Of a stretch of 64,000 bases of DNA, positions 1-64,000 are shown piece by piece. The position numbers were made by a program, and so were the translations under genes. The DNA is from Caulobacter sp. 17J80-11. Lineage in GTDB: Bacteria > Pseudomonadota > Alphaproteobacteria > Caulobacterales > Caulobacteraceae. The stretch spans positions 1-64,000 of the forward strand of contig NZ_JACSJI010000008.1 of assembly GCF_014349105.1 (NCBI RefSeq). The letters are read 5' to 3'. Position 1 is the first letter of the stretch; every line of letters starts with the position of its first letter. Under the pieces are notes generated by a model. The model did no database searches and had not been told where the DNA came from. It saw only the letters and a list, made by a program, of their open reading frames with translations.

Positions 1-1
1 C

Positions 2-610
2 TGGGACGGCCGCGGCGGCGACCGTGACGGGCGTTCGGACGGGCGCACCGACGGACGGGGCGGCGGCCAGGGCGGCGATCGCGACGGACGCTGGGACGGC
101 CGCGGCGGCGACCGTGACGGGCGCGGCGGCGATCGCGACGGGCGCTGGGACGGACGCAACGACGGCCGCAACGACGGACGCTGGGACGATCGGCGCGACG
201 ATCATCGCGGCGGCGACCGCGACGGCCGCTGGGACGGTCGCGACCATCGCGACGACGACCGCTGGAACGACGGCCGCGGCGGCGGGCGCGGCGAATGGCA
301 CTACAGCCGCTCGAACCGCAACTGGTGGCGCGGCAATCCGCGCTTCCGCGACTACAACGGCGCGCGCGCCGGCTTCTGGTTCGCGCCGGGCTACGGCTAT
401 CTGTCCTACCCGCGGGACTACCGCCACCACGCGTGGCGCCGCGGCGAGTACCTGCCGCGCTACTACTTCCGTTACCGGGTCTACGATCCGTACATGTACG
501 GCGCCCGTCCGGCCCCTCCGGGCTACGTCTGGGTCCACTGCGACAACGACCTGGTCCTGATCAGCCTGGCCACCGGCCTGATCCTGGACGTGCTGTTCGA
601 CCTGTATTGA
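2..610 (+). CDS. RcnB-like protein, 5' end outside the window
   Basis: The frame is open from base 2 and ends at TGA 608-610; the start lies upstream of the window. The first ~90 codons are low complexity, built from Asp, Gly, Arg, Asn and Trp in repeats such as RWDGR and GGDRDGR. The remaining ~110 residues are rich in Tyr, Arg and Trp (for example SRSNRNWWRGN) and end with PPGYVWVHCDNDLVLISL and a hydrophobic tail DVLFDLY. That ending is typical of the RcnB family (DUF of periplasmic Ni/Co-homeostasis proteins), although most such proteins in Alphaproteobacteria have no proven metal role. No signal peptide can be seen because the N-terminus is missing. The repeats make the exact coding of the 5' half sensitive to assembly error. 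Family assignment is fairly firm, function is not. Confidence 0.75.
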   Translation, partial: WDGRGGDRDGRSDGRTDGRGGGQGGDRDGRWDGRGGDRDGRGGDRDGRWDGRNDGRNDGRWDDRRDDHRGGDRDGRWDGRDHRDDDRWNDGRGGGRGEWHYSRSNRNWWRGNPRFRDYNGARAGFWFAPGYGYLSYPRDYRHHAWRRGEYLPRYYFRYRVYDPYMYGARPAPPGYVWVHCDNDLVLISLATGLILDVLFDLY

Positions 611-630
611 GGAGAACGTCGTTATTCACG

Positions 631-673
631 GAGGCGAGAGTTTCGCCACATTTGTGCCTCGAAACTCCCGCTC
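631..673 (+). other. Imperfect stem-loop in the 3' region of the RcnB-like gene
   Basis: Bases 631-645 can pair with 660-673 (core GAGTTTCG/CGAAACTC), and the loop itself contains CACA/TGTG. It lies between the stop codon at 610 and a strong terminator at 705. It could be part of the mRNA 3' end or of an independent small RNA ending at ~738. No promoter was identified. Confidence 0.4.
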
Positions 674-704
674 ACTGTGATCACTCACGTTGGATCACTT
701 CTTC

Positions 705-738
705 GCCCCGCGGCCTCCACCGCGGGGCTTTTTCTTTT
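705..738 (+). terminator. Rho-independent terminator after the RcnB-like gene
   Basis: A perfect 9-bp stem GCCCCGCGG/CCGCGGGGC (705-713 with 720-728), 6-base loop, is followed by CTTTTTCTTTT. This is the clearest intrinsic terminator on the left side of the window and acts on rightward transcripts. Confidence 0.85.
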
Positions 739-987
739 CCGACGGAGGTTTGGGCGGCGGAAAGGGTGAGATTCGCCCCGCGGCGGGGGAATCGACGGTT
801 CAGTCAGCCCGCCAGCGAAGACGACCCACACGAACAGCAACACGGGCCCGAGCACCACCGCGCCGCCGACCGCAAGGCCAGTCCGAGGCCCAGGCGGCAG
901 ACCTTCGGTGGAACAACCGCTCCGCCCGCCTCAGCCGGCGGGCAGCGGGCGGCCCAGCCGCTGGCTGACTTCACGCGCGTCGTAGAT
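739..987. other. Gene-free stretch between terminator and gatB
   Basis: No supported gene. On the minus strand one short frame (about 960 to 770) would encode a single hydrophobic helix (AVVLGPVLLFVWVVFAGG), but it has no ATG/GTG/TTG start ahead of the helix and runs into the terminator hairpin, so it is not called. Confidence 0.4.
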
Positions 988-1018
988 CGCCTCCCCCTCC
1001 CGCCCGGGAGAGGGAGGC
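988..1018. repeat. Type A hairpin (single arm) after gatB
   Basis: CCTCCCCCTCCC and GGGAGAGGGAGG face each other around CGCC. This is the terminal hairpin of the type A family found at 11 places in the window. Here it sits just 3' of gatB and may serve as its transcription end. Confidence 0.7.
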
Positions 1019-1026
1019 GCTGAGCC

Positions 1027-2535
1027 TCAAACGCCCAGCTTGGCCTTCAGGATGTCGTTGACCGCCGCCGGGTTGGCCTTGCCGCCGGTGGCCTTCATGA
1101 CCTGGCCGACGAACCAGCCCAGGGCCTGCGGCTTGTCCTTCACCGCTTCGACCTTGTCCGGGTTGGCGGCCATGATCTGGTCGATGGCGGCCTCGATGGC
1201 GCCGGTGTCGGTCACCTGCACCAGGCCGTGCTTCTCGACCACGGCCTTGGGCGAGCCTTCGCCGGCCCAGACGTAGTCGAACACCTGCTTGGCGATCTTG
1301 GACGAGATGGTGCCGTCCTCGATCAGGGCGACCAGCTCGGCGATGTGCTCGGGCGGGACCGGGCTGTCCTCGATGTCGTGGCCGTCCTTGGTCAGGCGGG
1401 CCAGCAGCTCGTTGGTGGTCCAGTTGGCGACCAGCTTGGCGTCGCGGCCGACGGCGGCCTTCTCGTAGAAGTCGGCCCGCGCCTGCTCGGAGATCAGCAC
1501 GTTGGCGTCGTAGGACGACAGGCCGTACTGGCTCATGAACCGGCGGCGCTTGTCGTCCGGCAGCTCGGGCAGGCTCTTTTTGATCTCCTCGATCCACGCG
1601 TCCTCGACGACCAGCGGCAGCAGGTCCGGGTCGGGGAAGTAGCGGTAGTCGTGCGCCTCTTCCTTGGAGCGCATGGAGCGGGTCTCGCCCTTGGTCGGGT
1701 CGAACAGGCGGGTCTCCTGCAGGACCTTGCCGCCGTCCTCGATGATCTCGATCTGGCGGCGCGCCTCGTACTCGACGGCGGCGCGCATGAAGCGGAACGA
1801 GTTGACGTTCTTGATCTCGCAGCGCGTGCCCAGGTGCTTGAAGGAACCGGTCTCGCGATACTTCTCGTAGTCGCCGGGGCGGCAGACCGACACGTTCACG
1901 TCGGCGCGCAGGTTGCCCTTCTCCATGTCGCCGTCGCAGGTGCCGAGGTAGATCAGGATCGTGCGCAGCTTCTGCACGTAGGCGGTCGCCTCCTCGGCCG
2001 AACGCATGTCCGGGCGCGAGACGATCTCCATCAGCGCCGTGCCGGCCCGGTTCAGGTCGACGAAGCTCTCGGTCGGCGACAGGTCGTGGATCAGCTTGCC
2101 GGCGTCCTGCTCCAGGTGCAGGCGCTCGATGCGCACGGTGAAGAAGGAGCCGTCCTCGCGCTCCACCTCGACCTCGCCCTCGCCGACGATCGGCTCGTCG
2201 AACTGGCTGATCTGATAGCCCTGCGGCAGGTCGGCGTAGAAGTAGTTCTTCCGCGCGAACCGGCTCTTCCTGTTGATCTGCGCCTTCAGGCCCAGGCCCG
2301 TGCGCACCGCCTGCTCGACGCAGAAGCGGTTCAGCACCGGCAGCATGCCCGGCATGGCGGCGTCGACGAGCGAGACCTGCTCGTTCGGCCCCGCGCCGAA
2401 GCCGACCGCCGCCCCGGAGAACAGCTTCGACTTCGACGACACCTGGGCGTGCACCTCCAGCCCGATGACGATCTCCCAGAGGCCGGTGCGGCCCTGGATC
2501 TGTTTGGATTCACGTTCGGCGACGGTATCAGTCAT
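1027..2535 (-). CDS. gatB: Asp-tRNA(Asn)/Glu-tRNA(Gln) amidotransferase subunit B
   Basis: 502 residues. GatB binds the misacylated tRNA and, with GatA and GatC, converts Glu-tRNA(Gln) or Asp-tRNA(Asn) to the correct aminoacyl-tRNA in the cytoplasm using ammonia from GatA. The N-terminal GatB signature [17 protein letters not shown] is near residue 24, and the C-terminal ~150 residues form the YqeY-like tRNA-binding tail, ending [19 protein letters not shown]. The ATG at 2535 is preferred because GAGAAG lies 7 bases ahead. An ATG at 2547 would add four residues and begins inside a type A repeat. The gene overlaps the 3' end of the DUF559 nuclease gene by 8 bases. In most bacteria gatA and gatB are adjacent; here they are separated by ~635 bp. 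Confidence 0.97.
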
Positions 2536-2950
2536 GCGTCTTCTCATACCCCTCTCCCGGAGGGAGAGGGAGGGGCCCGCGCGAAAGCGCGGGAGGGTGA
2601 GGGGTTACGCGGCCGGCCGATCTGGCCCCACGCAGAATCTCGTCGACGACCTTATGCGGTTCGCCGAACACGTCGTCATTGCGAAACCGGAGCACGTGCC
2701 AGCCCGCGGCTTCGATTTCCTGTTGGCGGAGGTGGTCGTAGGTGACCGCCTCGTCGCGATCGTGCACGCCGCCGTCCAGCTCGATCACCAGCCGCGCAGA
2801 AGCGCAGGCGAAGTCGGCGAAGTACCGCCCGATCGGGTGCTGGCGGCGGAACTTCAAACCGTCGAGCCGGCCGCCGCGCAGCAGCTTCCACAGCGCCGCC
2901 TCGGCGAGCGTCTGGGACTGTCGCAACGAGCGGGCGCGGTCCGTGCTCAC
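2528..2950 (-). CDS. DUF559 endonuclease-domain protein
   Basis: 140 residues, GTG start at 2950. The DUF559 core (a Vsr/restriction-endonuclease-like fold) spans about residues 10-105: [30 protein letters not shown] and the later [10 protein letters not shown] motif, with the E/D and R/Q residues expected of the nuclease site. Substrate unknown. The last ~28 residues ([20 protein letters not shown] then YEKTHD) are simply a translation of the type A repeat at 2549-2613. The GGGAGAAGGGAA ahead of the start comes from the type A copy at 2949. The gene therefore looks inserted, together with its repeats, between gatA and gatB, and ends with an 8-base overlap into gatB. Family assignment is firm; the role is inferred only. 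Confidence 0.85.
2549..2613. repeat. Type A palindromic element, copy 2 (half unit)
   Basis: It contains the hairpin CCCTCTCCC-GGA-GGGAGAGGG, then GGGCCCGCGCG-AAAG-CGCGGGAGGGTGAGGGGTTACG. It is in the same orientation as the left half of the copy at 2949. Read on the minus strand it encodes the C-terminal ~28 residues of the DUF559 protein. Confidence 0.85.
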
Positions 2951-3168
2951 TTCCCTTCTCCCAGCGGGAGAAGGACGGTCCCCGCGCCCCGGAGCGCAGC
3001 GGAGGTCCGCGCGGGAGGATGAGGGGTTACGGAGGCGGACGCCGCCGGACGCGGCCGGAAAAGCTTCATCGACGCTTGCGTCACGTCCTGCCCCCTCCCG
3101 TGTCCCTCACCCTCCCACGCCGCTCCGCGGCGCGGGCCCCTCCCTCTCCCGACCGGGAGAGGGATTCA
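2949..3168. repeat. Type A composite palindromic element, copy 3 (full)
   Basis: Left half: hairpin CCTTCTCCC-AGC-GGGAGAAGG and a GC-rich stretch ending GGGAGGATGAGGGGTTACGG. Right half, inverted: TCCCTCACCCTCCCACGCCGC, then GGGCCCCTCCCTCTCCCGAC-CGGGAGAGGG. It lies between the DUF559 start and gatA and ends 2 bases before the gatA stop. Confidence 0.85.
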
Positions 3169-3170
3169 GA

Positions 3171-4645
<1,475 letters not shown>

Positions 4646-4646
<1 letters not shown>

Positions 4647-4933
4647 TATTCGACCACCTTCGGCACGACGAAGAAGCCGTCGGCGCTCTTCGGCGCGTTG
4701 GCCAGCACCTTGGCCGGATCGCCGCCGGCGGTGACCTCGTCCTCGCGCAGGGGCTGGGTGGCTTCGACCGCCGTGGTCATCGGCTCGACGCCCTGGACGT
4801 CCACCTCGTTCAGCTGCTCGATCCAGGCCAGGATTCCGTTCAGCTCCTGGGCGAGCGCCTCCAGCCGGTCTTCCGGCTCGGCGACACGGGCGAGATGCGC
4901 GACCTTGCGGACGGTCGCGGCGTCGATGGCCAT
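4646..4933 (-). CDS. gatC: Asp-tRNA(Asn)/Glu-tRNA(Gln) amidotransferase subunit C
   Basis: 95 residues, the usual GatC size. GatC wraps around the GatA-GatB interface and stabilises the complex. Typical features are [20 protein letters not shown] at the N-terminus, the [21 protein letters not shown] segment and the closing [10 protein letters not shown]. It is first in the minus-strand gatC-gatA-(DUF559)-gatB operon; GGAGAGGGCC lies directly ahead of the ATG. Confidence 0.95.
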
Positions 4934-5002
4934 CGGCCCTCTCCATACAGATTCAGCCGATCCGGTTAGCCGGGGGGTGGGACGGTTGGCAAGGGCTGAC
5001 TG

Positions 5003-5189
5003 TCCTTCTCCCGGCGGGAGAAGGACGGGCCCCGCGCGCCGGAGCGCGAAAGCGCGGCGGCCCGCGTGCGAGGATGAGGGGTTACAGACGGCGGCGGCCC
5101 TGGCGCAAGGTCCTGCGCCCTCCCGTGTCCCTCACCCTCCCACGCGGCTTCGCCGCGCGGGCCCCTCCCTCTCCCGACCGGGAGAGGGA
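5003..5189. repeat. Type A composite palindromic element, copy 4 (full)
   Basis: It fills most of the ~300-bp gap between gatC and ruvX, whose starts diverge. It begins CCTTCTCCC-GGC-GGGAGAAGG, has GAGGATGAGGGGTTACAG and TCCCTCACCCTCCCACGCGG in the middle, and ends CCCTCTCCCGACCGGGAGAGGG. Promoters for both genes must lie inside it or in the ~40-70 bp at its sides; none is obvious. Confidence 0.85.
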
Positions 5190-5232
5190 TCATCGCTTGC
5201 CCTGCCCCGACTCCCGCTATACCCGCCGCACC

Positions 5233-5706
5233 ATGGCCGTCGTCGATCTCCTGGACCTCCCCGCCGCCACGCCGGCGAACACGCCGCTGCTGGGCCTCGA
5301 CCTCGGCGAGAAGACCATCGGCGTGGCGGTCTCCGACGCCACCCGGATGATCGCCAGCCCGTTCGAGCTGATCCGCAAGACCAAGTTCACCCACGAGGCC
5401 GAACGGCTGTTCGCGATCATGGCCGAGCGCGGCGCCGCGGGGATAGTCATCGGCCTGCCGATGAACATGGACGGCACCGAGGGCCCGCGCGCCCAGTCCT
5501 GCCGGGCCTTCGCGCGCAACCTGAACCGGCTGCGCGACGTGCCGGTGGCCTTCTGGGACGAGCGGCTGTCGACCTCGGCGGTGAACCGCTTCCTGATCGA
5601 GCAGATGGACATGACCCGCGCCCGCCGGGCCGAGGTCGTCGACCGCAACGCCGCCGCCTACATCCTGCAAGGCGCCCTGGACCGCATGCGGGACGCCGCC
5701 CAGTGA
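5233..5706 (+). CDS. ruvX: Putative Holliday junction resolvase / pre-16S rRNA nuclease RuvX (YqgF)
   Basis: 157 residues with an RNase H-like fold. YqgF trims the 5' end of pre-16S rRNA in E. coli; a Holliday-junction role was first proposed by similarity to RuvC. Motifs: LLGLDLGEKTIGVAVSD near residue 19 (first catalytic Asp), IVIGLPMNMDGTEGPRAQ in the middle, and WDERLSTSAVNR then VVDRNAAAYILQ at the end (the remaining acidic residues). The ATG at 5233 is the first in frame before the conserved core. Its TGA overlaps the GTG start of the downstream transporter (GTGA). Confidence 0.93.
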   Translation: MAVVDLLDLPAATPANTPLLGLDLGEKTIGVAVSDATRMIASPFELIRKTKFTHEAERLFAIMAERGAAGIVIGLPMNMDGTEGPRAQSCRAFARNLNRLRDVPVAFWDERLSTSAVNRFLIEQMDMTRARRAEVVDRNAAAYILQGALDRMRDAAQ

Positions 5707-6626
5707 TCGCCATCCTGATGGGGGTCCTCCCCGTCTTCGCCCTGATCGCGCTGGGCTACTTCCTGAAGCGCTCCGGCTTCCTGCCGCTGGAGCTGTGGGG
5801 CCCGATCGAGCGGCTGTCGATCCACGTGCTCTATCCCGGCTTCCTGATCCCGGCGATCTGGAAGGCCGACATGTCGGGCGGCTCGGCGGGCGCCGCGGCG
5901 CTGGCGGCGGTCACCGCCGTGATCGTCATCGGCGTGGTCACCGTGGCCCTCCGTCCGCTGATGAAGATCGACGGCCCGGCCTTCACCTCGGTGTTCCAGG
6001 GGGCGATCCGCTGGAACTCCTTCGTCTTCCTGCCGGTGATCCAGGCGGTGTTCGGCCAGCCGGGGCTGGCCCTGTCGGCGGTGATCATCGGGGCGCTGAT
6101 CCCGGTCGTGAACATCCTGTGCGTGCTGGTCATGGTGCGCTGGGGCGAAGGCCAGGGCGGGACCTCGCCCAAGGCCGTGGCCAGGGCCATGCTGCAGAAC
6201 CCGATCCTGGTCGCCTGCCTGACCGGCCTGGCGCTCAACCTGACCGGCGTGCCGCCGATCCCGGGCGTGTTCGAAACCCTGCAGCTGCTGGGCGACGCCG
6301 CCCTGCCGCTGGGCCTGATCATCGCCGGCGCGGGCCTCAGCTTCACCTACGCCGCCAGGCGGCCGTGGACGCTGGGCCTGACCTCGGCGGCCAAGGTGCT
6401 GCTGATGCCGCCGCTGATGTGGGGCCTGTGCCGGCTCTACGGCGGCGACGACCTGGCCCAGGGCGTGGCCCTGCTGTGCGGCGCGGCGCCCGGGGCGGCC
6501 GCCTCCTACGTGCTGGCCCGCCAGATGGGCGGCGACGCCCCGCTGATGGCCGGCATCGTCGCCCTGACCACGGTCACCAGCGCGCTGACCATCCCGCTGT
6601 TCCTGACCGCCTTCCACTTCGCCTGA
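5703..6626 (+). CDS. AEC-family (auxin efflux carrier-like) transporter
   Basis: 307 residues, inner membrane, about ten hydrophobic segments in two sets of five. It begins MIAILMGVLPVFALIALGYF, with LKRSGFLP just after, as is usual for AEC permeases, and has the C-terminal half GDAALPLGLIIAGAGLSF that matches the family's second repeat. Members export malonate, malate or similar small carboxylates; the substrate here is unknown. The GTG at 5703 overlaps the ruvX stop by 4 bases, indicating coupled translation. Confidence 0.88.
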   Translation: MIAILMGVLPVFALIALGYFLKRSGFLPLELWGPIERLSIHVLYPGFLIPAIWKADMSGGSAGAAALAAVTAVIVIGVVTVALRPLMKIDGPAFTSVFQGAIRWNSFVFLPVIQAVFGQPGLALSAVIIGALIPVVNILCVLVMVRWGEGQGGTSPKAVARAMLQNPILVACLTGLALNLTGVPPIPGVFETLQLLGDAALPLGLIIAGAGLSFTYAARRPWTLGLTSAAKVLLMPPLMWGLCRLYGGDDLAQGVALLCGAAPGAAASYVLARQMGGDAPLMAGIVALTTVTSALTIPLFLTAFHFA

Positions 6627-6690
6627 AGCTGCGAGCGGGAACACTTCACGGCACAGCGAAATTGTAGGCGGCCATCCAGCCGAGGTCGCG

Positions 6691-6933
6691 ATGCAACTCC
6701 CGCCCGAGCCCCTGGTCCCCGCCGCCAGCCTGATCACCGCCACGCCGGAAGAAGGCCGCGCGCTGGCCCTCATGCTGGCCCGTCACTCGATCCACGCGAT
6801 GCAGAAGGAGGTGGACGTCCTCAAGGCCGGCCGCGTGCGCTACGCCAACGACCCGCTCGGCCTGATCGCCGCCAGCCACGTCGTCGCCGTCGAGTTCGCG
6901 ACCATCGCCGCCGCCAACAACTACTGGCGCTGA
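6691..6933 (+). CDS. Small hypothetical protein
   Basis: 80 residues, starting MQLPPEPLVPAASLITATPE and ending FATIAAANNYWR. GAGGT lies 6 bases before the ATG. No signal peptide or membrane segment; the middle (EEGRALALMLARHSIHAMQK) could form an amphipathic helix. I do not recognise the family. It follows the transporter by 64 bases on the same strand. The opposite frame at 6646-6879 is treated as a shadow. Confidence 0.6.
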   Translation: MQLPPEPLVPAASLITATPEEGRALALMLARHSIHAMQKEVDVLKAGRVRYANDPLGLIAASHVVAVEFATIAAANNYWR

Positions 6934-6979
6934 GATCGCCGCTTACGACGACCACGCCCGCGTCGACCTACGGTTTGAC

Positions 6980-7726
6980 CTATTCAGGGCTGGGTTCGCC
7001 GGTGGTGCTGCGCACCGTCGTGATCCCCGACGGGGCCATGCCGGCGCGCGCCTTTGCGACATACTCCAGCTCGCCAAGCGCGCCCTTATGGCCGGGCTGA
7101 AGCTTGAGCGAGTCGCGATAGGCCGCCTCCGCCTCCTCCAGCCGCCCCATTTCGATCAGGGTGAACCCCCGCGTGCGCAGCAGCCGGGCGCGATCGAGCG
7201 CGTCCATCCAGGTGTTCTCGCCGAGCGCCCGGTCGATCACGGCCAGGCTTTCCGCGTTTCGCCCAAGCCGGCTCAGGGCGAGCGCGGCCTCGCTGACCAG
7301 CTCCGTATTGAGGGGCTCCAACCGCAAGCCCACGCTCAGCGCCTTCTCGGCGGCGGCGAAGTCCTGGATCTCGACGTAGAAAGAGCCGGCCATCATGCTG
7401 GCCTCGGAATACGGCGAGGGCCGCCACTCGACCCCGCATTCAACCGTGACGCCTCGCGCAGCACCACGGTTTCGCCGCACAGTTCCACGTAGTTGAGCTT
7501 GTCGGGCGCGTGGCTCAGCACCTCTTCGAGGCCCGCGACGTGCGCCTTCAACCGCGGGGAAGTCGCCCTTGTCGAAGGCGTCGGTGCTCTCGCCCACGAT
7601 GGTGGCGTCGCGCGCGTAGACCGCGCCCTCCGGCGTGCAGGCGGCCATGCCCTCACCGGCCGCCGCGGCCCCTGTCGCCACCGCCGTCGTCGCCAGCAGG
7701 GCCGCCGCAAAGACACTCAACTTCAT
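6980..7726 (-). CDS. Periplasmic TPR-repeat protein with two compensating frameshifts
   Basis: The frame from ATG 7726 is open to the TGA at 6980 (248 codons). It begins with a signal peptide MKLSVFAAALLATTAVATG and a cleavage region AAAAGE. The last ~120 residues contain tetratricopeptide-like helices (AAEKALSVGLRLEPLNTELV, LEEAEAAYRDSLKLQPGHKG). Between ~7558 and ~7450 the true protein appears to lie in another frame: the text LKAHVAGLEEVLSHAPDK and LNYVELCGETVVLREA reads naturally there, while the straight frame gives Arg-rich nonsense. One extra base in the G run 7556-7559 and one missing base near 7449-7452 would restore a continuous protein. Either sequencing errors or a real double shift; function unknown. 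Confidence 0.65.
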   Translation of the reverse strand: MKLSVFAAALLATTAVATGAAAAGEGMAACTPEGAVYARDATIVGESTDAFDKGDFPAVEGARRGPRRGAEPRARQAQLRGTVRRNRGAARGVTVECGVEWRPSPYSEASMMAGSFYVEIQDFAAAEKALSVGLRLEPLNTELVSEAALALSRLGRNAESLAVIDRALGENTWMDALDRARLLRTRGFTLIEMGRLEEAEAAYRDSLKLQPGHKGALGELEYVAKARAGMAPSGITTVRSTTGEPSPE

Positions 7727-7897
7727 AACGAACCCCCTCGTCTTCCAGCGCAGCAAGTCGAGGCGGACCGCCAGCGCCTGTCCCGCTTCACTCCGCGGTT
7801 CGCCCTGAGGGGTTTTCCGGAGCCGGTTCGGGGTTCTTCCGGATTTGGCGGCTCGCGGATCTTTCCTAGGCTCCGGCCCGGGTCTGGAGGATCCGGG

Positions 7898-8632
7898 ATG
7901 AACCTGAGGCTGGCTTCGCTCCTGTTGCTGGCCGCGGCGCTGGCGTCGTGCCGCGAGCCCAATTCGAACGGCCGCGAGAAAGGACCGTTCGGCGAGTTCG
8001 CGGCGCGGGGCGAACGGGCCTTCTCGGCCGTCTCCGGCCGCGGCGGCGACTATTACGACGAGAGCGTCAGCCCCTACGAACGCGGCATCCGCGACGGCCT
8101 GCGCGACGCCGAGTTCAATCGCGACGAACGCAGCGCCGCCTACCGCCGCGGCTACGACGCCGGCCGGCGCGAACTGCAGCGCGACCGGCAGGCCTACCAG
8201 GCCAACGACAACTATTACGACGACCGGTACGCGACGCGCGGCACGACCCGCGCGCGGGCCCGGGCCACCGACTACGCCTCGGACACCTACGGCTACGGCC
8301 CCAGCAGCTACGGCTACGGCGACAGCCGCTCGGACTACGCCACCGGCTATTCCAGCCGCGACGACTACTATTCGAGCAACGGCGCCAGCACCGACTATCG
8401 CCGGGTGACGGCAGGGGCCAGCGTCGGCTCCCGCGGCGTGCCCAGCGGCGGCATGCGCGCCTGCGCCGACGAGGTCGAGCGCGTGTTCGGCCTGCGCCAG
8501 GGCAGCGCCCAGCCGGTCAGCGCGCGGCCCCGCGACAACGGCGGCTACGAGGTCGACGTCCGCGCCAGCGGCCGCTACGCCGTCTGCCGGCTCAACGCCG
8601 ACGGCCGGGTGAAGGGCGTGGACGAGCGCTAG
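7898..8632 (+). CDS. Putative lipoprotein, Tyr/Arg/Asp-rich
   Basis: 244 residues. The N-terminus MNLRLASLLLLAAALASC ends in a lipobox with Cys18, so the mature protein should be lipidated. The middle (about residues 40-165) is low complexity and rich in Tyr, Asp, Arg and Ser (YGYGPSSYGYGD, SSRDDYYSSN). The last ~60 residues look folded (RACADEVERVFGLRQGSAQP, then YEVDVRASGRYAVCRLNADG) with two Cys that could pair. GGAGGATCCGGG precedes the ATG. The stop codon shares the 4-base CTAG with the convergent cioB-type gene. Function unknown. Confidence 0.8.
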   Translation: MNLRLASLLLLAAALASCREPNSNGREKGPFGEFAARGERAFSAVSGRGGDYYDESVSPYERGIRDGLRDAEFNRDERSAAYRRGYDAGRRELQRDRQAYQANDNYYDDRYATRGTTRARARATDYASDTYGYGPSSYGYGDSRSDYATGYSSRDDYYSSNGASTDYRRVTAGASVGSRGVPSGGMRACADEVERVFGLRQGSAQPVSARPRDNGGYEVDVRASGRYAVCRLNADGRVKGVDER

Positions 8633-9648
8633 CGCCCGCCGCGCGCCACACCGACATGACCCCGGTCGGTCTTGCCGCGGAAGATCCAGTACTTGCCGGC
8701 GGTGTAGACCGCGATCAGCGGCAGCACGACGACGCCGGCGAAGAGGAAGAACCCTAGCGCCTGATCCGGCGCGGCGGCGTCGCCGACGGTGACAGCATAG
8801 GGGACCATGTACGGCCAGAACATCACGCCCAGCGTCAGGAAGGCCGTGACGAAGAACACCGCCGCCATGGCCATCGGCACGGTCTCGCGTCGGGCGCGTG
8901 CGCCGAGCAGCACGCCCAGCAGGGCCAGAACGCTGAGGATCGGGAAGGCCACGCCCCAGCCGCTCAGCCGGCGCGCGCCCTGAGCGGCGTCCGGATCGAT
9001 GGTCAGGCTCCACACGAAGGCCAGGCCGAGGATCATGAACACGCCCGCGACCAGCCACGGAATGCGAGCGTACGACCAAGCCTGCAGGGCGCCCTCGGTC
9101 TTCAGCACCATCCAGCAGGCCCCCAGCAGGGCGTAGCCCAGCACCAGGCCGATCCCGGTCAGGACCGGGAAGCCGTGCACCCAGCTGAAGGCGCCGCCGG
9201 CGAACTGCATGTTCTCGACCGGCACGCCCCGCATCATCGCCCCCACCGCCGCGCCCTGGGCGAAGGCGACCAGGGTCGAGCCGTAGGCGAAGCCCGCGTC
9301 CCACAGCCAGCGCATCCGGTGGCTGCGATAGCGGAACTCGAAGGCGACGCCGCGGAAGATCAGCCCGACCAGCATCAGCAGCACGGGCATGTAGAAGGCG
9401 CCCATCAGCACCGCGTAGGCGGCCGGAAAGGCCGCGAACAGGCTCGCGCCCACCACCACCAGCCAGGTCTCGTTGCCGTCCCAGAACGGCGCGACGCTGC
9501 CCATCATCTCGGCGCGCCGGGCCTCGTCGCGAGTCGTGCCGAACAGGACGCCCACCCCGATGTCGAAGCCGTCGAGGATCACGTAGGCCACGATCGCCAG
9601 CGCGATCACCCCGGCCCAGAACAGGGCGAGCGGGCTCGGATCCACCAT
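8629..9648 (-). CDS. cydB: Cytochrome bd-type quinol oxidase subunit II (CioB/CydB)
   Basis: 339 residues, inner membrane, about eight or nine helices. It is the smaller partner of the bd-type oxidase that reduces O2 to water with electrons from ubiquinol and does not pump protons. Family features include YVILDGFDIGVGVLFG near the N-terminus, PFWDGNETWLVVVGASLFAA, and YWIFRGKTDRGHVG at the end. The ATG at 9648 lies 2 bases after the subunit I stop. Its TAG overlaps the stop of the convergent lipoprotein gene in a shared CTAG. Confidence 0.94.
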   Translation of the reverse strand: MVDPSPLALFWAGVIALAIVAYVILDGFDIGVGVLFGTTRDEARRAEMMGSVAPFWDGNETWLVVVGASLFAAFPAAYAVLMGAFYMPVLLMLVGLIFRGVAFEFRYRSHRMRWLWDAGFAYGSTLVAFAQGAAVGAMMRGVPVENMQFAGGAFSWVHGFPVLTGIGLVLGYALLGACWMVLKTEGALQAWSYARIPWLVAGVFMILGLAFVWSLTIDPDAAQGARRLSGWGVAFPILSVLALLGVLLGARARRETVPMAMAAVFFVTAFLTLGVMFWPYMVPYAVTVGDAAAPDQALGFFLFAGVVVLPLIAVYTAGKYWIFRGKTDRGHVGVARGGR

Positions 9649-9650
9649 GG

Positions 9651-11060
9651 TCAGCTCCCTTCGTCGACGCGGCCGCCGGTTGCGCTTCCGGCCGTGTCGG
9701 CGAAGGCCATCGGCCGGCTGGGCGTCGCGTTCGGAATCGGCTCGGCGCCCTCCTCGGGGCCCCGACGCAGCAGCTTGTAGATGTAGAGAAAGCCGAAGCC
9801 CGCCAGGACGGCGTAGACCAGCCCGTAAATCCCCAGCGAAAGCAGCACGTCGCTGGTGGTCAGCGACGGGGTCACCGCGTCCTTGGTGCGCAGCAGGCCG
9901 TAGACCACCCAGGGCTGACGCCCGACCTCGGCCGTGTACCAGCCGCACAGAACGGCGATGAAGCCGGTCGGAAACGACAGGAAGGTGATCCACAGGAACC
10001 ACCGCGAGGTCTCCAGACGCCTCCGCCAGCGCAGGACGTTCCCCAGCCAGGACACGCCCAGCATGATCAGCCCCATGCCGACCATGATGCGAAAGCCCCA
10101 GAACGGGATGAACACCGGCGGCCGGTCTTCGGGCGGGAAGGTCTCCAGCCCGATCTCCTTCGCGGTCCAGTTGCCTGAGGCGATGAAGCTGCCGAGCCTG
10201 GGCACCTCGATCGCGAACAGGTTCTTCTGCTGCGCCTGATCCGGCAAGGCGACCAGCACCTCGGAAGCCGGCTGCTGGGTCTTCCAGCGCGCCTCGATGG
10301 CCGCGAACTTGGCCGGCTGGTGCTTGAGCACGTAGAGCCCGTTCTCGTGGCCGAACAGGATCTGGATCGGCACCAGCACCGCCGCCAGGCCCAGGCCCCA
10401 GTGCAGCATGACCCGCGCCGCCGGCCGGTGCACGTCGCGCAGCACGTACCAGGCCCCGGTGGCGGCGACGCACATGGCCGTGGTCAGGAAGGCCGCCAGC
10501 AGCATGTGCGGCCAGCGCACCATCATCACCGGCCCGAGCACGATCTCGCGCCAGTCCGCCGGCACGATCTTGCCGTCGACGACGGCGTGGCCGACGGGAA
10601 CCTGCATCCACGAGTTGTTCGCCAGGATCCAGAACGACGACAGCATCGTCCCCAGGGCGACCAGGCAGCAGGCGACGAAATAGAAGAGCGGCGAAACGCG
10701 GTCGCGCCCCAGCAGCACGACGCCCAGGAAGCTCGCCTCCAGCATGAAGGCGGTGAAGGACTCGTAGCCCAGCAGCGGGCCCTGGATCGAGCCGACCCGC
10801 TCGGCCAGCACCCCCCAGTTGGCGCCGAACTGGAAGGCCATGACGATGCCGGTCACGACGCCCATGCCGAACGAGACCGCGAAGATCTTGAGCCAGAACT
10901 CGAACACCCGCCGGTAGATCAGGTCGCCGGTCGCCAGCCGCAGCCCTTCCAGCACGGCCAGCCACGCCGCCAGCCCCATGGTGAAGGCCGGAAAGATGAT
11001 GTGGAAGCTGATCAGGAACCCGAACTGGATGCGTGAAAGCGTGACTGGATCGAAGTCCAT
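9651..11060 (-). CDS. cydA: Cytochrome bd-type quinol oxidase subunit I (cyanide-insensitive CioA type)
   Basis: 469 residues. It carries the quinol site and haems. His20 (SFHIIFPAFTMG) is a haem ligand; VRWPHMLLAAFLTTAM holds the b558 His; the quinol loop keeps Lys and Glu in KFAAIEARW. The Q loop is short and the GWYTAEVGRQPWVVYGLLRT block matches the CioA branch rather than E. coli CydA. AGGAGC lies ahead of the ATG. It sits 29 bases after the quinoprotein gene on the same strand, so the three probably form one transcript: a dehydrogenase feeding ubiquinone and an oxidase emptying it. Confidence 0.94.
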   Translation of the reverse strand: MDFDPVTLSRIQFGFLISFHIIFPAFTMGLAAWLAVLEGLRLATGDLIYRRVFEFWLKIFAVSFGMGVVTGIVMAFQFGANWGVLAERVGSIQGPLLGYESFTAFMLEASFLGVVLLGRDRVSPLFYFVACCLVALGTMLSSFWILANNSWMQVPVGHAVVDGKIVPADWREIVLGPVMMVRWPHMLLAAFLTTAMCVAATGAWYVLRDVHRPAARVMLHWGLGLAAVLVPIQILFGHENGLYVLKHQPAKFAAIEARWKTQQPASEVLVALPDQAQQKNLFAIEVPRLGSFIASGNWTAKEIGLETFPPEDRPPVFIPFWGFRIMVGMGLIMLGVSWLGNVLRWRRRLETSRWFLWITFLSFPTGFIAVLCGWYTAEVGRQPWVVYGLLRTKDAVTPSLTTSDVLLSLGIYGLVYAVLAGFGFLYIYKLLRRGPEEGAEPIPNATPSRPMAFADTAGSATGGRVDEGS

Positions 11061-11089
11061 CGTCGGTCGCTCCTGGCCTTAGCCGCCCG

Positions 11090-12913
11090 TCACGGTCGTG
11101 CGGCCGCACGGGGGCTCGCCGCGTCCTCCAGCCCCAGGACCACGACCTTTTCCGACCCGGACTTGACCGGCCAGAAGATGTTGTTGAACCCGGTCGCCAC
11201 CGCCACGCGCTGCGCCCCGCCCGGGGTCGCATAGGTGATGACGCCGCCGGCCAGCGGCCCGGGCATCTTCTTGCCATAGAGCTTGCGGCCGGTGTCGGCG
11301 TCGACGGCGTAGAAGTGGCCGCCGAGGTCGCCGAAGAAGACGACCCCGCCCGCGGTGGGCGTCACCGCGGCGACCACCGGGTAATCAGTCTTGATCCGCC
11401 ACTTCCACACGCCGGTGTCGGCGTCGAAGCCGGTCAGCCAACCGGCCCAGTGATCGTGACCGCGCACCTGCTTGTGGCCGATCATATTGAAGGGGTTGAT
11501 AGCGTTGTCGCCCATCCAGGGCTGGCCCAGCTTCACGTCCCGCAGCTGCCGTTCGTTCTTGACCTTCACCGTGGCGCACCAGTCGTTCTCGCCCAGGACG
11601 ATGAGGTTGGTGCGCGGATCGTAGGCCGGGCTGTTCCACTCCGCGCCGCCGACCGAACCGGGGCAGAAGGACACGTCCTTGTCGGGCGCGAACCGCTCTT
11701 CGATGTTTCGGATGGTGGTCGCCGGAACCTTGTAGAGCAGGCCGTCGGACGCGCGGTCGTAGCCGTAGAGATAGCCGTCCTTCGGCGCGGTCGCCATCAT
11801 TTGCCTGCCGCCGCGGGTGGTGATCAGGGCCGGCGGATTGGAGGCGTCCCAGTCGTGCCAGTCTTCCGGCAGGAGTTGGTAGTGCTTCTGGTAGGCCCCG
11901 GTCCGGGCGTCGTGCACCACGATCGAGTTGGTGAAAAGATTGGAGCCTTGGCGGACGTCGATGGCGAAGTCCGGCGCCGGGTTGCCGACGGGCTGGTACA
12001 GACGCCCCGTCGCCGGGTCCAGACTGAGCGAGGTCCAGCTTCCCCCGCCGCTGATCGGGAAGCCCTGCGGCGTCTTCCACGTCGAGCCATTGAGCGGCGA
12101 AGCGGCCACCGGGCCGAGCACCGGGTCGTCGGGCGCGCGCGGCACGTTGAAGTACTGCCACAGGACCTTGCCGGTCTTGGCGTCGAGCGCGAACAGCTTC
12201 CCCTTGCCGCCTTTGACGTCGCCGCCCGCTGTACCGACGAAGACCATCCCGTTCCAGGCGATCGGTGCGGCCGGGATGGTCTCGCCCCGCTTCGCCGTGT
12301 TGACCAGGGACGTCGCCCACAGCCGCTTGCCGGTGGCGAAATCGTAGGCCAGCAGCCGGCCGTCCTGGGTGCCGCGGAAGAGCACGCCGTCCATGTAGGC
12401 GGCGCCGCGGTTGGTCGGCAGCAGGTACCCCGGGTAGCGCTCGTGCGTGCGCCAGTTCACCTTGCAGGTGTTGGGGTCCAGCGAAAAGATGTCGAACTGG
12501 GTGGTGCCGATCAGCGCGCCTCGCACCATGAGCAGGCCGCTCTCGAACGCGCCCCACGAGCCGGTGTCGTACGTGCAGACGACCTTCAGCCGGCCGGCGT
12601 TGGCGTTGTTGATCTGGGTCAGCGGCGAAAACCGCTCGGAGGTCAGGGTCTTGTTGTAGCTCGGCCACTCGTCGGAAACGGGCGCGGGCGCAGCCGCAGG
12701 CGCAGCCGGGGCCACGAGCGCAGCGGGCCTGTAGGCCGGGTTGGTCTCCGTGGTCAGCGTCCCCTTTGGATCGGCGATCGAGTCGACATAGGCCCGCGCC
12801 ATGCCGCCCGCGCGCGAGGTCTGCACAGGGAAGGCTTTCATCACCAGGAAGCCGACGAGGGCGGCGACCAGCACGAGCCCGCCGATGACGAGGAGGAACT
12901 TCTTCAGTTTCAT
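11090..12913 (-). CDS. Membrane-anchored PQQ-type beta-propeller dehydrogenase
   Basis: 607 residues from ATG 12913. An N-terminal anchor (KKFLLVIGGLVLVAALVGFL) is followed by a linker rich in Ala and Pro, then an eight-bladed quinoprotein propeller. Tryptophan-docking style repeats are visible (LFALDAKTGKVLWQYF, YAVDADTGRKLYG), as are GGSWTSLSLDPATGRLYQPV and NPAPDFAID, usual in PQQ alcohol dehydrogenases. The vicinal Cys-Cys found near the PQQ in many relatives is absent (LLPTNRGAAY instead), and no cytochrome c domain is fused. Substrate unknown. A TTG at 12946 with AGGAGAGGAGG just ahead is a strong alternative start adding 11 residues; no Shine-Dalgarno precedes 12913. First gene of the probable operon with cydAB. 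Confidence 0.85.
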   Translation of the reverse strand: MKLKKFLLVIGGLVLVAALVGFLVMKAFPVQTSRAGGMARAYVDSIADPKGTLTTETNPAYRPAALVAPAAPAAAPAPVSDEWPSYNKTLTSERFSPLTQINNANAGRLKVVCTYDTGSWGAFESGLLMVRGALIGTTQFDIFSLDPNTCKVNWRTHERYPGYLLPTNRGAAYMDGVLFRGTQDGRLLAYDFATGKRLWATSLVNTAKRGETIPAAPIAWNGMVFVGTAGGDVKGGKGKLFALDAKTGKVLWQYFNVPRAPDDPVLGPVAASPLNGSTWKTPQGFPISGGGSWTSLSLDPATGRLYQPVGNPAPDFAIDVRQGSNLFTNSIVVHDARTGAYQKHYQLLPEDWHDWDASNPPALITTRGGRQMMATAPKDGYLYGYDRASDGLLYKVPATTIRNIEERFAPDKDVSFCPGSVGGAEWNSPAYDPRTNLIVLGENDWCATVKVKNERQLRDVKLGQPWMGDNAINPFNMIGHKQVRGHDHWAGWLTGFDADTGVWKWRIKTDYPVVAAVTPTAGGVVFFGDLGGHFYAVDADTGRKLYGKKMPGPLAGGVITYATPGGAQRVAVATGFNNIFWPVKSGSEKVVVLGLEDAASPRAAARP

Positions 12914-13023
12914 GGCTGGCGCGCCTGTGACCGCTGTCCGCCGCAACTGTCCTCCTCTCCTATGGCGGGCGTCTCTAGGGCGTCCCCTGATCCAGACGGA
13001 TATAAACCCTGACCTCAGCCGGA

Positions 13024-13047
13024 CGCCGGGGGGCCCGAACCCCGGCG
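13024..13047 (+). promoter_or_regulatory. GC-rich hairpin in the pyrB 5' region
   Basis: A perfect 8-bp stem CGCCGGGG/CCCCGGCG with an 8-base loop ends 44 bases before the pyrB ATG. A second GGCC-rich structure follows, and no clear Shine-Dalgarno precedes the ATG. It could be an attenuator or a translation-control element for pyrimidine synthesis, or part of the divergent promoter region shared with the quinoprotein gene. No U-tract follows, so it is not a typical terminator. Confidence 0.35.
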
Positions 13048-13091
13048 CCCCCTAGACGCCCCGGCCCTCCCCGGCCTATAGCCCGGCCTCG

Positions 13092-14078
13092 ATGACACCG
13101 AACCGCGCCGTTTCCGACGACATCCGCGCCCGGCTGTTCCCGTTTCCTGCAAGGCATCTGACCACGGTCCTGGACCTGAAGCCGCCGCACGTCACGGCGC
13201 TGCTGGACCTGGCCGACGCCTTCGTGGAGCTGAACCGCCAGACCGCGAAGACCCTGGACCTGCTCAAGGGCCGGACCCTGGTCAACCTGTTCTTCGAGAA
13301 CTCCACCCGCACCCAGAGCTCCTTCGAGCTGGCCGGCAAACGGCTGGGCGCGGACGTGGTCAACATGAACCCGCGCACCTCCTCGGTCGCCAAGGGCGAG
13401 ACCCTGATCGACACGGCGGTGACGCTGAACGCCATGAAGCCCGACCTGCTGGTCGTGCGCCACGCCGGCTCCGGCGCGCCGGACCTGCTGGCCCGCAAGG
13501 TGTCGGGCAGCGTGGTCAACGCCGGCGACGGCCAGCACGAGCACCCGACCCAGGCGCTGCTGGACATGCTGTCCATGCGCCGGGCCTTCGGCGACGTCGG
13601 CAACCTGACGGTCGCGATCTGCGGCGACGTCGCCCACAGCCGGGTGGCCCGCTCCAACGTGGCGCTGCTGACCATGATGGGCGCCAACGTGCGCCTGGTC
13701 GGCCCGCCGACCCTGATGCCGCCGGCCGTCGACCGCTGGGGCGTCGAGGTCCACCACGACATGCGCAAGGGCATCGAGGGCGCGGACGTGGTCATGATGC
13801 TGCGCCTGCAGCTGGAGCGGATGGACGGGGCCTTCGTGCCGTCCATGCGCGAGTACTTCCGCTTCTGGGGCCTGGACCACGAAAAACTCAAGCACGCCAA
13901 GCCGGGCGCCAAGGTCATGCACCCCGGCCCGATGAACCGCGGGGTCGAGATCGACTCCGACGTGGCCGACGATCCGGCCGTCAGCCTGATCCAGGACCAG
14001 GTCGAGATGGGCGTGGCCGTGCGCATGGCGGTGCTGGCCTCGCTGGCCGAGCGGCTCGAGCAGGAGGCCGGCCGATGA
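13092..14078 (+). CDS. pyrB: Aspartate carbamoyltransferase catalytic subunit
   Basis: 328 residues, cytoplasmic, second step of pyrimidine synthesis (carbamoyl phosphate plus aspartate). The carbamoyl-phosphate motif [13 protein letters not shown] is at about residue 68, [12 protein letters not shown] in the middle, and the aspartate-binding region [11 protein letters not shown] near the end. Its TGA overlaps the ATG of the next gene (ATGA). Such pairs usually encode a class A ATCase in which PyrB assembles with an inactive dihydroorotase-like partner; the partner here is indeed inactive by sequence. Confidence 0.97.
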
Positions 14079-15352
14079 AGACGGCTTTCATCAACGCCCG
14101 CCTGGTCGACCCGGCCTCGGGCTACGACGGTCCCGGCAGCGTGCTGGTGATCGGCGACGAGATCGTCCAGGTCGCCCACACCCCGACCATCGAAGGCCAC
14201 ACCGGCGACACCGTCCACTGCGGCGGCGCGGTGCTGGGGCCGGGCCTGATCGACCTGCGGGTCAAGACCGGCGAGCCCGGCCACGAGCCCAAGGAGACGC
14301 TGAAGTCGGCCGCCCGCGCGGCCGCCGCCGGCGGGGTCTCCACGGTCGTGCTGCAGCCCGACACCGACCCGGCCCTGGACGAGCCGGCCATGGTCGACTT
14401 CGTCACCCGCCGCGCCCGCGCCCTGGGCCTGGTCAACATGCTGGTCGCCGGCGCCGCCACCCGCGGCCTGGAAGGCGCCCGCATGGCCGAGCTGGGGCTG
14501 ATGCAGGAGGCCGGCGCGGCCTACTTCACCGACGCCGACAAGGTGATCGTCAACACCAAGGTGTTCCGCCGCATCCTGACCTACGCCAAGGCCTTCGGCG
14601 CCCTGGTCGCTCACCGGCCGATGGACCCGTGGCTGGCCGAAGGCGCGGTCGCCACGGCCAGCCAGTTGTCCGGCTGGAACGGCCTTCCCGCCGCCCCGGC
14701 GGTGGCCGAGCGCATCATGCTGGAGCGCGACCTGGCCCTGGCCGAGACCACCGGCGCGCGCCTGCTGGTCGACCAGATCTCCACCGCCGACGCGCTGGAC
14801 AGCCTCAAGCGGGCCAAGGCGCGCGGCGTGAAGGCCTTCGCCTCCTGCTCGATCAACCACCTGTCGTTCAACGAGGTGGATCTGGGCGACTACCGCACCT
14901 TCTTCCGGCTGGACCCGCCGCTGCGCCCCGAAGAGGACCGCCAGGCCCTGATCGAGGCGGTGCGCGACGGCCTGATCGACGTGATCGTCTCCGCCCACGC
15001 GCCGGCTCCGGCGGAAGACAAGCGCCGCCCGTTCAGCGAGGCCGCCCCCGGCGCCATCGGCGTCGAAACCCTGCTGCCGGCCCTGATGAGCCTGCACCAC
15101 GAGGCGGGCCTCAGCCTGCTGGAGGTGCTGCGCCCGGTGACCAGCGCGCCGGCGGCCCTGCTGGGCCTGAAGTCGGGCCGCCTGGCCGAAGGCACGCCGG
15201 CCGACCTGGTGCTGTTCGACCCCGGCGCCCCGGTCGTGATCGACGCCGCCAAGCTGCAGTCGAAGTCGAAGAACTCCCCGTTCGACGGCCGCCGCCTGCA
15301 GGGCAAGGTCATGCGCACGGTCGTCGGCGGCCGGACGGTGTTCGGCGGCTAA
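14075..15352 (+). CDS. pyrC: Inactive dihydroorotase-like subunit (PyrC'/PyrX type)
   Basis: 425 residues with the amidohydrolase fold of type I dihydroorotase. Key catalytic residues are gone. The metal-binding D-x-H-x-H reads DLRVK (residues 60-64, so His62 is Arg and His64 is Lys). The catalytic Asp of the usual DHAP motif is Ala307 in SAHAP. The usual PHHL reads INHL. Overall similarity is otherwise strong ([46 protein letters not shown]). In Pseudomonas the homologous PyrC' is non-catalytic and is needed to assemble the PyrB dodecamer; the ATGA overlap with pyrB supports the same structural role here. A true dihydroorotase must be encoded elsewhere. Confidence 0.92.
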
Positions 15353-15354
15353 GA

Positions 15355-15542
15355 CCTTCTCCCAGGGGGAGAAGGACGGGCCCCGCGCACCGGAGCGCGA
15401 AGCGCGAAGGTCCGCGCGGGAGGATGAGGGATTACGGACCGGCGGCGCTCATGGCGCGCCCGGTCCTGAACTCTCCCGTTTCCCTCACCCTCCCACGCCG
15501 CTTACGCGGCGCGGGCCCCTCCCTCTCCCGACCGGGAGAGGG
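15355..15542. repeat. Type A composite palindromic element, copy 5 (full)
   Basis: It fills the gap between the convergent pyrC-like gene and the hypothetical at 15550. It starts CCTTCTCCC-AGG-GGGAGAAGG, has GGGAGGATGAGGGATTACGG and TCCCTCACCCTCCCACGCCGC inside, and ends CCCTCTCCCGACCGGGAGAGGG. Probably works as the two-way transcription end here. Confidence 0.85.
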
Positions 15543-15549
15543 ATTGTCA

Positions 15550-15930
15550 CTACGGCTGCTTGCTCTCGAATCTCACACCGTCGCGGCGGGTGACGCGGGT
15601 GGGCCCCTGACGGCTGTACTTCGGGATCATGCGGCGGATGTCGGCGTAGACCCGCGCGGTCCGCTGCGGCCGGACCGTCAGGCAGAGGTCCCACTCCCCT
15701 TCGCGCCCCCAGCGCACGGCCTGCGCCCGCGTGACGTCGCGGCTGCGCCCGACGTAGGCGCGCACCTTGCGGGCGACCTCGCCGTTGGTCCCGGAGGCGT
15801 AGCTGCCGAAGGAGACCTCCACGTCGCACGGCGCGGGGAAACGCTGGTCGCGGTCGAGCCACTCGATGCGGTCGGCGGAAGGTGAAGCGGCGGCCAGGGC
15901 CAGGACCAGCGCCAGCGAAGCCGGGCTCAT
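15550..15930 (-). CDS. Secreted hypothetical protein
   Basis: 126 residues from ATG 15930. A short signal peptide (MSPASLALVLALAAASPSA) is followed by a soluble basic domain with two Cys (PAPCDVEVSFGSYASG and WDLCLTVRPQRTARVYADI). I do not recognise the family. Last gene of a four-gene minus-strand cluster whose other three members are related membrane proteins; its ATG is 1 base after the stop of the gene before it, so it is probably co-transcribed. Confidence 0.7.
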   Translation of the reverse strand: MSPASLALVLALAAASPSADRIEWLDRDQRFPAPCDVEVSFGSYASGTNGEVARKVRAYVGRSRDVTRAQAVRWGREGEWDLCLTVRPQRTARVYADIRRMIPKYSRQGPTRVTRRDGVRFESKQP

Positions 15931-15931
15931 C

Positions 15932-16396
15932 TCAGGCCCCCAACCCGCAGCGCCGGGCGACACCGGTGCAGGCGAGCGCGACGACCGCCCCGAGGCCTCC
16001 GCACGGCAGCGGATCGCTCAACCCCGACCCAAACGCGACGAGCGGCAAGGCCGTCGCCACGAATCCGGCGGCCAGGGCGACCGCAGACAACGTCCAGCCC
16101 CGTACCCACCGGTTCGCCGCGCCGACCAGCAGGCCCGCGACGAAAGCCGGCGCGCCTGCGAACAGGTAGCCGAGCAGCACCAGCCCCAGCAAAAGGATCG
16201 GCTCAGCCATGAGGTCCGCGATGTCGCGCGGACTTCCATGGGCGGCCCCGATCGCGCCGGCGGCGGCGACAAAAAGGAAGCTCCCGATCGGCGGCCCCGT
16301 CAGCAGGAACAGGACCCCGAACTGGACGGCGCCGCTCATGACAGAGCTTCGCTTCGGCGGCACAGGGGCCGAACCGGCCACGGCGGCGTCTGTCAC
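15932..16396 (-). CDS. Small membrane protein, cluster paralogue 3
   Basis: 154 residues, GTG start, with four or five hydrophobic helices. It shares layout with its two upstream neighbours: a first helix pair after a short polar start (FGVLFLLTGPPIGSFLFVAA), a later APAFVAGLLVGAANR block and a C-terminal helix ending GVARRC. The GTG overlaps the stop of the upstream gene by 4 bases (GTGA). Family not recognised; function unknown. Confidence 0.7.
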   Translation of the reverse strand: MTDAAVAGSAPVPPKRSSVMSGAVQFGVLFLLTGPPIGSFLFVAAAGAIGAAHGSPRDIADLMAEPILLLGLVLLGYLFAGAPAFVAGLLVGAANRWVRGWTLSAVALAAGFVATALPLVAFGSGLSDPLPCGGLGAVVALACTGVARRCGLGA

Positions 16397-16857
16397 ACAC
16401 GGCTCCGGAAGCTGAACCGGCGCGCAATGGCGGTGCAGATCACCGCCGCGATCGCGCCGTCGACGGCCAGTAACACGATCTGGCCGGCGTAGTCGCCCAG
16501 GCCCGCGGGCACGGCCGCCAGCGCGCCGGCGAGGGCCGCGACCAGATACACGACCGGGCTCTTGCGATTGGCCCCGAACGCGCCGACCGCCAGGCCGGCC
16601 AGGGCCGCCGGCGCGGTCCCGGCCGCATAGGCCTCGGGCGCCCAGATGAACACGTCGGCGACCAGCGCGCGCAGGGCGTCGGACGCGTCCTCGAGGGTGG
16701 GGCCGCCGCCGTCCAGGCGGGTGAGCAGCAGGGCCACCACCGCGGCCGCCACCGTCCCCGCGACCAGCGGGCCGAGCGCGGCGAACAGCACGGCGTAGCG
16801 CAGGGCGGATCTCAGTGGAGAGCTCCCGGCGACGGTTTGCGGCGCGGCCTCGCTCAT
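16393..16857 (-). CDS. Small membrane protein, cluster paralogue 2
   Basis: 154 residues with about four helices: YAVLFAALGPLVAGTVAAAV, then TAPAALAGLAVGAFGANR, VVYLVAALAGALAAVPAG, and a last helix IVLLAVDGAIAAVICTAIAR. The motif APAALAGLAVGA matches APAFVAGLLVGA of the next gene and IPAAVAGFVTGAG of the previous one. ATGA overlap with the upstream gene and GTGA with the downstream one. Function unknown. Confidence 0.7.
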   Translation of the reverse strand: MSEAAPQTVAGSSPLRSALRYAVLFAALGPLVAGTVAAAVVALLLTRLDGGGPTLEDASDALRALVADVFIWAPEAYAAGTAPAALAGLAVGAFGANRKSPVVYLVAALAGALAAVPAGLGDYAGQIVLLAVDGAIAAVICTAIARRFSFRSRV

Positions 16858-17303
16858 CGGTCTTCGTCCCGTCCGATCACACCGATCTGGGCCCCGAACC
16901 AGGCCGCGACCAGGCAGGGGGGCACGGCCAGGGCGCCGACCAGGCCCAGGGCTCCGACGTCGGGCAGGAAACGGCCGGCGTGCACGATCAGGGTGGCCAG
17001 CGCCCCGGCCGCGCCGGCCAGCAGGTAGATGCGCTTGCCGCCGCCCACCCGGGTCGCGCCCGCGCCGGTGACGAAGCCGGCGACGGCGGCGGGGATCAGG
17101 GCGCCGGCGAACACCAGCACCGGGGCGAGCAGGATCACCAGCCCCTCGGCCTCCAGCGGCCCACGCGTGAGGCTGAGCGTCCCGGCCGCCGTCGCGGCGA
17201 CCACCGCCGCGGTGAACGGCGCGGCGACCACGAAGACCAGCGCGCCGCGCACGCCGTCGCGAAACGTGGCCGTCGCCGGAGCCGGATCGAGGGACTCGCT
17301 CAT
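16854..17303 (-). CDS. Small membrane protein, cluster paralogue 1
   Basis: 149 residues from ATG 17303, with about four helices (ALVFVVAAPFTAAVVAATAA, LVILLAPVLVFAGALIPA, IYLLAGAAGALATLIVHAG, GLVGALAVPPCLVAAWFGA). First gene of the cluster, starting ~155 bases from the divergent plsY start. An ATG at 17315 would add four residues. It is related to the next two genes by layout and short motifs, which suggests tandem duplication. Function unknown. Confidence 0.7.
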   Translation of the reverse strand: MSESLDPAPATATFRDGVRGALVFVVAAPFTAAVVAATAAGTLSLTRGPLEAEGLVILLAPVLVFAGALIPAAVAGFVTGAGATRVGGGKRIYLLAGAAGALATLIVHAGRFLPDVGALGLVGALAVPPCLVAAWFGAQIGVIGRDEDR

Positions 17304-17423
17304 GGCCCCGATCATAAACCGGCTCGCAGAACGTGGATATGGCGAAGCTTGGTGAACGCTGTCACGCCTCTGAGAGCGCTGCGGGAACCCCGCTAGGAAT
17401 CGCCGCGAAGCGCGTTACAAAAC

Positions 17424-17445
17424 GGCGGTCCCCGCCGGGGACGCC
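17424..17445 (+). promoter_or_regulatory. Hairpin just ahead of plsY
   Basis: GGC-G-GTCCCC, loop GCC, GGGGAC-GCC gives a 9-bp stem with one bulge, ending 14 bases before the plsY GTG, with AGAGG in between. It could affect translation start of plsY. No experimental counterpart known to me. Confidence 0.3.
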
Positions 17446-17459
17446 AGAGGTGTGCGCGC

Positions 17460-18077
17460 GTGACCAACTACCTTCCGATGCTGGCCGCCGCCGTGGGCGG
17501 CTATCTGCTGGGCTCCATTCCCTTCGGGGTGATCGCCACGCGCCTGGGCGGCGCCGGCGACATCACCAAGGTGGGCTCCGGCAACATCGGCGCGACCAAC
17601 GTGCTGCGCACCGGCCGCAAGGACCTTGCCGCCCTGACCCTGATCGGCGACGTCGGCAAGGGCATCCTGGCCGTGCTCCTGGCCAAGCTGCTGGCCCACG
17701 ATCCGGCGGTGACGGCGGTCGCCGGCGGCGCGGCCTTCCTGGGCCACCTGTTCCCGGTCTGGCTGAAGTTCAAGGGCGGCAAGGGCGTGGCCACCTTCTT
17801 CGGGGTCATGCTGTTCGCGCCGCTGATGCCGTGGGCGGGCCTGCTCGCGGCCGCGACCTGGATCGCCATGGCCTTCCTGTTCCGCATCTCGTCGCTGGCG
17901 GCCCTGACGGCGGCGGCCCTGGCCCCGATCTACATCCTGATCACCGACGAGCCCTACGCCTACCTGTGGCTGGCCCTGTTCATGGCCGTGCTGATCTTCA
18001 TCCGCCACCGCGCCAACATCGGACGCCTGCTCAAGGGCGAGGAGCCGAAGATCGGCGCGGGCAAGAAGAAGGACTGA
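17460..18077 (+). CDS. plsY: Acyl-phosphate glycerol-3-phosphate acyltransferase
   Basis: 205 residues, inner membrane, five or more helices. PlsY moves an acyl group from acyl phosphate to glycerol 3-phosphate, the first acylation in phospholipid synthesis. The three conserved cytoplasmic motifs are visible: GSIPFGVIATRL with GSGNIGATNVLRTGRK, GHLFPVWLKFKGGKGVATFF, and RHRANIGRLLKGEEPKIG near the C-terminus. GTG start at 17460, preceded by AGAGG. dprA follows 3 bases after its stop in the same frame. Confidence 0.95.
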   Translation: MTNYLPMLAAAVGGYLLGSIPFGVIATRLGGAGDITKVGSGNIGATNVLRTGRKDLAALTLIGDVGKGILAVLLAKLLAHDPAVTAVAGGAAFLGHLFPVWLKFKGGKGVATFFGVMLFAPLMPWAGLLAAATWIAMAFLFRISSLAALTAAALAPIYILITDEPYAYLWLALFMAVLIFIRHRANIGRLLKGEEPKIGAGKKKD

Positions 18078-18080
18078 CGC

Positions 18081-19157
18081 CTGGACCGGGGGGAGCGCTT
18101 CGACCGACTGAGGCTGGCGCGCACCGAGCGCGTCGGCCCCGTCGCCTTCGACCAGCTGGTCAAGCGCTTCGGCTCGGCCGGGGCGGCGCTGGAGGCCCTG
18201 CCCCACCTGGCCCGTCGCGGCGGCGCCGACGGCTTTTCCATTCCGCCTGAACACACGATCAACGCCGAGCTCGAGGCCGGCGAGGCGCTCGGCGCGCGCC
18301 TGCTGGTGCTGGGCGACGACGGCTTCCCGCCGCAGCTGGCGGCGCTGGATCCCCCGCCGCCGGTGCTGTGGACGCTGGGCGACCCCGGCCTGCTTTCCAA
18401 AAACGCCTGCGCCGTCGTCGGCGCGCGTATCGCTTCGTCAGCCGGCTTGCGCTTCGCCCGCGGCCTGGCGGCCGAGCTCGGCCAGGCCGGCCTGACCGTC
18501 ACTTCCGGCATGGCCCGCGGCATCGACGGCGCGGCGCACGAAGGGGCGCTGCCGACCGGCACCGTGGCCGTGCTGGCCGGCGGCATAGACGACGTCTATC
18601 CGCCCGAGCACGACAACCTGTGGGGCCGCATCCGCGAGGGCGGCTGCATCGTCTCCGAACAGGCGCCGGGCGTTCGCGCCAAGGCCCACGACTTCCCCCG
18701 CCGCAACCGCATCATCTCAGGGCTCTCGCGCGCCGTCGTGGTGGTCGAGGCGGAGCTGCGCTCGGGATCGCTGATCACCGCCCGCCTGGCCGCCGAACAG
18801 GGCCGCGAGGTGCTGGCCGTCCCCGGCTCGCCGCTGGAGCCGCGCGCCAAGGGCACGAACGACCTCATCCGCCAGGGCGCGGCCCTGTGCGAAGGGGCCG
18901 AGGACGTGCTGCGCGCGCTCGCCGCCCCGCGCACCCTGCGCGAGCCGGACGGCCGCTGGGACGGCGCCGTCCCCGACGACGAGGTCGACGCGGTGCGCGA
19001 CCGCGTGCTGGCCCTCCTGTCGCCCACCGCCATTCCCCGCGACGAGCTGGCCCGCGGCGTGGGCGCGCCCGCCGCCGTGGTGTTCGCCGCCCTGGTCGAA
19101 CTGGCCCTCGCCGGCGAGGCGGAACTTCTGCCCGGCGGGATGGTCTGCCGGAGCTAG
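18081..19157 (+). CDS. dprA: DNA-processing protein DprA, apparent CTG start
   Basis: 358 residues if started at CTG 18081. DprA loads RecA on incoming single-stranded DNA in natural transformation. An N-terminal helical domain (RLRLARTERVGPVAFDQLV) is followed by the Rossmann core (AVVGARIASSAGLRFARGLA, TVTSGMARGIDGAAHEGAL, FPRRNRIISGLSRAVVVVEA) and a C-terminal winged helix (SPTAIPRDELARGVGAPAAV). The first ordinary start in frame is GTG 18306, which would remove the N-terminal domain. AAGAAGGA lies 7 bases before CTG 18081, and no ATG, GTG or TTG lies between the in-frame plsY stop (18075) and 18306, so CTG is the best candidate. Confidence 0.88.
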   Translation: MDRGERFDRLRLARTERVGPVAFDQLVKRFGSAGAALEALPHLARRGGADGFSIPPEHTINAELEAGEALGARLLVLGDDGFPPQLAALDPPPPVLWTLGDPGLLSKNACAVVGARIASSAGLRFARGLAAELGQAGLTVTSGMARGIDGAAHEGALPTGTVAVLAGGIDDVYPPEHDNLWGRIREGGCIVSEQAPGVRAKAHDFPRRNRIISGLSRAVVVVEAELRSGSLITARLAAEQGREVLAVPGSPLEPRAKGTNDLIRQGAALCEGAEDVLRALAAPRTLREPDGRWDGAVPDDEVDAVRDRVLALLSPTAIPRDELARGVGAPAAVVFAALVELALAGEAELLPGGMVCRS

Positions 19158-19160
19158 CAT

Positions 19161-19344
19161 CCCTTCTCCCAGCGGGAGAAGGCCGGAGCCCGCGCGCCGG
19201 AGCGCCAGCGAAGGCCTGCGCGGGAGGATGAGGGGTTACGAACGGCCGCCGTTCCTGACGCCTGGTCCTGCTCCCTCCCGTTTCCCTCACCCTCCCACGC
19301 CGCTAAAGCGGCGCGGGCCCCGCCCTCTCCCGACCGGGAGAGGG
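19161..19344. repeat. Type A composite palindromic element, copy 6 (full)
   Basis: It lies between dprA and the aldo/keto reductase gene. It begins CCCTTCTCCC-AGC-GGGAGAAGG, contains GGGAGGATGAGGGGTTACG, TCCCTCACCCTCCCACGCCGC, and ends CCCTCTCCCGACCGGGAGAGGG only ~20 bases before the next start codon. Confidence 0.85.
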
Positions 19345-19354
19345 GAAAGAATGA

Positions 19355-20356
<1,002 letters not shown>

Positions 20357-20450
20357 CTCCTTCCCCCTCCACGGGGGGAAGGAGATCGAATTTCCCCCTC
20401 CCCTCGCCAGCGAATTTTTCCTCCCCCTACGGGGGAGCGCCGCTCGCCTG
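20357..20450. repeat. Small hairpins of the CCCCCTC/GGGGGA kind between akr and topA
   Basis: CCTTCCCCC-TCCA-GGGGGGAAGG (about 20359-20382) is followed by degenerate pyrimidine-rich copies to CCTCCCCCTACGGGGGAG. It resembles the outer arms of the element at 57313. May end reductase transcription. TTGACA at 20462 is a possible -35 box for topA. Confidence 0.55.
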
Positions 20451-20536
20451 ATCGGAGCGCGTTGACATCGGGCGGGGGCCGCCCCCACTTTCCGGCCCCG
20501 AAACCTCCCGCCTTCTCATTACAGACTCCGCCCCGC

Positions 20537-23158
20537 ATGAACGTCGTCGTCGTCGAGAGCCCGGCCAAGGCCAAGACCATCAACAAGTACCTGGGCTCCG
20601 GCTACAAGGTGCTGGCCTCGTACGGGCACGTGCGCGACCTGCCCTCGAAGGACGGCTCGGTGAAGCCGGCCGAGGACTTCGCCATGGAGTGGGAGGTCGA
20701 GGGCAAGGCGGCCAAGCGCCTCTCCGAGATCGCCGACGCCCTGAAGGGCGCCGACCGCCTGATCCTGGCCACCGACCCGGATCGCGAGGGCGAGGCCATC
20801 TCCTGGCACGTGCTGGAGGTGCTGAACCGCAAGAAGATGCTGAAGGACAAGGACGTCCAGCGCGTCACCTTCAACGCCATCACCAAGAACGCCGTGCAGG
20901 CGGCCATGGCCGCGCCGCGCCAGATCGACATGGAGCTGGTGCAGGCCTACCTGGCGCGCCGCGCGCTGGACTACCTGGTCGGCTTCACCCTGTCGCCGGT
21001 GCTGTGGCGCAAGCTGCCGGGCTCGCGCTCGGCCGGCCGCGTGCAGTCGGTGGCCCTTCGCCTGGTCGTCGACCGCGAGATCGAGATCGAAGCGTTCAAG
21101 ACCCAGGAATACTGGACCGTCGACGCCGACGTCTCGGCCGGCTCCGGCCCGTTCACCGCCCGCCTGGCCAAGCACCAGGGCAAGAAGCTCGGCAAGTTCG
21201 ACCTGCCGAACGAAGCCACCGCCACCGCCGCCCGCCAGGCCGTCGAGGCCGGCGACTTCACCGTGACCTCGGTCGAGAAGAAGCCCGGCCGCCGCTCGCC
21301 GCCGCCGCCCTTCACCACCTCGACCCTGCAGCAGGAAGCCGCCCGCAAGCTCGGCTTCTCTGCCACCCGCACCATGCAGGCCGCGCAGAAGCTGTACGAA
21401 GGCGTCGACGACCAGGGCGGCCTGATCACCTACATGCGAACCGACGGCGTGTCGGTCACGCCCGAGGCCCTGACCGAGACCCGCTCGGTCATCCAGCAGC
21501 GCTACGGGACCGCCTACGTCCCCGAGCAGCCGCGCCACTACAAGGTGAAGGCCAAGAACGCCCAGGAGGCGCACGAGGCCATCCGCCCGACCAGCCTCGC
21601 CCGCCACCCCGACAGCGTGCGCCTGGAAGGCGACCTGGGCCGGCTCTACGAGCTGATCTGGAAGCGCATGATCGCCAGCCAGATGGAGCAGGCCAAGGTC
21701 GAGCGCACGGTCATCGAGCTGGAGACCGCCGACGGCCAGACCGGCCTGCGCGCCACCGGCGAGGTGATCACCTTCGACGGCTACCTGGCCGTCTACGAGG
21801 AAGGCCGCGACGACACCGGCGCCGACGACGAGGAAGGCGGCCGCCTGCCCCAGGTCCACGAGGGCGCCAAGGCCAAGGTGGCCGAGGTGCGCGCCGACCA
21901 GCACTTCACCGAGCCGCCGCCGCGCTACTCGGAAGCCTCGCTGGTCAAGAAGATGGAGGAGCTCGGTATCGGGCGTCCGTCCACCTACGCCTCGATCCTG
22001 TCGGTGCTGCGCGACCGCGAATACGTGCGCATGGAGAAGAACCGCTTCCATCCGGAGGACAAGGGCCGGCTGGTCACCGCCTTCCTGGAGCGCTTCTTCG
22101 AGCGCTACGTCGAGTACGACTTCACCGCCGCGCTGGAGCAGCGGCTGGACCAGGTGTCGGCCGGCGAACTGGACTGGAAGGTCCTGCTGCGCGACTTCTG
22201 GCAGGACTTCCATGCCGCCGTGGAGGGCATGAGCGAGCTGCGCGTCACCAACGTGCTGGATGCTCTGAACGACGCGCTGGCCCCGCACATCTTCCCGGAC
22301 AAGGGCGACGGCACGGATCCGCGCGCCTGCCCGACCTGCGGCACGGGGCGCCTGTCGCTGAAGACCAGCAAGTTCGGGGCCTTCATCGGCTGCTCGAACT
22401 ATCCGGAATGCCGCTTCACCCGCGCCATCGGCGCACCGGACGCCGAGGGCGCTGAAGCCAGCGGCGACCGCGAACTGGGCGTCGATCCGGGGACCGGCGA
22501 GAAGGTCAGCCTGAAGATCGGCCGCTTCGGCCCCTACGTGCAGCTGGGCGAAGGCGACAAGCCCAAGCGCTCGTCCCTGCCCAAGGGCTGGAGCCCGGCC
22601 GGCATGGACCTGGAGCGGGCGGTTCGTCTGCTCACCCTGCCGCGCGAGGTGGGCGTGCACCCGGAGGACGGCCAGCCGATCCTGGCGGGCCTGGGCCGCT
22701 ACGGCCCGTTCGTCCAGCACGCCGGCACCTACGCCAACGTCGAGTCGATCGAGGACGTGTTCGAGATCGGCGTGAACCGCGCGGTGGACCTGCTCGCCAC
22801 CAAGCGGGCCGGCGGCGGCCGCGGGGCCCGCGGCGGGGCCTCCACCGCGGCGCTGAAGGACCTGGGCGCCCACCCGGTGTCGGGCGAGGCGATCAAGGTC
22901 ATGCCCGGCCGCTTCGGCCCCTACGTGAAGTGCGGCAAGGTCAACGCGACCATCCCCAAGGGGACGGACCCGGCCGAACTGACCATGGAACAGGCCGTGG
23001 CCCTGATCGCGGAGAAGGCCGGCAAGAGCCCGACCAAGGCCGCGAAGAAGGCTCCGGCGAAGAAGGCCGCCGCAGCCAAGACCGAGGGCGACGCGGCCCC
23101 GAAGAAAGCGGCGGCGAAGAAGCCGGCGGCCAAGAAGAAGGCGGCCGCCAAGGCCTGA
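20537..23158 (+). CDS. topA: DNA topoisomerase I
   Basis: 873 residues, type IA enzyme relaxing negative supercoils. The TOPRIM domain is at the start (VVVVESPAKAKTINKYLG with Glu7; TDPDREGEAISWH with Asp80 and Asp82). The active-site tyrosine is Tyr299 in GLITYMRTDGVSVT. One C4 zinc motif CPTCGTG...CSNYPEC is near residue 600, followed by TopoI C-terminal repeats (KIGRFGPYVQLGEG, LGRYGPFVQHAG, MPGRFGPYVKCGK). The last ~55 residues are a Lys/Ala/Pro tail like histone H1, common in alphaproteobacterial TopA. The ATG at 20537 fits the conserved start; a longer upstream frame is discarded. Confidence 0.97.
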   Translation: MNVVVVESPAKAKTINKYLGSGYKVLASYGHVRDLPSKDGSVKPAEDFAMEWEVEGKAAKRLSEIADALKGADRLILATDPDREGEAISWHVLEVLNRKKMLKDKDVQRVTFNAITKNAVQAAMAAPRQIDMELVQAYLARRALDYLVGFTLSPVLWRKLPGSRSAGRVQSVALRLVVDREIEIEAFKTQEYWTVDADVSAGSGPFTARLAKHQGKKLGKFDLPNEATATAARQAVEAGDFTVTSVEKKPGRRSPPPPFTTSTLQQEAARKLGFSATRTMQAAQKLYEGVDDQGGLITYMRTDGVSVTPEALTETRSVIQQRYGTAYVPEQPRHYKVKAKNAQEAHEAIRPTSLARHPDSVRLEGDLGRLYELIWKRMIASQMEQAKVERTVIELETADGQTGLRATGEVITFDGYLAVYEEGRDDTGADDEEGGRLPQVHEGAKAKVAEVRADQHFTEPPPRYSEASLVKKMEELGIGRPSTYASILSVLRDREYVRMEKNRFHPEDKGRLVTAFLERFFERYVEYDFTAALEQRLDQVSAGELDWKVLLRDFWQDFHAAVEGMSELRVTNVLDALNDALAPHIFPDKGDGTDPRACPTCGTGRLSLKTSKFGAFIGCSNYPECRFTRAIGAPDAEGAEASGDRELGVDPGTGEKVSLKIGRFGPYVQLGEGDKPKRSSLPKGWSPAGMDLERAVRLLTLPREVGVHPEDGQPILAGLGRYGPFVQHAGTYANVESIEDVFEIGVNRAVDLLATKRAGGGRGARGGASTAALKDLGAHPVSGEAIKVMPGRFGPYVKCGKVNATIPKGTDPAELTMEQAVALIAEKAGKSPTKAAKKAPAKKAAAAKTEGDAAPKKAAAKKPAAKKKAAAKA

Positions 23159-23215
23159 TCTTCTCCCAAGGCGTTCGGACGAGGTATGCTCCCCCGACTC
23201 CCGGGGGGACTACAC

Positions 23216-23836
23216 ATGTCGATAAAGACCGCCGCCGCCGCGTTCGTGGCCGTGCTGGGCTTCGCCGCGCCGGCGAAGGCCGCGTGGGTCTGCTCGTACG
23301 TCCAGGTGCTCGACGCGCCGCAGGCCTCGACGTCGAACGGCGTCGCCGACGTCGAGCTCGACTTCGACGCGGGCAAGAGCCTCATGGGGGGGCAGATCTG
23401 GTGGTCGATCTCGTCCCACACCCCGGAGCCCGGCCCGGCCCTGATGTTCAATCTGCCTGTCGACGCCGGCGGTCGCTGGTCGTGGCGCCCGGACAGCTTC
23501 GACGTTTCCATCTCAGCGACCGATTTCTGGAACGGCGACGAGACCCTCGAAATCTCCGCGGACGGCCGTCTGCTCTACAAGGGGCCGGCCGAGGCGGAGG
23601 TGGCGAGCCATCGCGGCAAGAGCTTCCATGCGAGCGTCCCGGCCGACGCCGCCGCCCTGGCCGGCGCCGTGCGGGCGACGAAGGTGCGGGTCCGGCTGCT
23701 CGCCAGGAGCGGCGAGGCGATCTACGACCATACCCTCGCCCTGCCCGCCGTGACCGCACGCGACGCCCTGATCCGTCCGGGCGTCGCCTGGGCTGGTGGC
23801 GGCTTCGACGATCCCGACGTCTGCGAAGAGATCTAG
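23216..23836 (+). CDS. Secreted hypothetical protein, paralogue of the gene at 26390
   Basis: 206 residues from ATG 23216, with signal peptide IKTAAAAFVAVLGFAAPAKA. The mature part is beta-rich with one Cys near each end (WVCSYVQV and DDPDVCEEI). It aligns loosely with the product of 26390-26998 through F-LPV, ETLEISADGRLLYKGP against WLEITADGKPLFSGP, KVRVRLL against RLRVRFL, and the final F-D--VC. So there are two members of one unrecognised family ~3 kb apart. GGGGGGAC lies ahead of the start. Its stop shares CTAG with the convergent regulator gene. Confidence 0.75.
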   Translation: MSIKTAAAAFVAVLGFAAPAKAAWVCSYVQVLDAPQASTSNGVADVELDFDAGKSLMGGQIWWSISSHTPEPGPALMFNLPVDAGGRWSWRPDSFDVSISATDFWNGDETLEISADGRLLYKGPAEAEVASHRGKSFHASVPADAAALAGAVRATKVRVRLLARSGEAIYDHTLALPAVTARDALIRPGVAWAGGGFDDPDVCEEI

Positions 23837-24135
23837 GAGCGCTTGCCCACCACCGCCTCCAGCGCCTCCAGGTAAGCCGCGAACGCCTTGCGGCCGGCCT
23901 CGGTGATGCGGATGCGGGTCAGCGGCTTGCGGCCCAGGAAGCTCTTCTCGATGCCGACATAGCCGGCGTCCTCCAGCTTGCGCAGGTGGACGGACAGGTT
24001 GCCCTGGGTGGCGCCGAGCGCCTCCTTCAGCTCGACGAAGTCGGCCACCTCGGCGTCGGCCAGGTAGACCATGATCCCCAGCCGCAGGCGGCCGTGGATC
24101 ACCTCGTCGATGCGCTCGACGTCCAGCGCGCCCAT
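23833..24135 (-). CDS. Winged-helix transcriptional regulator (ArsR/MarR-like)
   Basis: 100 residues. The helix-turn-helix lies at about residues 30-60 (FVELKEALGATQGNLSVHLR, then KLEDAGYVGIEK), followed by a wing with RIRITEAGRKAFAAYLEALE. Proteins of this size and sequence style are stand-alone winged-helix regulators encoded beside a small membrane protein. Here that neighbour ends 8 bases upstream. The target is unknown; an inverted repeat at 26076-26098 is one candidate. The TAG stop shares CTAG with the gene on the other strand. Confidence 0.85.
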   Translation of the reverse strand: MGALDVERIDEVIHGRLRLGIMVYLADAEVADFVELKEALGATQGNLSVHLRKLEDAGYVGIEKSFLGRKPLTRIRITEAGRKAFAAYLEALEAVVGKRS

Positions 24136-24143
24136 CGGCTGGC

Positions 24144-24758
24144 TCAGGCCCCCTTGCGGGCGAGGCGGAGCATAACGAAGCCCGGGACCGCCATCCAGGC
24201 CAGCAGGCCCAGGCCCACGATCAGCAGGTAGGTCGAGGTGGCCAGCGTCAGGCCCAGCGCCACGGCGGTGACGAACCAGCCCAGCGCCACCACGCCCAGC
24301 CAGAGCCGCCGGCGCAGCATGTAGGCGGTCGCCCAGGCGCCGCCCTGCAGGGCGAACACCACGGCCGGGTACAGCTCCCAGATCACCATGCTTTGGCGCG
24401 AAATGGCGGCCGGAGCGAACAGGCAGAGCAGCGCCAGGTTGGTCACGCCGGTGGCGATGAAGGCGGCGCGGACCGCGCGGGACACGGCGCCGGCCGGCCG
24501 GGGCTGGCGGTCGCGTCGGGCGACCCAGACCGCCACGCCGCAGAACAGGATCGTCGGCAGGGTCGCAAGCGCCAGATTGCCCAGCGGACCGAGCGGCCAG
24601 CCGAATACGTCCGAGGCCCACCAGACCAGGCCCTGCACGCCGTAGATCAGCCCGCCCCCCACGAAGGCCTCGCCCATGCGGGCCTGATTGCGGTCGCCGG
24701 CCTCCACCAGGCCCTTGAGGAAGGCCAGGTCGTCCAGGGCGGTGTCGGCGGCGCTCAT
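24144..24758 (-). CDS. Membrane protein encoded with winged-helix regulator
   Basis: 204 residues from ATG 24758, with GGAGA 8 bases ahead. About six helices in pairs: GEAFVGGGLIYGVQGLVWW, LALATLPTILFCGVAVWV, AAFIATGVTNLALLCLF, VIWELYPAVVFALQGGAW, then two more towards the C-terminus (LGWFVTAVALGLTLATS and YLLIVGLGLLAWMAVPGF). The short polar N-terminus (DDLAFLKGLVEAGDRNQAR) is typical of this regulator-linked type. Function unknown. Confidence 0.8.
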   Translation of the reverse strand: MSAADTALDDLAFLKGLVEAGDRNQARMGEAFVGGGLIYGVQGLVWWASDVFGWPLGPLGNLALATLPTILFCGVAVWVARRDRQPRPAGAVSRAVRAAFIATGVTNLALLCLFAPAAISRQSMVIWELYPAVVFALQGGAWATAYMLRRRLWLGVVALGWFVTAVALGLTLATSTYLLIVGLGLLAWMAVPGFVMLRLARKGA

Positions 24759-24820
24759 CGGCGGGTCTCCGGAATCGGCGGGAAGCATGGGGTGGTTCGG
24801 GTTGAAAGTCTCTGGAGGCG

Positions 24821-26029
24821 TCACGCCGGCTCCAGTTCGGGGACGGCGGCGGGCGCGACCTTCTTGGGCTTCTTCCGGCCGCTCAGGAACCGGCCGATGA
24901 AGCTGTGGCGCACGAACAGCTGGTAGCTGGCGAACAGGACCAGCAGGGAGCCGCCCACCACCATCGGGAACTTCGCCGTCCACGGCAGGTGCAGGCGGGC
25001 GACCAGCACCGCGGCCGCCATCACCACCGGAATGTGGACGAGGTAGATCCAGTAGGCGGCGTCGGCGACGTAGCGGCGCGCCGGGCTGTGGCCCGAGAGG
25101 AAGCGCACCGCCGCCCCGATCAGGCCGAGCGTCCAGCCCCAGACGGCCAGGCCGTAGCAGACCGCATAGGCGATCTGGGTCCCGTCGGTCGGGGCCGCGT
25201 CCAGGCTGGGCTCCAGCCCGACCATGGCCAGGCCGGCGGCGGTGAAGCCCGCGCCCAGCAGGATCAGGAAGGCCCAGCGCCGCGCCCAGGCCTCAAGCAG
25301 CTCCTGCCGGCGGTGGACCATCCAGCCGATCGCGAAGGCCAGGCCGAAGGCGCTCAGCGCCGCCGGATTGGGTATCAGGCCGAAGTCGGGGGTGCGGATC
25401 CCGAACCACATGCGCCACTCCGGATCCAGGCACATGGCCAGCGCCACGGCCAGGGCCGGCAGGATCGGGGTCCAGCCGCCGACCGCCAGGCCCGTCAGCC
25501 GGTCCATGAGCCCGGCCAACCGCCCCTGCCCGTCCACCAGCTTACCTAAGCCCCGCAGGACCAGCATGGCCGGGTAGAACCACAGCAAGAGGTACAGGAA
25601 CCACAGGTGGGTCAGCGGGAAGGTCTCGACCGTCATGGGCGGCGGCGGGGGACCGTCAGGGATGGTCCCGCCGTTGGCGATCGCCGCATTCCAGACGATC
25701 ACCGCAATCAGGCTGGCGAACACCACCGGCCAGAAGATCACGAAGGTCAGGCCGATCCGCTTCAGCCGGTCCCAGGCGAAGGAGGCCAAGCCCCGCCGCT
25801 CCAGGCTCATGCGCGCGAAGAAGCCGGCGATCAGGAAGAAGACCGTCATGCGGAAGACGTGCAGAACGTAGAACATCACCGCGAGCTCGACGCTGCGGCT
25901 GTCGTCCATGGCCGGCCACAACGGCGCCTCCGACGGCAGGAAGCCGACCGACGCGTGCAGCGTCACCCCGGCCAGCAGCGCGAAGCCGCGGACCGCGTCC
26001 AGGGCATGGAAACGCTCACTCTCGTGCAT
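24821..26029 (-). CDS. Acyltransferase family 3 membrane protein (OpgC-like)
   Basis: 402 residues from ATG 26029, GGGAGAG ahead. About ten helices. The acyltransferase-3 start is clear (RFHALDAVRGFALLAGVTLH), with the conserved VFFLIAGFFARMSLERRG after the second helix. YWIYLVHIPVVMAAAVLVA near the end is also typical. Such proteins add acyl groups to sugars or glucans on the periplasmic side; the substrate here is unknown. The C-terminus is basic (RFLSGRKKPKKVAPA). It starts 62 bases before the membrane protein/regulator pair on the same strand and may share a transcript with them. Confidence 0.9.
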   Translation of the reverse strand: MHESERFHALDAVRGFALLAGVTLHASVGFLPSEAPLWPAMDDSRSVELAVMFYVLHVFRMTVFFLIAGFFARMSLERRGLASFAWDRLKRIGLTFVIFWPVVFASLIAVIVWNAAIANGGTIPDGPPPPPMTVETFPLTHLWFLYLLLWFYPAMLVLRGLGKLVDGQGRLAGLMDRLTGLAVGGWTPILPALAVALAMCLDPEWRMWFGIRTPDFGLIPNPAALSAFGLAFAIGWMVHRRQELLEAWARRWAFLILLGAGFTAAGLAMVGLEPSLDAAPTDGTQIAYAVCYGLAVWGWTLGLIGAAVRFLSGHSPARRYVADAAYWIYLVHIPVVMAAAVLVARLHLPWTAKFPMVVGGSLLVLFASYQLFVRHSFIGRFLSGRKKPKKVAPAAVPELEPA

Positions 26030-26075
26030 GGCCGGCTCTCCCCTCGCGGCGGCGTCGTGGGACGAGAATGCATGA

Positions 26076-26098
26076 ACTCGTTTAAATTGCAAACTTGT
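26076..26098. promoter_or_regulatory. Inverted repeat upstream of the acyltransferase operon
   Basis: The pattern is AC-N2-GTTT-N7-AAAC-N2-GT in an AT-rich patch about 47 bases before the acyltransferase ATG (minus strand). Its size and symmetry suit a dimeric winged-helix protein such as the product of 23833-24135, encoded at the end of the same gene run. Assignment is by proximity only. Confidence 0.4.
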
Positions 26099-26111
26099 CT
26101 ATCAAACCCTC

Positions 26112-26302
26112 CCCTTCTCCCCTTGCGGGAGAAGGACGGAGCCCGCGCCCCGGAGCGCTAGCGGAGGGTTGCGCGGGAGGATGAGGGGTCGAGCTACGGT
26201 TGGCAGCTGAAAAGGCGGCGCGACCCCTCATCCTCCCGTCCTTACCTCCGCCCTCCGGGCTCCGGTGGCCGGGGCCCTCCTTCTCCCTCAGGGGGAGAAG
26301 GA
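26112..26302. repeat. Type A composite palindromic element, copy 7 (full)
   Basis: It occupies most of the 360-bp gap between the divergent acyltransferase and secreted-protein genes. It starts CCTTCTCCCC-TTGC-GGGAGAAGG, has GGGAGGATGAGGGGTCG, an inverted GACCCCTCATCCTCCCG, and ends CCTTCTCCC-TCA-GGGGGAGAAGG. The two inner halves are separated by ~40 bases without homology. Confidence 0.85.
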
Positions 26303-26389
26303 GTCGCGCGCTAGAACCTTCGCACTGTCGCGCTTGATGCGAACGGCGCTATCTTGGCCGCAGTAGACCGCGACCGGGGGGAACGGCGC

Positions 26390-26998
26390 ATGCGTGGACG
26401 GATGATCGGCGGGCTCGGCCTGGTTTGCGCGATGGCGGGAACGCCGGCGGCGGCGCAGGACATGTTGGCCGGGTGGAGCTGCGCGGCGGGCGACGGCGCC
26501 AGCCGGGCGGTGCTGGAATACGACGCCCATCGGCGCCTGGAGCTGGAGCACAGCGCGGTCGTCTGGGACACGCCGGGCGGTCCGCTCGGCGTCGGCTTCA
26601 GCCTCCCGGTGACCGGCCCGGACCGCTTCGCCGCCACGCCCGATCGCTTCCGCGCCCGGTTCGATCCGCCCAAGGGCGCCCCGGAGCCGAAGTGGCTGGA
26701 GATCACCGCCGACGGAAAGCCGCTGTTCAGCGGTCCGTTGGCCGGGCGCATCCACGGCGCCGCCGGCCTGGAGTTCCGCGCCAGCGCCAAGGGCCAGGCG
26801 CAGATCGTGGCGGGCGCTTGGTCGGCCAAGCGGTTGCGCGTGCGCTTCCTGGACGCCGGCCGGCGGCCGCTGGGCCAGGCCACCGCCTTCCTGCCGCCGC
26901 TCGAGACCCGATCCGCCCCGCTCAGCGCCGCCTTCGCCCGCGCCCAGGGCCGGTTCGGCGACGCCAAGGTCTGCAGCGCGCGCGCCCAGGCGCACTAA
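26390..26998 (+). CDS. Secreted hypothetical protein, paralogue of the gene at 23216
   Basis: 202 residues from ATG 26390. The signal peptide is MIGGLGLVCAMAGTPAAAQ after a short basic MRGR. The mature part has Cys near both ends (WSCAAGDG, KVCSARAQ) and PKWLEITADGKPLFSGP in the middle, shared with the protein of 23216. A longer ATG start at 26354 would place a basic stretch before the signal and is less likely. It lies 11 bases ahead of the OmpH-like gene, so likely the same transcript. Confidence 0.75.
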   Translation: MRGRMIGGLGLVCAMAGTPAAAQDMLAGWSCAAGDGASRAVLEYDAHRRLELEHSAVVWDTPGGPLGVGFSLPVTGPDRFAATPDRFRARFDPPKGAPEPKWLEITADGKPLFSGPLAGRIHGAAGLEFRASAKGQAQIVAGAWSAKRLRVRFLDAGRRPLGQATAFLPPLETRSAPLSAAFARAQGRFGDAKVCSARAQAH

Positions 26999-27009
26999 GG
27001 AGCCCTCCC

Positions 27010-27522
27010 ATGTCGATCCGCCGCAAGCTCTCCGCCCTGGCGCTGGTCGCCGCCCTGGCCACGCCCTCCCTGGCCGCCGCCCAGCAGGCCAAGGTCGCCT
27101 ATGTGGACCTGGAGCGCGTGCTGCTCGAGGTGCGCGACGGCAAGGCGGCCCAGGCGCGCCTGAGGACGTGGCTGGACGCCCGGCAAAAGGAGATCGACGC
27201 CGAGCAGACGGCGCTTCGCGCTGAGAAGGAAGCGCTCGACAAGGCGTCCCCGACGATGGACGCGGCCACGCGCGAGCAGAAGTCGGCCGACCTGAAGCGA
27301 AAGGTCGTCGCCCTGAGCGAGAAGTGGGAGCGGAGCCGCGCCGAAGCCGCCGCCCGGGAAAGCAAGGAGATCGAGGCCATCCTCGCTAGGTACGACCGGG
27401 TCGCCGCCACGATCCAGCGGCGCGACGGCCTGACCATCGTGGACGAACAGCCCTCCCCGCCCGCGCCCGACATCACCGACGAGATCGTCCGCGCCTACGA
27501 CGCGGCCAATCCGGGCGGCTGA
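27010..27522 (+). CDS. OmpH/Skp-family periplasmic chaperone-like protein
   Basis: 170 residues. Signal peptide KLSALALVAALATPSLAAA, then AKVAYVDLERVLLEVRDGKA, which is the hallmark start of OmpH/Skp proteins, and a long charged coiled coil (KEIDAEQTALRAEKEALDK, KRKVVALSEKWERSRAEAAA). The end (IVRAYDAANPGG) resembles the usual Skp end (VI-AYD--NPG). Skp holds unfolded outer-membrane proteins in the periplasm. GGAGCC lies ahead of the ATG. Confidence 0.88.
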   Translation: MSIRRKLSALALVAALATPSLAAAQQAKVAYVDLERVLLEVRDGKAAQARLRTWLDARQKEIDAEQTALRAEKEALDKASPTMDAATREQKSADLKRKVVALSEKWERSRAEAAARESKEIEAILARYDRVAATIQRRDGLTIVDEQPSPPAPDITDEIVRAYDAANPGG

Positions 27523-27564
27523 CAGAGCGTCTGCCTCCCGCCGGCACGTTGGCGCGTTCCCAAA

Positions 27565-27585
27565 CAGCGCTATGTATGGGCGCTG
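27565..27585 (+). promoter_or_regulatory. Short hairpin ahead of rnr
   Basis: CAGCGC-TATGTATGG-GCGCTG forms a 6-bp stem that ends at 27585, directly before the AGAGGA ribosome-binding site of rnr (GTG 27595). RNase genes are sometimes controlled by their own 5' structures; no direct evidence here. Confidence 0.3.
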
Positions 27586-27594
27586 AGAGGATTC

Positions 27595-29883
27595 GTGGCC
27601 AAGACACCCAAACGCCCCGCCGGCTTGCCGGACAAGGAAACCCTGCTTCGGTACCTGCGTGAGCACGGCGAGTCCGACAAGGCCGATGTCGCGCGCGAGT
27701 TCGGCCTGAAAGGCTCCGACCGCCGCGCGCTGCGCGAAATGCTGCGCGAACTCGAAACCGAAGGCCGGCTGGGCAAGCGTGGGCGCAAGGGCTTCGCCGA
27801 GGCCGGGGCCTATCCGCCGGTCGGCGTGGCCGACGTGGTCGAGCGCGACACCGACGGCGAGCTTTGGGTGCGCCTGGCCAAGGCCGGCGAGGACCTTAAG
27901 CCGGCTCGCCTGGCCCCCGATCCGGCCGAACGCAAGGGCGCCGGCGCGCCGGGCGTGGGCGACCGGGTGCTGGTGCGCTTCGAGCGGGTCGGCGAGGACT
28001 TTGAGGCCCGTCTCATCAAGAAGCTGGGCCAGAGCGCCCACAAGATCCTGGGCGTGGTGCGCAAGTCGCGCCGCGAGACCCGCGTCGAGCCGGTCGACCG
28101 GCGCTCCAAGGAATTCCTGCTGCTCGACGAGGGCGAGGCGCGCGACATCTACGACGGCGACCTGGTGCTGGCCGCCGTCGGCACGCAGCACCGCCGCTAT
28201 GGCCCCAAGATGGGCCGGGTGCTGGAGGTGGTCGGCCGCGAGGACGAGCCGCGCGCCTTCTCGCTGATCGCCGTGCACGCCCACGGCGTGCCGGTCGGCG
28301 CCTCCGACCAGGCCGAGGCCGAGGCGCAGGCCGCGAAGCACCCGACGCTGGAGGGGCGCGAGGACCTGCGCCACGTCCCGCTGATCACCATCGACCCCGC
28401 CGACGCGCGCGACCACGACGACGCGGTCTACGCCGAGCCGGACCTGGACGAGAACAACAAGGGCGGCTGGATCGTCTGGGTGGCCATCGCCGACGTCGCC
28501 GCTTACGTGCGCGTGGGCTCGGCGCTCGACCGCGAGGCGCGCGACAAGGGCAACTCGACCTATTTCCCCGACCGGGTCGAGCCCATGCTGCCGCACGCCC
28601 TGTCGTCGAACCTGTGCAGCCTGCGCGAAGGCGAGAACCGCGCCTGCCTGGCCGTGCGCATGGTGTTCGACAAGAACGGCAGGAAGCAGAGCCACCGCTT
28701 CATCCGCGGCCTGATGCGCTCGGCCGCCAAGCTGTCCTACGAGCAGGCCCAGGCGGCGATCGACGGGGACACCGACGACCAGACCGGCCCGCTGCTGGTG
28801 CCGATCCTGCTGCCGCTGTGGGACGCCTACAAGACCATGCTGAAGGGCCGCGAGGCCCGCAGCCCGCTGGCCATCGCGACCACCGAACGGAAGGTCGAGA
28901 TCAGCCCGGAAGGCCACGTCACCGGCATCACCCGGCGCGAGAGCCTCGAAGCCCACCGGCTGATCGAGGAGATGATGATCCAGGCCAACGTCTCGGCCGC
29001 CGAGACGCTGGAGAAGAAGCGCCAGCCGCTGATCGTGCGGGTGCACGAGCCGCCCAGCCAGGAGAAGCTGTTCAACCTCGGCGACTTCCTGTCGACCATC
29101 AGCATGGCCTGGTCGAAGGGCGAGCCGGCCACCACCAAGCGCTTCAATCGGCTGCTGGACGAAACCCGCGACGGACCGCACGCCGACATCGTCAACGAGG
29201 TGGTGCTGCGCACCCAGATGCAGGCGCACTATTCGACCGACAATGTCGGCCACTTCGGCCTGAACCTGGACCGCTACGCCCACTTCACCTCGCCGATCCG
29301 CCGCTACGCCGACCTGACCGTGCACCGCGGCCTGATCCGGGCGCTGGGCCTGGGCGACGACGGCCTGACCGACCAGGAAGTCGCGACGCTGAAGGACACG
29401 GCCGAGCACATCACCACCACCGAGCGCCGCTCGATGGCGGCCGAGCGCGACGCCACCGACCGCTACGTCGCCGCCTTCCTGGAGGAGCGGGTCGGGGCCG
29501 AGTTCGAGGGCAAGGTCACCGGCGTCACCCGCTTCGGCCTGTTCGTGCGCCTGCGCGAGACCGGCGCCGACGGCCTGGTGCCGGTGTCGAGCCTGGGGGC
29601 CGAGTACTTCCACCACGACGACCGCGCCCACGCCCTGGTCGGCGAGCGCTCCGGCAAGCGCTGGAAGCTGGGCGCCGACGTGGTCGTGCGCCTGGTCGAG
29701 GCCACGCCCATCACCGGCGGCCTGGTGTTCGAAATGCTGAGCGATCCGGCCCCGGCCGACCCGACCGCGGCCCGCCCGCGCCTGGGCGTGCGCCGCCGCG
29801 CCGGCGGCAAGCCAGAACGTGCGACCGGGAAGAGCGGCAAGCCCGGCAAGCCGAAAAACATTTCGCGCGGGAAGCGGCGGTAA
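27595..29883 (+). CDS. rnr: Ribonuclease R
   Basis: 762 residues, 3'-5' exoribonuclease of the RNB family, active on structured RNA. An N-terminal helix-turn-helix (LPDKETLLRYLREHGESDKA) is followed by cold-shock domains. The RNB catalytic centre has TIDPADARDHDDAVYAE (the four Asp residues) at about residues 263-275, and FTSPIRRYADLTVHRGLIRA further on. The S1 domain starts near EFEGKVTGVTRFGLFVRL. The tail is basic (GKPGKPKNISRGKRR). GTG start with AGAGGA ahead. Confidence 0.96.
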   Translation: MAKTPKRPAGLPDKETLLRYLREHGESDKADVAREFGLKGSDRRALREMLRELETEGRLGKRGRKGFAEAGAYPPVGVADVVERDTDGELWVRLAKAGEDLKPARLAPDPAERKGAGAPGVGDRVLVRFERVGEDFEARLIKKLGQSAHKILGVVRKSRRETRVEPVDRRSKEFLLLDEGEARDIYDGDLVLAAVGTQHRRYGPKMGRVLEVVGREDEPRAFSLIAVHAHGVPVGASDQAEAEAQAAKHPTLEGREDLRHVPLITIDPADARDHDDAVYAEPDLDENNKGGWIVWVAIADVAAYVRVGSALDREARDKGNSTYFPDRVEPMLPHALSSNLCSLREGENRACLAVRMVFDKNGRKQSHRFIRGLMRSAAKLSYEQAQAAIDGDTDDQTGPLLVPILLPLWDAYKTMLKGREARSPLAIATTERKVEISPEGHVTGITRRESLEAHRLIEEMMIQANVSAAETLEKKRQPLIVRVHEPPSQEKLFNLGDFLSTISMAWSKGEPATTKRFNRLLDETRDGPHADIVNEVVLRTQMQAHYSTDNVGHFGLNLDRYAHFTSPIRRYADLTVHRGLIRALGLGDDGLTDQEVATLKDTAEHITTTERRSMAAERDATDRYVAAFLEERVGAEFEGKVTGVTRFGLFVRLRETGADGLVPVSSLGAEYFHHDDRAHALVGERSGKRWKLGADVVVRLVEATPITGGLVFEMLSDPAPADPTAARPRLGVRRRAGGKPERATGKSGKPGKPKNISRGKRR

Positions 29884-29884
29884 G

Positions 29885-29910
29885 CTCCTTCTCCCCCTGA
29901 GGGAGAAGGA
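29885..29910. repeat. Type A hairpin (single arm) after rnr
   Basis: CTCCTTCTCCC-CCTGA-GGGAGAAGGA immediately 3' of the rnr stop; one arm of the type A family. May end rnr transcription before the antiporter gene. Confidence 0.75.
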
Positions 29911-29979
29911 TCGCCGCCCCGCTTGCCTCGCCCCTCGCCCGCGGCGCTAATCCCGCCGGGGGAGCTCGAGGGGTCGAGG

Positions 29980-31521
29980 ATGAGCTTCTTCGAGAGCATG
30001 CTGGCTCTGCTGGCGGTGGCCATCGTGCTGCTGCAGGTCTCGCGGCGGGTGGCCATCCCCTACCCGGCCATGCTGGCCGCCGCCGGCGTCGCCCTGGCCC
30101 TGGTCCCCGGCGCGCCGCAGATCCAGCTGGATCCGCACACCGTGCTGGCCCTGTTCATCGCGCCGGTGCTGGTCGACGCCGCCTTCGACTTTCCCATCGG
30201 CGCGCTGCGGCTCTACTGGCGGCCGCTGACCGCGCTGGCCCTGGTGGCGGTGCTGCTGAGCGCGGCGGCGGTGGCGGCGATGGGCGTCGCCTGGGCCGGC
30301 CTGCCGCTCTACGCCGCCCTGGCGCTGGGCGCGATCGTGGCCCCGCCCGACGCCGCGGCCGCCACCGCCATCCTCAGCCGGGTGAGCATGCCGCGCCGCA
30401 CGGTGACCGTGCTGAAGGGCGAGAGCCTGCTGAACGACGCCTCGGCGCTGCTGCTGTTCAGCGCCGCCCTCGCCGTGCACCAGCGCGGCGCGATCGACAC
30501 AGGGCTAGGCCTCCACATCGCCCTGGCCGTGCCCGGCGGCGTCCTGCTGGGCGTTCTTCTGGCCTGGTTCTTCCGCTGGCTCACGCCCCATGTGACCGGG
30601 ACGCTGGGCGGCAATCTGAGCGAGTTCACCGGAACGCTGGGCGCCTGGGTGATCGCCGATCGGCTGGGCCTGTCGGCCATCCTCTGCCTGGTCGCCTTCG
30701 CCATGACGATCGCCCGCTCGGCCGCCCTGGACACGCCGCCGCGCTCGCGCATCCACAGCTTCGCGGTCTGGGACTCGGCGGTGTTCCTGCTCAACGTCCT
30801 GGCCTTCGTGCTGATGGGCCTGCAGGCGCGCACCATCGTCGCGTCCATGCCCGCGGACCGGCTGGCGCAGGCCGGCGGGTTCGCAGCCGCCGTGGTCGCC
30901 TGTCTGATCGTCGTGCGGATGGCCTGGGTGCTGGTCTACAACCGGCTGGCCGTCCGCTTTCAGATCCTGCGCGGCGAGCTGCGCCCGGCCAGCCTGGCGC
31001 AGGGCGTGCTTGTCGGCTGGTGCGGCATGCGCGGGCTGGTGACGCTGGCCACCGCCTTCGCGCTGCCGGCCGACTTCCCCCAGCGCGACCTGATCGTGCT
31101 GACCGCCTTCGCCACCGTGATCGCCACCCTGGTGCTTCAGGGCCTGACGCTCGGGCCGCTGGTGAAGCTGCTGAAGCTGGACGGCGTGACCGACCTGCCC
31201 GACGAGCTTGCGCGGGCGCGCGCGGCCATGGCCACCGCCGCGCTGAACGAATGCGCCGGAACCGGCGGCCCCGCCGCCGACGCGTGGCGCTACATCTTCG
31301 TGACGCGGCGCGAGACCGCCCAGCCGGGCGCCCCCTGCGCGCCGCTGGACGAATGGCGCGCGCTGGGCCGCCGCGCCATGCACCGACAGCGCGAGGCGCT
31401 CGAAAGCCTGCGCAACGCGCAGACGATCGGGCCCGACGCCTTCCTGATCCTGCAGGAGGAGCTCGACTTCGCCGAAGTCGCCCTGGAGAGCGACAGCGAA
31501 CGCCACATCGAGGAAAACTGA
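29980..31521 (+). CDS. Na+/H+ antiporter, CPA1 family
   Basis: 513 residues, inner membrane, about twelve helices in the first ~400 residues. The CPA1 signatures are present: the ion-binding region GAIVAPPDAAAATAILSRV (here PPDA at the usual N/D-D position) and ESLLNDASALLLFSAALAV in helix 6, and WCGMRGLVTLATAFALP further on. A soluble C-terminal tail of ~110 residues follows (AALNECAGTGG to the end). Exchanges Na+ or K+ for protons. GGGGTCGAGG precedes the ATG. Confidence 0.92.
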   Translation: MSFFESMLALLAVAIVLLQVSRRVAIPYPAMLAAAGVALALVPGAPQIQLDPHTVLALFIAPVLVDAAFDFPIGALRLYWRPLTALALVAVLLSAAAVAAMGVAWAGLPLYAALALGAIVAPPDAAAATAILSRVSMPRRTVTVLKGESLLNDASALLLFSAALAVHQRGAIDTGLGLHIALAVPGGVLLGVLLAWFFRWLTPHVTGTLGGNLSEFTGTLGAWVIADRLGLSAILCLVAFAMTIARSAALDTPPRSRIHSFAVWDSAVFLLNVLAFVLMGLQARTIVASMPADRLAQAGGFAAAVVACLIVVRMAWVLVYNRLAVRFQILRGELRPASLAQGVLVGWCGMRGLVTLATAFALPADFPQRDLIVLTAFATVIATLVLQGLTLGPLVKLLKLDGVTDLPDELARARAAMATAALNECAGTGGPAADAWRYIFVTRRETAQPGAPCAPLDEWRALGRRAMHRQREALESLRNAQTIGPDAFLILQEELDFAEVALESDSERHIEEN

Positions 31522-31687
31522 GGCCGTGTCTCGGGCAATGTCAGGCAAAGGCGGTGACTGATGAGCAGATCGCTGCCTCGGATTGACCGGTTCTGACCCA
31601 TTCTGGCGCGCCAGGTCTGAGCGGCTCTTTCCGTCCCTGCCCGCACTTGCGCGCCCTTCGCGCCTTCACCCGTGCTATCCCTCGCGG

Positions 31688-32389
31688 GTGACCCCGTTCG
31701 ACTCCGCCGCCGACCTGAAGGACGCCCCGCCCACGGGCGACCGGCTTCGCCCCAAGGACGCCGCCACCCTGATCCTGGTCCGCCGCGACGGGCCTGTGCC
31801 GCGCGTGCTGATGGGCCGCCGCGCGCAGGGGCACGTGTTCATGGCCTCGAAGTGGGTGTTTCCCGGCGGGCGCGTCGATCCGGTCGACCGTACGGCGCCG
31901 GCCTCCAGCGAGCTGACGCCCGAGACCGCCGTCGCTTTGCAGCGCGGGGCCACCGCCTCGCGGGCCCGGTCGCTGGCCTGCGCGGCGGTGCGCGAGACCT
32001 GGGAGGAAGCCGGCCTGCTGTTGGCCCGTCCCGTCGCCGCTCGTCCTGCGATCGGCCCGTGGCGGGCCTTCACCGAGCGGGGCGTCGCGCCGGACCTCGG
32101 CGCCCTGAGCTATGTCGCCCGGGCCATCACCCCGCCGGGACGCGCGCGCCGGTTCGACGCGCGCTTCTTCCTGGCCGACGCCGAGCGGCTAGCCGGCCTG
32201 GACCCGGCCGGCGGCGACCGCGAGCTGGACGAAGTGGCCTGGCTGACCCTCGACGAGGCCGGCCGCCAGGACCTGCCCGCCATCACCCGCTTCGTGCTGG
32301 GCGAGGTCTCGGCCCGGCTGGAAGCGCCCGACCGCCCCGTGCCCTTCGTGCGCATGGTGCGCGGCCAGCACGTGGTCGAAACGGCCTAG
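31688..32389 (+). CDS. Nudix hydrolase
   Basis: 233 residues, GTG start 31688. The Nudix helix is seen as AAVRETWEEAGLLL with the REXXEE core. The preceding glycine-rich loop (KWVFPGGRVDPVDRT) is separated from it by a longer insertion than in MutT, as in the RNPP/NUDT19-like group. These act on nucleoside diphosphates linked to another group, some on CoA derivatives; substrate unknown. The 166-bp gap upstream holds no gene that I can support. Its TAG shares CTAG with the convergent gene. Confidence 0.9.
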   Translation: MTPFDSAADLKDAPPTGDRLRPKDAATLILVRRDGPVPRVLMGRRAQGHVFMASKWVFPGGRVDPVDRTAPASSELTPETAVALQRGATASRARSLACAAVRETWEEAGLLLARPVAARPAIGPWRAFTERGVAPDLGALSYVARAITPPGRARRFDARFFLADAERLAGLDPAGGDRELDEVAWLTLDEAGRQDLPAITRFVLGEVSARLEAPDRPVPFVRMVRGQHVVETA

Positions 32390-32961
32390 GGCGTCACGGG
32401 CCGGCTCAGGTCGAACTTCACCCGGAACAGGCGGTTGGGACGGCGCAGCTCGTAGACGAAGGCGCGGCCCGGCTCGATCTCCATCGCCCAGACGTTGGTC
32501 AGGGAAGCGGTGCGCCCCTCGCGCTCGAACAGGGCCCTGGACTGGGCGTCGACCGGGAATTCCTGGCGCCCGGCCGTCCCCGGCGCGATCGTGTCGCCGC
32601 CGTACATCGTCAGCGCGTCGGGCGTGCCGTCGGCGTGGCGATGGTCGTGCTTGAGGCGCAGCCCCTGCGCCGTGCGCGTGACGATCCAGGTGCGCGAACG
32701 GTCCTCGCCGACCGCGAAGGGTACGCGGACCTCGTCGGCCGAGCAGTCCCGCACGGTCATGACCAGGCGCTTGCCGCGGAAGTCGGCGTCGGCGGGATCG
32801 GTCGAGATCACCTCCCCCTCGAAGCTCTTGCCGCACAGGGCGGACAGCTCGGCGAAGAAGGTGTCGGCCGGCGCGGCGGCGGCCGGCAGGGCGACGGCGG
32901 ACATGGCCACGACGGACAGGGCGACGACGGACAAGGCGATCGGGAGGGCGAGCTTGCGCAT
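32386..32961 (-). CDS. Secreted hypothetical protein
   Basis: 191 residues. The signal peptide (LALPIALSVVALSVVAMSAV, then ALPAAAA) is followed by a soluble domain starting TFFAELSALCGKSFEGEVIS, with further conserved-looking VMTVRDCSADEVRVPFAVGE and HADGTPDALTMYGGDTIAPG. One Cys pair is possible. Many Proteobacteria carry homologues of unknown role; I recognise the style but not a named family. Stop shares CTAG with the Nudix gene. Confidence 0.8.
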   Translation of the reverse strand: MRKLALPIALSVVALSVVAMSAVALPAAAAPADTFFAELSALCGKSFEGEVISTDPADADFRGKRLVMTVRDCSADEVRVPFAVGEDRSRTWIVTRTAQGLRLKHDHRHADGTPDALTMYGGDTIAPGTAGRQEFPVDAQSRALFEREGRTASLTNVWAMEIEPGRAFVYELRRPNRLFRVKFDLSRPVTP

Positions 32962-32998
32962 GCCCCTAAGCTAGACGGCGGCCGGTCGTGGGCAAGGC

Positions 32999-33250
32999 CT
33001 AGCGCGCGTCCCACTCGTGGACGGTCACGGTCGAGCAGCGCTCGAGGTGCAGCGGATCCTGGAGGGCCAGCTCGCGGGCGGCGTCCAGGCTGTCGGCGGT
33101 CAGCACGTAGGCGCCGCCCGACCGGTCGGTGAACGGTCCGGCCGCCACCAGAGCACCGGCCGCGCGCAGCCGGTCCAGGAAGGCGTAGTGGGCGTCGCGG
33201 ACGTCGTCGCGGAAGGCCGGACGGCGGACGGTGAGGACCAGATACTTCAT
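32999..33250 (-). CDS. YCII-related domain protein
   Basis: 83 residues, ferredoxin-like fold of the YciI family. MKYLVLTVRRPAFRDDVRDAH, then FLDRLRAAGALVAAGPFTDR, GGAYVLTADSLDAARELALQ and DPLH with the family His at DPLHLERCSTVTVHEW. YciI proteins are small dimers with a His/Asp site; some act in chloro-muconate chemistry. Role here unknown. Confidence 0.88.
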   Translation of the reverse strand: MKYLVLTVRRPAFRDDVRDAHYAFLDRLRAAGALVAAGPFTDRSGGAYVLTADSLDAARELALQDPLHLERCSTVTVHEWDAR

Positions 33251-33328
33251 GTGCGGGGCTCGGCGAACGGCTCAGCTGAGCGTCCGCCATGCGCGCGCAA
33301 TGCGGCGGGACCGGGGCGGCAGCCCGCC

Positions 33329-34540
33329 TCAGTGCACCGTCGCCGGCCCGCCGCGGCCGCGCGGAGTCTTCTGGCCAGGCTTCAGCACCACCTTGATGCA
33401 GCCGTCCTGCTTGTCGCGGAAGGTCTTGTACATCTCCGGCGCCTCGCCCAGCGGAGCGGTGTGGGTGATGACGAAGGACGGGTCGATCTCGCCCGCCTCG
33501 ACCCGGCGCAGCAGCTCGTCGGTCCAGCGGTTCACGTGGGTCTGCCCCATGCGGAAGGTCAGGCCCTTGTTCATGGCCGCACCGAACGGGAAGGCCGCCA
33601 GCAGGCCGCCGTAGACGCCCGGCACCGAGACCACCCCGCCCGGCTGGCAGGCCATGATGCATTCGCGCAGCGCGACGCCGCGGTCGGTCTCCATCTTGAT
33701 GCCGGTCATGACCTTGTCGAAGACGCCGGTGATGCCGTGGCCGACAGCCTCAAGGCCGACGCACTCGATGACCTTCTCGGGGCCGAGGCCGCCAGTCATC
33801 TCGTTCAGGCGCTCCAGCGTGTTCTCCTGGCTGAAGTCGATGGTCTCGGCCCCGCCGGCGCGGGCCATGGCCAGGCGCTCGGGCACCTGGTCGATGGCGA
33901 TGACACGCTTGGCGCCCAGCATCCTGGCGCTGCGGATGGCGAACTGGCCGACCGGACCGCAGCCCCAGATCGCCACCGTGTCGTCCGGCTGCAGGTCGCA
34001 CTGCACCGCCGCCTGCCAGCCGGTCGGGAAGATGTCGCCAAGGAACAGGACCTGCTCGTCGGTCAGGTGGTCCGGCACCTTGACCGGCGCGACGTCGGCG
34101 TAGGGCACGCGCACGAACTCGGCCTGGCCGCCGGCGTAGCCGCCGGTCAGCTGCGAATAGCCGAACAGGCCCGCCGTGGTGTGGCCGAAGGCGGCGTCGC
34201 CCAGCGGCTTGTTGCGGTTGGTGGTCATGCACAGCGAGAAGTTGCCCCGCCGGCACTGGGCGCACTCGCCGCAGCAGATGGTGAAGGGCACGACCACCCG
34301 GTCGCCGACCTTCAGCTTCTTGTTGTCCCGCCCGACCTCCACGACCTCGCCCATGAACTCGTGGCCGATCACGTCGCCCTTCATCATGGCGGGCACGAAC
34401 CCGTCGTAGAGGTGCAGGTCCGAACCGCAGATGGCGCAGGTGGTGACCTGGATGATGGCGTCGCGGCCGTGCTCGATACGCGGCTCGGGCACCTCCTCGC
34501 AGCGCATGTCCTTCTTGCCTTGCCAGCAGATCGCTTTCAT
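33329..34540 (-). CDS. Zinc-dependent alcohol dehydrogenase (MDR; formaldehyde dehydrogenase-like)
   Basis: 403 residues, NAD(P)+-dependent. The catalytic zinc ligands are in CAICGSDLHLYDG and GHEFMGEVVEVG. The structural zinc has four Cys in CCGECAQCRRGNFSLC. The Rossmann motif is WGCGPVGQFAIRSARMLGA. The sequence resembles the glutathione-independent formaldehyde dehydrogenase / threonine dehydrogenase-like branch. Substrate uncertain. The ATG at 34540 overlaps the stop of the upstream membrane-protein gene (ATGA), so the two are co-translated. Confidence 0.92.
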   Translation of the reverse strand: MKAICWQGKKDMRCEEVPEPRIEHGRDAIIQVTTCAICGSDLHLYDGFVPAMMKGDVIGHEFMGEVVEVGRDNKKLKVGDRVVVPFTICCGECAQCRRGNFSLCMTTNRNKPLGDAAFGHTTAGLFGYSQLTGGYAGGQAEFVRVPYADVAPVKVPDHLTDEQVLFLGDIFPTGWQAAVQCDLQPDDTVAIWGCGPVGQFAIRSARMLGAKRVIAIDQVPERLAMARAGGAETIDFSQENTLERLNEMTGGLGPEKVIECVGLEAVGHGITGVFDKVMTGIKMETDRGVALRECIMACQPGGVVSVPGVYGGLLAAFPFGAAMNKGLTFRMGQTHVNRWTDELLRRVEAGEIDPSFVITHTAPLGEAPEMYKTFRDKQDGCIKVVLKPGQKTPRGRGGPATVH

Positions 34541-35085
34541 CGCCGGGCCTCCCCGCCGCAGGTGCGCTTCACCGTGGACATCCGTCCGGCCACCACCGCG
34601 TCCAGCACGCCGGCGAACAGGATGAAGCCGATCACGCCGCGCACCCGGTGGGCGTGCGGGTTGTCCGCCCGGTCGGCCGCCCTCAGCGCGGCGTAGTCCA
34701 GCACGTCGCCGGCCGTGCGCGCCCACAGCCAGCGGGTGCGCGTCGGGTCGGCCATCAGCGCGAAGCTGGTGGCGATCTCGCGCACGCCGAAGGCGCGGAT
34801 CAGGCCGGTGGAGCGCTCCGACATGCCCAGCCAGCGGGCCAGGTGGCGGGCGGCGAACAGCTCGACCAGGCCCAGGCCCACGCCCATCACCCCCAGGCTC
34901 CCGGCCAGGGTCGGCGTCACGGCGGGCCGCGCGCGCACCCGGTCGATCACCACCGTCGCCGGCGGCTTGCCGGGCCTCGGCAAGGCGATCTGCGGCGAGC
35001 GCAGGAAGCGCCCCATCCGCTCGAAGGCGTGGCCGGGCGCATGCCCGTTCCCGCGCCCGAGGTCGGCCCGATCCAACACCGCCAT
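34537..35085 (-). CDS. Membrane protein encoded with the zinc alcohol dehydrogenase
   Basis: 182 residues from ATG 35085, GGGAG ahead. After a basic N-terminal stretch there are helices around VTPTLAGSLGVMGVGLGLVE, then LARWLGMSERSTGLIRAFGV and REIATSFALMADPTRTRWLW, and a final VRGVIGFILFAGVLDAVVAG. The LIRAFGVREIA and LWARTAGDVLDYAAL motifs occur in small membrane proteins often annotated next to cyclase/dehydrase genes. Function unknown. Overlaps the dehydrogenase start by 4 bases. Confidence 0.78.
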   Translation of the reverse strand: MAVLDRADLGRGNGHAPGHAFERMGRFLRSPQIALPRPGKPPATVVIDRVRARPAVTPTLAGSLGVMGVGLGLVELFAARHLARWLGMSERSTGLIRAFGVREIATSFALMADPTRTRWLWARTAGDVLDYAALRAADRADNPHAHRVRGVIGFILFAGVLDAVVAGRMSTVKRTCGGEARR

Positions 35086-35200
35086 GACGTGAGCTCCCTT
35101 TGCTCCCAGGACGGGGTCCGAACCCGTCAGGGCGGCGGCCGTTCCGACGGCGGCGCTTGGAAAGCTGAAGGAAAGCTGGGCTTTAGGGAGCGCCTGCCCC

Positions 35201-35408
35201 GTCTCCCCTTGAGGGAGAAGGGGGGACGCGCACACCGGAGCGGAGCGCAGGCGTGCGCGGGAGGTTCAGGGGTCTCGCGACCACGGACGCGTTTCTCGCA
35301 AAGAAAAAGGGCCGCCCGCGGAGCGACCCCTCATCCTCCCGCGCGGCCCCGGCTTCCGCCGGGTCCGGGGCGCGGGCTCCGTCCTTCTCCCTCAGGGGGA
35401 GAAGGAGG
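35201..35408. repeat. Type A composite palindromic element, copy 9 (full)
   Basis: It fills most of the 324-bp gap between the DUF3297 gene and the next minus-strand gene. It begins CTCCCC-TTGA-GGGAGAAGG, includes GGGAGGTTCAGGGGTCTCGCG, a ~45-base centre with AAAGAAAAAGG, GACCCCTCATCCTCCCGCGC, and ends CCTTCTCCC-TCA-GGGGGAGAAGG. The remaining ~110 bases to 35086 hold no gene that I can support. Confidence 0.8.
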
Positions 35409-35409
35409 A

Positions 35410-35658
35410 TCAGGCCTGCTCGATGTCTTCGAAGTACGGCTCGACCGGGCCCTGCAGCTTGACGGTGAGGGCGTTGCCGTTGCGGTCGACCTTCTTGCCG
35501 ACGGCCAGGCGCACCCAGCCTTCGCTGACGCAGTACTCCTCGACGTTGGTCTTCTCTTCGCCCTTGAAGCGCACGCCCACGCCGCGGGCCAGCACGGCCT
35601 CGTCGTGGAAGGGGCTCTTGGGGTCGACGGACAGGCGGTCGGGCGGGGTGTCGGACAT
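35410..35658 (-). CDS. DUF3297 family protein
   Basis: 82 residues. TPPDRLSVDPKSPFHDEAVL, then GVGVRFKGEEKTNVEEYCVS and EGWVRLAVGKKVDRNGNALT match the small cytoplasmic DUF3297 family, found through Proteobacteria with unknown function. ATG at 35658. The stop codon lies 2 bases from the end of the type A element. Confidence 0.92.
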   Translation of the reverse strand: MSDTPPDRLSVDPKSPFHDEAVLARGVGVRFKGEEKTNVEEYCVSEGWVRLAVGKKVDRNGNALTVKLQGPVEPYFEDIEQA

Positions 35659-35761
35659 CGGGGGCCTCGAACTTTGAATTGAGGCGGTGATAGCCAGCGG
35701 GCGGCCCGGCGCCAATCCCGGGCCGGGCTTTCGGCCTTCCCTTCGCGGCCGGCGCGGGACA

Positions 35762-35779
35762 TTGTTCGGGTTCGAACAA
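35762..35779. promoter_or_regulatory. Inverted repeat upstream of the S9 peptidase gene
   Basis: TTGTTCG-GGTT-CGAACAA is a perfect 7-bp inverted repeat around 4 bases, 47 bases before the peptidase ATG and ~100 bases from the divergent DUF3297 start. A plausible operator or -35 region element; the binding protein is unknown. Confidence 0.4.
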
Positions 35780-35826
35780 ATCGGACCGCGCGGGGAAGCG
35801 CGGCCGCACAGCACATCGGGGGATAC

Positions 35827-38266
35827 ATGTTCCTGCGCGCGAACCGGACGGCCGTGGCCGTCGCCGCCCTGCTGGCCGCCTGCACGGCCGCGCCGCTGGC
35901 CCTGGCCGAGACCTACCACGTCCCGCCCGCGCCGATCGCCCAGATCCTGGACGCCGCGCCGACCCCGCAGGTCAGCCTGAGCAGCGACAGCTCGACCCTG
36001 GCCATCCTGGGCGGCGAGAACCTGCCGTCCATCGCGGCGGTGTCGGAGCCGATCCTGCGGCTGGGCGGCTACCGCATCAATCCGCGCACCGGCGGCCCGA
36101 TCGAGGCGCGCGTGGCCTGGCGCAACGCGCTGAGCTTCCAGGCGGTCGCCGGCGGCCCGGCCAAGGCGGTCGCCCTGCCCGCCGGCCTGCGCTTCACCGA
36201 CACCCGCTGGTCGCCGGACGGCAAGACCCTGGCCTTCGTAGCCGAGACCGCCGACGGGCTGGAGCTGTGGGCGGCGGACGTGAAGACCGCCACGGCGCGG
36301 CGGGTCGGCGCGCCGGGCCTGAACGGCGCGTTCGGCGCGTCCTACAGCTGGCTGCCGGACGGCTCGGGCTTCCTGGTGCGCGCCGTGCCGGCCGGCCGCG
36401 GCGCAGCGCCGGTCGCCCCAACCACGCCGGAAGGTCCGAAGGTGCAGGAGACCCAGGGCGGCAAGTCGGCCCCGGTGCGCACCTATCAGGACCTGCTGTC
36501 CTCGCCGCACGACGAAGCTCTGTTCGCGCACTACTTCACCTCGCAGCTGACCCGCGTCGACCTGCGCACCGGCGCGGCCCAGGCGATCGGCGCGCCCGGC
36601 CTCTACACCGGCGCCAGCGTCTCGCCGGACGGCCGGCTGATCCTGGCCACCCGGGTGAAGCCGCCGTTCAGCTACCTGGTGCCCGCCACCCTGTTCCCGA
36701 CCGAAATCTCGGTGATCGACTTCGGCGGCCAGACGGTGAAGACCCTGGTCGACCGCCCGCTGGCCGACAACGTGCCGCCGCCGTTCGACGCCGTGGTGCT
36801 GGGTCCCCGCAACGCGGAATGGCGCGCCGACGCGCCCGCGACCCTCGTCTGGGTCGAGGCCCAAGACGGCGGCGATCCGCGCAACAAGGCCGAGGTGCGC
36901 GATCGCGTGCTGATGCAGGACGCGCCCTTCACGGCGGCGCCCCGCACCCTGGTCGACCTAGACCAGCGCTACGCCGGCATCGACTGGGGCCGGGCCGACG
37001 CGGCCCTGGTCTACAGCCGCTGGTTCAACACCCGTAACGAGAAGCGCGTGCTGGTGAACCCGGCCCAGCCGGGATCGGGCCGCGTGCTGATCCAGCGCAA
37101 CTACCAGGACCAGTACGGCGACCCGGGCGACGTCGAGACCAAGGCCGACGGCAAGGGCCGGCAGGTGATCCACTTCACCCCCGACGGCAAGAGCGTGTTC
37201 CTGGCCGGCGAAGGCGCGGAGGCCGCCGGCGCGCGGCCGTTCCTGGACCGCATGACCCTGGCCGACGGCAAGACCCAGCGGTTGTGGCAGGCGAAGGCCG
37301 AAGCCTACGAGCCGGTCGTGGCCATCGCCGACGAGGCCGGCCGCAAGCTGATCACCCGCCGCGAGAGCAAGTCCGACGCGCCGAACTTCTTCCTGCGCGA
37401 CCTGGGCGGCAAGTCGCGCGCCCTGACCAGCTTCGTCGACCCGGCCCCGCAGTTCGCCGGGGTCAGCAAGCAGCAGATCACCTACACCCGCGCCGACGGG
37501 GTGCCGCTGAACGGCACGCTGTACCTGCCGGCCGGCTATGATCCCAAGCGCGACGGGCGACTGCCGCTGCTGATGTGGGCCTATCCGGCCGAGTTCACCG
37601 ACGCGAAGGTGGCCGGCCAGACGGTGGACCGCTCCAACCGCTTCACCCGCCCGACCGGGGCCAGCCACCTGTTCCTGCTGACCCAGGGCTATGCGGTGCT
37701 GGACAACCCGACCATGCCCATCGTGGGCGCGAACGGGGCCGAGCCGAACGACACCTATGTCGAGCAGCTGGTGGCCAGCGCCCAGGCGGCGGTCGACAAG
37801 GTGGTGGAGATGGGCGTCGCCGACCGCGACCGCATCGCCGTGGGCGGCCACAGCTACGGCGCGTTCATGACCGCCAACCTGCTGGTGCACACCGACCTGT
37901 TCAAGACCGGCATCGCCCGCTCGGGGGCCTACAACCGCACCCTGACGCCGTTCGGCTTCCAGGCCGAGCAGCGCACCTACTGGGAGGCGGAGGACACCTA
38001 CACGCGCATGAGCCCGTTCACCTACGCCGACAAGGTCAACGAGCCGATCCTGCTGATCCACGGCGAGGCCGACGACAATTCCGGCACCTTCCCGATCCAG
38101 AGCGAGCGGTTCTACGCCGCGCTGAAGGGCGTCGGCGGTGCGCTACGTGGTGCTGCCCAACGAGGCGCACGGCTACCGCGCGCGGGAGTCGAACCTGCAC
38201 ACCCTGTGGGAGATGACCACCTGGCTGGACCGCTGGTTGAAGCCGGCGGCGAAGGCCGCGCCGTAA
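35827..38266 (+). pseudogene. S9 prolyl oligopeptidase-type peptidase, frameshifted near the 3' end
   Basis: A signal peptide (AVAVAALLAACTAAPLALA) is followed by a beta-propeller and a C-terminal alpha/beta hydrolase domain. Ser (GGHSYGAFMTANLL) and Asp (LIHGEADDNSGTFP) of the triad are in the main frame. At about 38134-38140 the frame is lost: the natural continuation VRYVVLPNEAHGYRARESNL, with the catalytic His, and the end TTWLDRWLKPAAKAAP lie in the next frame and stop at TAA 38264-38266. In the straight frame the protein runs on into the type B repeat to 38523 with no homology. So the gene has lost its His unless the shift is a sequencing error or is bypassed. Secreted dipeptidyl-peptidase-like function would be expected of the intact protein. 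Confidence 0.85.
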
Positions 38267-38302
38267 GGGCCCTGTCCCACGGGACGCGTGCCAACCTCGC
38301 TC

Positions 38303-38392
38303 CGTCTGCCCCGGCGAAAGCCGGGGTCCAGGTGAAGCCCGCCGAGCGCCGCGGAGGGCCGTGGGGCCCGACTTTCGCCGGGACATACGGCC
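38303..38392. repeat. Type B palindromic element, copy 1
   Basis: Hairpin GCCCCGGCGAAAGCCGGGG followed by TCCAGGTGAAGCCC, then the inverted half GGCCCGACTTTCGCCGGGACA. The two ends are near-perfect reverse complements over ~28 bases. It lies 3' of the S9 peptidase. Confidence 0.8.
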
Positions 38393-38480
38393 TGGGGCTG
38401 GCGTGGAACGCGCTTGGCGAGCGGAGCGGGGAACCTAGGGGCCGCCCAAAGGTTGGCCAGGGTTTCCCCGAGAGGACCGC

Positions 38481-38834
38481 ATGCGCCTGCTTCTCGTCTC
38501 TCCCCTCGCCGCCCTGGCCCTGATCGCCGCCGCCCTGCCGGCCGCGGCCGCGCCGGCGGCCAAGCCCGCCGCCGCCCCCACCACCCCGGCCGCGCCGTCC
38601 GCAAAGCCGCTGGCCGCCGGCCAGGTGGCCGTGAAGGTCCAGTGCCGCGGCATGCCCGACGGCGCCCTGAAGGACTGCAAGGCGCTCAGCTCCGAGCCGA
38701 AGAACGCCGACGCCGAACAGGCGGCCGTGCAGATCGCCTCGCAGCAAAAGGGCAAGCCGCCCGCCGACTGGCCGGCCGAAGGGCGGATGCTGGTGCTGCC
38801 GCTGGTCCTGACCCCGAACAAGACCGGGTCGTAG
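38481..38834 (+). CDS. Small secreted protein with TonB C-terminus-like motif
   Basis: 117 residues. Signal peptide RLLLVSPLAALALIAAALP, an Ala/Pro linker, then VKVQCRGMPDGALKDCKALS with two Cys, and LVLPLVLTPNKTGS at the end. The C-x-(5)-DGAL-x-DC pattern and closing PL-LTP resemble the TonB C-terminal domain seen in alphaproteobacterial energy-transducer-like proteins, but the N-terminal anchor and Pro-rich box of true TonB are missing. Function unknown. Confidence 0.7.
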   Translation: MRLLLVSPLAALALIAAALPAAAAPAAKPAAAPTTPAAPSAKPLAAGQVAVKVQCRGMPDGALKDCKALSSEPKNADAEQAAVQIASQQKGKPPADWPAEGRMLVLPLVLTPNKTGS

Positions 38835-38845
38835 GCCGGCCGGGC

Positions 38846-39418
38846 TCAGCCCTCCGCGACCCCGCACTGCAAGAGCTGGCGACGGGTGGCCTGCAGGATC
38901 TCGGCGGCCAGCGCCTTGTCGTCGCCGACCGAGGCGGCCAGGTTGGTCGCACCGATCATCGCCGCGAACATGGCGATGGCCTCCTCGCGCTCGGCCCCGG
39001 CCTCCTTGGCGATCACCTCGATCATGCGCTTGACGCCGGCGGTGTAGGCCGCCTGCACCGCCTCGCCGCGCCGGGCGACGTCGGGGCCCAGCATGGCGGC
39101 GGGACAGGCCGGCGCGCCGGTGCGCGGGTCGCCGGCCAGGTACTCGTTCATGAACTGCTCGAAGCGGGCGTCGTCGGACAGCAGCTGGCCCAGGCCCGAC
39201 CACTTGGCCGAGGCCTGCTGCAGGGCGCAGGTGCAGGCCTCGGCGACCAGCGCCTCCTTGTTGGCGAAGTGGGCGTAGAAGCCACCGTGGGTCAGGCCGC
39301 TCTCGCGCATGATCTCGTCCACGCCGACCCCGTCCACGCCCTTCTGCTGGAACAGGCGGCTGGCGGTCTCGACGATCCGCTGGCGGGTTTCTTCCTTGCG
39401 CGTCTTCAGGTTGCTCAC
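38846..39418 (-). CDS. TetR-family regulator, divergent from the RND efflux operon
   Basis: 190 residues from GTG 39418. The N-terminal helix-turn-helix is typical (RQRIVETASRLFQQKGVDGV, then VDEIMRESGLTHGGFYAHFA). The C-terminal ligand domain has CPAAMLGPDVARRGEAVQAA. An ATG at 39451 would add MDFQSADDGS-V; neither start has a good Shine-Dalgarno. It faces the efflux operon across ~226 bases holding three evenly spaced palindromes (39570-39621), which are its likely operators. By analogy with AcrR/RamR it should repress the pump until a ligand binds. Confidence 0.9.
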   Translation of the reverse strand: MSNLKTRKEETRQRIVETASRLFQQKGVDGVGVDEIMRESGLTHGGFYAHFANKEALVAEACTCALQQASAKWSGLGQLLSDDARFEQFMNEYLAGDPRTGAPACPAAMLGPDVARRGEAVQAAYTAGVKRMIEVIAKEAGAEREEAIAMFAAMIGATNLAASVGDDKALAAEILQATRRQLLQCGVAEG

Positions 39419-39569
39419 GACCGACCCATCGTCCGCTGACTGAAAATCCATATAGGCGTTAGGGGATTCGGGGAAAACCTTCCTCGGCCTGGAAGGTCCG
39501 GATCGATTTCTGCGCGCCTCCGCACAATTTTCCGGCCGAGCTTCTTGAACCATCGTTCTCGCGATCCAC

Positions 39570-39621
39570 ATGACGACCGTCATAACGCATGACGCACGTC
39601 ATATCGTATGACGATCGTCAT
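39570..39621. promoter_or_regulatory. Three 14-bp palindromes at 19-bp spacing (candidate TetR operator)
   Basis: ATGACG-AC-CGTCAT (39570-39583), ATGACG-CA-CGTCAT (39589-39602) and ATGACG-AT-CGTCAT (39608-39621). All have the same 6-bp arms and differ only in the two central bases; centres are exactly 19 bp apart. They end 23 bases before the MFP start codon and lie ~150 bases from the TetR gene start. TetR-family proteins bind such palindromes as dimers, and the constant spacing suggests cooperative binding along one side of the helix. Confidence 0.85.
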
Positions 39622-39644
39622 AATCCAAGTCGTGGGGATACGGC

Positions 39645-40814
39645 ATGTCGAGACTCAGAGAGGCGGGGGAGACCACGAGCTGGCTCGCCGCCGCAGGCGT
39701 CAGCCTGGCGGTGCTGGCCCTGGCCGGTTGCGGGGCCAAGGCGCAGGACGACGACGCCGCGCCGCCGCCGCCGGTCACCGTGGCCCAGCCGCTGGTCCAG
39801 CCGGTGGAGGAATGGAGCGAGCACACCGGCCGCTTCGTCGCCGCCCAGAGCGTGGACGTGCGCCCGCGCGTCAGCGGCTACCTGCAGCAGATCCACTTCA
39901 CCGACGGCCAGTACGTCCAGAAGGGCCAGCTGCTGTTCACCATCGACCCCCTGCCCCTGCAGGCCCAGGTCGACCGGGCCAAGGCCGACGTCGGCCAGGC
40001 GGAGGCCAGGCTGGCCCGCGCTCAGAGCGAGTTCGATCGCGCCCAGGCGCTGCGCGAAGCCGACGCCATCTCGGCCGAGGAGTTCGACGCCCGCCGCGAG
40101 GCGGTGGCCCAGTCCAAGTCGGCCAAGGCGGCGGCCCAGGCGGCGCTCAGGGCCAACGACCTCGACCTCGGCTACACCCGGGTCTACGCGCCGATCTCGG
40201 GCCGGATTTCCGACCGCAGGGTCGACGGCGGCAATCTGGTGCAGGCCGGCCAGACGGTGCTGACCACCATCGTGTCGCTGGACCCGATCCACTTCGAGTT
40301 CTCCGCGCCGGAGGCCCTGCTGTCCGGCGCCGGCGGCCCGGCCCTGACGCCCGGCGCCCCGCGCGAGGTGGCGCTGAAGCTCGAAGGCGAGAGCGACTTC
40401 GCCCACCACGGCAAGCTGGACTTCGTCGACAACCGCATCGACCCGTCCACCGGCACCATCCGCGGCCGGGCGGTCTTCCAGAACAAGGGCGAGTTCACGC
40501 CCGGCCAGTACGGCCGCGTGCGCCTGCTGGCGGCCGCCAGCGGCCCGTCGGTGCTGCTGCCCGAGGCGGCGATCAACACCGACCAGTCGCGCAAGTACGT
40601 GCTGGTGGTGAACGCCAAGAACCTGGTCGAGTACCGGCCGGTCGAGCTGGGCACGACCTACCAGGGCCTCAGGGTGATCCGCTCGGGCCTCAAGGGGGGC
40701 GAACGCGTCGTCGTCAACGGCCTGCAGCGCGCCATCCCCGGCCAGCCCGTCAAACCCGAATTCGCCCGCCCCGCCCGCGAGGCGGCGGCGGCCCAAGCCA
40801 AGACCGCAGGCTGA
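39645..40814 (+). CDS. RND efflux periplasmic adaptor (membrane fusion protein)
   Basis: 389 residues. The signal sequence ends in a lipobox (LAVLALAGC), so the adaptor is a lipoprotein of the inner membrane. Domains: lipoyl/barrel-sandwich (VRPRVSGYLQQIHFTDGQYV), a coiled hairpin (RAKADVGQAEARLARAQSEF, EFDARREAVAQSKSAKAAAQ), and beta-barrel (VYAPISGRISDRRVDGGNLV). It links the RND pump to the outer-membrane channel. Eight bases separate it from the pump gene. Confidence 0.95.
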   Translation: MSRLREAGETTSWLAAAGVSLAVLALAGCGAKAQDDDAAPPPPVTVAQPLVQPVEEWSEHTGRFVAAQSVDVRPRVSGYLQQIHFTDGQYVQKGQLLFTIDPLPLQAQVDRAKADVGQAEARLARAQSEFDRAQALREADAISAEEFDARREAVAQSKSAKAAAQAALRANDLDLGYTRVYAPISGRISDRRVDGGNLVQAGQTVLTTIVSLDPIHFEFSAPEALLSGAGGPALTPGAPREVALKLEGESDFAHHGKLDFVDNRIDPSTGTIRGRAVFQNKGEFTPGQYGRVRLLAAASGPSVLLPEAAINTDQSRKYVLVVNAKNLVEYRPVELGTTYQGLRVIRSGLKGGERVVVNGLQRAIPGQPVKPEFARPAREAAAAQAKTAG

Positions 40815-40821
40815 TCCCTAC

Positions 40822-43800
40822 ATGCGCCTATCGAGGTTCTTCATCGACCGCCCGATCTTCGCGACGGTGCTGTCGGTGGTCATCACCCTGGTCGGGATCC
40901 TGGCGATCCGGACCCTGCCGCTGTCGGAATATCCGGAGGTGGTCCCCCCGACCATCACGGTGACCGCGGCCTATCCGGGGGCCAGCCCCGAGACCATCGC
41001 CGAGACCGTCGCCGCGCCGCTGGAGCAGTCGATCAACGGCGTCGAGAACATGCTCTACCTGGGGTCCCAGTCGACCGCCGACGGGCGGCTGACGGTGACC
41101 GTCACCTTCAAGCTGGGCACCGATCTCGACGACGCCCAGGTGCTGGTCCAGAACCGCGTCTCGACCGCCCAGGCCCGCCTGCCCGAGGAGGTGCGACGGC
41201 TCGGCGTCACCGTCGCCAAGAGCAGCCCGAACCTGATGATGGTCGTGCACATGCTCTCGCCCGACGAGCGCTACGACCAGATCTACGTCTCCAACTACAC
41301 GACCCTGAAGGTCCGCGACGAGCTCGCGCGCCTGAAGGGCGCCGGCGACGTGGTGGTGTTCGGCGCGCGCGACTACGCCATGCGCATCTGGCTGGACCCG
41401 GAGAAGATCGCCGCCCGCGGCCTGACCGCCGGCGACGTGCTGGCCGGCCTGCGCCGCCAGAACATCCAGGTCGCCGCCGGCAGCGTCGGCGCCGAGCCGC
41501 AGCCGAACGGCGCCCAGTTCCAGCTGACCGTCGAGGCCCCCGGCCGCCTGGTCGAACCCGAGGCCTTCGAGGACGTGGTGGTGGCCACCGGCCGCGACGG
41601 CGCCCTGGTGCGCGTCCGCGACGTCGGTCGGGTGGAGCTGGGCGCGGAGAACTACACCTCCGACGCCTCGCTGGGCGGCAAGCCGGCCGTGGCCGTGGCC
41701 GTCTTCCAGCGTCCGGGCTCCAACGCGCTGGAGACGGGCCGCGAGGTCGAGGCGACGATGCAGCGGCTGTCCAAGGACTTCCCGCAAGGGCTCGAGTACA
41801 AGATCGTCTACGACACCACCAAGTTCGTCTCGACCTCCATCCACGAGGTGCAGAAGACCCTGCTCGAGGCCGTGCTGCTGGTCGTGGTGGTGGTGTTCGT
41901 CTTCCTGCAGAGCTGGCGGGCGGCGCTGATCCCGGTGCTGGCCATCCCGGTCTCGGTGGTAGGCACCTTCGCCCTGCTGACCCTGACCGGCGGCTCGATC
42001 AACACCCTGTCCCTGTTCGGCCTGATCCTGGCCATCGGCATCGTCGTCGACGACGCCATCGTGGTGGTCGAGAACGTCGAGCGGAACATCGCCCGGGGCC
42101 TCAGTCCCAAGGAGGCCGCGAGGGTCTCCATGGACGAGGTCGGAGGCGCGCTGATCGCCATCGCCCTGGTGCTGACCGCGGTGTTCGTGCCGGTGGGCTT
42201 CATCGGCGGGGTGGCCGGCCAGTTCTACAAGCAGTTCGCCCTGACCATCGCCACCGCGACCCTGATCTCGGCCTTCGTGTCCCTGACCCTCTCGCCGGCC
42301 CTGTGCGCGGTGCTGCTGAAGCCCCACGCCCACGACCGCGAGCCGAAGGCCTGGGAGAAGCCGCTGCACGCCTTCTTCGGCGCCTTCAACCGCGGCTTCG
42401 ACATCCTGTCGGACCGCTACGGCCTGCTCACCAAGCGCGCCGTGCGCTACGCGGCCATCGTGCTGGTGGTCTACGGCGGCCTGGTGCTGCTGACCGGCGG
42501 CCTGTTCCAGATGTCGCCCAAGGGCTTCGTACCGGCCATGGACCGCGGCTACGGCTTCGTGGCCATCCAGCTGCCGCAGGGCGCCTCGCTGCAGCGCACC
42601 CGCGAAGTGACCCAGGAGGTCTCCACGCGGGTCCGCAGCGTCAAGGGCGTGGTCGCCGACCCCGGCTTCGTCGGCTACTCGGGCGCCACCGGCACCCAGG
42701 CCACCAACTCGGCCACGGTGTTCTTCACCTTCGCGCCGTTCGACGAGCGGGCGAAGACCCACCGCACTCAGGACGCCATCCTGAACGACGTGCGCAAGGC
42801 CACGGCCGACATCCAGGACGCCTTCGTCCTGGTCATCGCGCCGCCGGCGGTGCAGGGCCTGGGCTCGGGCTCCGGGGTCAAGATGATGATCCAGGACCGC
42901 GAGGGCAAAGGCTACGCCGCCCTGGCCGACGCCTCCTTCAACATGATGATGGCGGCCAACCAGACGCCGGGCGTGGCCAACGCCTTCACCTTCTATGAGG
43001 CGCGCACGCCGCGGCTGAAGCTGGAGGTCGACCGCGACAAGGCCGAGGCGCTCCGCGTGCCGGTCTCCGAGGTCAACCAGGCGCTGGAGGTCTATCTCGG
43101 CTCGGCCTACGTCAACGACTTCAACTATCTGGGCCGCACCTTCCGGGTGACCGCCCAGGCCGACGGCCAGTTCCGCCAGAGCAAGGAAGACATCGGCCGC
43201 CTGTGGGTGCGCAGCCTGGACGGCCAGATGGTGCCGCTCTCGGCGGTGACCCGGGTGGCGGAAACGGCCGGCCCGTCGCGGGTGCCCCGCTACAACCTCT
43301 ATCCGGCCGCCGAACTGAACGCCGAGCCCGCGCCGGGGACCTCCTCGGGCCAGTTGATCGCCAAGCTGGAGACGCTGGCCGCCAAGACCCTGCCGGCCGG
43401 CATGTCCTACGAGTGGACCGAGCTCGGCTACATCCAGAAGACGGAGTCGGGCGGAACGCTCGGGATCTTCCTGCTGGCCGCCTTCTTCGTCTTCCTGGTT
43501 CTGGCGGCCCAGTACGAGAGCCTGACCCTGCCGCTGGCGGTGATCCTGATCGTGCCCATGTCGATCCTGGGCGCCCTCGTCGGCCTTCTGCTGCGCGGAC
43601 TGGACGTCAACGTCCTGACCCAGATCGCGCTGATCGTGCTGGTCGGCCTGGCGGCCAAGAACGCGGTGCTGATCGTCGAGTTCGCCAAGCAGCTCGAGGA
43701 CCAGGAGGGGCTCGATCCCTTCGCCGCCGCGGCCAAGTCGGCGGGCCTGCGCCTGCGTCCCATCCTGATGACCTCGCTGGCCTTCATCCTGGGCGTGACG

Positions 43801-44001
43801 CCGCTGGTGTTCGCCCACGGGGCCGGGGCGGAACAGCGCGTCGCCATCGGCACGGCGGTCTTCGCCGGCATGATCGGGGTCACCCTGATCGGCCTCGTCC
43901 TCACCCCCGTCTTCTACGTCGTCACCCGCCGCCTCTCGGCCCTGATCGGCCGGCTGAGGGCCGACCCGGCCGCGCCCGCCGACGCCCACGCGGCCGAATG
44001 A
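40822..44001 (+). CDS. RND efflux pump, HAE1 (AcrB-like) family
   Basis: 1059 residues, twelve helices and two large periplasmic domains. It starts RLSRFFIDRPIFATVLSVVI as in AcrB/MexB. Helix 4 holds the proton-relay pair in GIVVDDAIVVVENVER; helix 10 has the matching Lys in LVGLAAKNAVLIVEFAKQLE. Proton-driven export of hydrophobic compounds such as drugs, bile-like amphiphiles or flavonoids; substrate unknown. The TGA at 43999-44001 precedes the outer-membrane gene by 14 bases. Confidence 0.96.
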   Translation: MRLSRFFIDRPIFATVLSVVITLVGILAIRTLPLSEYPEVVPPTITVTAAYPGASPETIAETVAAPLEQSINGVENMLYLGSQSTADGRLTVTVTFKLGTDLDDAQVLVQNRVSTAQARLPEEVRRLGVTVAKSSPNLMMVVHMLSPDERYDQIYVSNYTTLKVRDELARLKGAGDVVVFGARDYAMRIWLDPEKIAARGLTAGDVLAGLRRQNIQVAAGSVGAEPQPNGAQFQLTVEAPGRLVEPEAFEDVVVATGRDGALVRVRDVGRVELGAENYTSDASLGGKPAVAVAVFQRPGSNALETGREVEATMQRLSKDFPQGLEYKIVYDTTKFVSTSIHEVQKTLLEAVLLVVVVVFVFLQSWRAALIPVLAIPVSVVGTFALLTLTGGSINTLSLFGLILAIGIVVDDAIVVVENVERNIARGLSPKEAARVSMDEVGGALIAIALVLTAVFVPVGFIGGVAGQFYKQFALTIATATLISAFVSLTLSPALCAVLLKPHAHDREPKAWEKPLHAFFGAFNRGFDILSDRYGLLTKRAVRYAAIVLVVYGGLVLLTGGLFQMSPKGFVPAMDRGYGFVAIQLPQGASLQRTREVTQEVSTRVRSVKGVVADPGFVGYSGATGTQATNSATVFFTFAPFDERAKTHRTQDAILNDVRKATADIQDAFVLVIAPPAVQGLGSGSGVKMMIQDREGKGYAALADASFNMMMAANQTPGVANAFTFYEARTPRLKLEVDRDKAEALRVPVSEVNQALEVYLGSAYVNDFNYLGRTFRVTAQADGQFRQSKEDIGRLWVRSLDGQMVPLSAVTRVAETAGPSRVPRYNLYPAAELNAEPAPGTSSGQLIAKLETLAAKTLPAGMSYEWTELGYIQKTESGGTLGIFLLAAFFVFLVLAAQYESLTLPLAVILIVPMSILGALVGLLLRGLDVNVLTQIALIVLVGLAAKNAVLIVEFAKQLEDQEGLDPFAAAAKSAGLRLRPILMTSLAFILGVTPLVFAHGAGAEQRVAIGTAVFAGMIGVTLIGLVLTPVFYVVTRRLSALIGRLRADPAAPADAHAAE

Positions 44002-44015
44002 TCCGGAGTCCCGAA

Positions 44016-45401
44016 GTGAAAGCCCGAACCCTGCTGGCGGCCCTCATGGCCGCCTCCGCCCTCACCGCCTGCGCCTCGACCGGCGACCTGCCGGCCGGGG
44101 CCAGCCCCCTCCCCGGCGCCTTCGCCCGCGCCGAGGGGGGCCAGGCCGCCCAGCCCGACACCGCCTGGTGGACGGCGCTGGGCGATCCCACCCTCGACGC
44201 CCTGGTCGAGAAGGCGCTCACCTCCAACCGCGACCTGCTGGCCGCCGAGGCCGAGGTCCGCCGCGCCCGCGCCCTGGCCGACGTCGAGGCCTGGAACTTC
44301 CTGCCGTTCGGCTCGGCCAACACCGGCTGGAGCCAGGCCCGCGACGGCCAGCCGCCCGTCAACGGCGAGGTCGCCGCGCTGGGGGCGACGGCCTCGTGGG
44401 AGGCCGACGTGTTCGGGCGCATCCACGCCGGCGTGAAGGCCGCCGAGGCCGACGCCCTATCGGTGGAGGAGGCCCGCAAGGGCGCCCTGGTCACGGTCGC
44501 GGCCGAGACCGCCGCCGCCTACGTCGACCTGCGCGGCGCCCAGGCGCGGCTGGCGGCGGCCCAGGCCAACCTGAAGAGCCAGACCGACACCCTGGCCCTG
44601 ACCGAGAAGATGAAGGCGGCCGGCCAGGGCACCCGGCTGGACGTGGCCCGCGCGCGCGAACAGCTGGAGACCACCCGCTCGACCGTCTCCACCCTGGAGG
44701 CCCAGATCGCCGGCGCCCACGACGCGCTGAACGTGCTGGTGGCCGGGCTGACGCCGGCGCTGGAGGCCCTGCTAGCCGACCCGACCGCCGTGCCGGCCGC
44801 GCCGGCGCAGTTCGGCGTAGGCTCGCCGGAGGACCTGCTGCAGCGGCGCCCGGACATCCGCCAGGCCGAGGCGCGGCTGCAGGCGGCGGTGGCGCGTCGC
44901 CGGGCCGCCAAGGTCGACTGGTGGCCGCGCCTGACCGTGGCCGGCGGAGCCGCCTGGCTCGCCCCGGGCTTCGGCGACCTCGGCGTCAGCGACGGCTTCT
45001 CCTACTCGATCGGGCCGCGCATTGACTGGCCGGCCCTGGACTTCCGCCGCAACGCGCTGCGTGAACAGGCGGCCCAGGCCGGGGCGGAGGCCGAGTTCCA
45101 CCGCTACGACCAGAGCGTGCTGTCGGGCGTGCGCGACGTCGACACCGGCCTGGCCGCCCTGTCGGCCGCCCGCGTGGCCGCCCGCGACCTCGACGCGGCG
45201 GCGGCCGCGGCGCGCGAGGCGGCGGAGCTGTCGCGGGTCCGCTATCGCCAGGGCGCCGATCCGTTCTTCAGCGTGCTGGACGCCGAACGGCGCCTGTCCG
45301 AGGCCGAGGACCGCCTGGCCGTCGCCCGCACCCGCGAGGCGCTGGCCTACGTGCGGCTGGGCCAGGCGCTGGGCGCGGGCTGGCAGGCGCGGCCGGGGTG
45401 A
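44016..45401 (+). CDS. Outer-membrane efflux lipoprotein (TolC/NodT family)
   Basis: 461 residues from GTG 44016, with CGGAG 7 bases ahead. An earlier ATG (43998) overlaps the pump stop but lacks such a site. Lipobox LLAALMAASALTAC. NodT/OprM features: WWTALGDPTLDALVEKALTS, NRDLLAAEAEVRRARALADV, RRPDIRQAEARLQAAVARRR, and a second OEP repeat in the C-terminal half with FFSVLDAERRLSEAEDRLAV. Completes the tripartite pump operon (adaptor, pump, channel) under the TetR gene opposite. Confidence 0.94.
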   Translation: MKARTLLAALMAASALTACASTGDLPAGASPLPGAFARAEGGQAAQPDTAWWTALGDPTLDALVEKALTSNRDLLAAEAEVRRARALADVEAWNFLPFGSANTGWSQARDGQPPVNGEVAALGATASWEADVFGRIHAGVKAAEADALSVEEARKGALVTVAAETAAAYVDLRGAQARLAAAQANLKSQTDTLALTEKMKAAGQGTRLDVARAREQLETTRSTVSTLEAQIAGAHDALNVLVAGLTPALEALLADPTAVPAAPAQFGVGSPEDLLQRRPDIRQAEARLQAAVARRRAAKVDWWPRLTVAGGAAWLAPGFGDLGVSDGFSYSIGPRIDWPALDFRRNALREQAAQAGAEAEFHRYDQSVLSGVRDVDTGLAALSAARVAARDLDAAAAAAREAAELSRVRYRQGADPFFSVLDAERRLSEAEDRLAVARTREALAYVRLGQALGAGWQARPG

Positions 45402-45536
45402 CGGACGCGAATCGCGGGACCGGAATCGCAGCGCTTCGTGCCGGCCGTGAAGCCGTCGAGCCGCCGCCCGGTCCCCTTTCTCGCGAAAGCCCAGCAAAAC
45501 CGTGCGGAAAGGTCGCGCCGAACCCCGCCGAAGCCG

Positions 45537-45564
45537 TTGACTTCGCCGGCTCGTTGAGTATTTT
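45537..45564 (+). promoter_or_regulatory. Candidate sigma-70 promoter of rpmG
   Basis: TTGACT (45537-45542), a 16-bp spacer, then TATTTT (45559-45564), 45 bases before the rpmG ATG. It matches the TTGAC box of alphaproteobacterial housekeeping promoters; the -10 match is moderate. Confidence 0.55.
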
Positions 45565-45609
45565 CCGCGCCTCGAATTTCAGCGGCCGTGGCCGCCGAGG
45601 AGTCCCGCC

Positions 45610-45777
45610 ATGGCCAAACCGGCTTCCATCAAGATCCGCCTCAACTCCACGGCGGACACCGGCTTCTTCTACGTCACCAAGAAGAACGCCCGCACCAAGA
45701 CCGAAAAGATGGTGCTGAAGAAGTACGACCCCGTCGTGCGCAAGCACGTCGAGTTCAAGGAAGGCAAGATCAAGTAA
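45610..45777 (+). CDS. rpmG: 50S ribosomal protein L33
   Basis: 55 residues. [20 protein letters not shown], then [20 protein letters not shown] and [14 protein letters not shown] match alphaproteobacterial L33 over the full length; the Cys-free type that does not bind zinc. GAGGAGTCCCGCC precedes the ATG. Its own promoter (45537) and terminator (45804) suggest a single-gene transcript. Confidence 0.97.
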
Positions 45778-45803
45778 GATCTCGCTTCCAGCGACGCTAT
45801 TCG

Positions 45804-45837
45804 AACGCCCGGACCGCAAGGCCCGGGCGTTTTTCGT
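45804..45837 (+). terminator. Rho-independent terminator of rpmG
   Basis: A 9-bp stem AACGCCCGG/CCGGGCGTT (45804-45812 with 45823-45831), 10-base loop, followed by TTTTTCGTT, 27 bases after the rpmG stop. Confidence 0.88.
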
Positions 45838-45875
45838 TGCGGCAACCGGACGCCGTCCCCCGCGGTTGCCGCGGC

Positions 45876-46745
45876 GTGCCCAGCCCGCCGCCGATCCAGC
45901 ACCTGTCCCTCTGGCTCATCGCCCCGCTGTTCGCGGCGCTTTTCATGATCGCGCACGAGGCCGGTGTGCGCCTGCGCCGCTGGAACCTGAAACGCCAGCA
46001 GGCGCGCGGGGTCACCGAGGAAGACGACGCCTTCGGCGGCTACCAGGGCGCGATCATGGGGCTGATGGCCCTGCTGGTGGGGTTCACCTTCGGCATGGGG
46101 ATGGACCGCTACAACACCCGCCGCAACCTGGTCATCGAGGAGACCTCGGCGATCAGCGGCGCCTACCGACGGCTGGTCATCCTGCCGGAGCCCCAGCGCA
46201 CCCGGCTGGCCGATTCCCTGATCCGCTATCTCGACAGCCGAGAGGTCTTCGCCGAGGCGCGCAGCGACCGCGGCATGGCGGCTGCGGAGAGCCGCAGCGA
46301 ACTGAGCGCCGCCCGGCTGTGGATCGACAGCGCCGCTCAGCTGACCGGAAAGGGCGCGCCGCCGGACGCGGGCGCCGCGCTGGGCGCGATCGACGCCATG
46401 CTGAAGGCCGCGGTGATGCGGCGCGAAGCCTTGAACGCGCGCGTGCCGGTGAATGTCGTGCGCGCCATGCTGATCTACGCCGTCGTCGCCGCCGGCTTCA
46501 TCGGCTACGGCGACAAGAAGGGCCGGCGCCATTTCCTGCCGTCCACCGTCCAGCTGGTGCTGCTGGCCCTGGCGATCGGTCTGATCCTCGACCTCGACAC
46601 GGCCCGCACCGGCGTCATCCGGGTCGACGAGACGCCCCTCCTCCGCGTGGCCGAGCGCGTGCGCGGCTTCGAGACGGAGCGGCGCAAGACCATGGGACTG
46701 CCCCCGCCGCCGGCGCGCTCGGCGGCGGCGGACGGGTCAGACTGA
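45876..46745 (+). CDS. Membrane protein, bestrophin-like domain (DUF4239 type)
   Basis: 289 residues, GTG start at 45876. Two helices at the start (LWLIAPLFAALFMIAHEAGV and YQGAIMGLMALLVGFTFGMG), a soluble middle with DRYNTRRNLVIEETSAISGA, and two helices at the end (VRAMLIYAVVAAGFIGYGDK, TVQLVLLALAIGLILDLDTA). The LLVGFTFG--MDRY-RR-LVIEEA-AI order is that of DUF4239/bestrophin-like proteins. Ion-channel function is possible but not shown. The frame continues upstream across rpmG but has no role there. Confidence 0.8.
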   Translation: MPSPPPIQHLSLWLIAPLFAALFMIAHEAGVRLRRWNLKRQQARGVTEEDDAFGGYQGAIMGLMALLVGFTFGMGMDRYNTRRNLVIEETSAISGAYRRLVILPEPQRTRLADSLIRYLDSREVFAEARSDRGMAAAESRSELSAARLWIDSAAQLTGKGAPPDAGAALGAIDAMLKAAVMRREALNARVPVNVVRAMLIYAVVAAGFIGYGDKKGRRHFLPSTVQLVLLALAIGLILDLDTARTGVIRVDETPLLRVAERVRGFETERRKTMGLPPPPARSAAADGSD

Positions 46746-46773
46746 AGACCCCCGCCGCGCTCGCCTCAGGCTT

Positions 46774-47922
46774 CTACAACGCCCATTCCTGCGCCGCTGC
46801 GAGCGCGGATTGCGGCTGATGGACGACGTCCAGGCCGGGGATGAAGAACGGCAGCGACAGTTCGAAATAGCGCGACAGGAAGACGTCGCCGTCGGGGTCG
46901 ACCCGCATGGCCAGCACCCGCCCGAACGCGTCCGTCCCGATGAAGTCGCCGCGGGCGTGGAACTCGGGGCTGGCGTCGCCGGTGGGGCCGAAGGTCCGCG
47001 CGGTGGTCGAGCCGTCGGCTTGTCCGTCGTGCCAGCTGACCGCCCAGCCGCCGCTCTTCAGCGCCGCGAGCTCCGGATCGGTGGCGGAGGCGAAGGCGTC
47101 GGCGTCCCCGACCTTGAACACCCGGGCCTGGTCCGGATGGGCGGGATCGAACACCGCGGCCATCACGAAGGCGTCGAAGCCGTTCGGCTCGGCCCAGGTG
47201 GCGACGACACGGCCGTCGTTCAGCCGCACGGCGTCGAGGTCGGCGGCCTGGCCGGCGTCGAGCAACTGCGACTGGAAGCTGTTGTCGGCGGCCAGCCGGC
47301 CGGCGTGCACTCCGTCGCGGGCGATCCACAGGAGCTCGGTCGCTCCGTTCAGCGCCAGCGCCTGCGGGTCGCTGTAGGACAGCGTGCCCGCGCCGCCGCT
47401 CTGGGCTGCGAGCGTCAACGGTTGGCCGATCGGCGCACCTTGGGCGGTGAACCGCTGGAAATGCAGCGCCGCGGACTCGCCGAAGATGCCCGAGACGGTT
47501 TCCAGCAACGCGAATCCGCCGCCCGGCAGGTCGGTCGCGGCCAGGCCCGACACCCGCCCGCTGTTCCCGAAGGTGGTGCTGACCAGCAGCCGGTCGTCGG
47601 GCCCGATCACCGCGTAGCGGCTGTCGGTCGCCTGGCTGAACGATTCCAGCCAGCCGGCCACGTAGCCGCCGCCGCGGAGCGGCTCGATCAGCGAGTGGGA
47701 CACGCCGCCGCCGTCCGGGTTCTCCAGCGGCCCGAGGTCCACCCGCGGCCCCAGCGGCCGCCCGAACTGGCCGAAGCGCTGGGTCTCCGGGTCCGCCCCG
47801 GCCGCAGGCTCGTCGAACAGGGCCACGGTCCGGTTGGGCAGCACGCCGGCGGCCGGGGCCAGCACGTCGGAGCGCAAGAGCGCCTCGGGGCCGATCGGGA
47901 CCAGAGTCGAAAATCGGGGCAT
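46774..47922 (-). CDS. Hypothetical propeller-like protein next to pleD
   Basis: 382 residues, no signal peptide. Repeated blocks with W-x-E/G-x-x-D and acidic turns (GGYVAGWLESFSQATDSRYA, SGGWAVSWHDGQADGSTTAR, DGRVVATWAEPNGFDAFVMA) suggest a beta-propeller of the kind common in large calcium-binding secreted proteins. Lack of an N-terminal signal would be compatible with type I secretion by a C-terminal signal, but I see no RTX nonapeptides. ~135 bases upstream of pleD's end on the same strand. Function unknown. Confidence 0.75.
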   Translation of the reverse strand: MPRFSTLVPIGPEALLRSDVLAPAAGVLPNRTVALFDEPAAGADPETQRFGQFGRPLGPRVDLGPLENPDGGGVSHSLIEPLRGGGYVAGWLESFSQATDSRYAVIGPDDRLLVSTTFGNSGRVSGLAATDLPGGGFALLETVSGIFGESAALHFQRFTAQGAPIGQPLTLAAQSGGAGTLSYSDPQALALNGATELLWIARDGVHAGRLAADNSFQSQLLDAGQAADLDAVRLNDGRVVATWAEPNGFDAFVMAAVFDPAHPDQARVFKVGDADAFASATDPELAALKSGGWAVSWHDGQADGSTTARTFGPTGDASPEFHARGDFIGTDAFGRVLAMRVDPDGDVFLSRYFELSLPFFIPGLDVVHQPQSALAAAQEWAL

Positions 47923-48057
47923 GACGCGAACTCCACGGTGACAGAGGCGGCACGAGCCGCCCGAAGGTCGCCCCTCAACCGGCGGGTGCGCCGGCTGTTT
48001 CGGGTCACGCCGTCCGTCTTTGGGAGAGGGCCGTTTCGTTCTGCAGGGAAGAAGACG

Positions 48058-49422
48058 CTACGCCGCCGCCGAGCGCGCGATTACGCGATTGCGGCCGGCG
48101 GTCTTGGCTTCGTAGAGGGCGGCGTCGGCGCGGCGCAGGAGGCTTTCGGGCGTCTCGCCCTGGCCCGACGCCACGCCGATGGAGATGGTCACCGACAAGA
48201 GCTCGCGCCCGTCGGCCACGCGGAAGGGCGAGCCGGCCACCTGGGTGCGGATGCGCTCGGCGATGTGGTGGGCGTCTTCCAGCCGGGTGTCGGGCATGAC
48301 CACGACGAACTCCTCGCCGCCGTAGCGGCACGGCAGGTCGATGGCGCGCACGTTGGTGGCCAGGCGCACGGCGAACTCGCTCAGCACCTCGTCGCCGACG
48401 TCGTGGCCGTAGGCGTCGTTGACGCCCTTGAAGTGGTCGATGTCGATGATCAGGGCCGCCACCGGCTCGCCGCCCTTCGCCGCCCGGCGCAGCAGCGCGG
48501 TCAGCTGGCTGTCCATGTAGCGGCGGTTGTGCAGGCCGGTGAGCGGATCGGTGACCGCCAGCTCCAGCGAGCGGTCGAGGTTGTCGCGCAACAGGTCGGT
48601 GTAGCGCTTGCGCCGGATCTGGGCCCGCACGCGGGCGGCCAGTTCCTGGTCGTCGATCGGCCGGGCCAGCAGGTCGTTGACGCCGAGGTCCAGCGACTTG
48701 ACCGCCCTCGCCCGCTCGGCCGGCTCGTAGACGGCCAGGATCGGGGTCTGGCGAGTGGTCTCGTCGGAGCGGATCTGGGCGGCCAGGCGCAGGCCGTCGA
48801 AGCTGCGGGCGCCCAGGTTGACGATCACCAGGTCGCACGGGCCGCGCGCCGAGAGCAGCGCCTTGTCCGGCTCGGATTCGATGACCGGCCGATGCTCGAC
48901 CGCCAGTTCGGCGGCCATGCGCTCGGCCTGGCGTTCGTGGTCGTCGACGATCAGCACACGGCCGCCGGCGCCGCCCAGGCGCGCCGAGGCGGTTTCGATG
49001 GCGCCCATGCGCCGGCCCGAGGCCTCGCGCTGGCGCAGCTCGTCGATCACCAGCTTCAGCCGGGTCAGCGAGCGCACGCGCGCGAACAGCACCAGGTCGT
49101 CGACCGGCTTGGTCAGGAACTCGTCGGCCCCGGCCTCCAGGCCCTGGAGCTTGTCGTCCCGGCCGTCGAGCGCGGTGACCAGGACCACCGGGATGTGGCG
49201 GGTGAGCGGATCGTCCTTCAGCCGGCGGCAGACCTGAAAGCCGTCCATGCCGGGCATCATGACGTCCAGCAGGACGATGTCGGGTTGGTCGGCCGCGGCC
49301 ACCGCCAGCGCGGTCGGGCCGTCGTAGGCGGTCAGAACGTCGTAGTATTCGGCCGCGAGCTTGGCCTCGAGCAGCCGGACGTTGGCCTCGACGTCGTCCA
49401 CCACGAGTATGCGGGCGGTCAT
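48058..49422 (-). CDS. pleD: Diguanylate cyclase response regulator PleD
   Basis: 454 residues, the same length as Caulobacter crescentus PleD as I recall it. REC1 has the phospho-acceptor Asp53 (DIVLLDVMMPGMDGF); a second, degenerate REC domain follows (RVLIVDDHERQAERMAAELA; no Asp at the usual site: DLVIVNLGARSFDG); then a GGDEF domain reading RYGGEEF, with the inhibitory site RAID five residues before it. PleD makes c-di-GMP at the stalked pole to drive loss of the flagellum and stalk growth. Cotranscribed with divK, 11 bases after it. This pair is the best taxonomic marker in the window. Confidence 0.97.
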   Translation of the reverse strand: MTARILVVDDVEANVRLLEAKLAAEYYDVLTAYDGPTALAVAAADQPDIVLLDVMMPGMDGFQVCRRLKDDPLTRHIPVVLVTALDGRDDKLQGLEAGADEFLTKPVDDLVLFARVRSLTRLKLVIDELRQREASGRRMGAIETASARLGGAGGRVLIVDDHERQAERMAAELAVEHRPVIESEPDKALLSARGPCDLVIVNLGARSFDGLRLAAQIRSDETTRQTPILAVYEPAERARAVKSLDLGVNDLLARPIDDQELAARVRAQIRRKRYTDLLRDNLDRSLELAVTDPLTGLHNRRYMDSQLTALLRRAAKGGEPVAALIIDIDHFKGVNDAYGHDVGDEVLSEFAVRLATNVRAIDLPCRYGGEEFVVVMPDTRLEDAHHIAERIRTQVAGSPFRVADGRELLSVTISIGVASGQGETPESLLRRADAALYEAKTAGRNRVIARSAAA

Positions 49423-49433
49423 GGCGTCACCAC

Positions 49434-49799
49434 CTAGCCCAGGTAGCGCCGCACCGTGTCGAGGAAGTGCACCACCGAGATCGGCTTGGAGATGTACGCT
49501 TCACAGCCGCCTTCGCGGATGCGCTCCTCGTCGCCCTTCATGGCGAAGGCGGTGACCGCGACGACGGGGATGTGGGACAGCTCGTCGTCTTCCTTGAGCC
49601 ACTTGGTGACTTCCAGGCCGGAGATCTCAGGCAGCTGGATGTCCATCAGGATCAGGTCGGGGCGATGGGCGCGGGCCAGGGCCAGCGCCTGCAGCCCTTC
49701 GCGGGTCTGCAGGGTCTCGTAGCCCTGAGCGTCGAGCAGATCATGAAAGAGTTTCATGTTCAGCTCGTTATCCTCAACGATGAGGACCTTCTTGGACAT
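49434..49799 (-). CDS. divK: Single-domain response regulator DivK
   Basis: 121 residues. [20 protein letters not shown], then Asp53 in [20 protein letters not shown] and [20 protein letters not shown] are nearly as in Caulobacter DivK. It is phosphorylated by PleC/DivJ and controls CckA-CtrA signalling and polarity. It lacks an output domain, as expected. ATG 49799 is preferred; one at 49802 would add a Met. First gene of divK-pleD. Confidence 0.97.
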
Positions 49800-49882
49800 C
49801 ATCCACCGAACCGCTTCATTCGGGCGCAGTCACGTGACGGACACGGCTCGCCTCTTCACGTAAGGTCGTCGCACGACACTAA

Positions 49883-49897
49883 TTAAGGTCGGGTGAA
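49883..49897. promoter_or_regulatory. CtrA-like site between divK and the ROK kinase gene
   Basis: TTAA-GGTCGGG-TGAA, one mismatch from the CtrA consensus TTAA-N7-TTAA, ~85 bases before the divK start in the 100-bp divergent region. divK is a CtrA-regulated gene in C. crescentus as far as I recall. Short motif, so chance is possible. Confidence 0.4.
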
Positions 49898-49899
49898 GC

Positions 49900-50943
49900 T
49901 TGACGGTTCGTATCGGCGTAGACTTCGGGGGCACCAAGATCGAGGCGGCCGCGCTGGACGAAGACGGCCGGTTCCTCGTGCGCGAACGCGTCTCCACCCC
50001 GCAGGACTACGAAAAGGCCGTGCGCGCCGCCGCCGCCCTGGTCGACCGGGTGGAGGCCGAAGCCGGCCGCCCGGGCACGGTGGGCGTGGGCCACCCGGGC
50101 TCGATTTCGCCCAAGACCGACCGGATCCGGAACGCCAACTCCACCTGGCTGAACGACAAGCCGTTCGGCCCGGACCTGGCCGCCGCCATGGGCCGCAAGG
50201 TCAAGCTGGCCAACGACGCCGACTGCCTGGCCCTGTCGGAAAGCCGCGACGGCGCGGGCAGCGGGGCCGGCGTGGTGTTCGCGGTGATTCTCGGCACCGG
50301 GTGCGGCGGCGGGCTGGTGGTGAACGGCGGCCTGATTCGCGGCCGCAACGGCTTCGCCGGCGAATGGGGCCACGGGCCGCTGCCCTGGTCGCGGGCGGAC
50401 GAGGCGACCGACTGCTGGTGCGGGCGGAAGAACTGCCTGGAGACCTTCATCTCCGGCACCGGCCTGCAGAGGGATTTCACCCGGGCGACCGGCGAATCAT
50501 GGACGGCGGAGGAGATCGTGGAGGCGGCGAGATTGGCGCCGCTGCACCGCGGCTTCCAAGGGGCGTCGCCCTCGGGCTCGCCGCACGACGGCTCGGAAGC
50601 GCCCTCACCCGCAAAGCTGAGTGCGAACTGCGCGATGGGCCCTCGGGACAAGCCCGAGGGTGACGATCGGGGGAGTGTCGCGCGCCGACTGGAGCACGAA
50701 GCCCGCTCCGCCCTCGACCGCTGGATGCTGCGCACCGCCCGCGGCCTGGCCAACGTTTGCAACCTGATTGACCCGGACGTCATCGTCGTCGGCGGGGGCT
50801 TGTCCAACGTGCACGAGTTCTACGAGCAGGCCCCGGCCCTGATCGGGGCCTACGTGTTCTCCGACACCTTCGAGACGCCGCTGGTCCCGGCCGCCTGGGG
50901 CGATTCGTCGGGCGTGCGAGGGGCTGCGCGGCTGTGGTCATGA
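49900..50943 (+). CDS. ROK-family sugar kinase with in-frame palindromic-repeat insertion
   Basis: 347 residues from TTG 49900. N-terminal ATP-binding start TVRIGVDFGGTKIEAAALDE; HPGSISPKTDRIRNANSTWL; Asp of ANDADCLALSESRDGAGSGA; GTGCGGGLVVNGGLIRGRNG; and the zinc motif DEATDCWCGRKNCLETF. ROK kinases phosphorylate glucose, fructose, manno- or N-acetyl sugars. Between EEIVEAAR and SALDRWMLRTARGLANVCNL lies an extra ~40-residue stretch (GASPSGSPHDGSEAPSP, MGPRDKPEGDDRGS) that is a translation of a type D element (50565-50664). Without it the length would be ~305, normal for the family. Its TGA overlaps the dinB ATG (ATGA). Confidence 0.9.
   Translation: MTVRIGVDFGGTKIEAAALDEDGRFLVRERVSTPQDYEKAVRAAAALVDRVEAEAGRPGTVGVGHPGSISPKTDRIRNANSTWLNDKPFGPDLAAAMGRKVKLANDADCLALSESRDGAGSGAGVVFAVILGTGCGGGLVVNGGLIRGRNGFAGEWGHGPLPWSRADEATDCWCGRKNCLETFISGTGLQRDFTRATGESWTAEEIVEAARLAPLHRGFQGASPSGSPHDGSEAPSPAKLSANCAMGPRDKPEGDDRGSVARRLEHEARSALDRWMLRTARGLANVCNLIDPDVIVVGGGLSNVHEFYEQAPALIGAYVFSDTFETPLVPAAWGDSSGVRGAARLWS
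50565..50664. repeat. Type D palindromic element inside the ROK kinase gene
   Basis: The right end (50636-50664) is a perfect 29-base match to the right arm of the full element at 60645-60750. The left end (50565-50580) matches its left arm at 14 of 16 bases (GTCGCCCTCGGGCTCG). The reading frame stays open through all of it. Confidence 0.85.
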
Positions 50944-52196
50944 AGGCGATCTGCCGCGACTGCCTGACCACGGCGGCAGAGCCCTTCCGCCGCTGTCCGT
51001 CGTGCGCCAGCCCGCGGGTGATCTCGCACGTCGAACTGGACCGGCTGACCATCGCGCACATGGACTGCGACGCCTTCTACGCCTCCGTGGAGAAGCGCGA
51101 CCGGCCGGAGCTGCGCGACCTTCCCGTCATCGTCGGCGGCGGCAAGCGCGGCGTCGTGTCGACCTGCTGCTACATCGCCCGCCAGTACGGCGTGCGCTCG
51201 GCCATGCCGATGTTCAAGGCGCTGAAGGCCTGCCCCGACGCGGTCGTGATCAAGCCGGACTTCGCCAAGTACAAGGAAGCAAGCCGCCACATCCTGGGCA
51301 CGCTGGCTAGGCTGACCCCGCTGATCCAGCCGCTGTCGCTGGACGAGGCGTGGGTGGACCTGTCGGGCACCGAACGGCTGAACGGCGGGCCGGCCGCCTT
51401 CCAGCTGGCCCGCGCCCAGCGCCAGATCGAGCAGGAGACCGGGCTGACCGTCTCCATCGGCCTGGCCCCCAACAAGTTCCTGGCCAAGATCGCCTCGGAC
51501 CTGGACAAGCCGCGTGGCTTCTCGGTGATCGGGGCGCAGGAGGCGCAGAGCTTCCTCAGCGCCCGCCCGGTGCAGATCCTGCCCGGCGTCGGCGCGCAGA
51601 TGGCCAAACAGCTGCAATCGGCCGGCTTGTCGACGGTCGGCGACCTGGCCCGGGCCGACGTGAAGGACCTGGCCCGCCGGTTCGGCGAGTACGGCCTGCG
51701 CCTGTCCCAGCTCTCCCGAGGCCAGGACGCCCGCGCCGTCGACCCCGAGTCCGAGCGCAAGGGCATGAGCGCCGAGACCACCTTCAACGACGACATGGCC
51801 GGGCTCGCCCAGCTGGAGGACGAGCTCTGGCCGCTGTGCGACAAGCTGGCCGCCAAGGCCAGGCGCGACGGCGCTGCCGCGCGGGTGGTGGTGCTGAAGC
51901 TGAAGACCGCCGATTTCCGGCTGATCACCCGCCGGCGAACCCTGCCCGTCCCCACCCAGACCGCGCGCACCCTGTTCAACGAGGGCCGGACCTTACTGGC
52001 CCGCGAGGCCGACGGGCGCGTGGCCTACCGCCTGATCGGCATCGGCATGGCCGAGCTGGTCGACGCGGCGGACGCCCGGGGCGACCTGTTCGGCGGCGAC
52101 GACGGCCGGGCGCTGAAGACGGAGACCGCGGTGGATGCGCTCAGGGAAAAGTTCGGCAAGGCGGCGGTGACCACCGGGCGGGCGTTGAAAAGGTGA
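50940..52196 (+). CDS. dinB: DNA polymerase IV (DinB) with N-terminal zinc ribbon
   Basis: 418 residues, Y-family translesion polymerase. The polymerase core begins IAHMDCDAFYASVEKRDRPE (first catalytic Asp), with SLDEAWVDLSG (Asp/Glu pair) and a helix-hairpin-helix LPGVGAQMAKQLQSAGLSTV. An N-terminal ~30-residue addition holds CRDC and CPSC, a probable zinc ribbon, not found in E. coli DinB but known in alphaproteobacterial forms. It ends GRALKR without an obvious clamp-binding motif that I can recognise. ATG 50940 overlaps the kinase stop. Confidence 0.94.
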   Translation: MKAICRDCLTTAAEPFRRCPSCASPRVISHVELDRLTIAHMDCDAFYASVEKRDRPELRDLPVIVGGGKRGVVSTCCYIARQYGVRSAMPMFKALKACPDAVVIKPDFAKYKEASRHILGTLARLTPLIQPLSLDEAWVDLSGTERLNGGPAAFQLARAQRQIEQETGLTVSIGLAPNKFLAKIASDLDKPRGFSVIGAQEAQSFLSARPVQILPGVGAQMAKQLQSAGLSTVGDLARADVKDLARRFGEYGLRLSQLSRGQDARAVDPESERKGMSAETTFNDDMAGLAQLEDELWPLCDKLAAKARRDGAAARVVVLKLKTADFRLITRRRTLPVPTQTARTLFNEGRTLLAREADGRVAYRLIGIGMAELVDAADARGDLFGGDDGRALKTETAVDALREKFGKAAVTTGRALKR

Positions 52197-52200
52197 CGAC

Positions 52201-52390
52201 CTCCTTCTCCCCCTGAGGGAGAAGGACGGCGCCCGCGCGCCGGAAGGCGGAAGCCTGGAGGCCTGCGCGGGAGGATGAGGGGTCGCACGGCCGGCGGCGG
52301 CGAGCCCCCTCACCCTCCCGCGCTGACCTGCGCCCGCTCTCGCGGGCTCCGGCGCGCGGGTCCCTCCCCCTCCCGCAAGGGGAGAGGGAG
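52201..52390. repeat. Type A composite palindromic element, copy 10 (full)
   Basis: It fills the gap between convergent dinB and the 52410 gene. It starts CTCCTTCTCC-CCCTGA-GGGAGAAGGA, then GGGAGGATGAGGGGTCGCACG, the inverted CCCCCTCACCCTCCCGCGC, and ends CCCTCCCCCTCCCGCAAGGGGAGAGGG. Confidence 0.85.
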
Positions 52391-52409
52391 CGCGGTCCGC
52401 CCGTGTCGG

Positions 52410-52955
52410 TCAGCTCCCAAACACCGGCCGCTTGATCAGCCGCTCGGCGCCCCAGCGCATCAGCGGGCCGGCGACGGCGCCGCAGACCAGGCCGAGCACG
52501 AGCCCCACCGGGATCGTCCACCAGCCCAGCACTTCCGGGCCGGCCGGCGTCGCCGTGTTGACCCAGGCGCCGAAGCTGAACGGGTCCAGCCACAGGCCGA
52601 CATGGGTCGGGAAAAACGGCTTCAGCACCGCCACCACCAGGAAGCCGGCGCTCATCAGGTACAGCGTCACGGCGACAAAGCCGATCACCGCCGCGGCGGC
52701 GTTGCGGCCGGCGCGGTCGAGGATGGTCAGCAGCAGGGCGGCCGGATTGGCCTGAGCGATCGCCTGGGTCATGCGGAAGTCCTCCATATAGGTCTTGGCG
52801 AGGGTTTCGGGCGCGCCGAGCGCGGCCAGGCCGGCCTCGCCGCGTTCGGCCAGGTGGCCGCGGATCTCGAGCACGATGCGCTCGCGTTCATCGGCCGGCA
52901 GGCCTCTCAGGCCGGCGTCGAGCCGGCGGGCGAAGTCTTCGGCGGCGGGGGTCAT
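52410..52955 (-). CDS. HAAS-domain membrane protein of the PadR operon
   Basis: 181 residues from ATG 52955. The N-terminal ~60 residues form a soluble HAAS-like domain (FARRLDAGLRGLPADERERI, VLEIRGHLAERGEAGLAALG). The rest carries helices (AAVIGFVAVTLYLMSAGFLV, WWTIPVGLVLGLVCGAVAG). This membrane half aligns along its length with the whole of the 117-residue protein encoded upstream at 53287-53640. HAAS proteins are commonly paired with PadR regulators. ATG overlaps the PadR stop (ATGA). Confidence 0.82.
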   Translation of the reverse strand: MTPAAEDFARRLDAGLRGLPADERERIVLEIRGHLAERGEAGLAALGAPETLAKTYMEDFRMTQAIAQANPAALLLTILDRAGRNAAAAVIGFVAVTLYLMSAGFLVVAVLKPFFPTHVGLWLDPFSFGAWVNTATPAGPEVLGWWTIPVGLVLGLVCGAVAGPLMRWGAERLIKRPVFGS

Positions 52956-53287
52956 TGTTCGCGCTCCACGATGGCCGTGACCTGGGCGTGGAAGCGGCTC
53001 CACACCGGGCGCATCTCGGCCAGCAGCCGTTCGCCCTCGCCGGTCAGGCGGTAATACTTGCGGGGATGACTGGCGCCCTCGTCGAGGGCCCAGCGCGAGG
53101 CCAGCTTGCCCTCGCGCTCCAGCCGGGTGAGCAGCGGATAGAGCGCGCCTTCGGTGACCAGCTCGCCCGCCTCCCCCGCCCCTTCCAGTATCTCGAGCCC
53201 GTAGCGCTCCTTGCGCCCGAGCAGCGCCAGGACGACCAGCTCGGCCGCCCCTTTGCGCAATTGCGTCTGCCAGGATCCGAGGTCCAT
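52952..53287 (-). CDS. PadR-family transcriptional regulator
   Basis: 111 residues. The winged helix is clear (LVVLALLGRKERYGLEILEG, LYPLLTRLEREGKLASRWAL, then HPRKYYRLTGEGERLLAEM). The Tyr/Gly motif LYPLL-RLE-EG and KYYRLT-GE are the PadR hallmarks. It is sandwiched between two related membrane-protein genes with 1-base and 4-base overlaps. A perfect 16-bp palindrome ~75 bases before the first gene is its likely operator. Confidence 0.93.
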   Translation of the reverse strand: MDLGSWQTQLRKGAAELVVLALLGRKERYGLEILEGAGEAGELVTEGALYPLLTRLEREGKLASRWALDEGASHPRKYYRLTGEGERLLAEMRPVWSRFHAQVTAIVEREQ

Positions 53288-53640
53288 CAGCGGGCCGATC
53301 GGTTCAGCAGCAGGGCGGCGCCGCGGCCCAGCGGGCGGGCCAGCAGCCAGCAGGCGATGGCGAGCGCCGCGCCCACCGGCACGATGTTGGAGCCCAGCAG
53401 CTCCGGGCCGGCCGGGAGGGCCTCGCCGATCGTCAGGCCGAACTTGAAGGGCGCCAGCCAAAAGCCGACCTGGTCCGGGACGATCGGGTCCATCGCCGCC
53501 ACCAGGGCGAAGGCCACCGCCATCGCGTAAAGGCTGAACGAACCGAAGCCGAGCGTGGCGGCGGCGAAGCCGCGGGCCGTGCGGTCCAGCACGTTGAGGG
53601 TCAGTTCGGCCGGGCGGGCGGAAGCGAGCGCCTGGGTCAT
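53287..53640 (-). CDS. Small membrane protein of the PadR operon
   Basis: 117 residues from ATG 53640. Two or more helices (AATLGFGSFSLYAMAVAFAL, VPVGAALAIACWLLARPLG). It corresponds position by position to residues ~62-181 of the HAAS protein at 52410-52955 (both start MTQA, share LDR, GFWLAPF against GLWLDPF, AGPELLG against AGPEVLG, PVG), without the soluble HAAS part. First gene of the operon; its stop shares one base with the PadR ATG (TGATG). Confidence 0.8.
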   Translation of the reverse strand: MTQALASARPAELTLNVLDRTARGFAAATLGFGSFSLYAMAVAFALVAAMDPIVPDQVGFWLAPFKFGLTIGEALPAGPELLGSNIVPVGAALAIACWLLARPLGRGAALLLNRSAR

Positions 53641-53713
53641 GGGGAGTCCTCCGTATGCGGGCGGGATGTCGGGTCCGGCCCATGAACACACGGTGAGGCA
53701 CGATGCCTTGTTA

Positions 53714-53729
53714 TGCAAGTTAACTTGCA
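53714..53729. promoter_or_regulatory. Perfect 16-bp palindrome upstream of the PadR operon
   Basis: TGCAAGTTAACTTGCA, fully symmetric, ~75 bases before the first gene of the PadR operon (minus strand) and in a locally AT-rich patch. Size and symmetry suit a PadR dimer binding its own promoter. The rest of the 235-bp gap to 53876 has no gene that I can support. Confidence 0.7.
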
Positions 53730-53875
53730 GCAATGAACCTGACGGCGTCTCAGGAGCGGCTTCCTCCTCCCTGTGCGGAGAAGGAAGGTCCGCCTCGCCG
53801 CCCTTCGCTGGACGGGGTTCGGCAAAGCCGTTAACCGTCCGGGCGGGAGGCGACGCGTCGCCTGGGGGAAGTCAG

Positions 53876-54595
53876 ATGTCTCGTGTCCGGATGATCGCCG
53901 CCGCCTGCGCGGCCCTGGCCCTTAGCACCGCCGCGCCGGCCCAGGCGGGCGCCGACCGCACCCCGCAGCCGTATTCCGAGATCACGCCCGAGGCCGAGGC
54001 GCTGGGCCTGCGGCTGGCGCACCAGTTCTTCAGCACGGCCAAGGTCGGCAGCTGGTGGACGCAGCGGCTGAGCCGGCCGCTGACCGCGCAGAAGACCTTC
54101 AAGATCAAGTGGGAGGCCGGCGGCGAAGCCGCGCTCAGCGAAGCGGTCGTCGAGGAGATGTACAACGACCTTCCCGCCCTGGAGCGGCTGGCCGGCCGCG
54201 AGTTCGCGCGCGGCATGCCGCTGGATCAGCTGAAGGCCAATGTCGAGTTCCTGGAGGGGCCGGCCGGCCGCCAGATGCTGGCCCTGGTATTCGATTCCAC
54301 CATGCGCGAGACCGCGCCGGAGAGCGCCAGCCTGAAGGAGACAGGGCTGCAGATCGTCCGGATCTACAAGCCCGAGCTGAACTTCACGCGGGCGTCCGAC
54401 GCCAACTACCAGCAGATCCGCAACTACCTGGCCTACTCGCACGAGGGCCAGACCCTCATGGTGCTGCTCAACCGCGCCGAGGACCGGATGGAAGAGCTGA
54501 TGCTGGCCGAACTGACCCCGGGCGTGGTCGCACGCTACGAGGCCAAGATGGCCCCGGTGCGCGCCGCGCGTCCCGCCGCCTTCGGCAAGCGCTAG
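53876..54595 (+). CDS. Secreted hypothetical protein (DUF2059-like)
   Basis: 239 residues. Signal peptide MIAAACAALALSTAAPAQAG, then an all-helical domain: ALGLRLAHQFFSTAKVGSWW, MPLDQLKANVEFLEGPAGRQ, ASDANYQQIRNYLAYSHEGQ and LTPGVVARYEAKMAPVRAAR. The F-----G-AGRQ-L and LTPGVV pattern recalls DUF2059 proteins. GGGGGAAG lies ahead of the ATG. A second protein of similar design is at 55007. Function unknown. Confidence 0.75.
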   Translation: MSRVRMIAAACAALALSTAAPAQAGADRTPQPYSEITPEAEALGLRLAHQFFSTAKVGSWWTQRLSRPLTAQKTFKIKWEAGGEAALSEAVVEEMYNDLPALERLAGREFARGMPLDQLKANVEFLEGPAGRQMLALVFDSTMRETAPESASLKETGLQIVRIYKPELNFTRASDANYQQIRNYLAYSHEGQTLMVLLNRAEDRMEELMLAELTPGVVARYEAKMAPVRAARPAAFGKR

Positions 54596-54596
54596 G

Positions 54597-54896
54597 TCAG
54601 CCCAGCTTGATGATGGCGGTGGCCGCGGCGATCAGGGCGCCGACGATGGCGACGAACTGAACGAACTGGGCGTTCATCCGCTTGGAGATCTCGACCGTCT
54701 GGTTGGCGATCGCCGTCTCGATCCTCGACTGCATCAGTTCGAGATCCTGCCTGGTCGGTCGGGTGTCCAGCGCTTCTGCCATGGCGTCCGCGAAGGCGCG
54801 CCGCTGGGCGGCGGCGTTCTTCTGGGTAACACCGGCGCCGACGAGCTGTTCCTCGAAGGCCGCGGTGTCGAACAGGGGCTTACGCTGGACGCTCAT
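54597..54896 (-). CDS. DUF1640-like coiled-coil protein with C-terminal membrane anchor
   Basis: 99 residues. FDTAAFEEQLVGAGVTQKNA, AAQRRAFADAMAEALDTRPT, then a coiled coil (RQDLELMQSRIETAIANQTV) and a C-terminal helix FVQFVAIVGALIAAATAII. This arrangement is typical of bacterial DUF1640/CCDC90-like proteins, some encoded near toxin or phage genes. It starts close to the divergent secreted-protein gene; stop is 1 base from the stop of the gene at 53876. Confidence 0.85.
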   Translation of the reverse strand: MSVQRKPLFDTAAFEEQLVGAGVTQKNAAAQRRAFADAMAEALDTRPTRQDLELMQSRIETAIANQTVEISKRMNAQFVQFVAIVGALIAAATAIIKLG

Positions 54897-55006
54897 GCAT
54901 TCTGCATAACAGAAAGCAGAGCTTGTGGCGACGGCGCCGCCGCGCTGGATACGGCTGGAGAAACGCGCGTTTTTCTAAGGGGACGTCACGCGCGCAGGCC
55001 TTGTCG

Positions 55007-55633
55007 ATGCCGAGCGCCCCTCACCGTCAGACCTTCCGCCGCCGGCTCGCCGCCGCCGGGCTGAGCGTGGCGCTGGCGACCGCCCTCACCGCGTCCGCCC
55101 AGCCGGTCGAAGACGCCCTGCCGCTCACCGAACCGGAGGCCCGCGGGGCCGAGCTGGCCCGCGTGCTGATGCAGGCGATCGATTTCCGCGGCTACTTGGT
55201 GCGCGAGCTGAGCGGGCCTGAGTTCGCCGCCGCGCACGCCCTGGACGCCCAGCCCGGCTGGGAGGCGCGGCTGCAGGCGGCCGCGACCGCCGAGGTCGAC
55301 GCCCAGGCGCCGCTGCTGGAGCTGAAGGCCGGACGGCTGTTCGCGATGAAGTTCACCACCCGCGAGCTGGACGCGGTCAACGCCTTCCTCAAGCAGCCCG
55401 GCGGCCAGGCCCTGCTGGCCTATGCGGCGGGCGCCGCGTCCGGCCAGGCGCCGCCGGCGCCGTCGGGCCAGGCCCGGTCCGAGGTCGACGCCTTCCTGGC
55501 GACCCCCGAGGGCGCCTCCTTCAGGGCGAAGGCCGAACACCTCGACGACCTGGCCGATCAGCTGAAGGAGGAGGTGATGGACACGCTGACGGCCGGGGTG
55601 GTGCGGCGCTTCGAGGAGAGCGCTCAGCCGTAG
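55007..55633 (+). CDS. Secreted hypothetical protein, helical
   Basis: 208 residues from ATG 55007 (a TTG at 55001 is an alternative). Signal peptide RRLAAAGLSVALATALTASA. The mature protein is helical, with LARVLMQAIDFRGYLVRELS, LFAMKFTTRELDAVNAFLKQ and PGGQALLAYAAGAASGQ. FTTRELDAVNAFLKQPGGQA and the final TLTAGVVRRFE are DUF2059-like, as in the protein encoded at 53876. Probably the same general family. Function unknown. Confidence 0.72.
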   Translation: MPSAPHRQTFRRRLAAAGLSVALATALTASAQPVEDALPLTEPEARGAELARVLMQAIDFRGYLVRELSGPEFAAAHALDAQPGWEARLQAAATAEVDAQAPLLELKAGRLFAMKFTTRELDAVNAFLKQPGGQALLAYAAGAASGQAPPAPSGQARSEVDAFLATPEGASFRAKAEHLDDLADQLKEEVMDTLTAGVVRRFEESAQP

Positions 55634-55654
55634 CGTCGTGGCCGTCGCCACCTT

Positions 55655-55743
55655 CCGCACGCCCCGGCGAAAGCCGGGGTCCAGGTGAAGCCCGGTCGGC
55701 TTCAGGGCCGAATCTGGGTCCCGACTTTCGTCGAAACACACGG
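55655..55743. repeat. Type B palindromic element, copy 2
   Basis: GCCCCGGCGAAAGCCGGGG then TCCAGGTGAAGCCCGG, inverted half TGGGTCCCGACTTTCGTCGA and ACACACGG. It lies between the convergent genes at 55633 and 55774. The right hairpin is partly degraded compared with copies 1 and 3. Confidence 0.8.
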
Positions 55744-55773
55744 CTTCAGGCGGGACGACGGCAGCGAAAAACG

Positions 55774-55938
55774 TCAGCCGACCGACCTCAGGATCTCGAA
55801 GATGGTCGGGATGCCGTAGATCAGGAACAGCACCAGCGCGATCGACGACAGCACCGCGGCGACGATCAGCGTGCTCTTCGGCCGCTCGCGCTCGACGTGG
55901 TGGTGATGGTGATCGTGGCGATGAATAAGGCCCGCCAT
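55774..55938 (-). CDS. Small His-rich single-pass membrane protein
   Basis: 54 residues from ATG 55938, GGAGG 5 bases ahead. MAGLIHRHDHHHHHVERERP is followed by one hydrophobic helix STLIVAAVLSSIALVLFLIY. The run of six His with flanking Asp/His near the N-terminus could bind metal. No family recognised. Good ribosome-binding site and its size support a real gene. Confidence 0.7.
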   Translation of the reverse strand: MAGLIHRHDHHHHHVERERPKSTLIVAAVLSSIALVLFLIYGIPTIFEILRSVG

Positions 55939-56119
55939 GGCAACCTCCGGAAGTCGCGCCCCCAAGCCGGAACGTGGGTCCTCACGGCCCGTTCCAGGCC
56001 CTGCCCGGCCGGACGCGGAGCGCCCGCTCCGCCGGCGCCGGCCGCTGAGGCGCGCGCCGCCTCTTCCGCCTTTCGCCGCGGACCGCTAAGCAGCGCGGCG
56101 AAAGCTGACGGAGCGTCAC

Positions 56120-56578
56120 ATGTCCAAGATCGAAGCCCGCCTCGCCGAACTCGGCATCACCCTGCCGGAGCCGCCGGCCGCCATCGCCACCTATGTCGGC
56201 TTCGTCCAGACCGGCAACCTGATCCACGTGTCGGGCCAGGTCTCGACCGACGCCTCGGGCGGCATCAAGGGCACGGTCGGCGTCGACGTCGACTTCGACA
56301 CCGCCGTGAAGGCCGCGCGCCTGTGCGGGATCAACATCATGGCCCAGCTGAAGGTCGCCCTGGGCGACCTGGACCGCGTGACCCGCATCGTGAAGCTGGG
56401 CGGCTTCGTCCAGGCCGGCCCGGACTTCTACGACGTGCCGAAGGTGATCAACGGCTGCTCGGACCTGATGGTCGAGGTGTTCGGCGACGCCGGCCGCCAC
56501 GCCCGCGCCGCCGTCGGCGTCTACAAGCTCCCCGTGAACTTCGCCGTCGAAGTCGACGCCGTCGTCGAGGTGAAGTGA
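56120..56578 (+). CDS. RidA-family protein (enamine/imine deaminase-like)
   Basis: 152 residues, YjgF-like trimer. GITLPEPPAAIATYVGFVQT, LIHVSGQVSTDASGGIKGTV and the C-terminal RHARAAVGVYKLPVNFAVEV, with the Arg that holds the carboxylate in RidA. The longer N-terminus (SKIEARLAELGITLPEPP) puts it in the YjgH/TdcF-like branch. Likely deaminates reactive enamines from PLP enzymes. GACGGAGCGTCAC lies ahead of the ATG; its TGA overlaps the next gene's GTG. Confidence 0.9.
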   Translation: MSKIEARLAELGITLPEPPAAIATYVGFVQTGNLIHVSGQVSTDASGGIKGTVGVDVDFDTAVKAARLCGINIMAQLKVALGDLDRVTRIVKLGGFVQAGPDFYDVPKVINGCSDLMVEVFGDAGRHARAAVGVYKLPVNFAVEVDAVVEVK

Positions 56579-57312
56579 GCCGGGCGCACGCCCTGCTGAG
56601 CGGCCCGGCCTTCGCCCATCGCGGGCTGTGGAGGCCGGGCGGCCCGCCCGAGAACTCGCTGGCGGCGTTCGACGCCGCCTGCGAGGCCGGCTACGGCGTC
56701 GAGCTCGACGTGCGGCTGTCGGCCGACGGCGAGGCCGTGGTGTTCCACGACGACACCTTGAAGCGGCTGACCGGGCGCCAGGGCCGGGTCGACGCCCTGA
56801 CCGCCGGCGAACTGGCCGGCGTGCGGCTGAGCGGAACGACCGAGACCATCCCGACCTTGCGCCGCGTGCTCGACCAGGTCGGGCGGCGTGGCGTGCTGCT
56901 GATCGAGCTGAAGACGCCCGCGGGCCGCGAAGGCCGGCTGGAGCGCCGGGTCGCCGACCTGCTGGCCGACTTCCGCGGCGAGGCCATGGTCATCGGCTTC
57001 AATCCCGCGGCGCTGGGCCTGATGCGGACTCTGGCGCCTCGCCTGCCCCGCGGCCTGAACGCGTCGGCCCGCGTCGACGAGAGCGGACGAACGGTCCTGC
57101 CTGACCCGGCCCGCGCCTACACCGACCGCCAGCTCGAGCTGGCCGCGCCCCATGTCCTGATCCCCGGCCAGGACCTGATCCCCAGCCGCCGGGTGGCCGC
57201 CTTGCGCGCGAGCGGCCTGCCGGTCGCGACCTGGACGATCCGCTCGCGGGCCGAAGCCGCGCGAGTCGAGCGCCACGCCGACAACATCATCTTCGAGGGC
57301 TGGCGGGCTTGA
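56575..57312 (+). CDS. Glycerophosphodiester phosphodiesterase
   Basis: 245 residues, no signal peptide, so cytoplasmic. It hydrolyses glycerophosphodiesters to glycerol 3-phosphate and an alcohol. Catalytic and metal motifs: FAHRGLWRPGGPPENSLAAF (HRG and Glu-Asn), GVELDVRLSADGEAVVFHDD (E-D and His), and LLIELKTP. C-terminal VATWTIRSRAEAARV. GTG start overlapping the RidA stop (GTGA). Confidence 0.92.
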   Translation: MSRAHALLSGPAFAHRGLWRPGGPPENSLAAFDAACEAGYGVELDVRLSADGEAVVFHDDTLKRLTGRQGRVDALTAGELAGVRLSGTTETIPTLRRVLDQVGRRGVLLIELKTPAGREGRLERRVADLLADFRGEAMVIGFNPAALGLMRTLAPRLPRGLNASARVDESGRTVLPDPARAYTDRQLELAAPHVLIPGQDLIPSRRVAALRASGLPVATWTIRSRAEAARVERHADNIIFEGWRA

Positions 57313-57597
57313 GATCTCCCCCTGTTGGGGGGAGCAGGCGGCTGCAAGCCGCCGTGGGGGGCTCCAGCGGAGCGCACGGGTTCAGCCCCAACCTCCGCTC
57401 ATCCCCGCGAAAGCGGGGACCCAGAGCGCCCCCGCGTCCCAGCGCGCTCGGACGTTCGAACCGATACTTTCAACAGCCAAAGGTCCCGCACCTGGGTCCC
57501 CGCTTTCGCGGGGATGAGCGGATATGGAACGGGCGCGCTCCGCTGGAGCCCCCTCGACGCTTCGCGGTCCCCCTCCCCCAGAGGGGGAGGATCTAGT
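57313..57597. repeat. Nested palindromic elements (type C around type E)
   Basis: The 280-bp gap is filled by two elements. The outer one (type C) has arms GGCTCCAGCGGAGCGC near 57360 and its inverse GCGCTCCGCTGGAGCC near 57536, with terminal hairpins TCCCCCTGTTGGGGGGA and CCCTCCCCCAGAGGGGGA. Inside its loop is a 127-bp element (57395-57521) with perfect 30-bp inverted ends based on the hairpin CCCCGCGAAAGCGGGG. No gene is present. Confidence 0.85.
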
Positions 57598-58504
57598 TGG
57601 CCTTAGCCGCCCGGATCGCCGCGTCGTCGGCGTCCAGCGCCATCACCGCTTCCGTGATGGTCTGCACCGACCGCACGTACCAGTCCGGGTTCACCTTCTC
57701 GAAGTCGTCGGTGGGGCGGTGATAGTCGGGGTGGTCCTCGACGCCGAAATAGACGAACGGGATGCCGGCCTCGTGGAAGGCCATGTGGTCGGACTGGCCG
57801 GTCCAGTCGTCCTGGCCCTGCTCGGGACGGTCGTGGCCCAGCTTCAGGGTCACCGGCGCGGTCTTGGCCACGCGCTCCAGCACGGGGACCAGGCCCGGAT
57901 TGTGGTAGCCGCCCGAGGCGTAGAGCTCGCCCTTGTCGCCCCGGGCGACCATGTCGAGGTTCACGTTCAGGACGATGGCGTCCTTCGGGACCGGCGGACC
58001 GGCGACGAAGGCGTGGGCCCCGCGCGCGCCGCCCTCCTCCGCGTCCAGGGCCACGAACACCAGCGAGTGGTCCGGCCGGTGCGCCTTGAAGTACTTGGCC
58101 ATGGCGAACAGCGCCGCCGTGCCCGAGGCGTTGTCGTCGGCGCCGTTGAAGATCTGGCCGTCCTTCACGCCCAGGTGGTCGTAGTGGGCGGTGACCACGA
58201 TGTAGCGGTCGGGCGTCTTCTTACCCTTCACCACGCCCCAGACGTTGACGCCCGGGACCTCGGCCCCGGCCTTGGTCGTGTAGGTGAAGGGCTGCTCCTT
58301 GGTCGTCAGGCCGACCTCGCGGAAGCGCTGTTCGACATAGGCCCGCGCCTTGGCCGAGCCCGGCGTGCCGGGATAGCGGCCGGCCATGTCGTCGGCGGAG
58401 AGCACCTTCAGGTCCTGCACCAGCCGCGTCCCGTCGATCCGCGGCGGCGCCGGCGCGGCGGCGGTCAGGGCGAGCGCCAACACGGCGGCGAGTGCGGACT
58501 TCAT
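57593..58504 (-). CDS. M28-family zinc aminopeptidase
   Basis: 303 residues. Signal peptide SALAAVLALALTAAAPAPP, so exported. The di-zinc site is complete: VVTAHYDHLG (His), FNGADDNASGTAALF (bridging Asp), VALDAEEGGARGAHAF (Glu, Glu), VLNVNLDMVAR (Asp) and GQSDHMAFHEAGIPFVYFG (His). Releases N-terminal amino acids. The stop lies at the boundary with the nested repeat region. Confidence 0.93.
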   Translation of the reverse strand: MKSALAAVLALALTAAAPAPPRIDGTRLVQDLKVLSADDMAGRYPGTPGSAKARAYVEQRFREVGLTTKEQPFTYTTKAGAEVPGVNVWGVVKGKKTPDRYIVVTAHYDHLGVKDGQIFNGADDNASGTAALFAMAKYFKAHRPDHSLVFVALDAEEGGARGAHAFVAGPPVPKDAIVLNVNLDMVARGDKGELYASGGYHNPGLVPVLERVAKTAPVTLKLGHDRPEQGQDDWTGQSDHMAFHEAGIPFVYFGVEDHPDYHRPTDDFEKVNPDWYVRSVQTITEAVMALDADDAAIRAAKAN

Positions 58505-58535
58505 GAGCGGGTCCTTCAGAAAACAGCGTGACCAT

Positions 58536-58672
58536 ACCCCTCTCCCCGAGGGAGAGGGAGGGGCCCACGCGCAGCGTGGAGGGTGAGGGGTTACGCGGCC
58601 GGCGGTGCGCCCCTCATCCTTCCCACCCGCTAGCGCGGGCGGGCCCCTTCCTTCTCCCGACCGGGAGAAGGA
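58536..58672. repeat. Type A composite palindromic element, copy 11 (short full unit)
   Basis: CCCCTCTCCCC-GAG-GGAGAGGG and GGAGGGTGAGGGGTTACGCGG, then the inverted CCCCTCATCCTTCCCACCCGC, and CCTTCTCCCGACCGGGAGAAGG. About 60 bp shorter in the middle than other copies. It lies between two minus-strand genes. Confidence 0.85.
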
Positions 58673-58681
58673 GCGAGGTCT

Positions 58682-59266
58682 TCAATCCCCGCCGAACCAG
58701 GTGAACTTCACGTCGGTGAAGGTCGCCTCCCCGATGGTCAGCGTGCCGGTCAGCACCACGGCCTCGGCGTCGCCGGCCTTCGCCCGTTTCAGGGCGGCCG
58801 GATCGAGCTTGCCTTGGAAGCTCACCTTCCCCAGCCGCGGGTGGTTGTCGACGAAGGCGATCTCGGTCTCGGTCACCCGCCAGGCGTCGGGCAGGACGCG
58901 CTCGCGCACGGCGTAAACGTCCTGACCCAGCTCGTTGACCTTCCTGGGACTTTTGGTGTCGTCGAACTCCATCATCACCGGCGCGTAGGCAGCCGTGCGC
59001 CGCCCCGCCGCCCAGTCCTCGAACTCGGTCGGCGAGCCCAGGTGCAGGTGATCCAGCCGCCACTGGCCGACCGTGATCTCGCTCTGGGGCATGTAGTAGC
59101 CGAACAGCTCCAGCCCCGGCTGGGTGGTGAAGCCCTCCAGCGCCTCGGCGCCGGGCTCCGGCGCCGTCGCCACGACCGTCGTCGGCTTCTCCGTCTTCGA
59201 CGCCTCAGGCTTGCCGCACCCGGCCAGCGCCAGCGCGGCCGCGCCGCAGATCAGAGCGATACGCAT
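58682..59266 (-). CDS. Putative lipoprotein
   Basis: 194 residues. Lipobox at RIALICGAAALALAGC. After a polar linker comes a folded part: LELFGYYMPQSEITVGQWRL, MMEFDDTKSPRKVNELGQDV, and the end LTIGEATFTDVKFTWFGGD. I do not recognise the family. Function unknown; role at the periplasmic face is inferred from lipidation only. Confidence 0.8.
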   Translation of the reverse strand: MRIALICGAAALALAGCGKPEASKTEKPTTVVATAPEPGAEALEGFTTQPGLELFGYYMPQSEITVGQWRLDHLHLGSPTEFEDWAAGRRTAAYAPVMMEFDDTKSPRKVNELGQDVYAVRERVLPDAWRVTETEIAFVDNHPRLGKVSFQGKLDPAALKRAKAGDAEAVVLTGTLTIGEATFTDVKFTWFGGD

Positions 59267-59361
59267 GTCGGCCCTCCCCGTATTTCACCGATCATGGGTG
59301 CGCGAAGCGTCTCAACGGTCAAGCCCGCTGCGGTGCTGTTGCGAATGCGGCGCGCCTAATC

Positions 59362-59451
59362 TCCGTACGCCCCGACGAAAGTCGGGGCCCAGGTGAAGCC
59401 CACAGGGCGTCGCGGGTGAATCTGGGTCCCGACTTTCGTCGGGACATACGG
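59362..59451. repeat. Type B palindromic element, copy 3
   Basis: GCCCCGACGAAAGTCGGGG then CCCAGGTGAAGCCCAC, and inverted TGGGTCCCGACTTTCGTCGG and GACATACGG. The most regular of the three type B copies. In the 280-bp gap between the divergent lipoprotein and queA; the rest of the gap holds a GCAAGGGGAGAGGG remnant and no gene. Confidence 0.85.
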
Positions 59452-59546
59452 CTTGAGAGCGCGCCCCGAAATGCGCAGCGAGCCCGCAAGGGGAGAGGGA
59501 AAAGTCGTTGACCCGCCGGCCTCGCCGTGGCCTTCACCGGCCACCC

Positions 59547-60623
59547 ATGCGCCTGTCCGATTTCGACTTCGAGCTTCCCGAGAGCCTGATCGCGCTCCGC
59601 CCCGCCGAGCCGCGCGACGCCGCGCGCCTGCTGGTGGTGCGCCCCGGCCAGCCGTTCGAGGACCGTCAGGTCCGCGACCTGGCCGACCTGCTGCAACCCG
59701 GCGACGCCCTGGTGTTCAACGACACCCGGGTGATCCCCGCCCGACTGTCGGGAATCCGCCCGCGCGAGGACTCCACCGTCCGGGTCGAGGCGACCCTGCA
59801 CAAGCGCACGGCGGCCGACCGCTGGACCGCCTTCATGAAGCCCGGCAAACGGCTGAAGGACGGCGACCGGGTGCTGTTCGGCGCCACCTCCGACACCTCG
59901 TGCGAGCTGGACCGGCTGGACGCGACCGTCGTGACCAAGCTGGACGGTGGCGAGGTCGAGCTGAAGTTCGACCTGTCCGGCCCGGCCCTGGACCAGGCCA
60001 TCGCCGCCCACGGCCACATGCCGCTGCCGCCCTACATCGCGGCGCTGCGGGCCGAGGACGAGCGCGACACCAGAGACTACCAGACCGTCTTCGCCCGCGA
60101 GGACGGCTCGGTGGCCGCGCCGACGGCGGGCCTGCACTTCACGCCGGAACTGATCGCCAGCCTGCAAGCCCGCGGAATCTCGACGCATTTCGTCACCCTG
60201 CACGTCGGGGCCGGCACCTTCCTGCCGGTCAAGACCGACGAGGTCAGCGAGCACAGGATGCACGCCGAGTTCGGGGTGGTGACGAAGGCGACGGCCGACG
60301 CGCTGAACGCCGTGCGCGCCGCCGGCGGACGGATCGTCTGCGTCGGCACCACGTCGCTCCGCCTGCTGGAAAGCGCCACCGGCGAGGACGGCGTGGTGCG
60401 GCCCTTCGCCGACGAGACGGCCATCTTCATCACGCCGGGCTACGCTTTTCGCGCAGCCGACGTGCTGATGACCAACTTCCACCTGCCGAAGTCGACCCTG
60501 TTCATGCTGGTCTGCGCCTTCGCCGGCGCCGAGACGATGAAGGCGGCCTACGCCCGGGCGATCGAGACGGGGTACCGGTTCTATTCGTACGGGGACACGT
60601 CGCTGCTGTTTCGGGCCGCGTAG
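59547..60623 (+). CDS. queA: tRNA preQ1(34) S-adenosylmethionine ribosyltransferase-isomerase
   Basis: 358 residues. QueA uses the ribosyl part of S-adenosylmethionine to turn preQ1 in tRNA into epoxyqueuosine. Conserved blocks: [83 protein letters not shown] and [20 protein letters not shown]. All present at normal length. ATG 59547. Next to tgt, the enzyme that acts just before it, though 230 bases and a type D element lie between. Confidence 0.96.
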
Positions 60624-60644
60624 CCCTCTCCCCGCCCCAACATC

Positions 60645-60750
60645 GTCACCCTCGGGCTTGTCCCGAGGGCCCAGCGTTCAGCTCGCACGAGCCCTCGACA
60701 GCTTCGCGCTTCCGGCCGCCCTGGGCCCTCGGGACAAGCCCGAGGGTGAC
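60645..60750. repeat. Type D palindromic element, complete copy
   Basis: 106 bp with perfect 29-bp inverted ends (60645-60673 and 60722-60750; each contains CCCTCGGG and its inverse, so each arm is itself a hairpin). It lies between queA and tgt. A second copy lies within the ROK kinase gene at 50565-50664. Confidence 0.9.
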
Positions 60751-60853
60751 GGGTATTGGAGCTGACCCGGCGCGCTCGACGCGGGCAGGTTTTGGTGTGC
60801 CTGCGGCGTCGCTTCACGCTACAGAGCGCGCCCGAGCGCTTATCTGAGACCCC

Positions 60854-61972
60854 ATGGCCGCCTTCCCCTTCGCCCTGACCGCCACCGACGGCGCCGCCCG
60901 CACCGGGGTGCTGACCACGCCGCGCGGCGAGATCCGCACGCCCGCCTTCATGCCGGTCGGCACGGCCGGCACGGTCAAGGCGCTGACCGTCGACAAGGTC
61001 GTCCAGACCGGCGCCGACGTGATCCTGGGCAACACCTACCACCTGATGCTGCGGCCCACGGCCGAGCGGGTGAAGCGGCTGGGCGGCCTGCACAGGTTCA
61101 TGCGCTGGGACGGGCCGATCCTGACCGACAGCGGCGGCTTCCAGGTGATGAGCCTGTCCAACATCTCCAAGGTCAAGGAAGAGGCGGTCACCTTCCAGAG
61201 CCACCTGGACGGGTCGAAGTGGGTGCTTTCGCCCGAGCGCTCGATGGAGATCCAGGCCGACCTGCTGGGCTCGGACATCGTCATGCAGCTGGACGAGTGC
61301 GTCGCCTGGCCGGCGGACGAACAACGCGCCGCCGACGCGCTGCGCCTGTCGGCCCGCTGGGGGCAGCGCTGCAAGGCCTACTTCGGCGAGCGCGACACCC
61401 AGGCCCTGTTCGGCATCCAGCAGGGCTCCACCTTCGAACACCTGCGCCGGGAATCGGCCGAGCGGCTGCAGGAGATCGGCTTCGACGGCTATGCGGTCGG
61501 CGGCCTGGCCGTCGGCGAAGGCCACGCACAGATGATGGAGACGCTGGAGTACTCCACGCCCATGCTGCCCACCGACCGGCCGCGCTATCTGATGGGCGTG
61601 GGCAAGCCGATCGACCTGGTCGAGGCGGTGGCGCGCGGCATCGACATGTTCGACTGCGTGCTGCCCACCCGCTCCGGGCGCCACGGCCAGGCCTGGACCT
61701 GGGACGGGCCCATCAATCTGAAGAACGCCCGCTTCGCCGAGGACGACGCGCCGCTGGACCCGACCAGCACCTGTCCCGCAAGCCGCGACTATTCAAAGGC
61801 TTACCTCCACCACCTCGTACGCGCGGGCGAGATCCTGGGCCAGGTGCTGCTGTCCTGGCACAACATCGCCTTCTTCCAGGCGGTGATGGCCGATAGCCGC
61901 GCCGCCATCGCCGAAGGCCGCTTCGACGCCTTCCGCCAGAGCTTCGCCGAGCGGCATCTCAGAAAAGACTGA
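60854..61972 (+). CDS. tgt: tRNA-guanine(34) transglycosylase with altered zinc site
   Basis: 372 residues. Tgt replaces guanine 34 with preQ1 in tRNAs for Asp, Asn, His and Tyr. Catalytic Asp residues are in [14 protein letters not shown] and [16 protein letters not shown]; the tRNA loop [20 protein letters not shown] is normal. The structural zinc site is not: the usual C-x-C-x2-C is S305-T-C307-P-A-S310, while His336 (LLSWHNIAF) stays. So two of four ligands are Ser. The same replacement may be common in this lineage, which I cannot check. ATG 60854. Confidence 0.95.
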
Positions 61973-61976
61973 GCGC

Positions 61977-62444
61977 ATGTCGCTCGATGCGTTCGTCCGC
62001 AAGTGGACCCACCCCGACTATGCGCCCGACGCGGTCGCGCCAGCGGCCCTCGAACAGGCGGAGGCCCGTTTGGGCTGCCGTTTCCCGCCTGCTTACCGGG
62101 AAGCGGTGCTCGGGACCGGACTCCCCCGCCCCACGATCGCCCTGCTGAGCAGCATCGTCGACCGAGAGCTCGACATCGCCGACGTCAGCAACTTCTTCGA
62201 TCCCGCCGAGATCGTGGAGACGACCGAGGGTTGGCGCGAACTCGGATTGCCTGAACATCTGATCGCCTTCGCGGGCGACTGCTCAGGCAACCTGTTTGCA
62301 TTTGATCGGCGCACGGCCAGCGACGCGGAGTCGCCCGTCTGGCTGTTCGATCACGACTTCGGCACGGTCCGGAAGGTGGCCGACAGCTTCACGGATTGGA
62401 TCGCCGCCTTCTGCGCCATCGATCCAGTCGAGGCCGACGACTAG
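61977..62444 (+). CDS. SUKH-1 (SMI1/KNR4) family protein
   Basis: 155 residues. LEQAEARLGCRFPPAYREAV, then LSSIVDRELDIADVSNFFDP, HLIAFAGDCSGNLFAFDRRT and VWLFDHDFGTVRKVADSFTD are typical of SMI1/KNR4 domains (LE--E--LG--LP--YR; F---G--N-F-FD; VW--DHD). In bacteria most are immunity proteins against nuclease-type toxins. No toxin gene is next to it. It starts 4 bases after tgt, so it is translated from the same transcript. Confidence 0.88.
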   Translation: MSLDAFVRKWTHPDYAPDAVAPAALEQAEARLGCRFPPAYREAVLGTGLPRPTIALLSSIVDRELDIADVSNFFDPAEIVETTEGWRELGLPEHLIAFAGDCSGNLFAFDRRTASDAESPVWLFDHDFGTVRKVADSFTDWIAAFCAIDPVEADD

Positions 62445-62455
62445 CCCCAAAACGC

Positions 62456-62490
62456 AAAAAGCGCCCCCGGCCGGAGCCGAGGGCGCGTCT
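62456..62490 (-). terminator. Two-way terminator between convergent genes
   Basis: GCGCCC (62461-62466) pairs with GGGCGC (62481-62486), with further CGGC/GCCG pairing inside. Five A bases lie on its left (a U-tract for minus-strand transcripts) and GTCTTTG on its right. It lies between the SUKH gene and the lipoprotein gene. Confidence 0.65.
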
Positions 62491-62508
62491 TTGTCCGGAA
62501 ATGTCAGG

Positions 62509-63141
62509 TCACGATCCGCCCTGGTCGGCGACCACCGGCGGCGGCGTCACCTCCGCCGCATGGGGCTCGACCGGCACGAACCAGCTGGGCGCGGCCGGCG
62601 GCGCGCAGTTCCTCTGCATGCCCACGCCCTTCAGGTAGGCGCGGCGCACGGTGCCGGCCTTGATGGCCTCGCGCACGGCCTTCTCGTGGCGCTCGGCCCC
62701 GGTCAGGCGGCGGACCCAGCCGCGCATGGGGATGACGCCTGTGGTGGTGTCGCGCACGGCGTTCAGCGCCGCGCCGGCCGCGTAGTCGGCGCCCTTCTCG
62801 CTCATCCGCCGGACGTCCGGCGGCGCGGGTTCGTCCAGGTCGGGGCCGAGCGCGGCGTCGATGCGGCCGACCTCGCCGGCGATGGCCTCGCAGCGGGTCA
62901 GCCCCTTCAGAGAGTACGGCTCCGCCTGGGCGTGGATCAGGGCGACGGGAATGTTCTCGCGCATCAGGTTGAGGTCTTCGAGCGGCGCGGTGACCGCCTC
63001 GTCGATGCCCTCGCCGATGGCCTTGCTGCTGCGGGTGACCGTCGTGCGCGTCATCGTACACGCGCCCAGCGCCAGCGTGCACAACAGCACGCCGCCGACC
63101 AGGACCACGTTAGGAACTGGAGCCGTGCGTCTGTGCGCCAT
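62509..63141 (-). CDS. Putative lipoprotein
   Basis: 210 residues from ATG 63141. Signal with lipobox VVLVGGVLLCTLALGAC. Then SKAIGEGIDEAVTAPLEDLN and LMRENIPVALIHAQAEPYSL, LTRCEAIAGEVGRIDAALGP, a Gly/Arg loop (VIPMRGWVRRLTGAERHEKA) and a Pro-rich end. I recognise this as a type common in Caulobacterales and related groups without a known function. Confidence 0.8.
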   Translation of the reverse strand: MAHRRTAPVPNVVLVGGVLLCTLALGACTMTRTTVTRSSKAIGEGIDEAVTAPLEDLNLMRENIPVALIHAQAEPYSLKGLTRCEAIAGEVGRIDAALGPDLDEPAPPDVRRMSEKGADYAAGAALNAVRDTTTGVIPMRGWVRRLTGAERHEKAVREAIKAGTVRRAYLKGVGMQRNCAPPAAPSWFVPVEPHAAEVTPPPVVADQGGS

Positions 63142-63243
63142 GCCCTGTCGTCCTCCCCTGCGCCGAACATGGACTGGACTGCGCAGGCTGTCCAATAGAC
63201 TGAACAGCGCAGAGCGAGTTCCCTTAGGGGGGAAAGGCCCCGC

Positions 63244-64000
63244 TCAGGCGGGCGGCGCCGCTCCGTCGTGGCCGTCCGGGCCGACGTGGAGGCGCTCGAA
63301 GGCGTCCTTCAGCTCCTCGGTCGTCACCGGCTTGACCAGGACCGGCGCGTCGAACTCGCGCGCTCCGTCGATCAGGTCGCCATAGCCGGTCGAGAAGGCG
63401 AAGGGCACGTGCAGCTCGGTCAGCCGGCGGGCCACCGGCGCGATCGCCTCGCCGGCCAGGTTTACGTCCAGCACGGCGGCGGCCGGCGTCGTCGCCTCGA
63501 TCGCGCCCAGCGCCTCGGCCACGCCGCCGATGGGGCCGATCACCGACCAGCCCAGCGCCTCCAGCCGCGCCTTCATGTCCAGGCCGATCAACGCCTCGTC
63601 CTCGACCAGCAGCACGACGCGCGGCCCCTCCACGCCGGCCTCCACCGGGGCGGTCCGCACCACGCGCTGCAGCGGGATGTCGATCTCGCAGTGCAGGCCG
63701 CTCTTGCGCCAGGTCTGGCGCAGTTCGCCGTTCAGCTGGCGTTCGACCGAGGCGGTCATCAGGGTCGAGCCGAAGCCCGCGCGGCTGGGGGCCTCGGTGA
63801 TGGGGCCGCCCCTCTCGGTCCAGTCCAGCTTCAGCCGGTCGGCCTGCGGATCGACCGACCACTTCAGATCGACCGATCCGCCGGGGGACGACAGGGCCCC
63901 GTGCTTGGCGGCGTTGGTGATCAGCTCGTGCAGCACCAGGGCCAGCGGCTGGGCCGCGTCGGCGGCCAGCATGACCTCCGGCCCCTTCACCCGGATGCGC
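63244..64000 (-). CDS. HWE histidine kinase with C-terminal receiver, 5' end outside the window
   Basis: About 252 residues are visible, open to the window edge at 64000. First comes the ATPase part of an HWE kinase: LALVLHELITNAAKHGALSS (N box; the HE-TNA-KHGAL form is specific to HWE kinases), WTERGGPITEAPSRAGFGST (G box). From about residue 125 comes a receiver domain: VVLLVEDEALIGLDMKARLE, phospho-acceptor Asp in AAVLDVNLAGE, and VLVKPVTTEELKDAFERLHV. HWE-plus-receiver proteins often belong to the general stress response or light/redox sensing in Alphaproteobacteria. Sensor part not visible. Confidence 0.92.
   Translation of the reverse strand, partial: RIRVKGPEVMLAADAAQPLALVLHELITNAAKHGALSSPGGSVDLKWSVDPQADRLKLDWTERGGPITEAPSRAGFGSTLMTASVERQLNGELRQTWRKSGLHCEIDIPLQRVVRTAPVEAGVEGPRVVLLVEDEALIGLDMKARLEALGWSVIGPIGGVAEALGAIEATTPAAAVLDVNLAGEAIAPVARRLTELHVPFAFSTGYGDLIDGAREFDAPVLVKPVTTEELKDAFERLHVGPDGHDGAAPPA

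Follow-up and report, generated by a model that had tools for sequence, protein, structure and literature searches.

The kinase gene and its insert

The window, a 64,000-nt stretch of Caulobacter sp. 17J80-11 DNA belonging to a 169-kb contig of a 3.82-Mb genome, contains a gene for a ROK-family sugar kinase, whose nearest PDB structures are N-acetylglucosamine kinases, followed by a dinB-like gene for a Y-family DNA polymerase (Table 1). The stop of the former overlaps the start of the latter (50934–50943), which suggests that the two genes may be translationally coupled. A palindromic element, named type D in an initial annotation of this DNA, lies within the kinase gene, and the reading frame remains open across it, as had been stated there. 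The letter D is kept for this family, while the letters C and E to H, used for other palindrome families, were assigned in the present analysis.

Table 1. Genes and palindromic features of the window discussed in the text.
Feature	Position	Strand	Remarks
ROK-family sugar kinase ORF with insert	49900..50943	+	TTG start, 347 aa; Pfam ROK E=7e-70
Segment unalignable with the kinase of the sister species	50546..50700	+	155 nt here, 191 nt in the sister species
Worn type D dimer (putative REP dimer)	50564..50665	-	Read in frame as kinase residues about 222–255
Second type D arm, shortened	50564..50578	+	Outer part alone retained; by-eye comparison with full dimers
Exact 28-nt type D arm	50637..50664	-	Kinase-strand reading MGPRDKPEGD
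Y-family DNA polymerase (dinB-like) ORF	50940..52196	+	ATG overlaps the kinase stop codon; the ORF list has an in-frame GTG start at 50934
Type C dimer flanked by the two halves of a type G palindrome	57398..57518	.	The sister species also has type C here, with another spacer
Full intergenic type D dimer	60644..60751	.	Perfect 31-nt arms 60644–60674 and 60721–60751; type G palindrome at the same place in the sister species

Within the kinase, the segments 50564–50578 and 50651–50665 form an inverted repeat of 15 nt that is 93% complementary; one arm of the element is exact and the other has lost its inner part relative to full dimers. The codon scores adjoining the D arm are modest (20 and 21). 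We defined the slot that holds the element as the span from the SG motif to GGGLSN; with 111 residues it is 51 residues longer than usual (60), more than the approximately 40 added residues initially estimated, and the extra sequence beyond residues about 222–255 resembles neither type D nor type C recognisably. In the AlphaFold2 model of the kinase with its insert, obtained from a six-sequence alignment (mean pLDDT 84.2, pTM 0.81), residues 217–254 have pLDDT values below 50 and are flanked by helices 203–212 and 256–289. In this model the added residues look like a disordered loop between two helices, the position that had been proposed from the sequence.

The type D family

Allowing at most 3 mismatches, the type D arm has 82 matches in the 3.82-Mb genome (40 forward and 42 reverse), whereas the control, the same arm pattern read backwards, has none in the same genome; 72 of the 82 matches form 36 inverted pairs, so that head-to-head dimers predominate. 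The sister genome has 24 matches. The full copy that had been reported at 60645–60750 is present, its perfect arms being 31 nt long instead of the 29 bp given for them. Among the fetched loci of both genomes, the sizes of 51 distinct dimers peak at 104 nt (12 dimers) and at 137–141 nt (25 dimers), and at least one frame of the six is open in 48 of 49 D dimers. In the type D and type C dimers of both genomes the arms are near-identical, while spacers of similar length are very variable, a combination that is not accounted for by plain copying and subsequent neutral decay. A C-rich stretch lies about 8–11 nt outside the arm in both families; in type D, positions −9 and −8 are C in 71% of 106 arms.

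The D arm has the structure CCCTCGGG-CTTGT-CCCGAGGG, followed by C and CCA. In 99% of the 106 D arms of both genomes a C precedes GTCACC, and the resulting CGTC tag is outermost in the dimers; type C has GCTC at the same position. In the excerpts consulted, the work that describes the CGTC-tagged REP superfamily (Di Nocera et al., 2013; PMC3733652) characterises its members by a CGTC tag that is outside in dimers, a stem of 8–9 bp, a loop of 4–5 nt and a CCA tail, states that they occur mostly as head-to-head dimers and without a dedicated tyrosine transposase gene, and names C. crescentus as CGTC-positive. Type D shares with them the outer CGTC, a stem of 8 bp, a loop of 5 nt, the CCA tail, the head-to-head dimers, the variable spacers, an alphaproteobacterial host, the lack of a dedicated transposase as judged by PF01797, and the presence of some members inside genes. 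According to the same excerpts, the first two pairs of the stem are "almost invariably" A–T, a usual and not a required feature; in type D, A stands opposite C in the outer stem, followed by a C–G pair, and the A–T pairs are not kept. Judged by its sequence, type D best fits a dimer of the CGTC superfamily in which the A–T stem pairs are absent, and we speak of a best fit rather than of a proven member because these outer pairs are not kept.

REPINs consist of paired inverted REP arms around a spacer, and type D resembles GTAG REPs and REPINs in that inverted paired arms flank its spacer. GTAG REPs, as far as the same excerpts go, are mobilised by RAYT transposases (PMC3733652), whereas type D has neither of the two hallmarks: the GTAG tag is absent from the D arm ends, and the genome contains no match to PF01797 (Y1_Tnp), for which 5 of 14 control genomes are positive. 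A RAYT as mobiliser of type D was rejected on this result. The proposal that type D elements move or have moved holds to the extent that they have moved or been lost, as the differences at orthologous sites described below indicate; the search for a mobiliser, made with PF01797 only, identified none.

The kinase slot in homologues and in the sister species

The slot was surveyed in 95 loci, with the truncated locus L035 excluded; these loci are part of the outcome of a search of 199 genomes of the family, which gave matches in 133, and they include paralogues and a few genomes that are represented repeatedly. Outside the genus, the slot has 60 residues in 65 of 92 loci and 48–59 residues in 20; among the remaining seven, the 105 residues obtained for one are an artefact of the motif search and six were missed by the motif and have no insert on reading. 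The insert is therefore found in none of the 92 homologous loci outside the genus. The alignment of homologues that had been suggested as a search for the empty site located it in other genera and not within the genus, represented by two genomes, this one and that of one sister species; no target duplication was delimited. The variation of the slot between 48 and 60 aa among loci might recall an ordinary native loop of the kinase with a chance match to type D, a reading that we consider hardly credible, given an exact 28-nt arm from a family with 82 matches against none for the control and the absence of the extra segment from all 92 loci.

In the sister species, present in the survey as two loci, the slot has 123 aa and holds, in frame, a type C dimer both of whose arms are exact, translated as SPRKRGP...LGPRFRGDE. 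The type C arm has 8 matches in the genome studied here and 24 in that of the sister. The same slot with a different intact palindrome in the sister species is a new observation of this work, as are the family differences at several orthologous intergenic sites described below. Around the insert, both species have extra residues in common, APL before and LE after it.

Outside the insert (290 codons), the kinases of the two species share 93.4% of their nucleotides and 97.2% of their amino acids (NG86: dN 0.013, dS 0.25; YN00: dN 0.011, dS 0.78), and the gene is, by these estimates, under strong purifying selection, with dN/dS about 0.05. The columns characteristic of the ROK family are conserved, the flanking DNA of the two species has identities of 94% and 91% at the kinase, and all kinase homologues in a plasmid collection are below 60% identity. 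Both assemblies are at draft stage (29 and 360 contigs) and repeats are typical places of assembly faults, which could raise the question of a decaying gene or of an assembly error at the insert; with the frame open in both species, the low dN/dS, the conserved ROK columns and different elements in two separate assemblies, we regard either as very unlikely.

Translation and tolerance of the insert are what these sequence comparisons point to. With good confidence, we interpret the type D dimer in the kinase as an in-frame, disordered and tolerated passenger: a worn head-to-head dimer of the CGTC REP type that would lie in a kinase loop and be read through in frame. The tolerated in-frame insertion already suggested in the initial annotation is supported by the absence of the segment from the 92 homologous loci outside the genus, by the predicted disorder of the loop and by the purifying selection on the remainder of the protein. 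Pressure to keep the frame open may also come from the dinB start, which overlaps the kinase stop.

This overlap, together with the stable hairpins predicted in both species (raw energies of −56.7 kcal/mol for the kinase D element and −115.7 kcal/mol for the longer sister insert), could also be taken to mean that the insert has acquired a function, in which the hairpin in the mRNA or the added peptide would tune the expression of the kinase or its coupling to the overlapping dinB. We find this improbable, since the peptides of the two species derive from different elements, one arm has decayed here and the kinase copy folds less stably than the full D copy (−85.9 kcal/mol).

In-frame genic copies and the order of events

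We screened 79 element rows from both genomes, after the removal of duplicates and of rows less than 200 nt from a locus end, with a codon-usage heuristic that covers arms with up to 3–4 mismatches, so that more worn copies are missed. In ten of the 79 rows the best-coding frame is identical on the two sides of the element and runs through it without a stop. Eight of these ten candidates were rejected on reading, four being located in short ORFs (20–68 aa) and four at the starts of longer ORFs, upstream of the likely start codon. The only convincing in-frame genic copies among these rows are the two in the kinases, one per species.

Two orders of events may have led to the present occupants. 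An insertion in the common ancestor may first have created a dispensable loop in the kinase, and later elements, D here and C in the sister, would have landed in or replaced this first occupant while the frame stayed open. Such an ancestral insertion is favoured because genic copies are rare and because the two species share extra residues around the inserts; it is disfavoured because no remnant of D or C is found beside the present elements, in a test that covered these two families. In this test (60 shuffles each), the parts of both inserts that are not element sequence gave no convincing remnant of D or C; the comparison of the sister right flank with C gave a low value (0.017), which we take to reflect the outer extension of the C element itself. 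A direct sign of shared ancestry of the two inserts was also sought and rejected: their collinear match spans just 18 nt and is equalled by 3% of 300 shuffles.

In the other order, each species would have received its own, independent insertion in the same loop, empty until then and with no ancestral occupant; this is an alternative to the sequence of events and not to the tolerated passenger. The element families differ, the flanks of neither insert bear a trace of the other, and in the AlphaFold2 model the loop tolerates insertion; on the other hand, two in-frame copies in 79 rows make a double chance strike unlikely unless the slot is unusually receptive, and the APL and LE residues occur in both species, although they may be native. 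We give this alternative somewhat less than an even chance, and hold the choice between an ancestral insertion with later replacement and two independent insertions to be about balanced. We read the kinase slot as a tolerated landing site with a changing occupant.

Comparison with described intragenic elements

Intragenic members of the CGTC superfamily are reported in the excerpts of PMC3733652 for varied host genes, with replication and repair genes stressed, whereas the host gene of the present type D copy encodes a sugar kinase. As intragenic in-frame members are, by that account, already described, the kinase copy adds another one. The parallel with the Rickettsia palindromic elements drawn in the initial annotation may be closer than it appeared, since the same excerpts place RPE-4 and RPE-6 in the CGTC superfamily, which type D mostly fits; this link rests on the published classification and not on sequence alignment. 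RPE-4 and RPE-6, like type D, lie in frame in coding genes (the function of the kinase being judged here by sequence), but there are many in-frame cases in Rickettsia and one convincing case per species in the Caulobacteraceae considered here. The kinase is a clear example, from outside Rickettsia, of a protein gene still under selection in which a REP-type dimer appears to be read.

A likeness to the slot itself is found in recB of Xanthomonas, where, as the excerpts report, different REPs occupy about the same coding site in the related species X. campestris and X. oryzae (PMC3733652). That case concerns another gene and lineage, and the kinase case has intergenic parallels as well. Enterobacterial small mobile sequences, reported to occur intragenically (PMC2759123; PMC2229807), are likewise small non-autonomous repeats inside genes, belonging to other element families and to other hosts. 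Our literature searches returned nothing relevant on REPINs in Caulobacter and no paper on REP sequences or RAYT in Alphaproteobacteria.

Occupant turnover at orthologous intergenic sites

At several intergenic sites with both flanks aligned, the two species also differ in their occupants. D here corresponds to F in the sister at L071 1788–1964, 5525–6681 and 9462–9679, and D also corresponds to F in the pair L011/L126. At L071 8391–8556, D lies next to an F common to both species, and the sister has a second F in its place; at L071 3803–3934 a worn single D arm is matched by F and G; at 60634–60782, the site of the full D copy, D here is matched by G in the sister; and at 38252 H here is matched by G in the sister. 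In L082/L097, where one flank alone aligns, D is matched by a single C arm. The F at 58516 has no counterpart in the sister, and the H at 59308 is absent there, with a short F-like palindrome instead. D is kept in both species in L078/L137, L081/L119 and L076/L130, and in L075/L133 and L079/L124, where the sister is down to a single arm. In both species the type C dimer at 57398 separates the two halves of a type G palindrome (Table 1), which suggests that palindromes insert into palindromes.

Joint occupancy was counted in intervals from four stretches, three of which were picked for their D content, with shared inherited elements counted as joint, an F label drawn from short motifs, and no matching for gene orientation or intergenic length. 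With an inverted repeat of at least 12 bp as the mark of occupancy, 7 of 19 orthologous intergenic intervals are occupied here, 7 in the sister and 6 in both (p=0.002); in a set of 28 intervals, the corresponding numbers are 14, 14 and 12 when either a family label or an inverted repeat counts (p=2e-4), and 10, 11 and 8 with the inverted repeat alone (p=0.002). No family label is common to the two species in 4 of the 12 jointly occupied intervals. F-motif stubs beside D dimers were not significantly enriched (7 of 74 flanks versus 2 of 74 farther out, p=0.17).

We tentatively propose, as a possibility that we favour less than its opposite, that, at fixed sites on the chromosome in this genus, palindromes of one family give way to those of another, unrelated one, perhaps through preferred landing in, or recombination with, an existing palindrome, and that the kinase slot is a protein-coding instance of this exchange. 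If so, the kinase loop would be rewritten at each change of occupant. The occurrence of two families in one slot renders two ideas testable, namely that elements land in existing palindromes and that slots of this kind give rise to new protein segments. Apart from PMC3733652, we recognised no report of family replacement at orthologous sites in a literature search that drew mostly on listings.

Two further sites, L094 1501–1720 and L071 2633–2845, have in the sister a type C element with both arms; in the genome studied here, an F or E palindrome stands in place of one half of it. The palindrome CCTTCTCCCNNNNNGGGAGAAGGA, counted on both strands, has 157 matches in the genome studied here and 337 in that of the sister species, a difference of about twofold.
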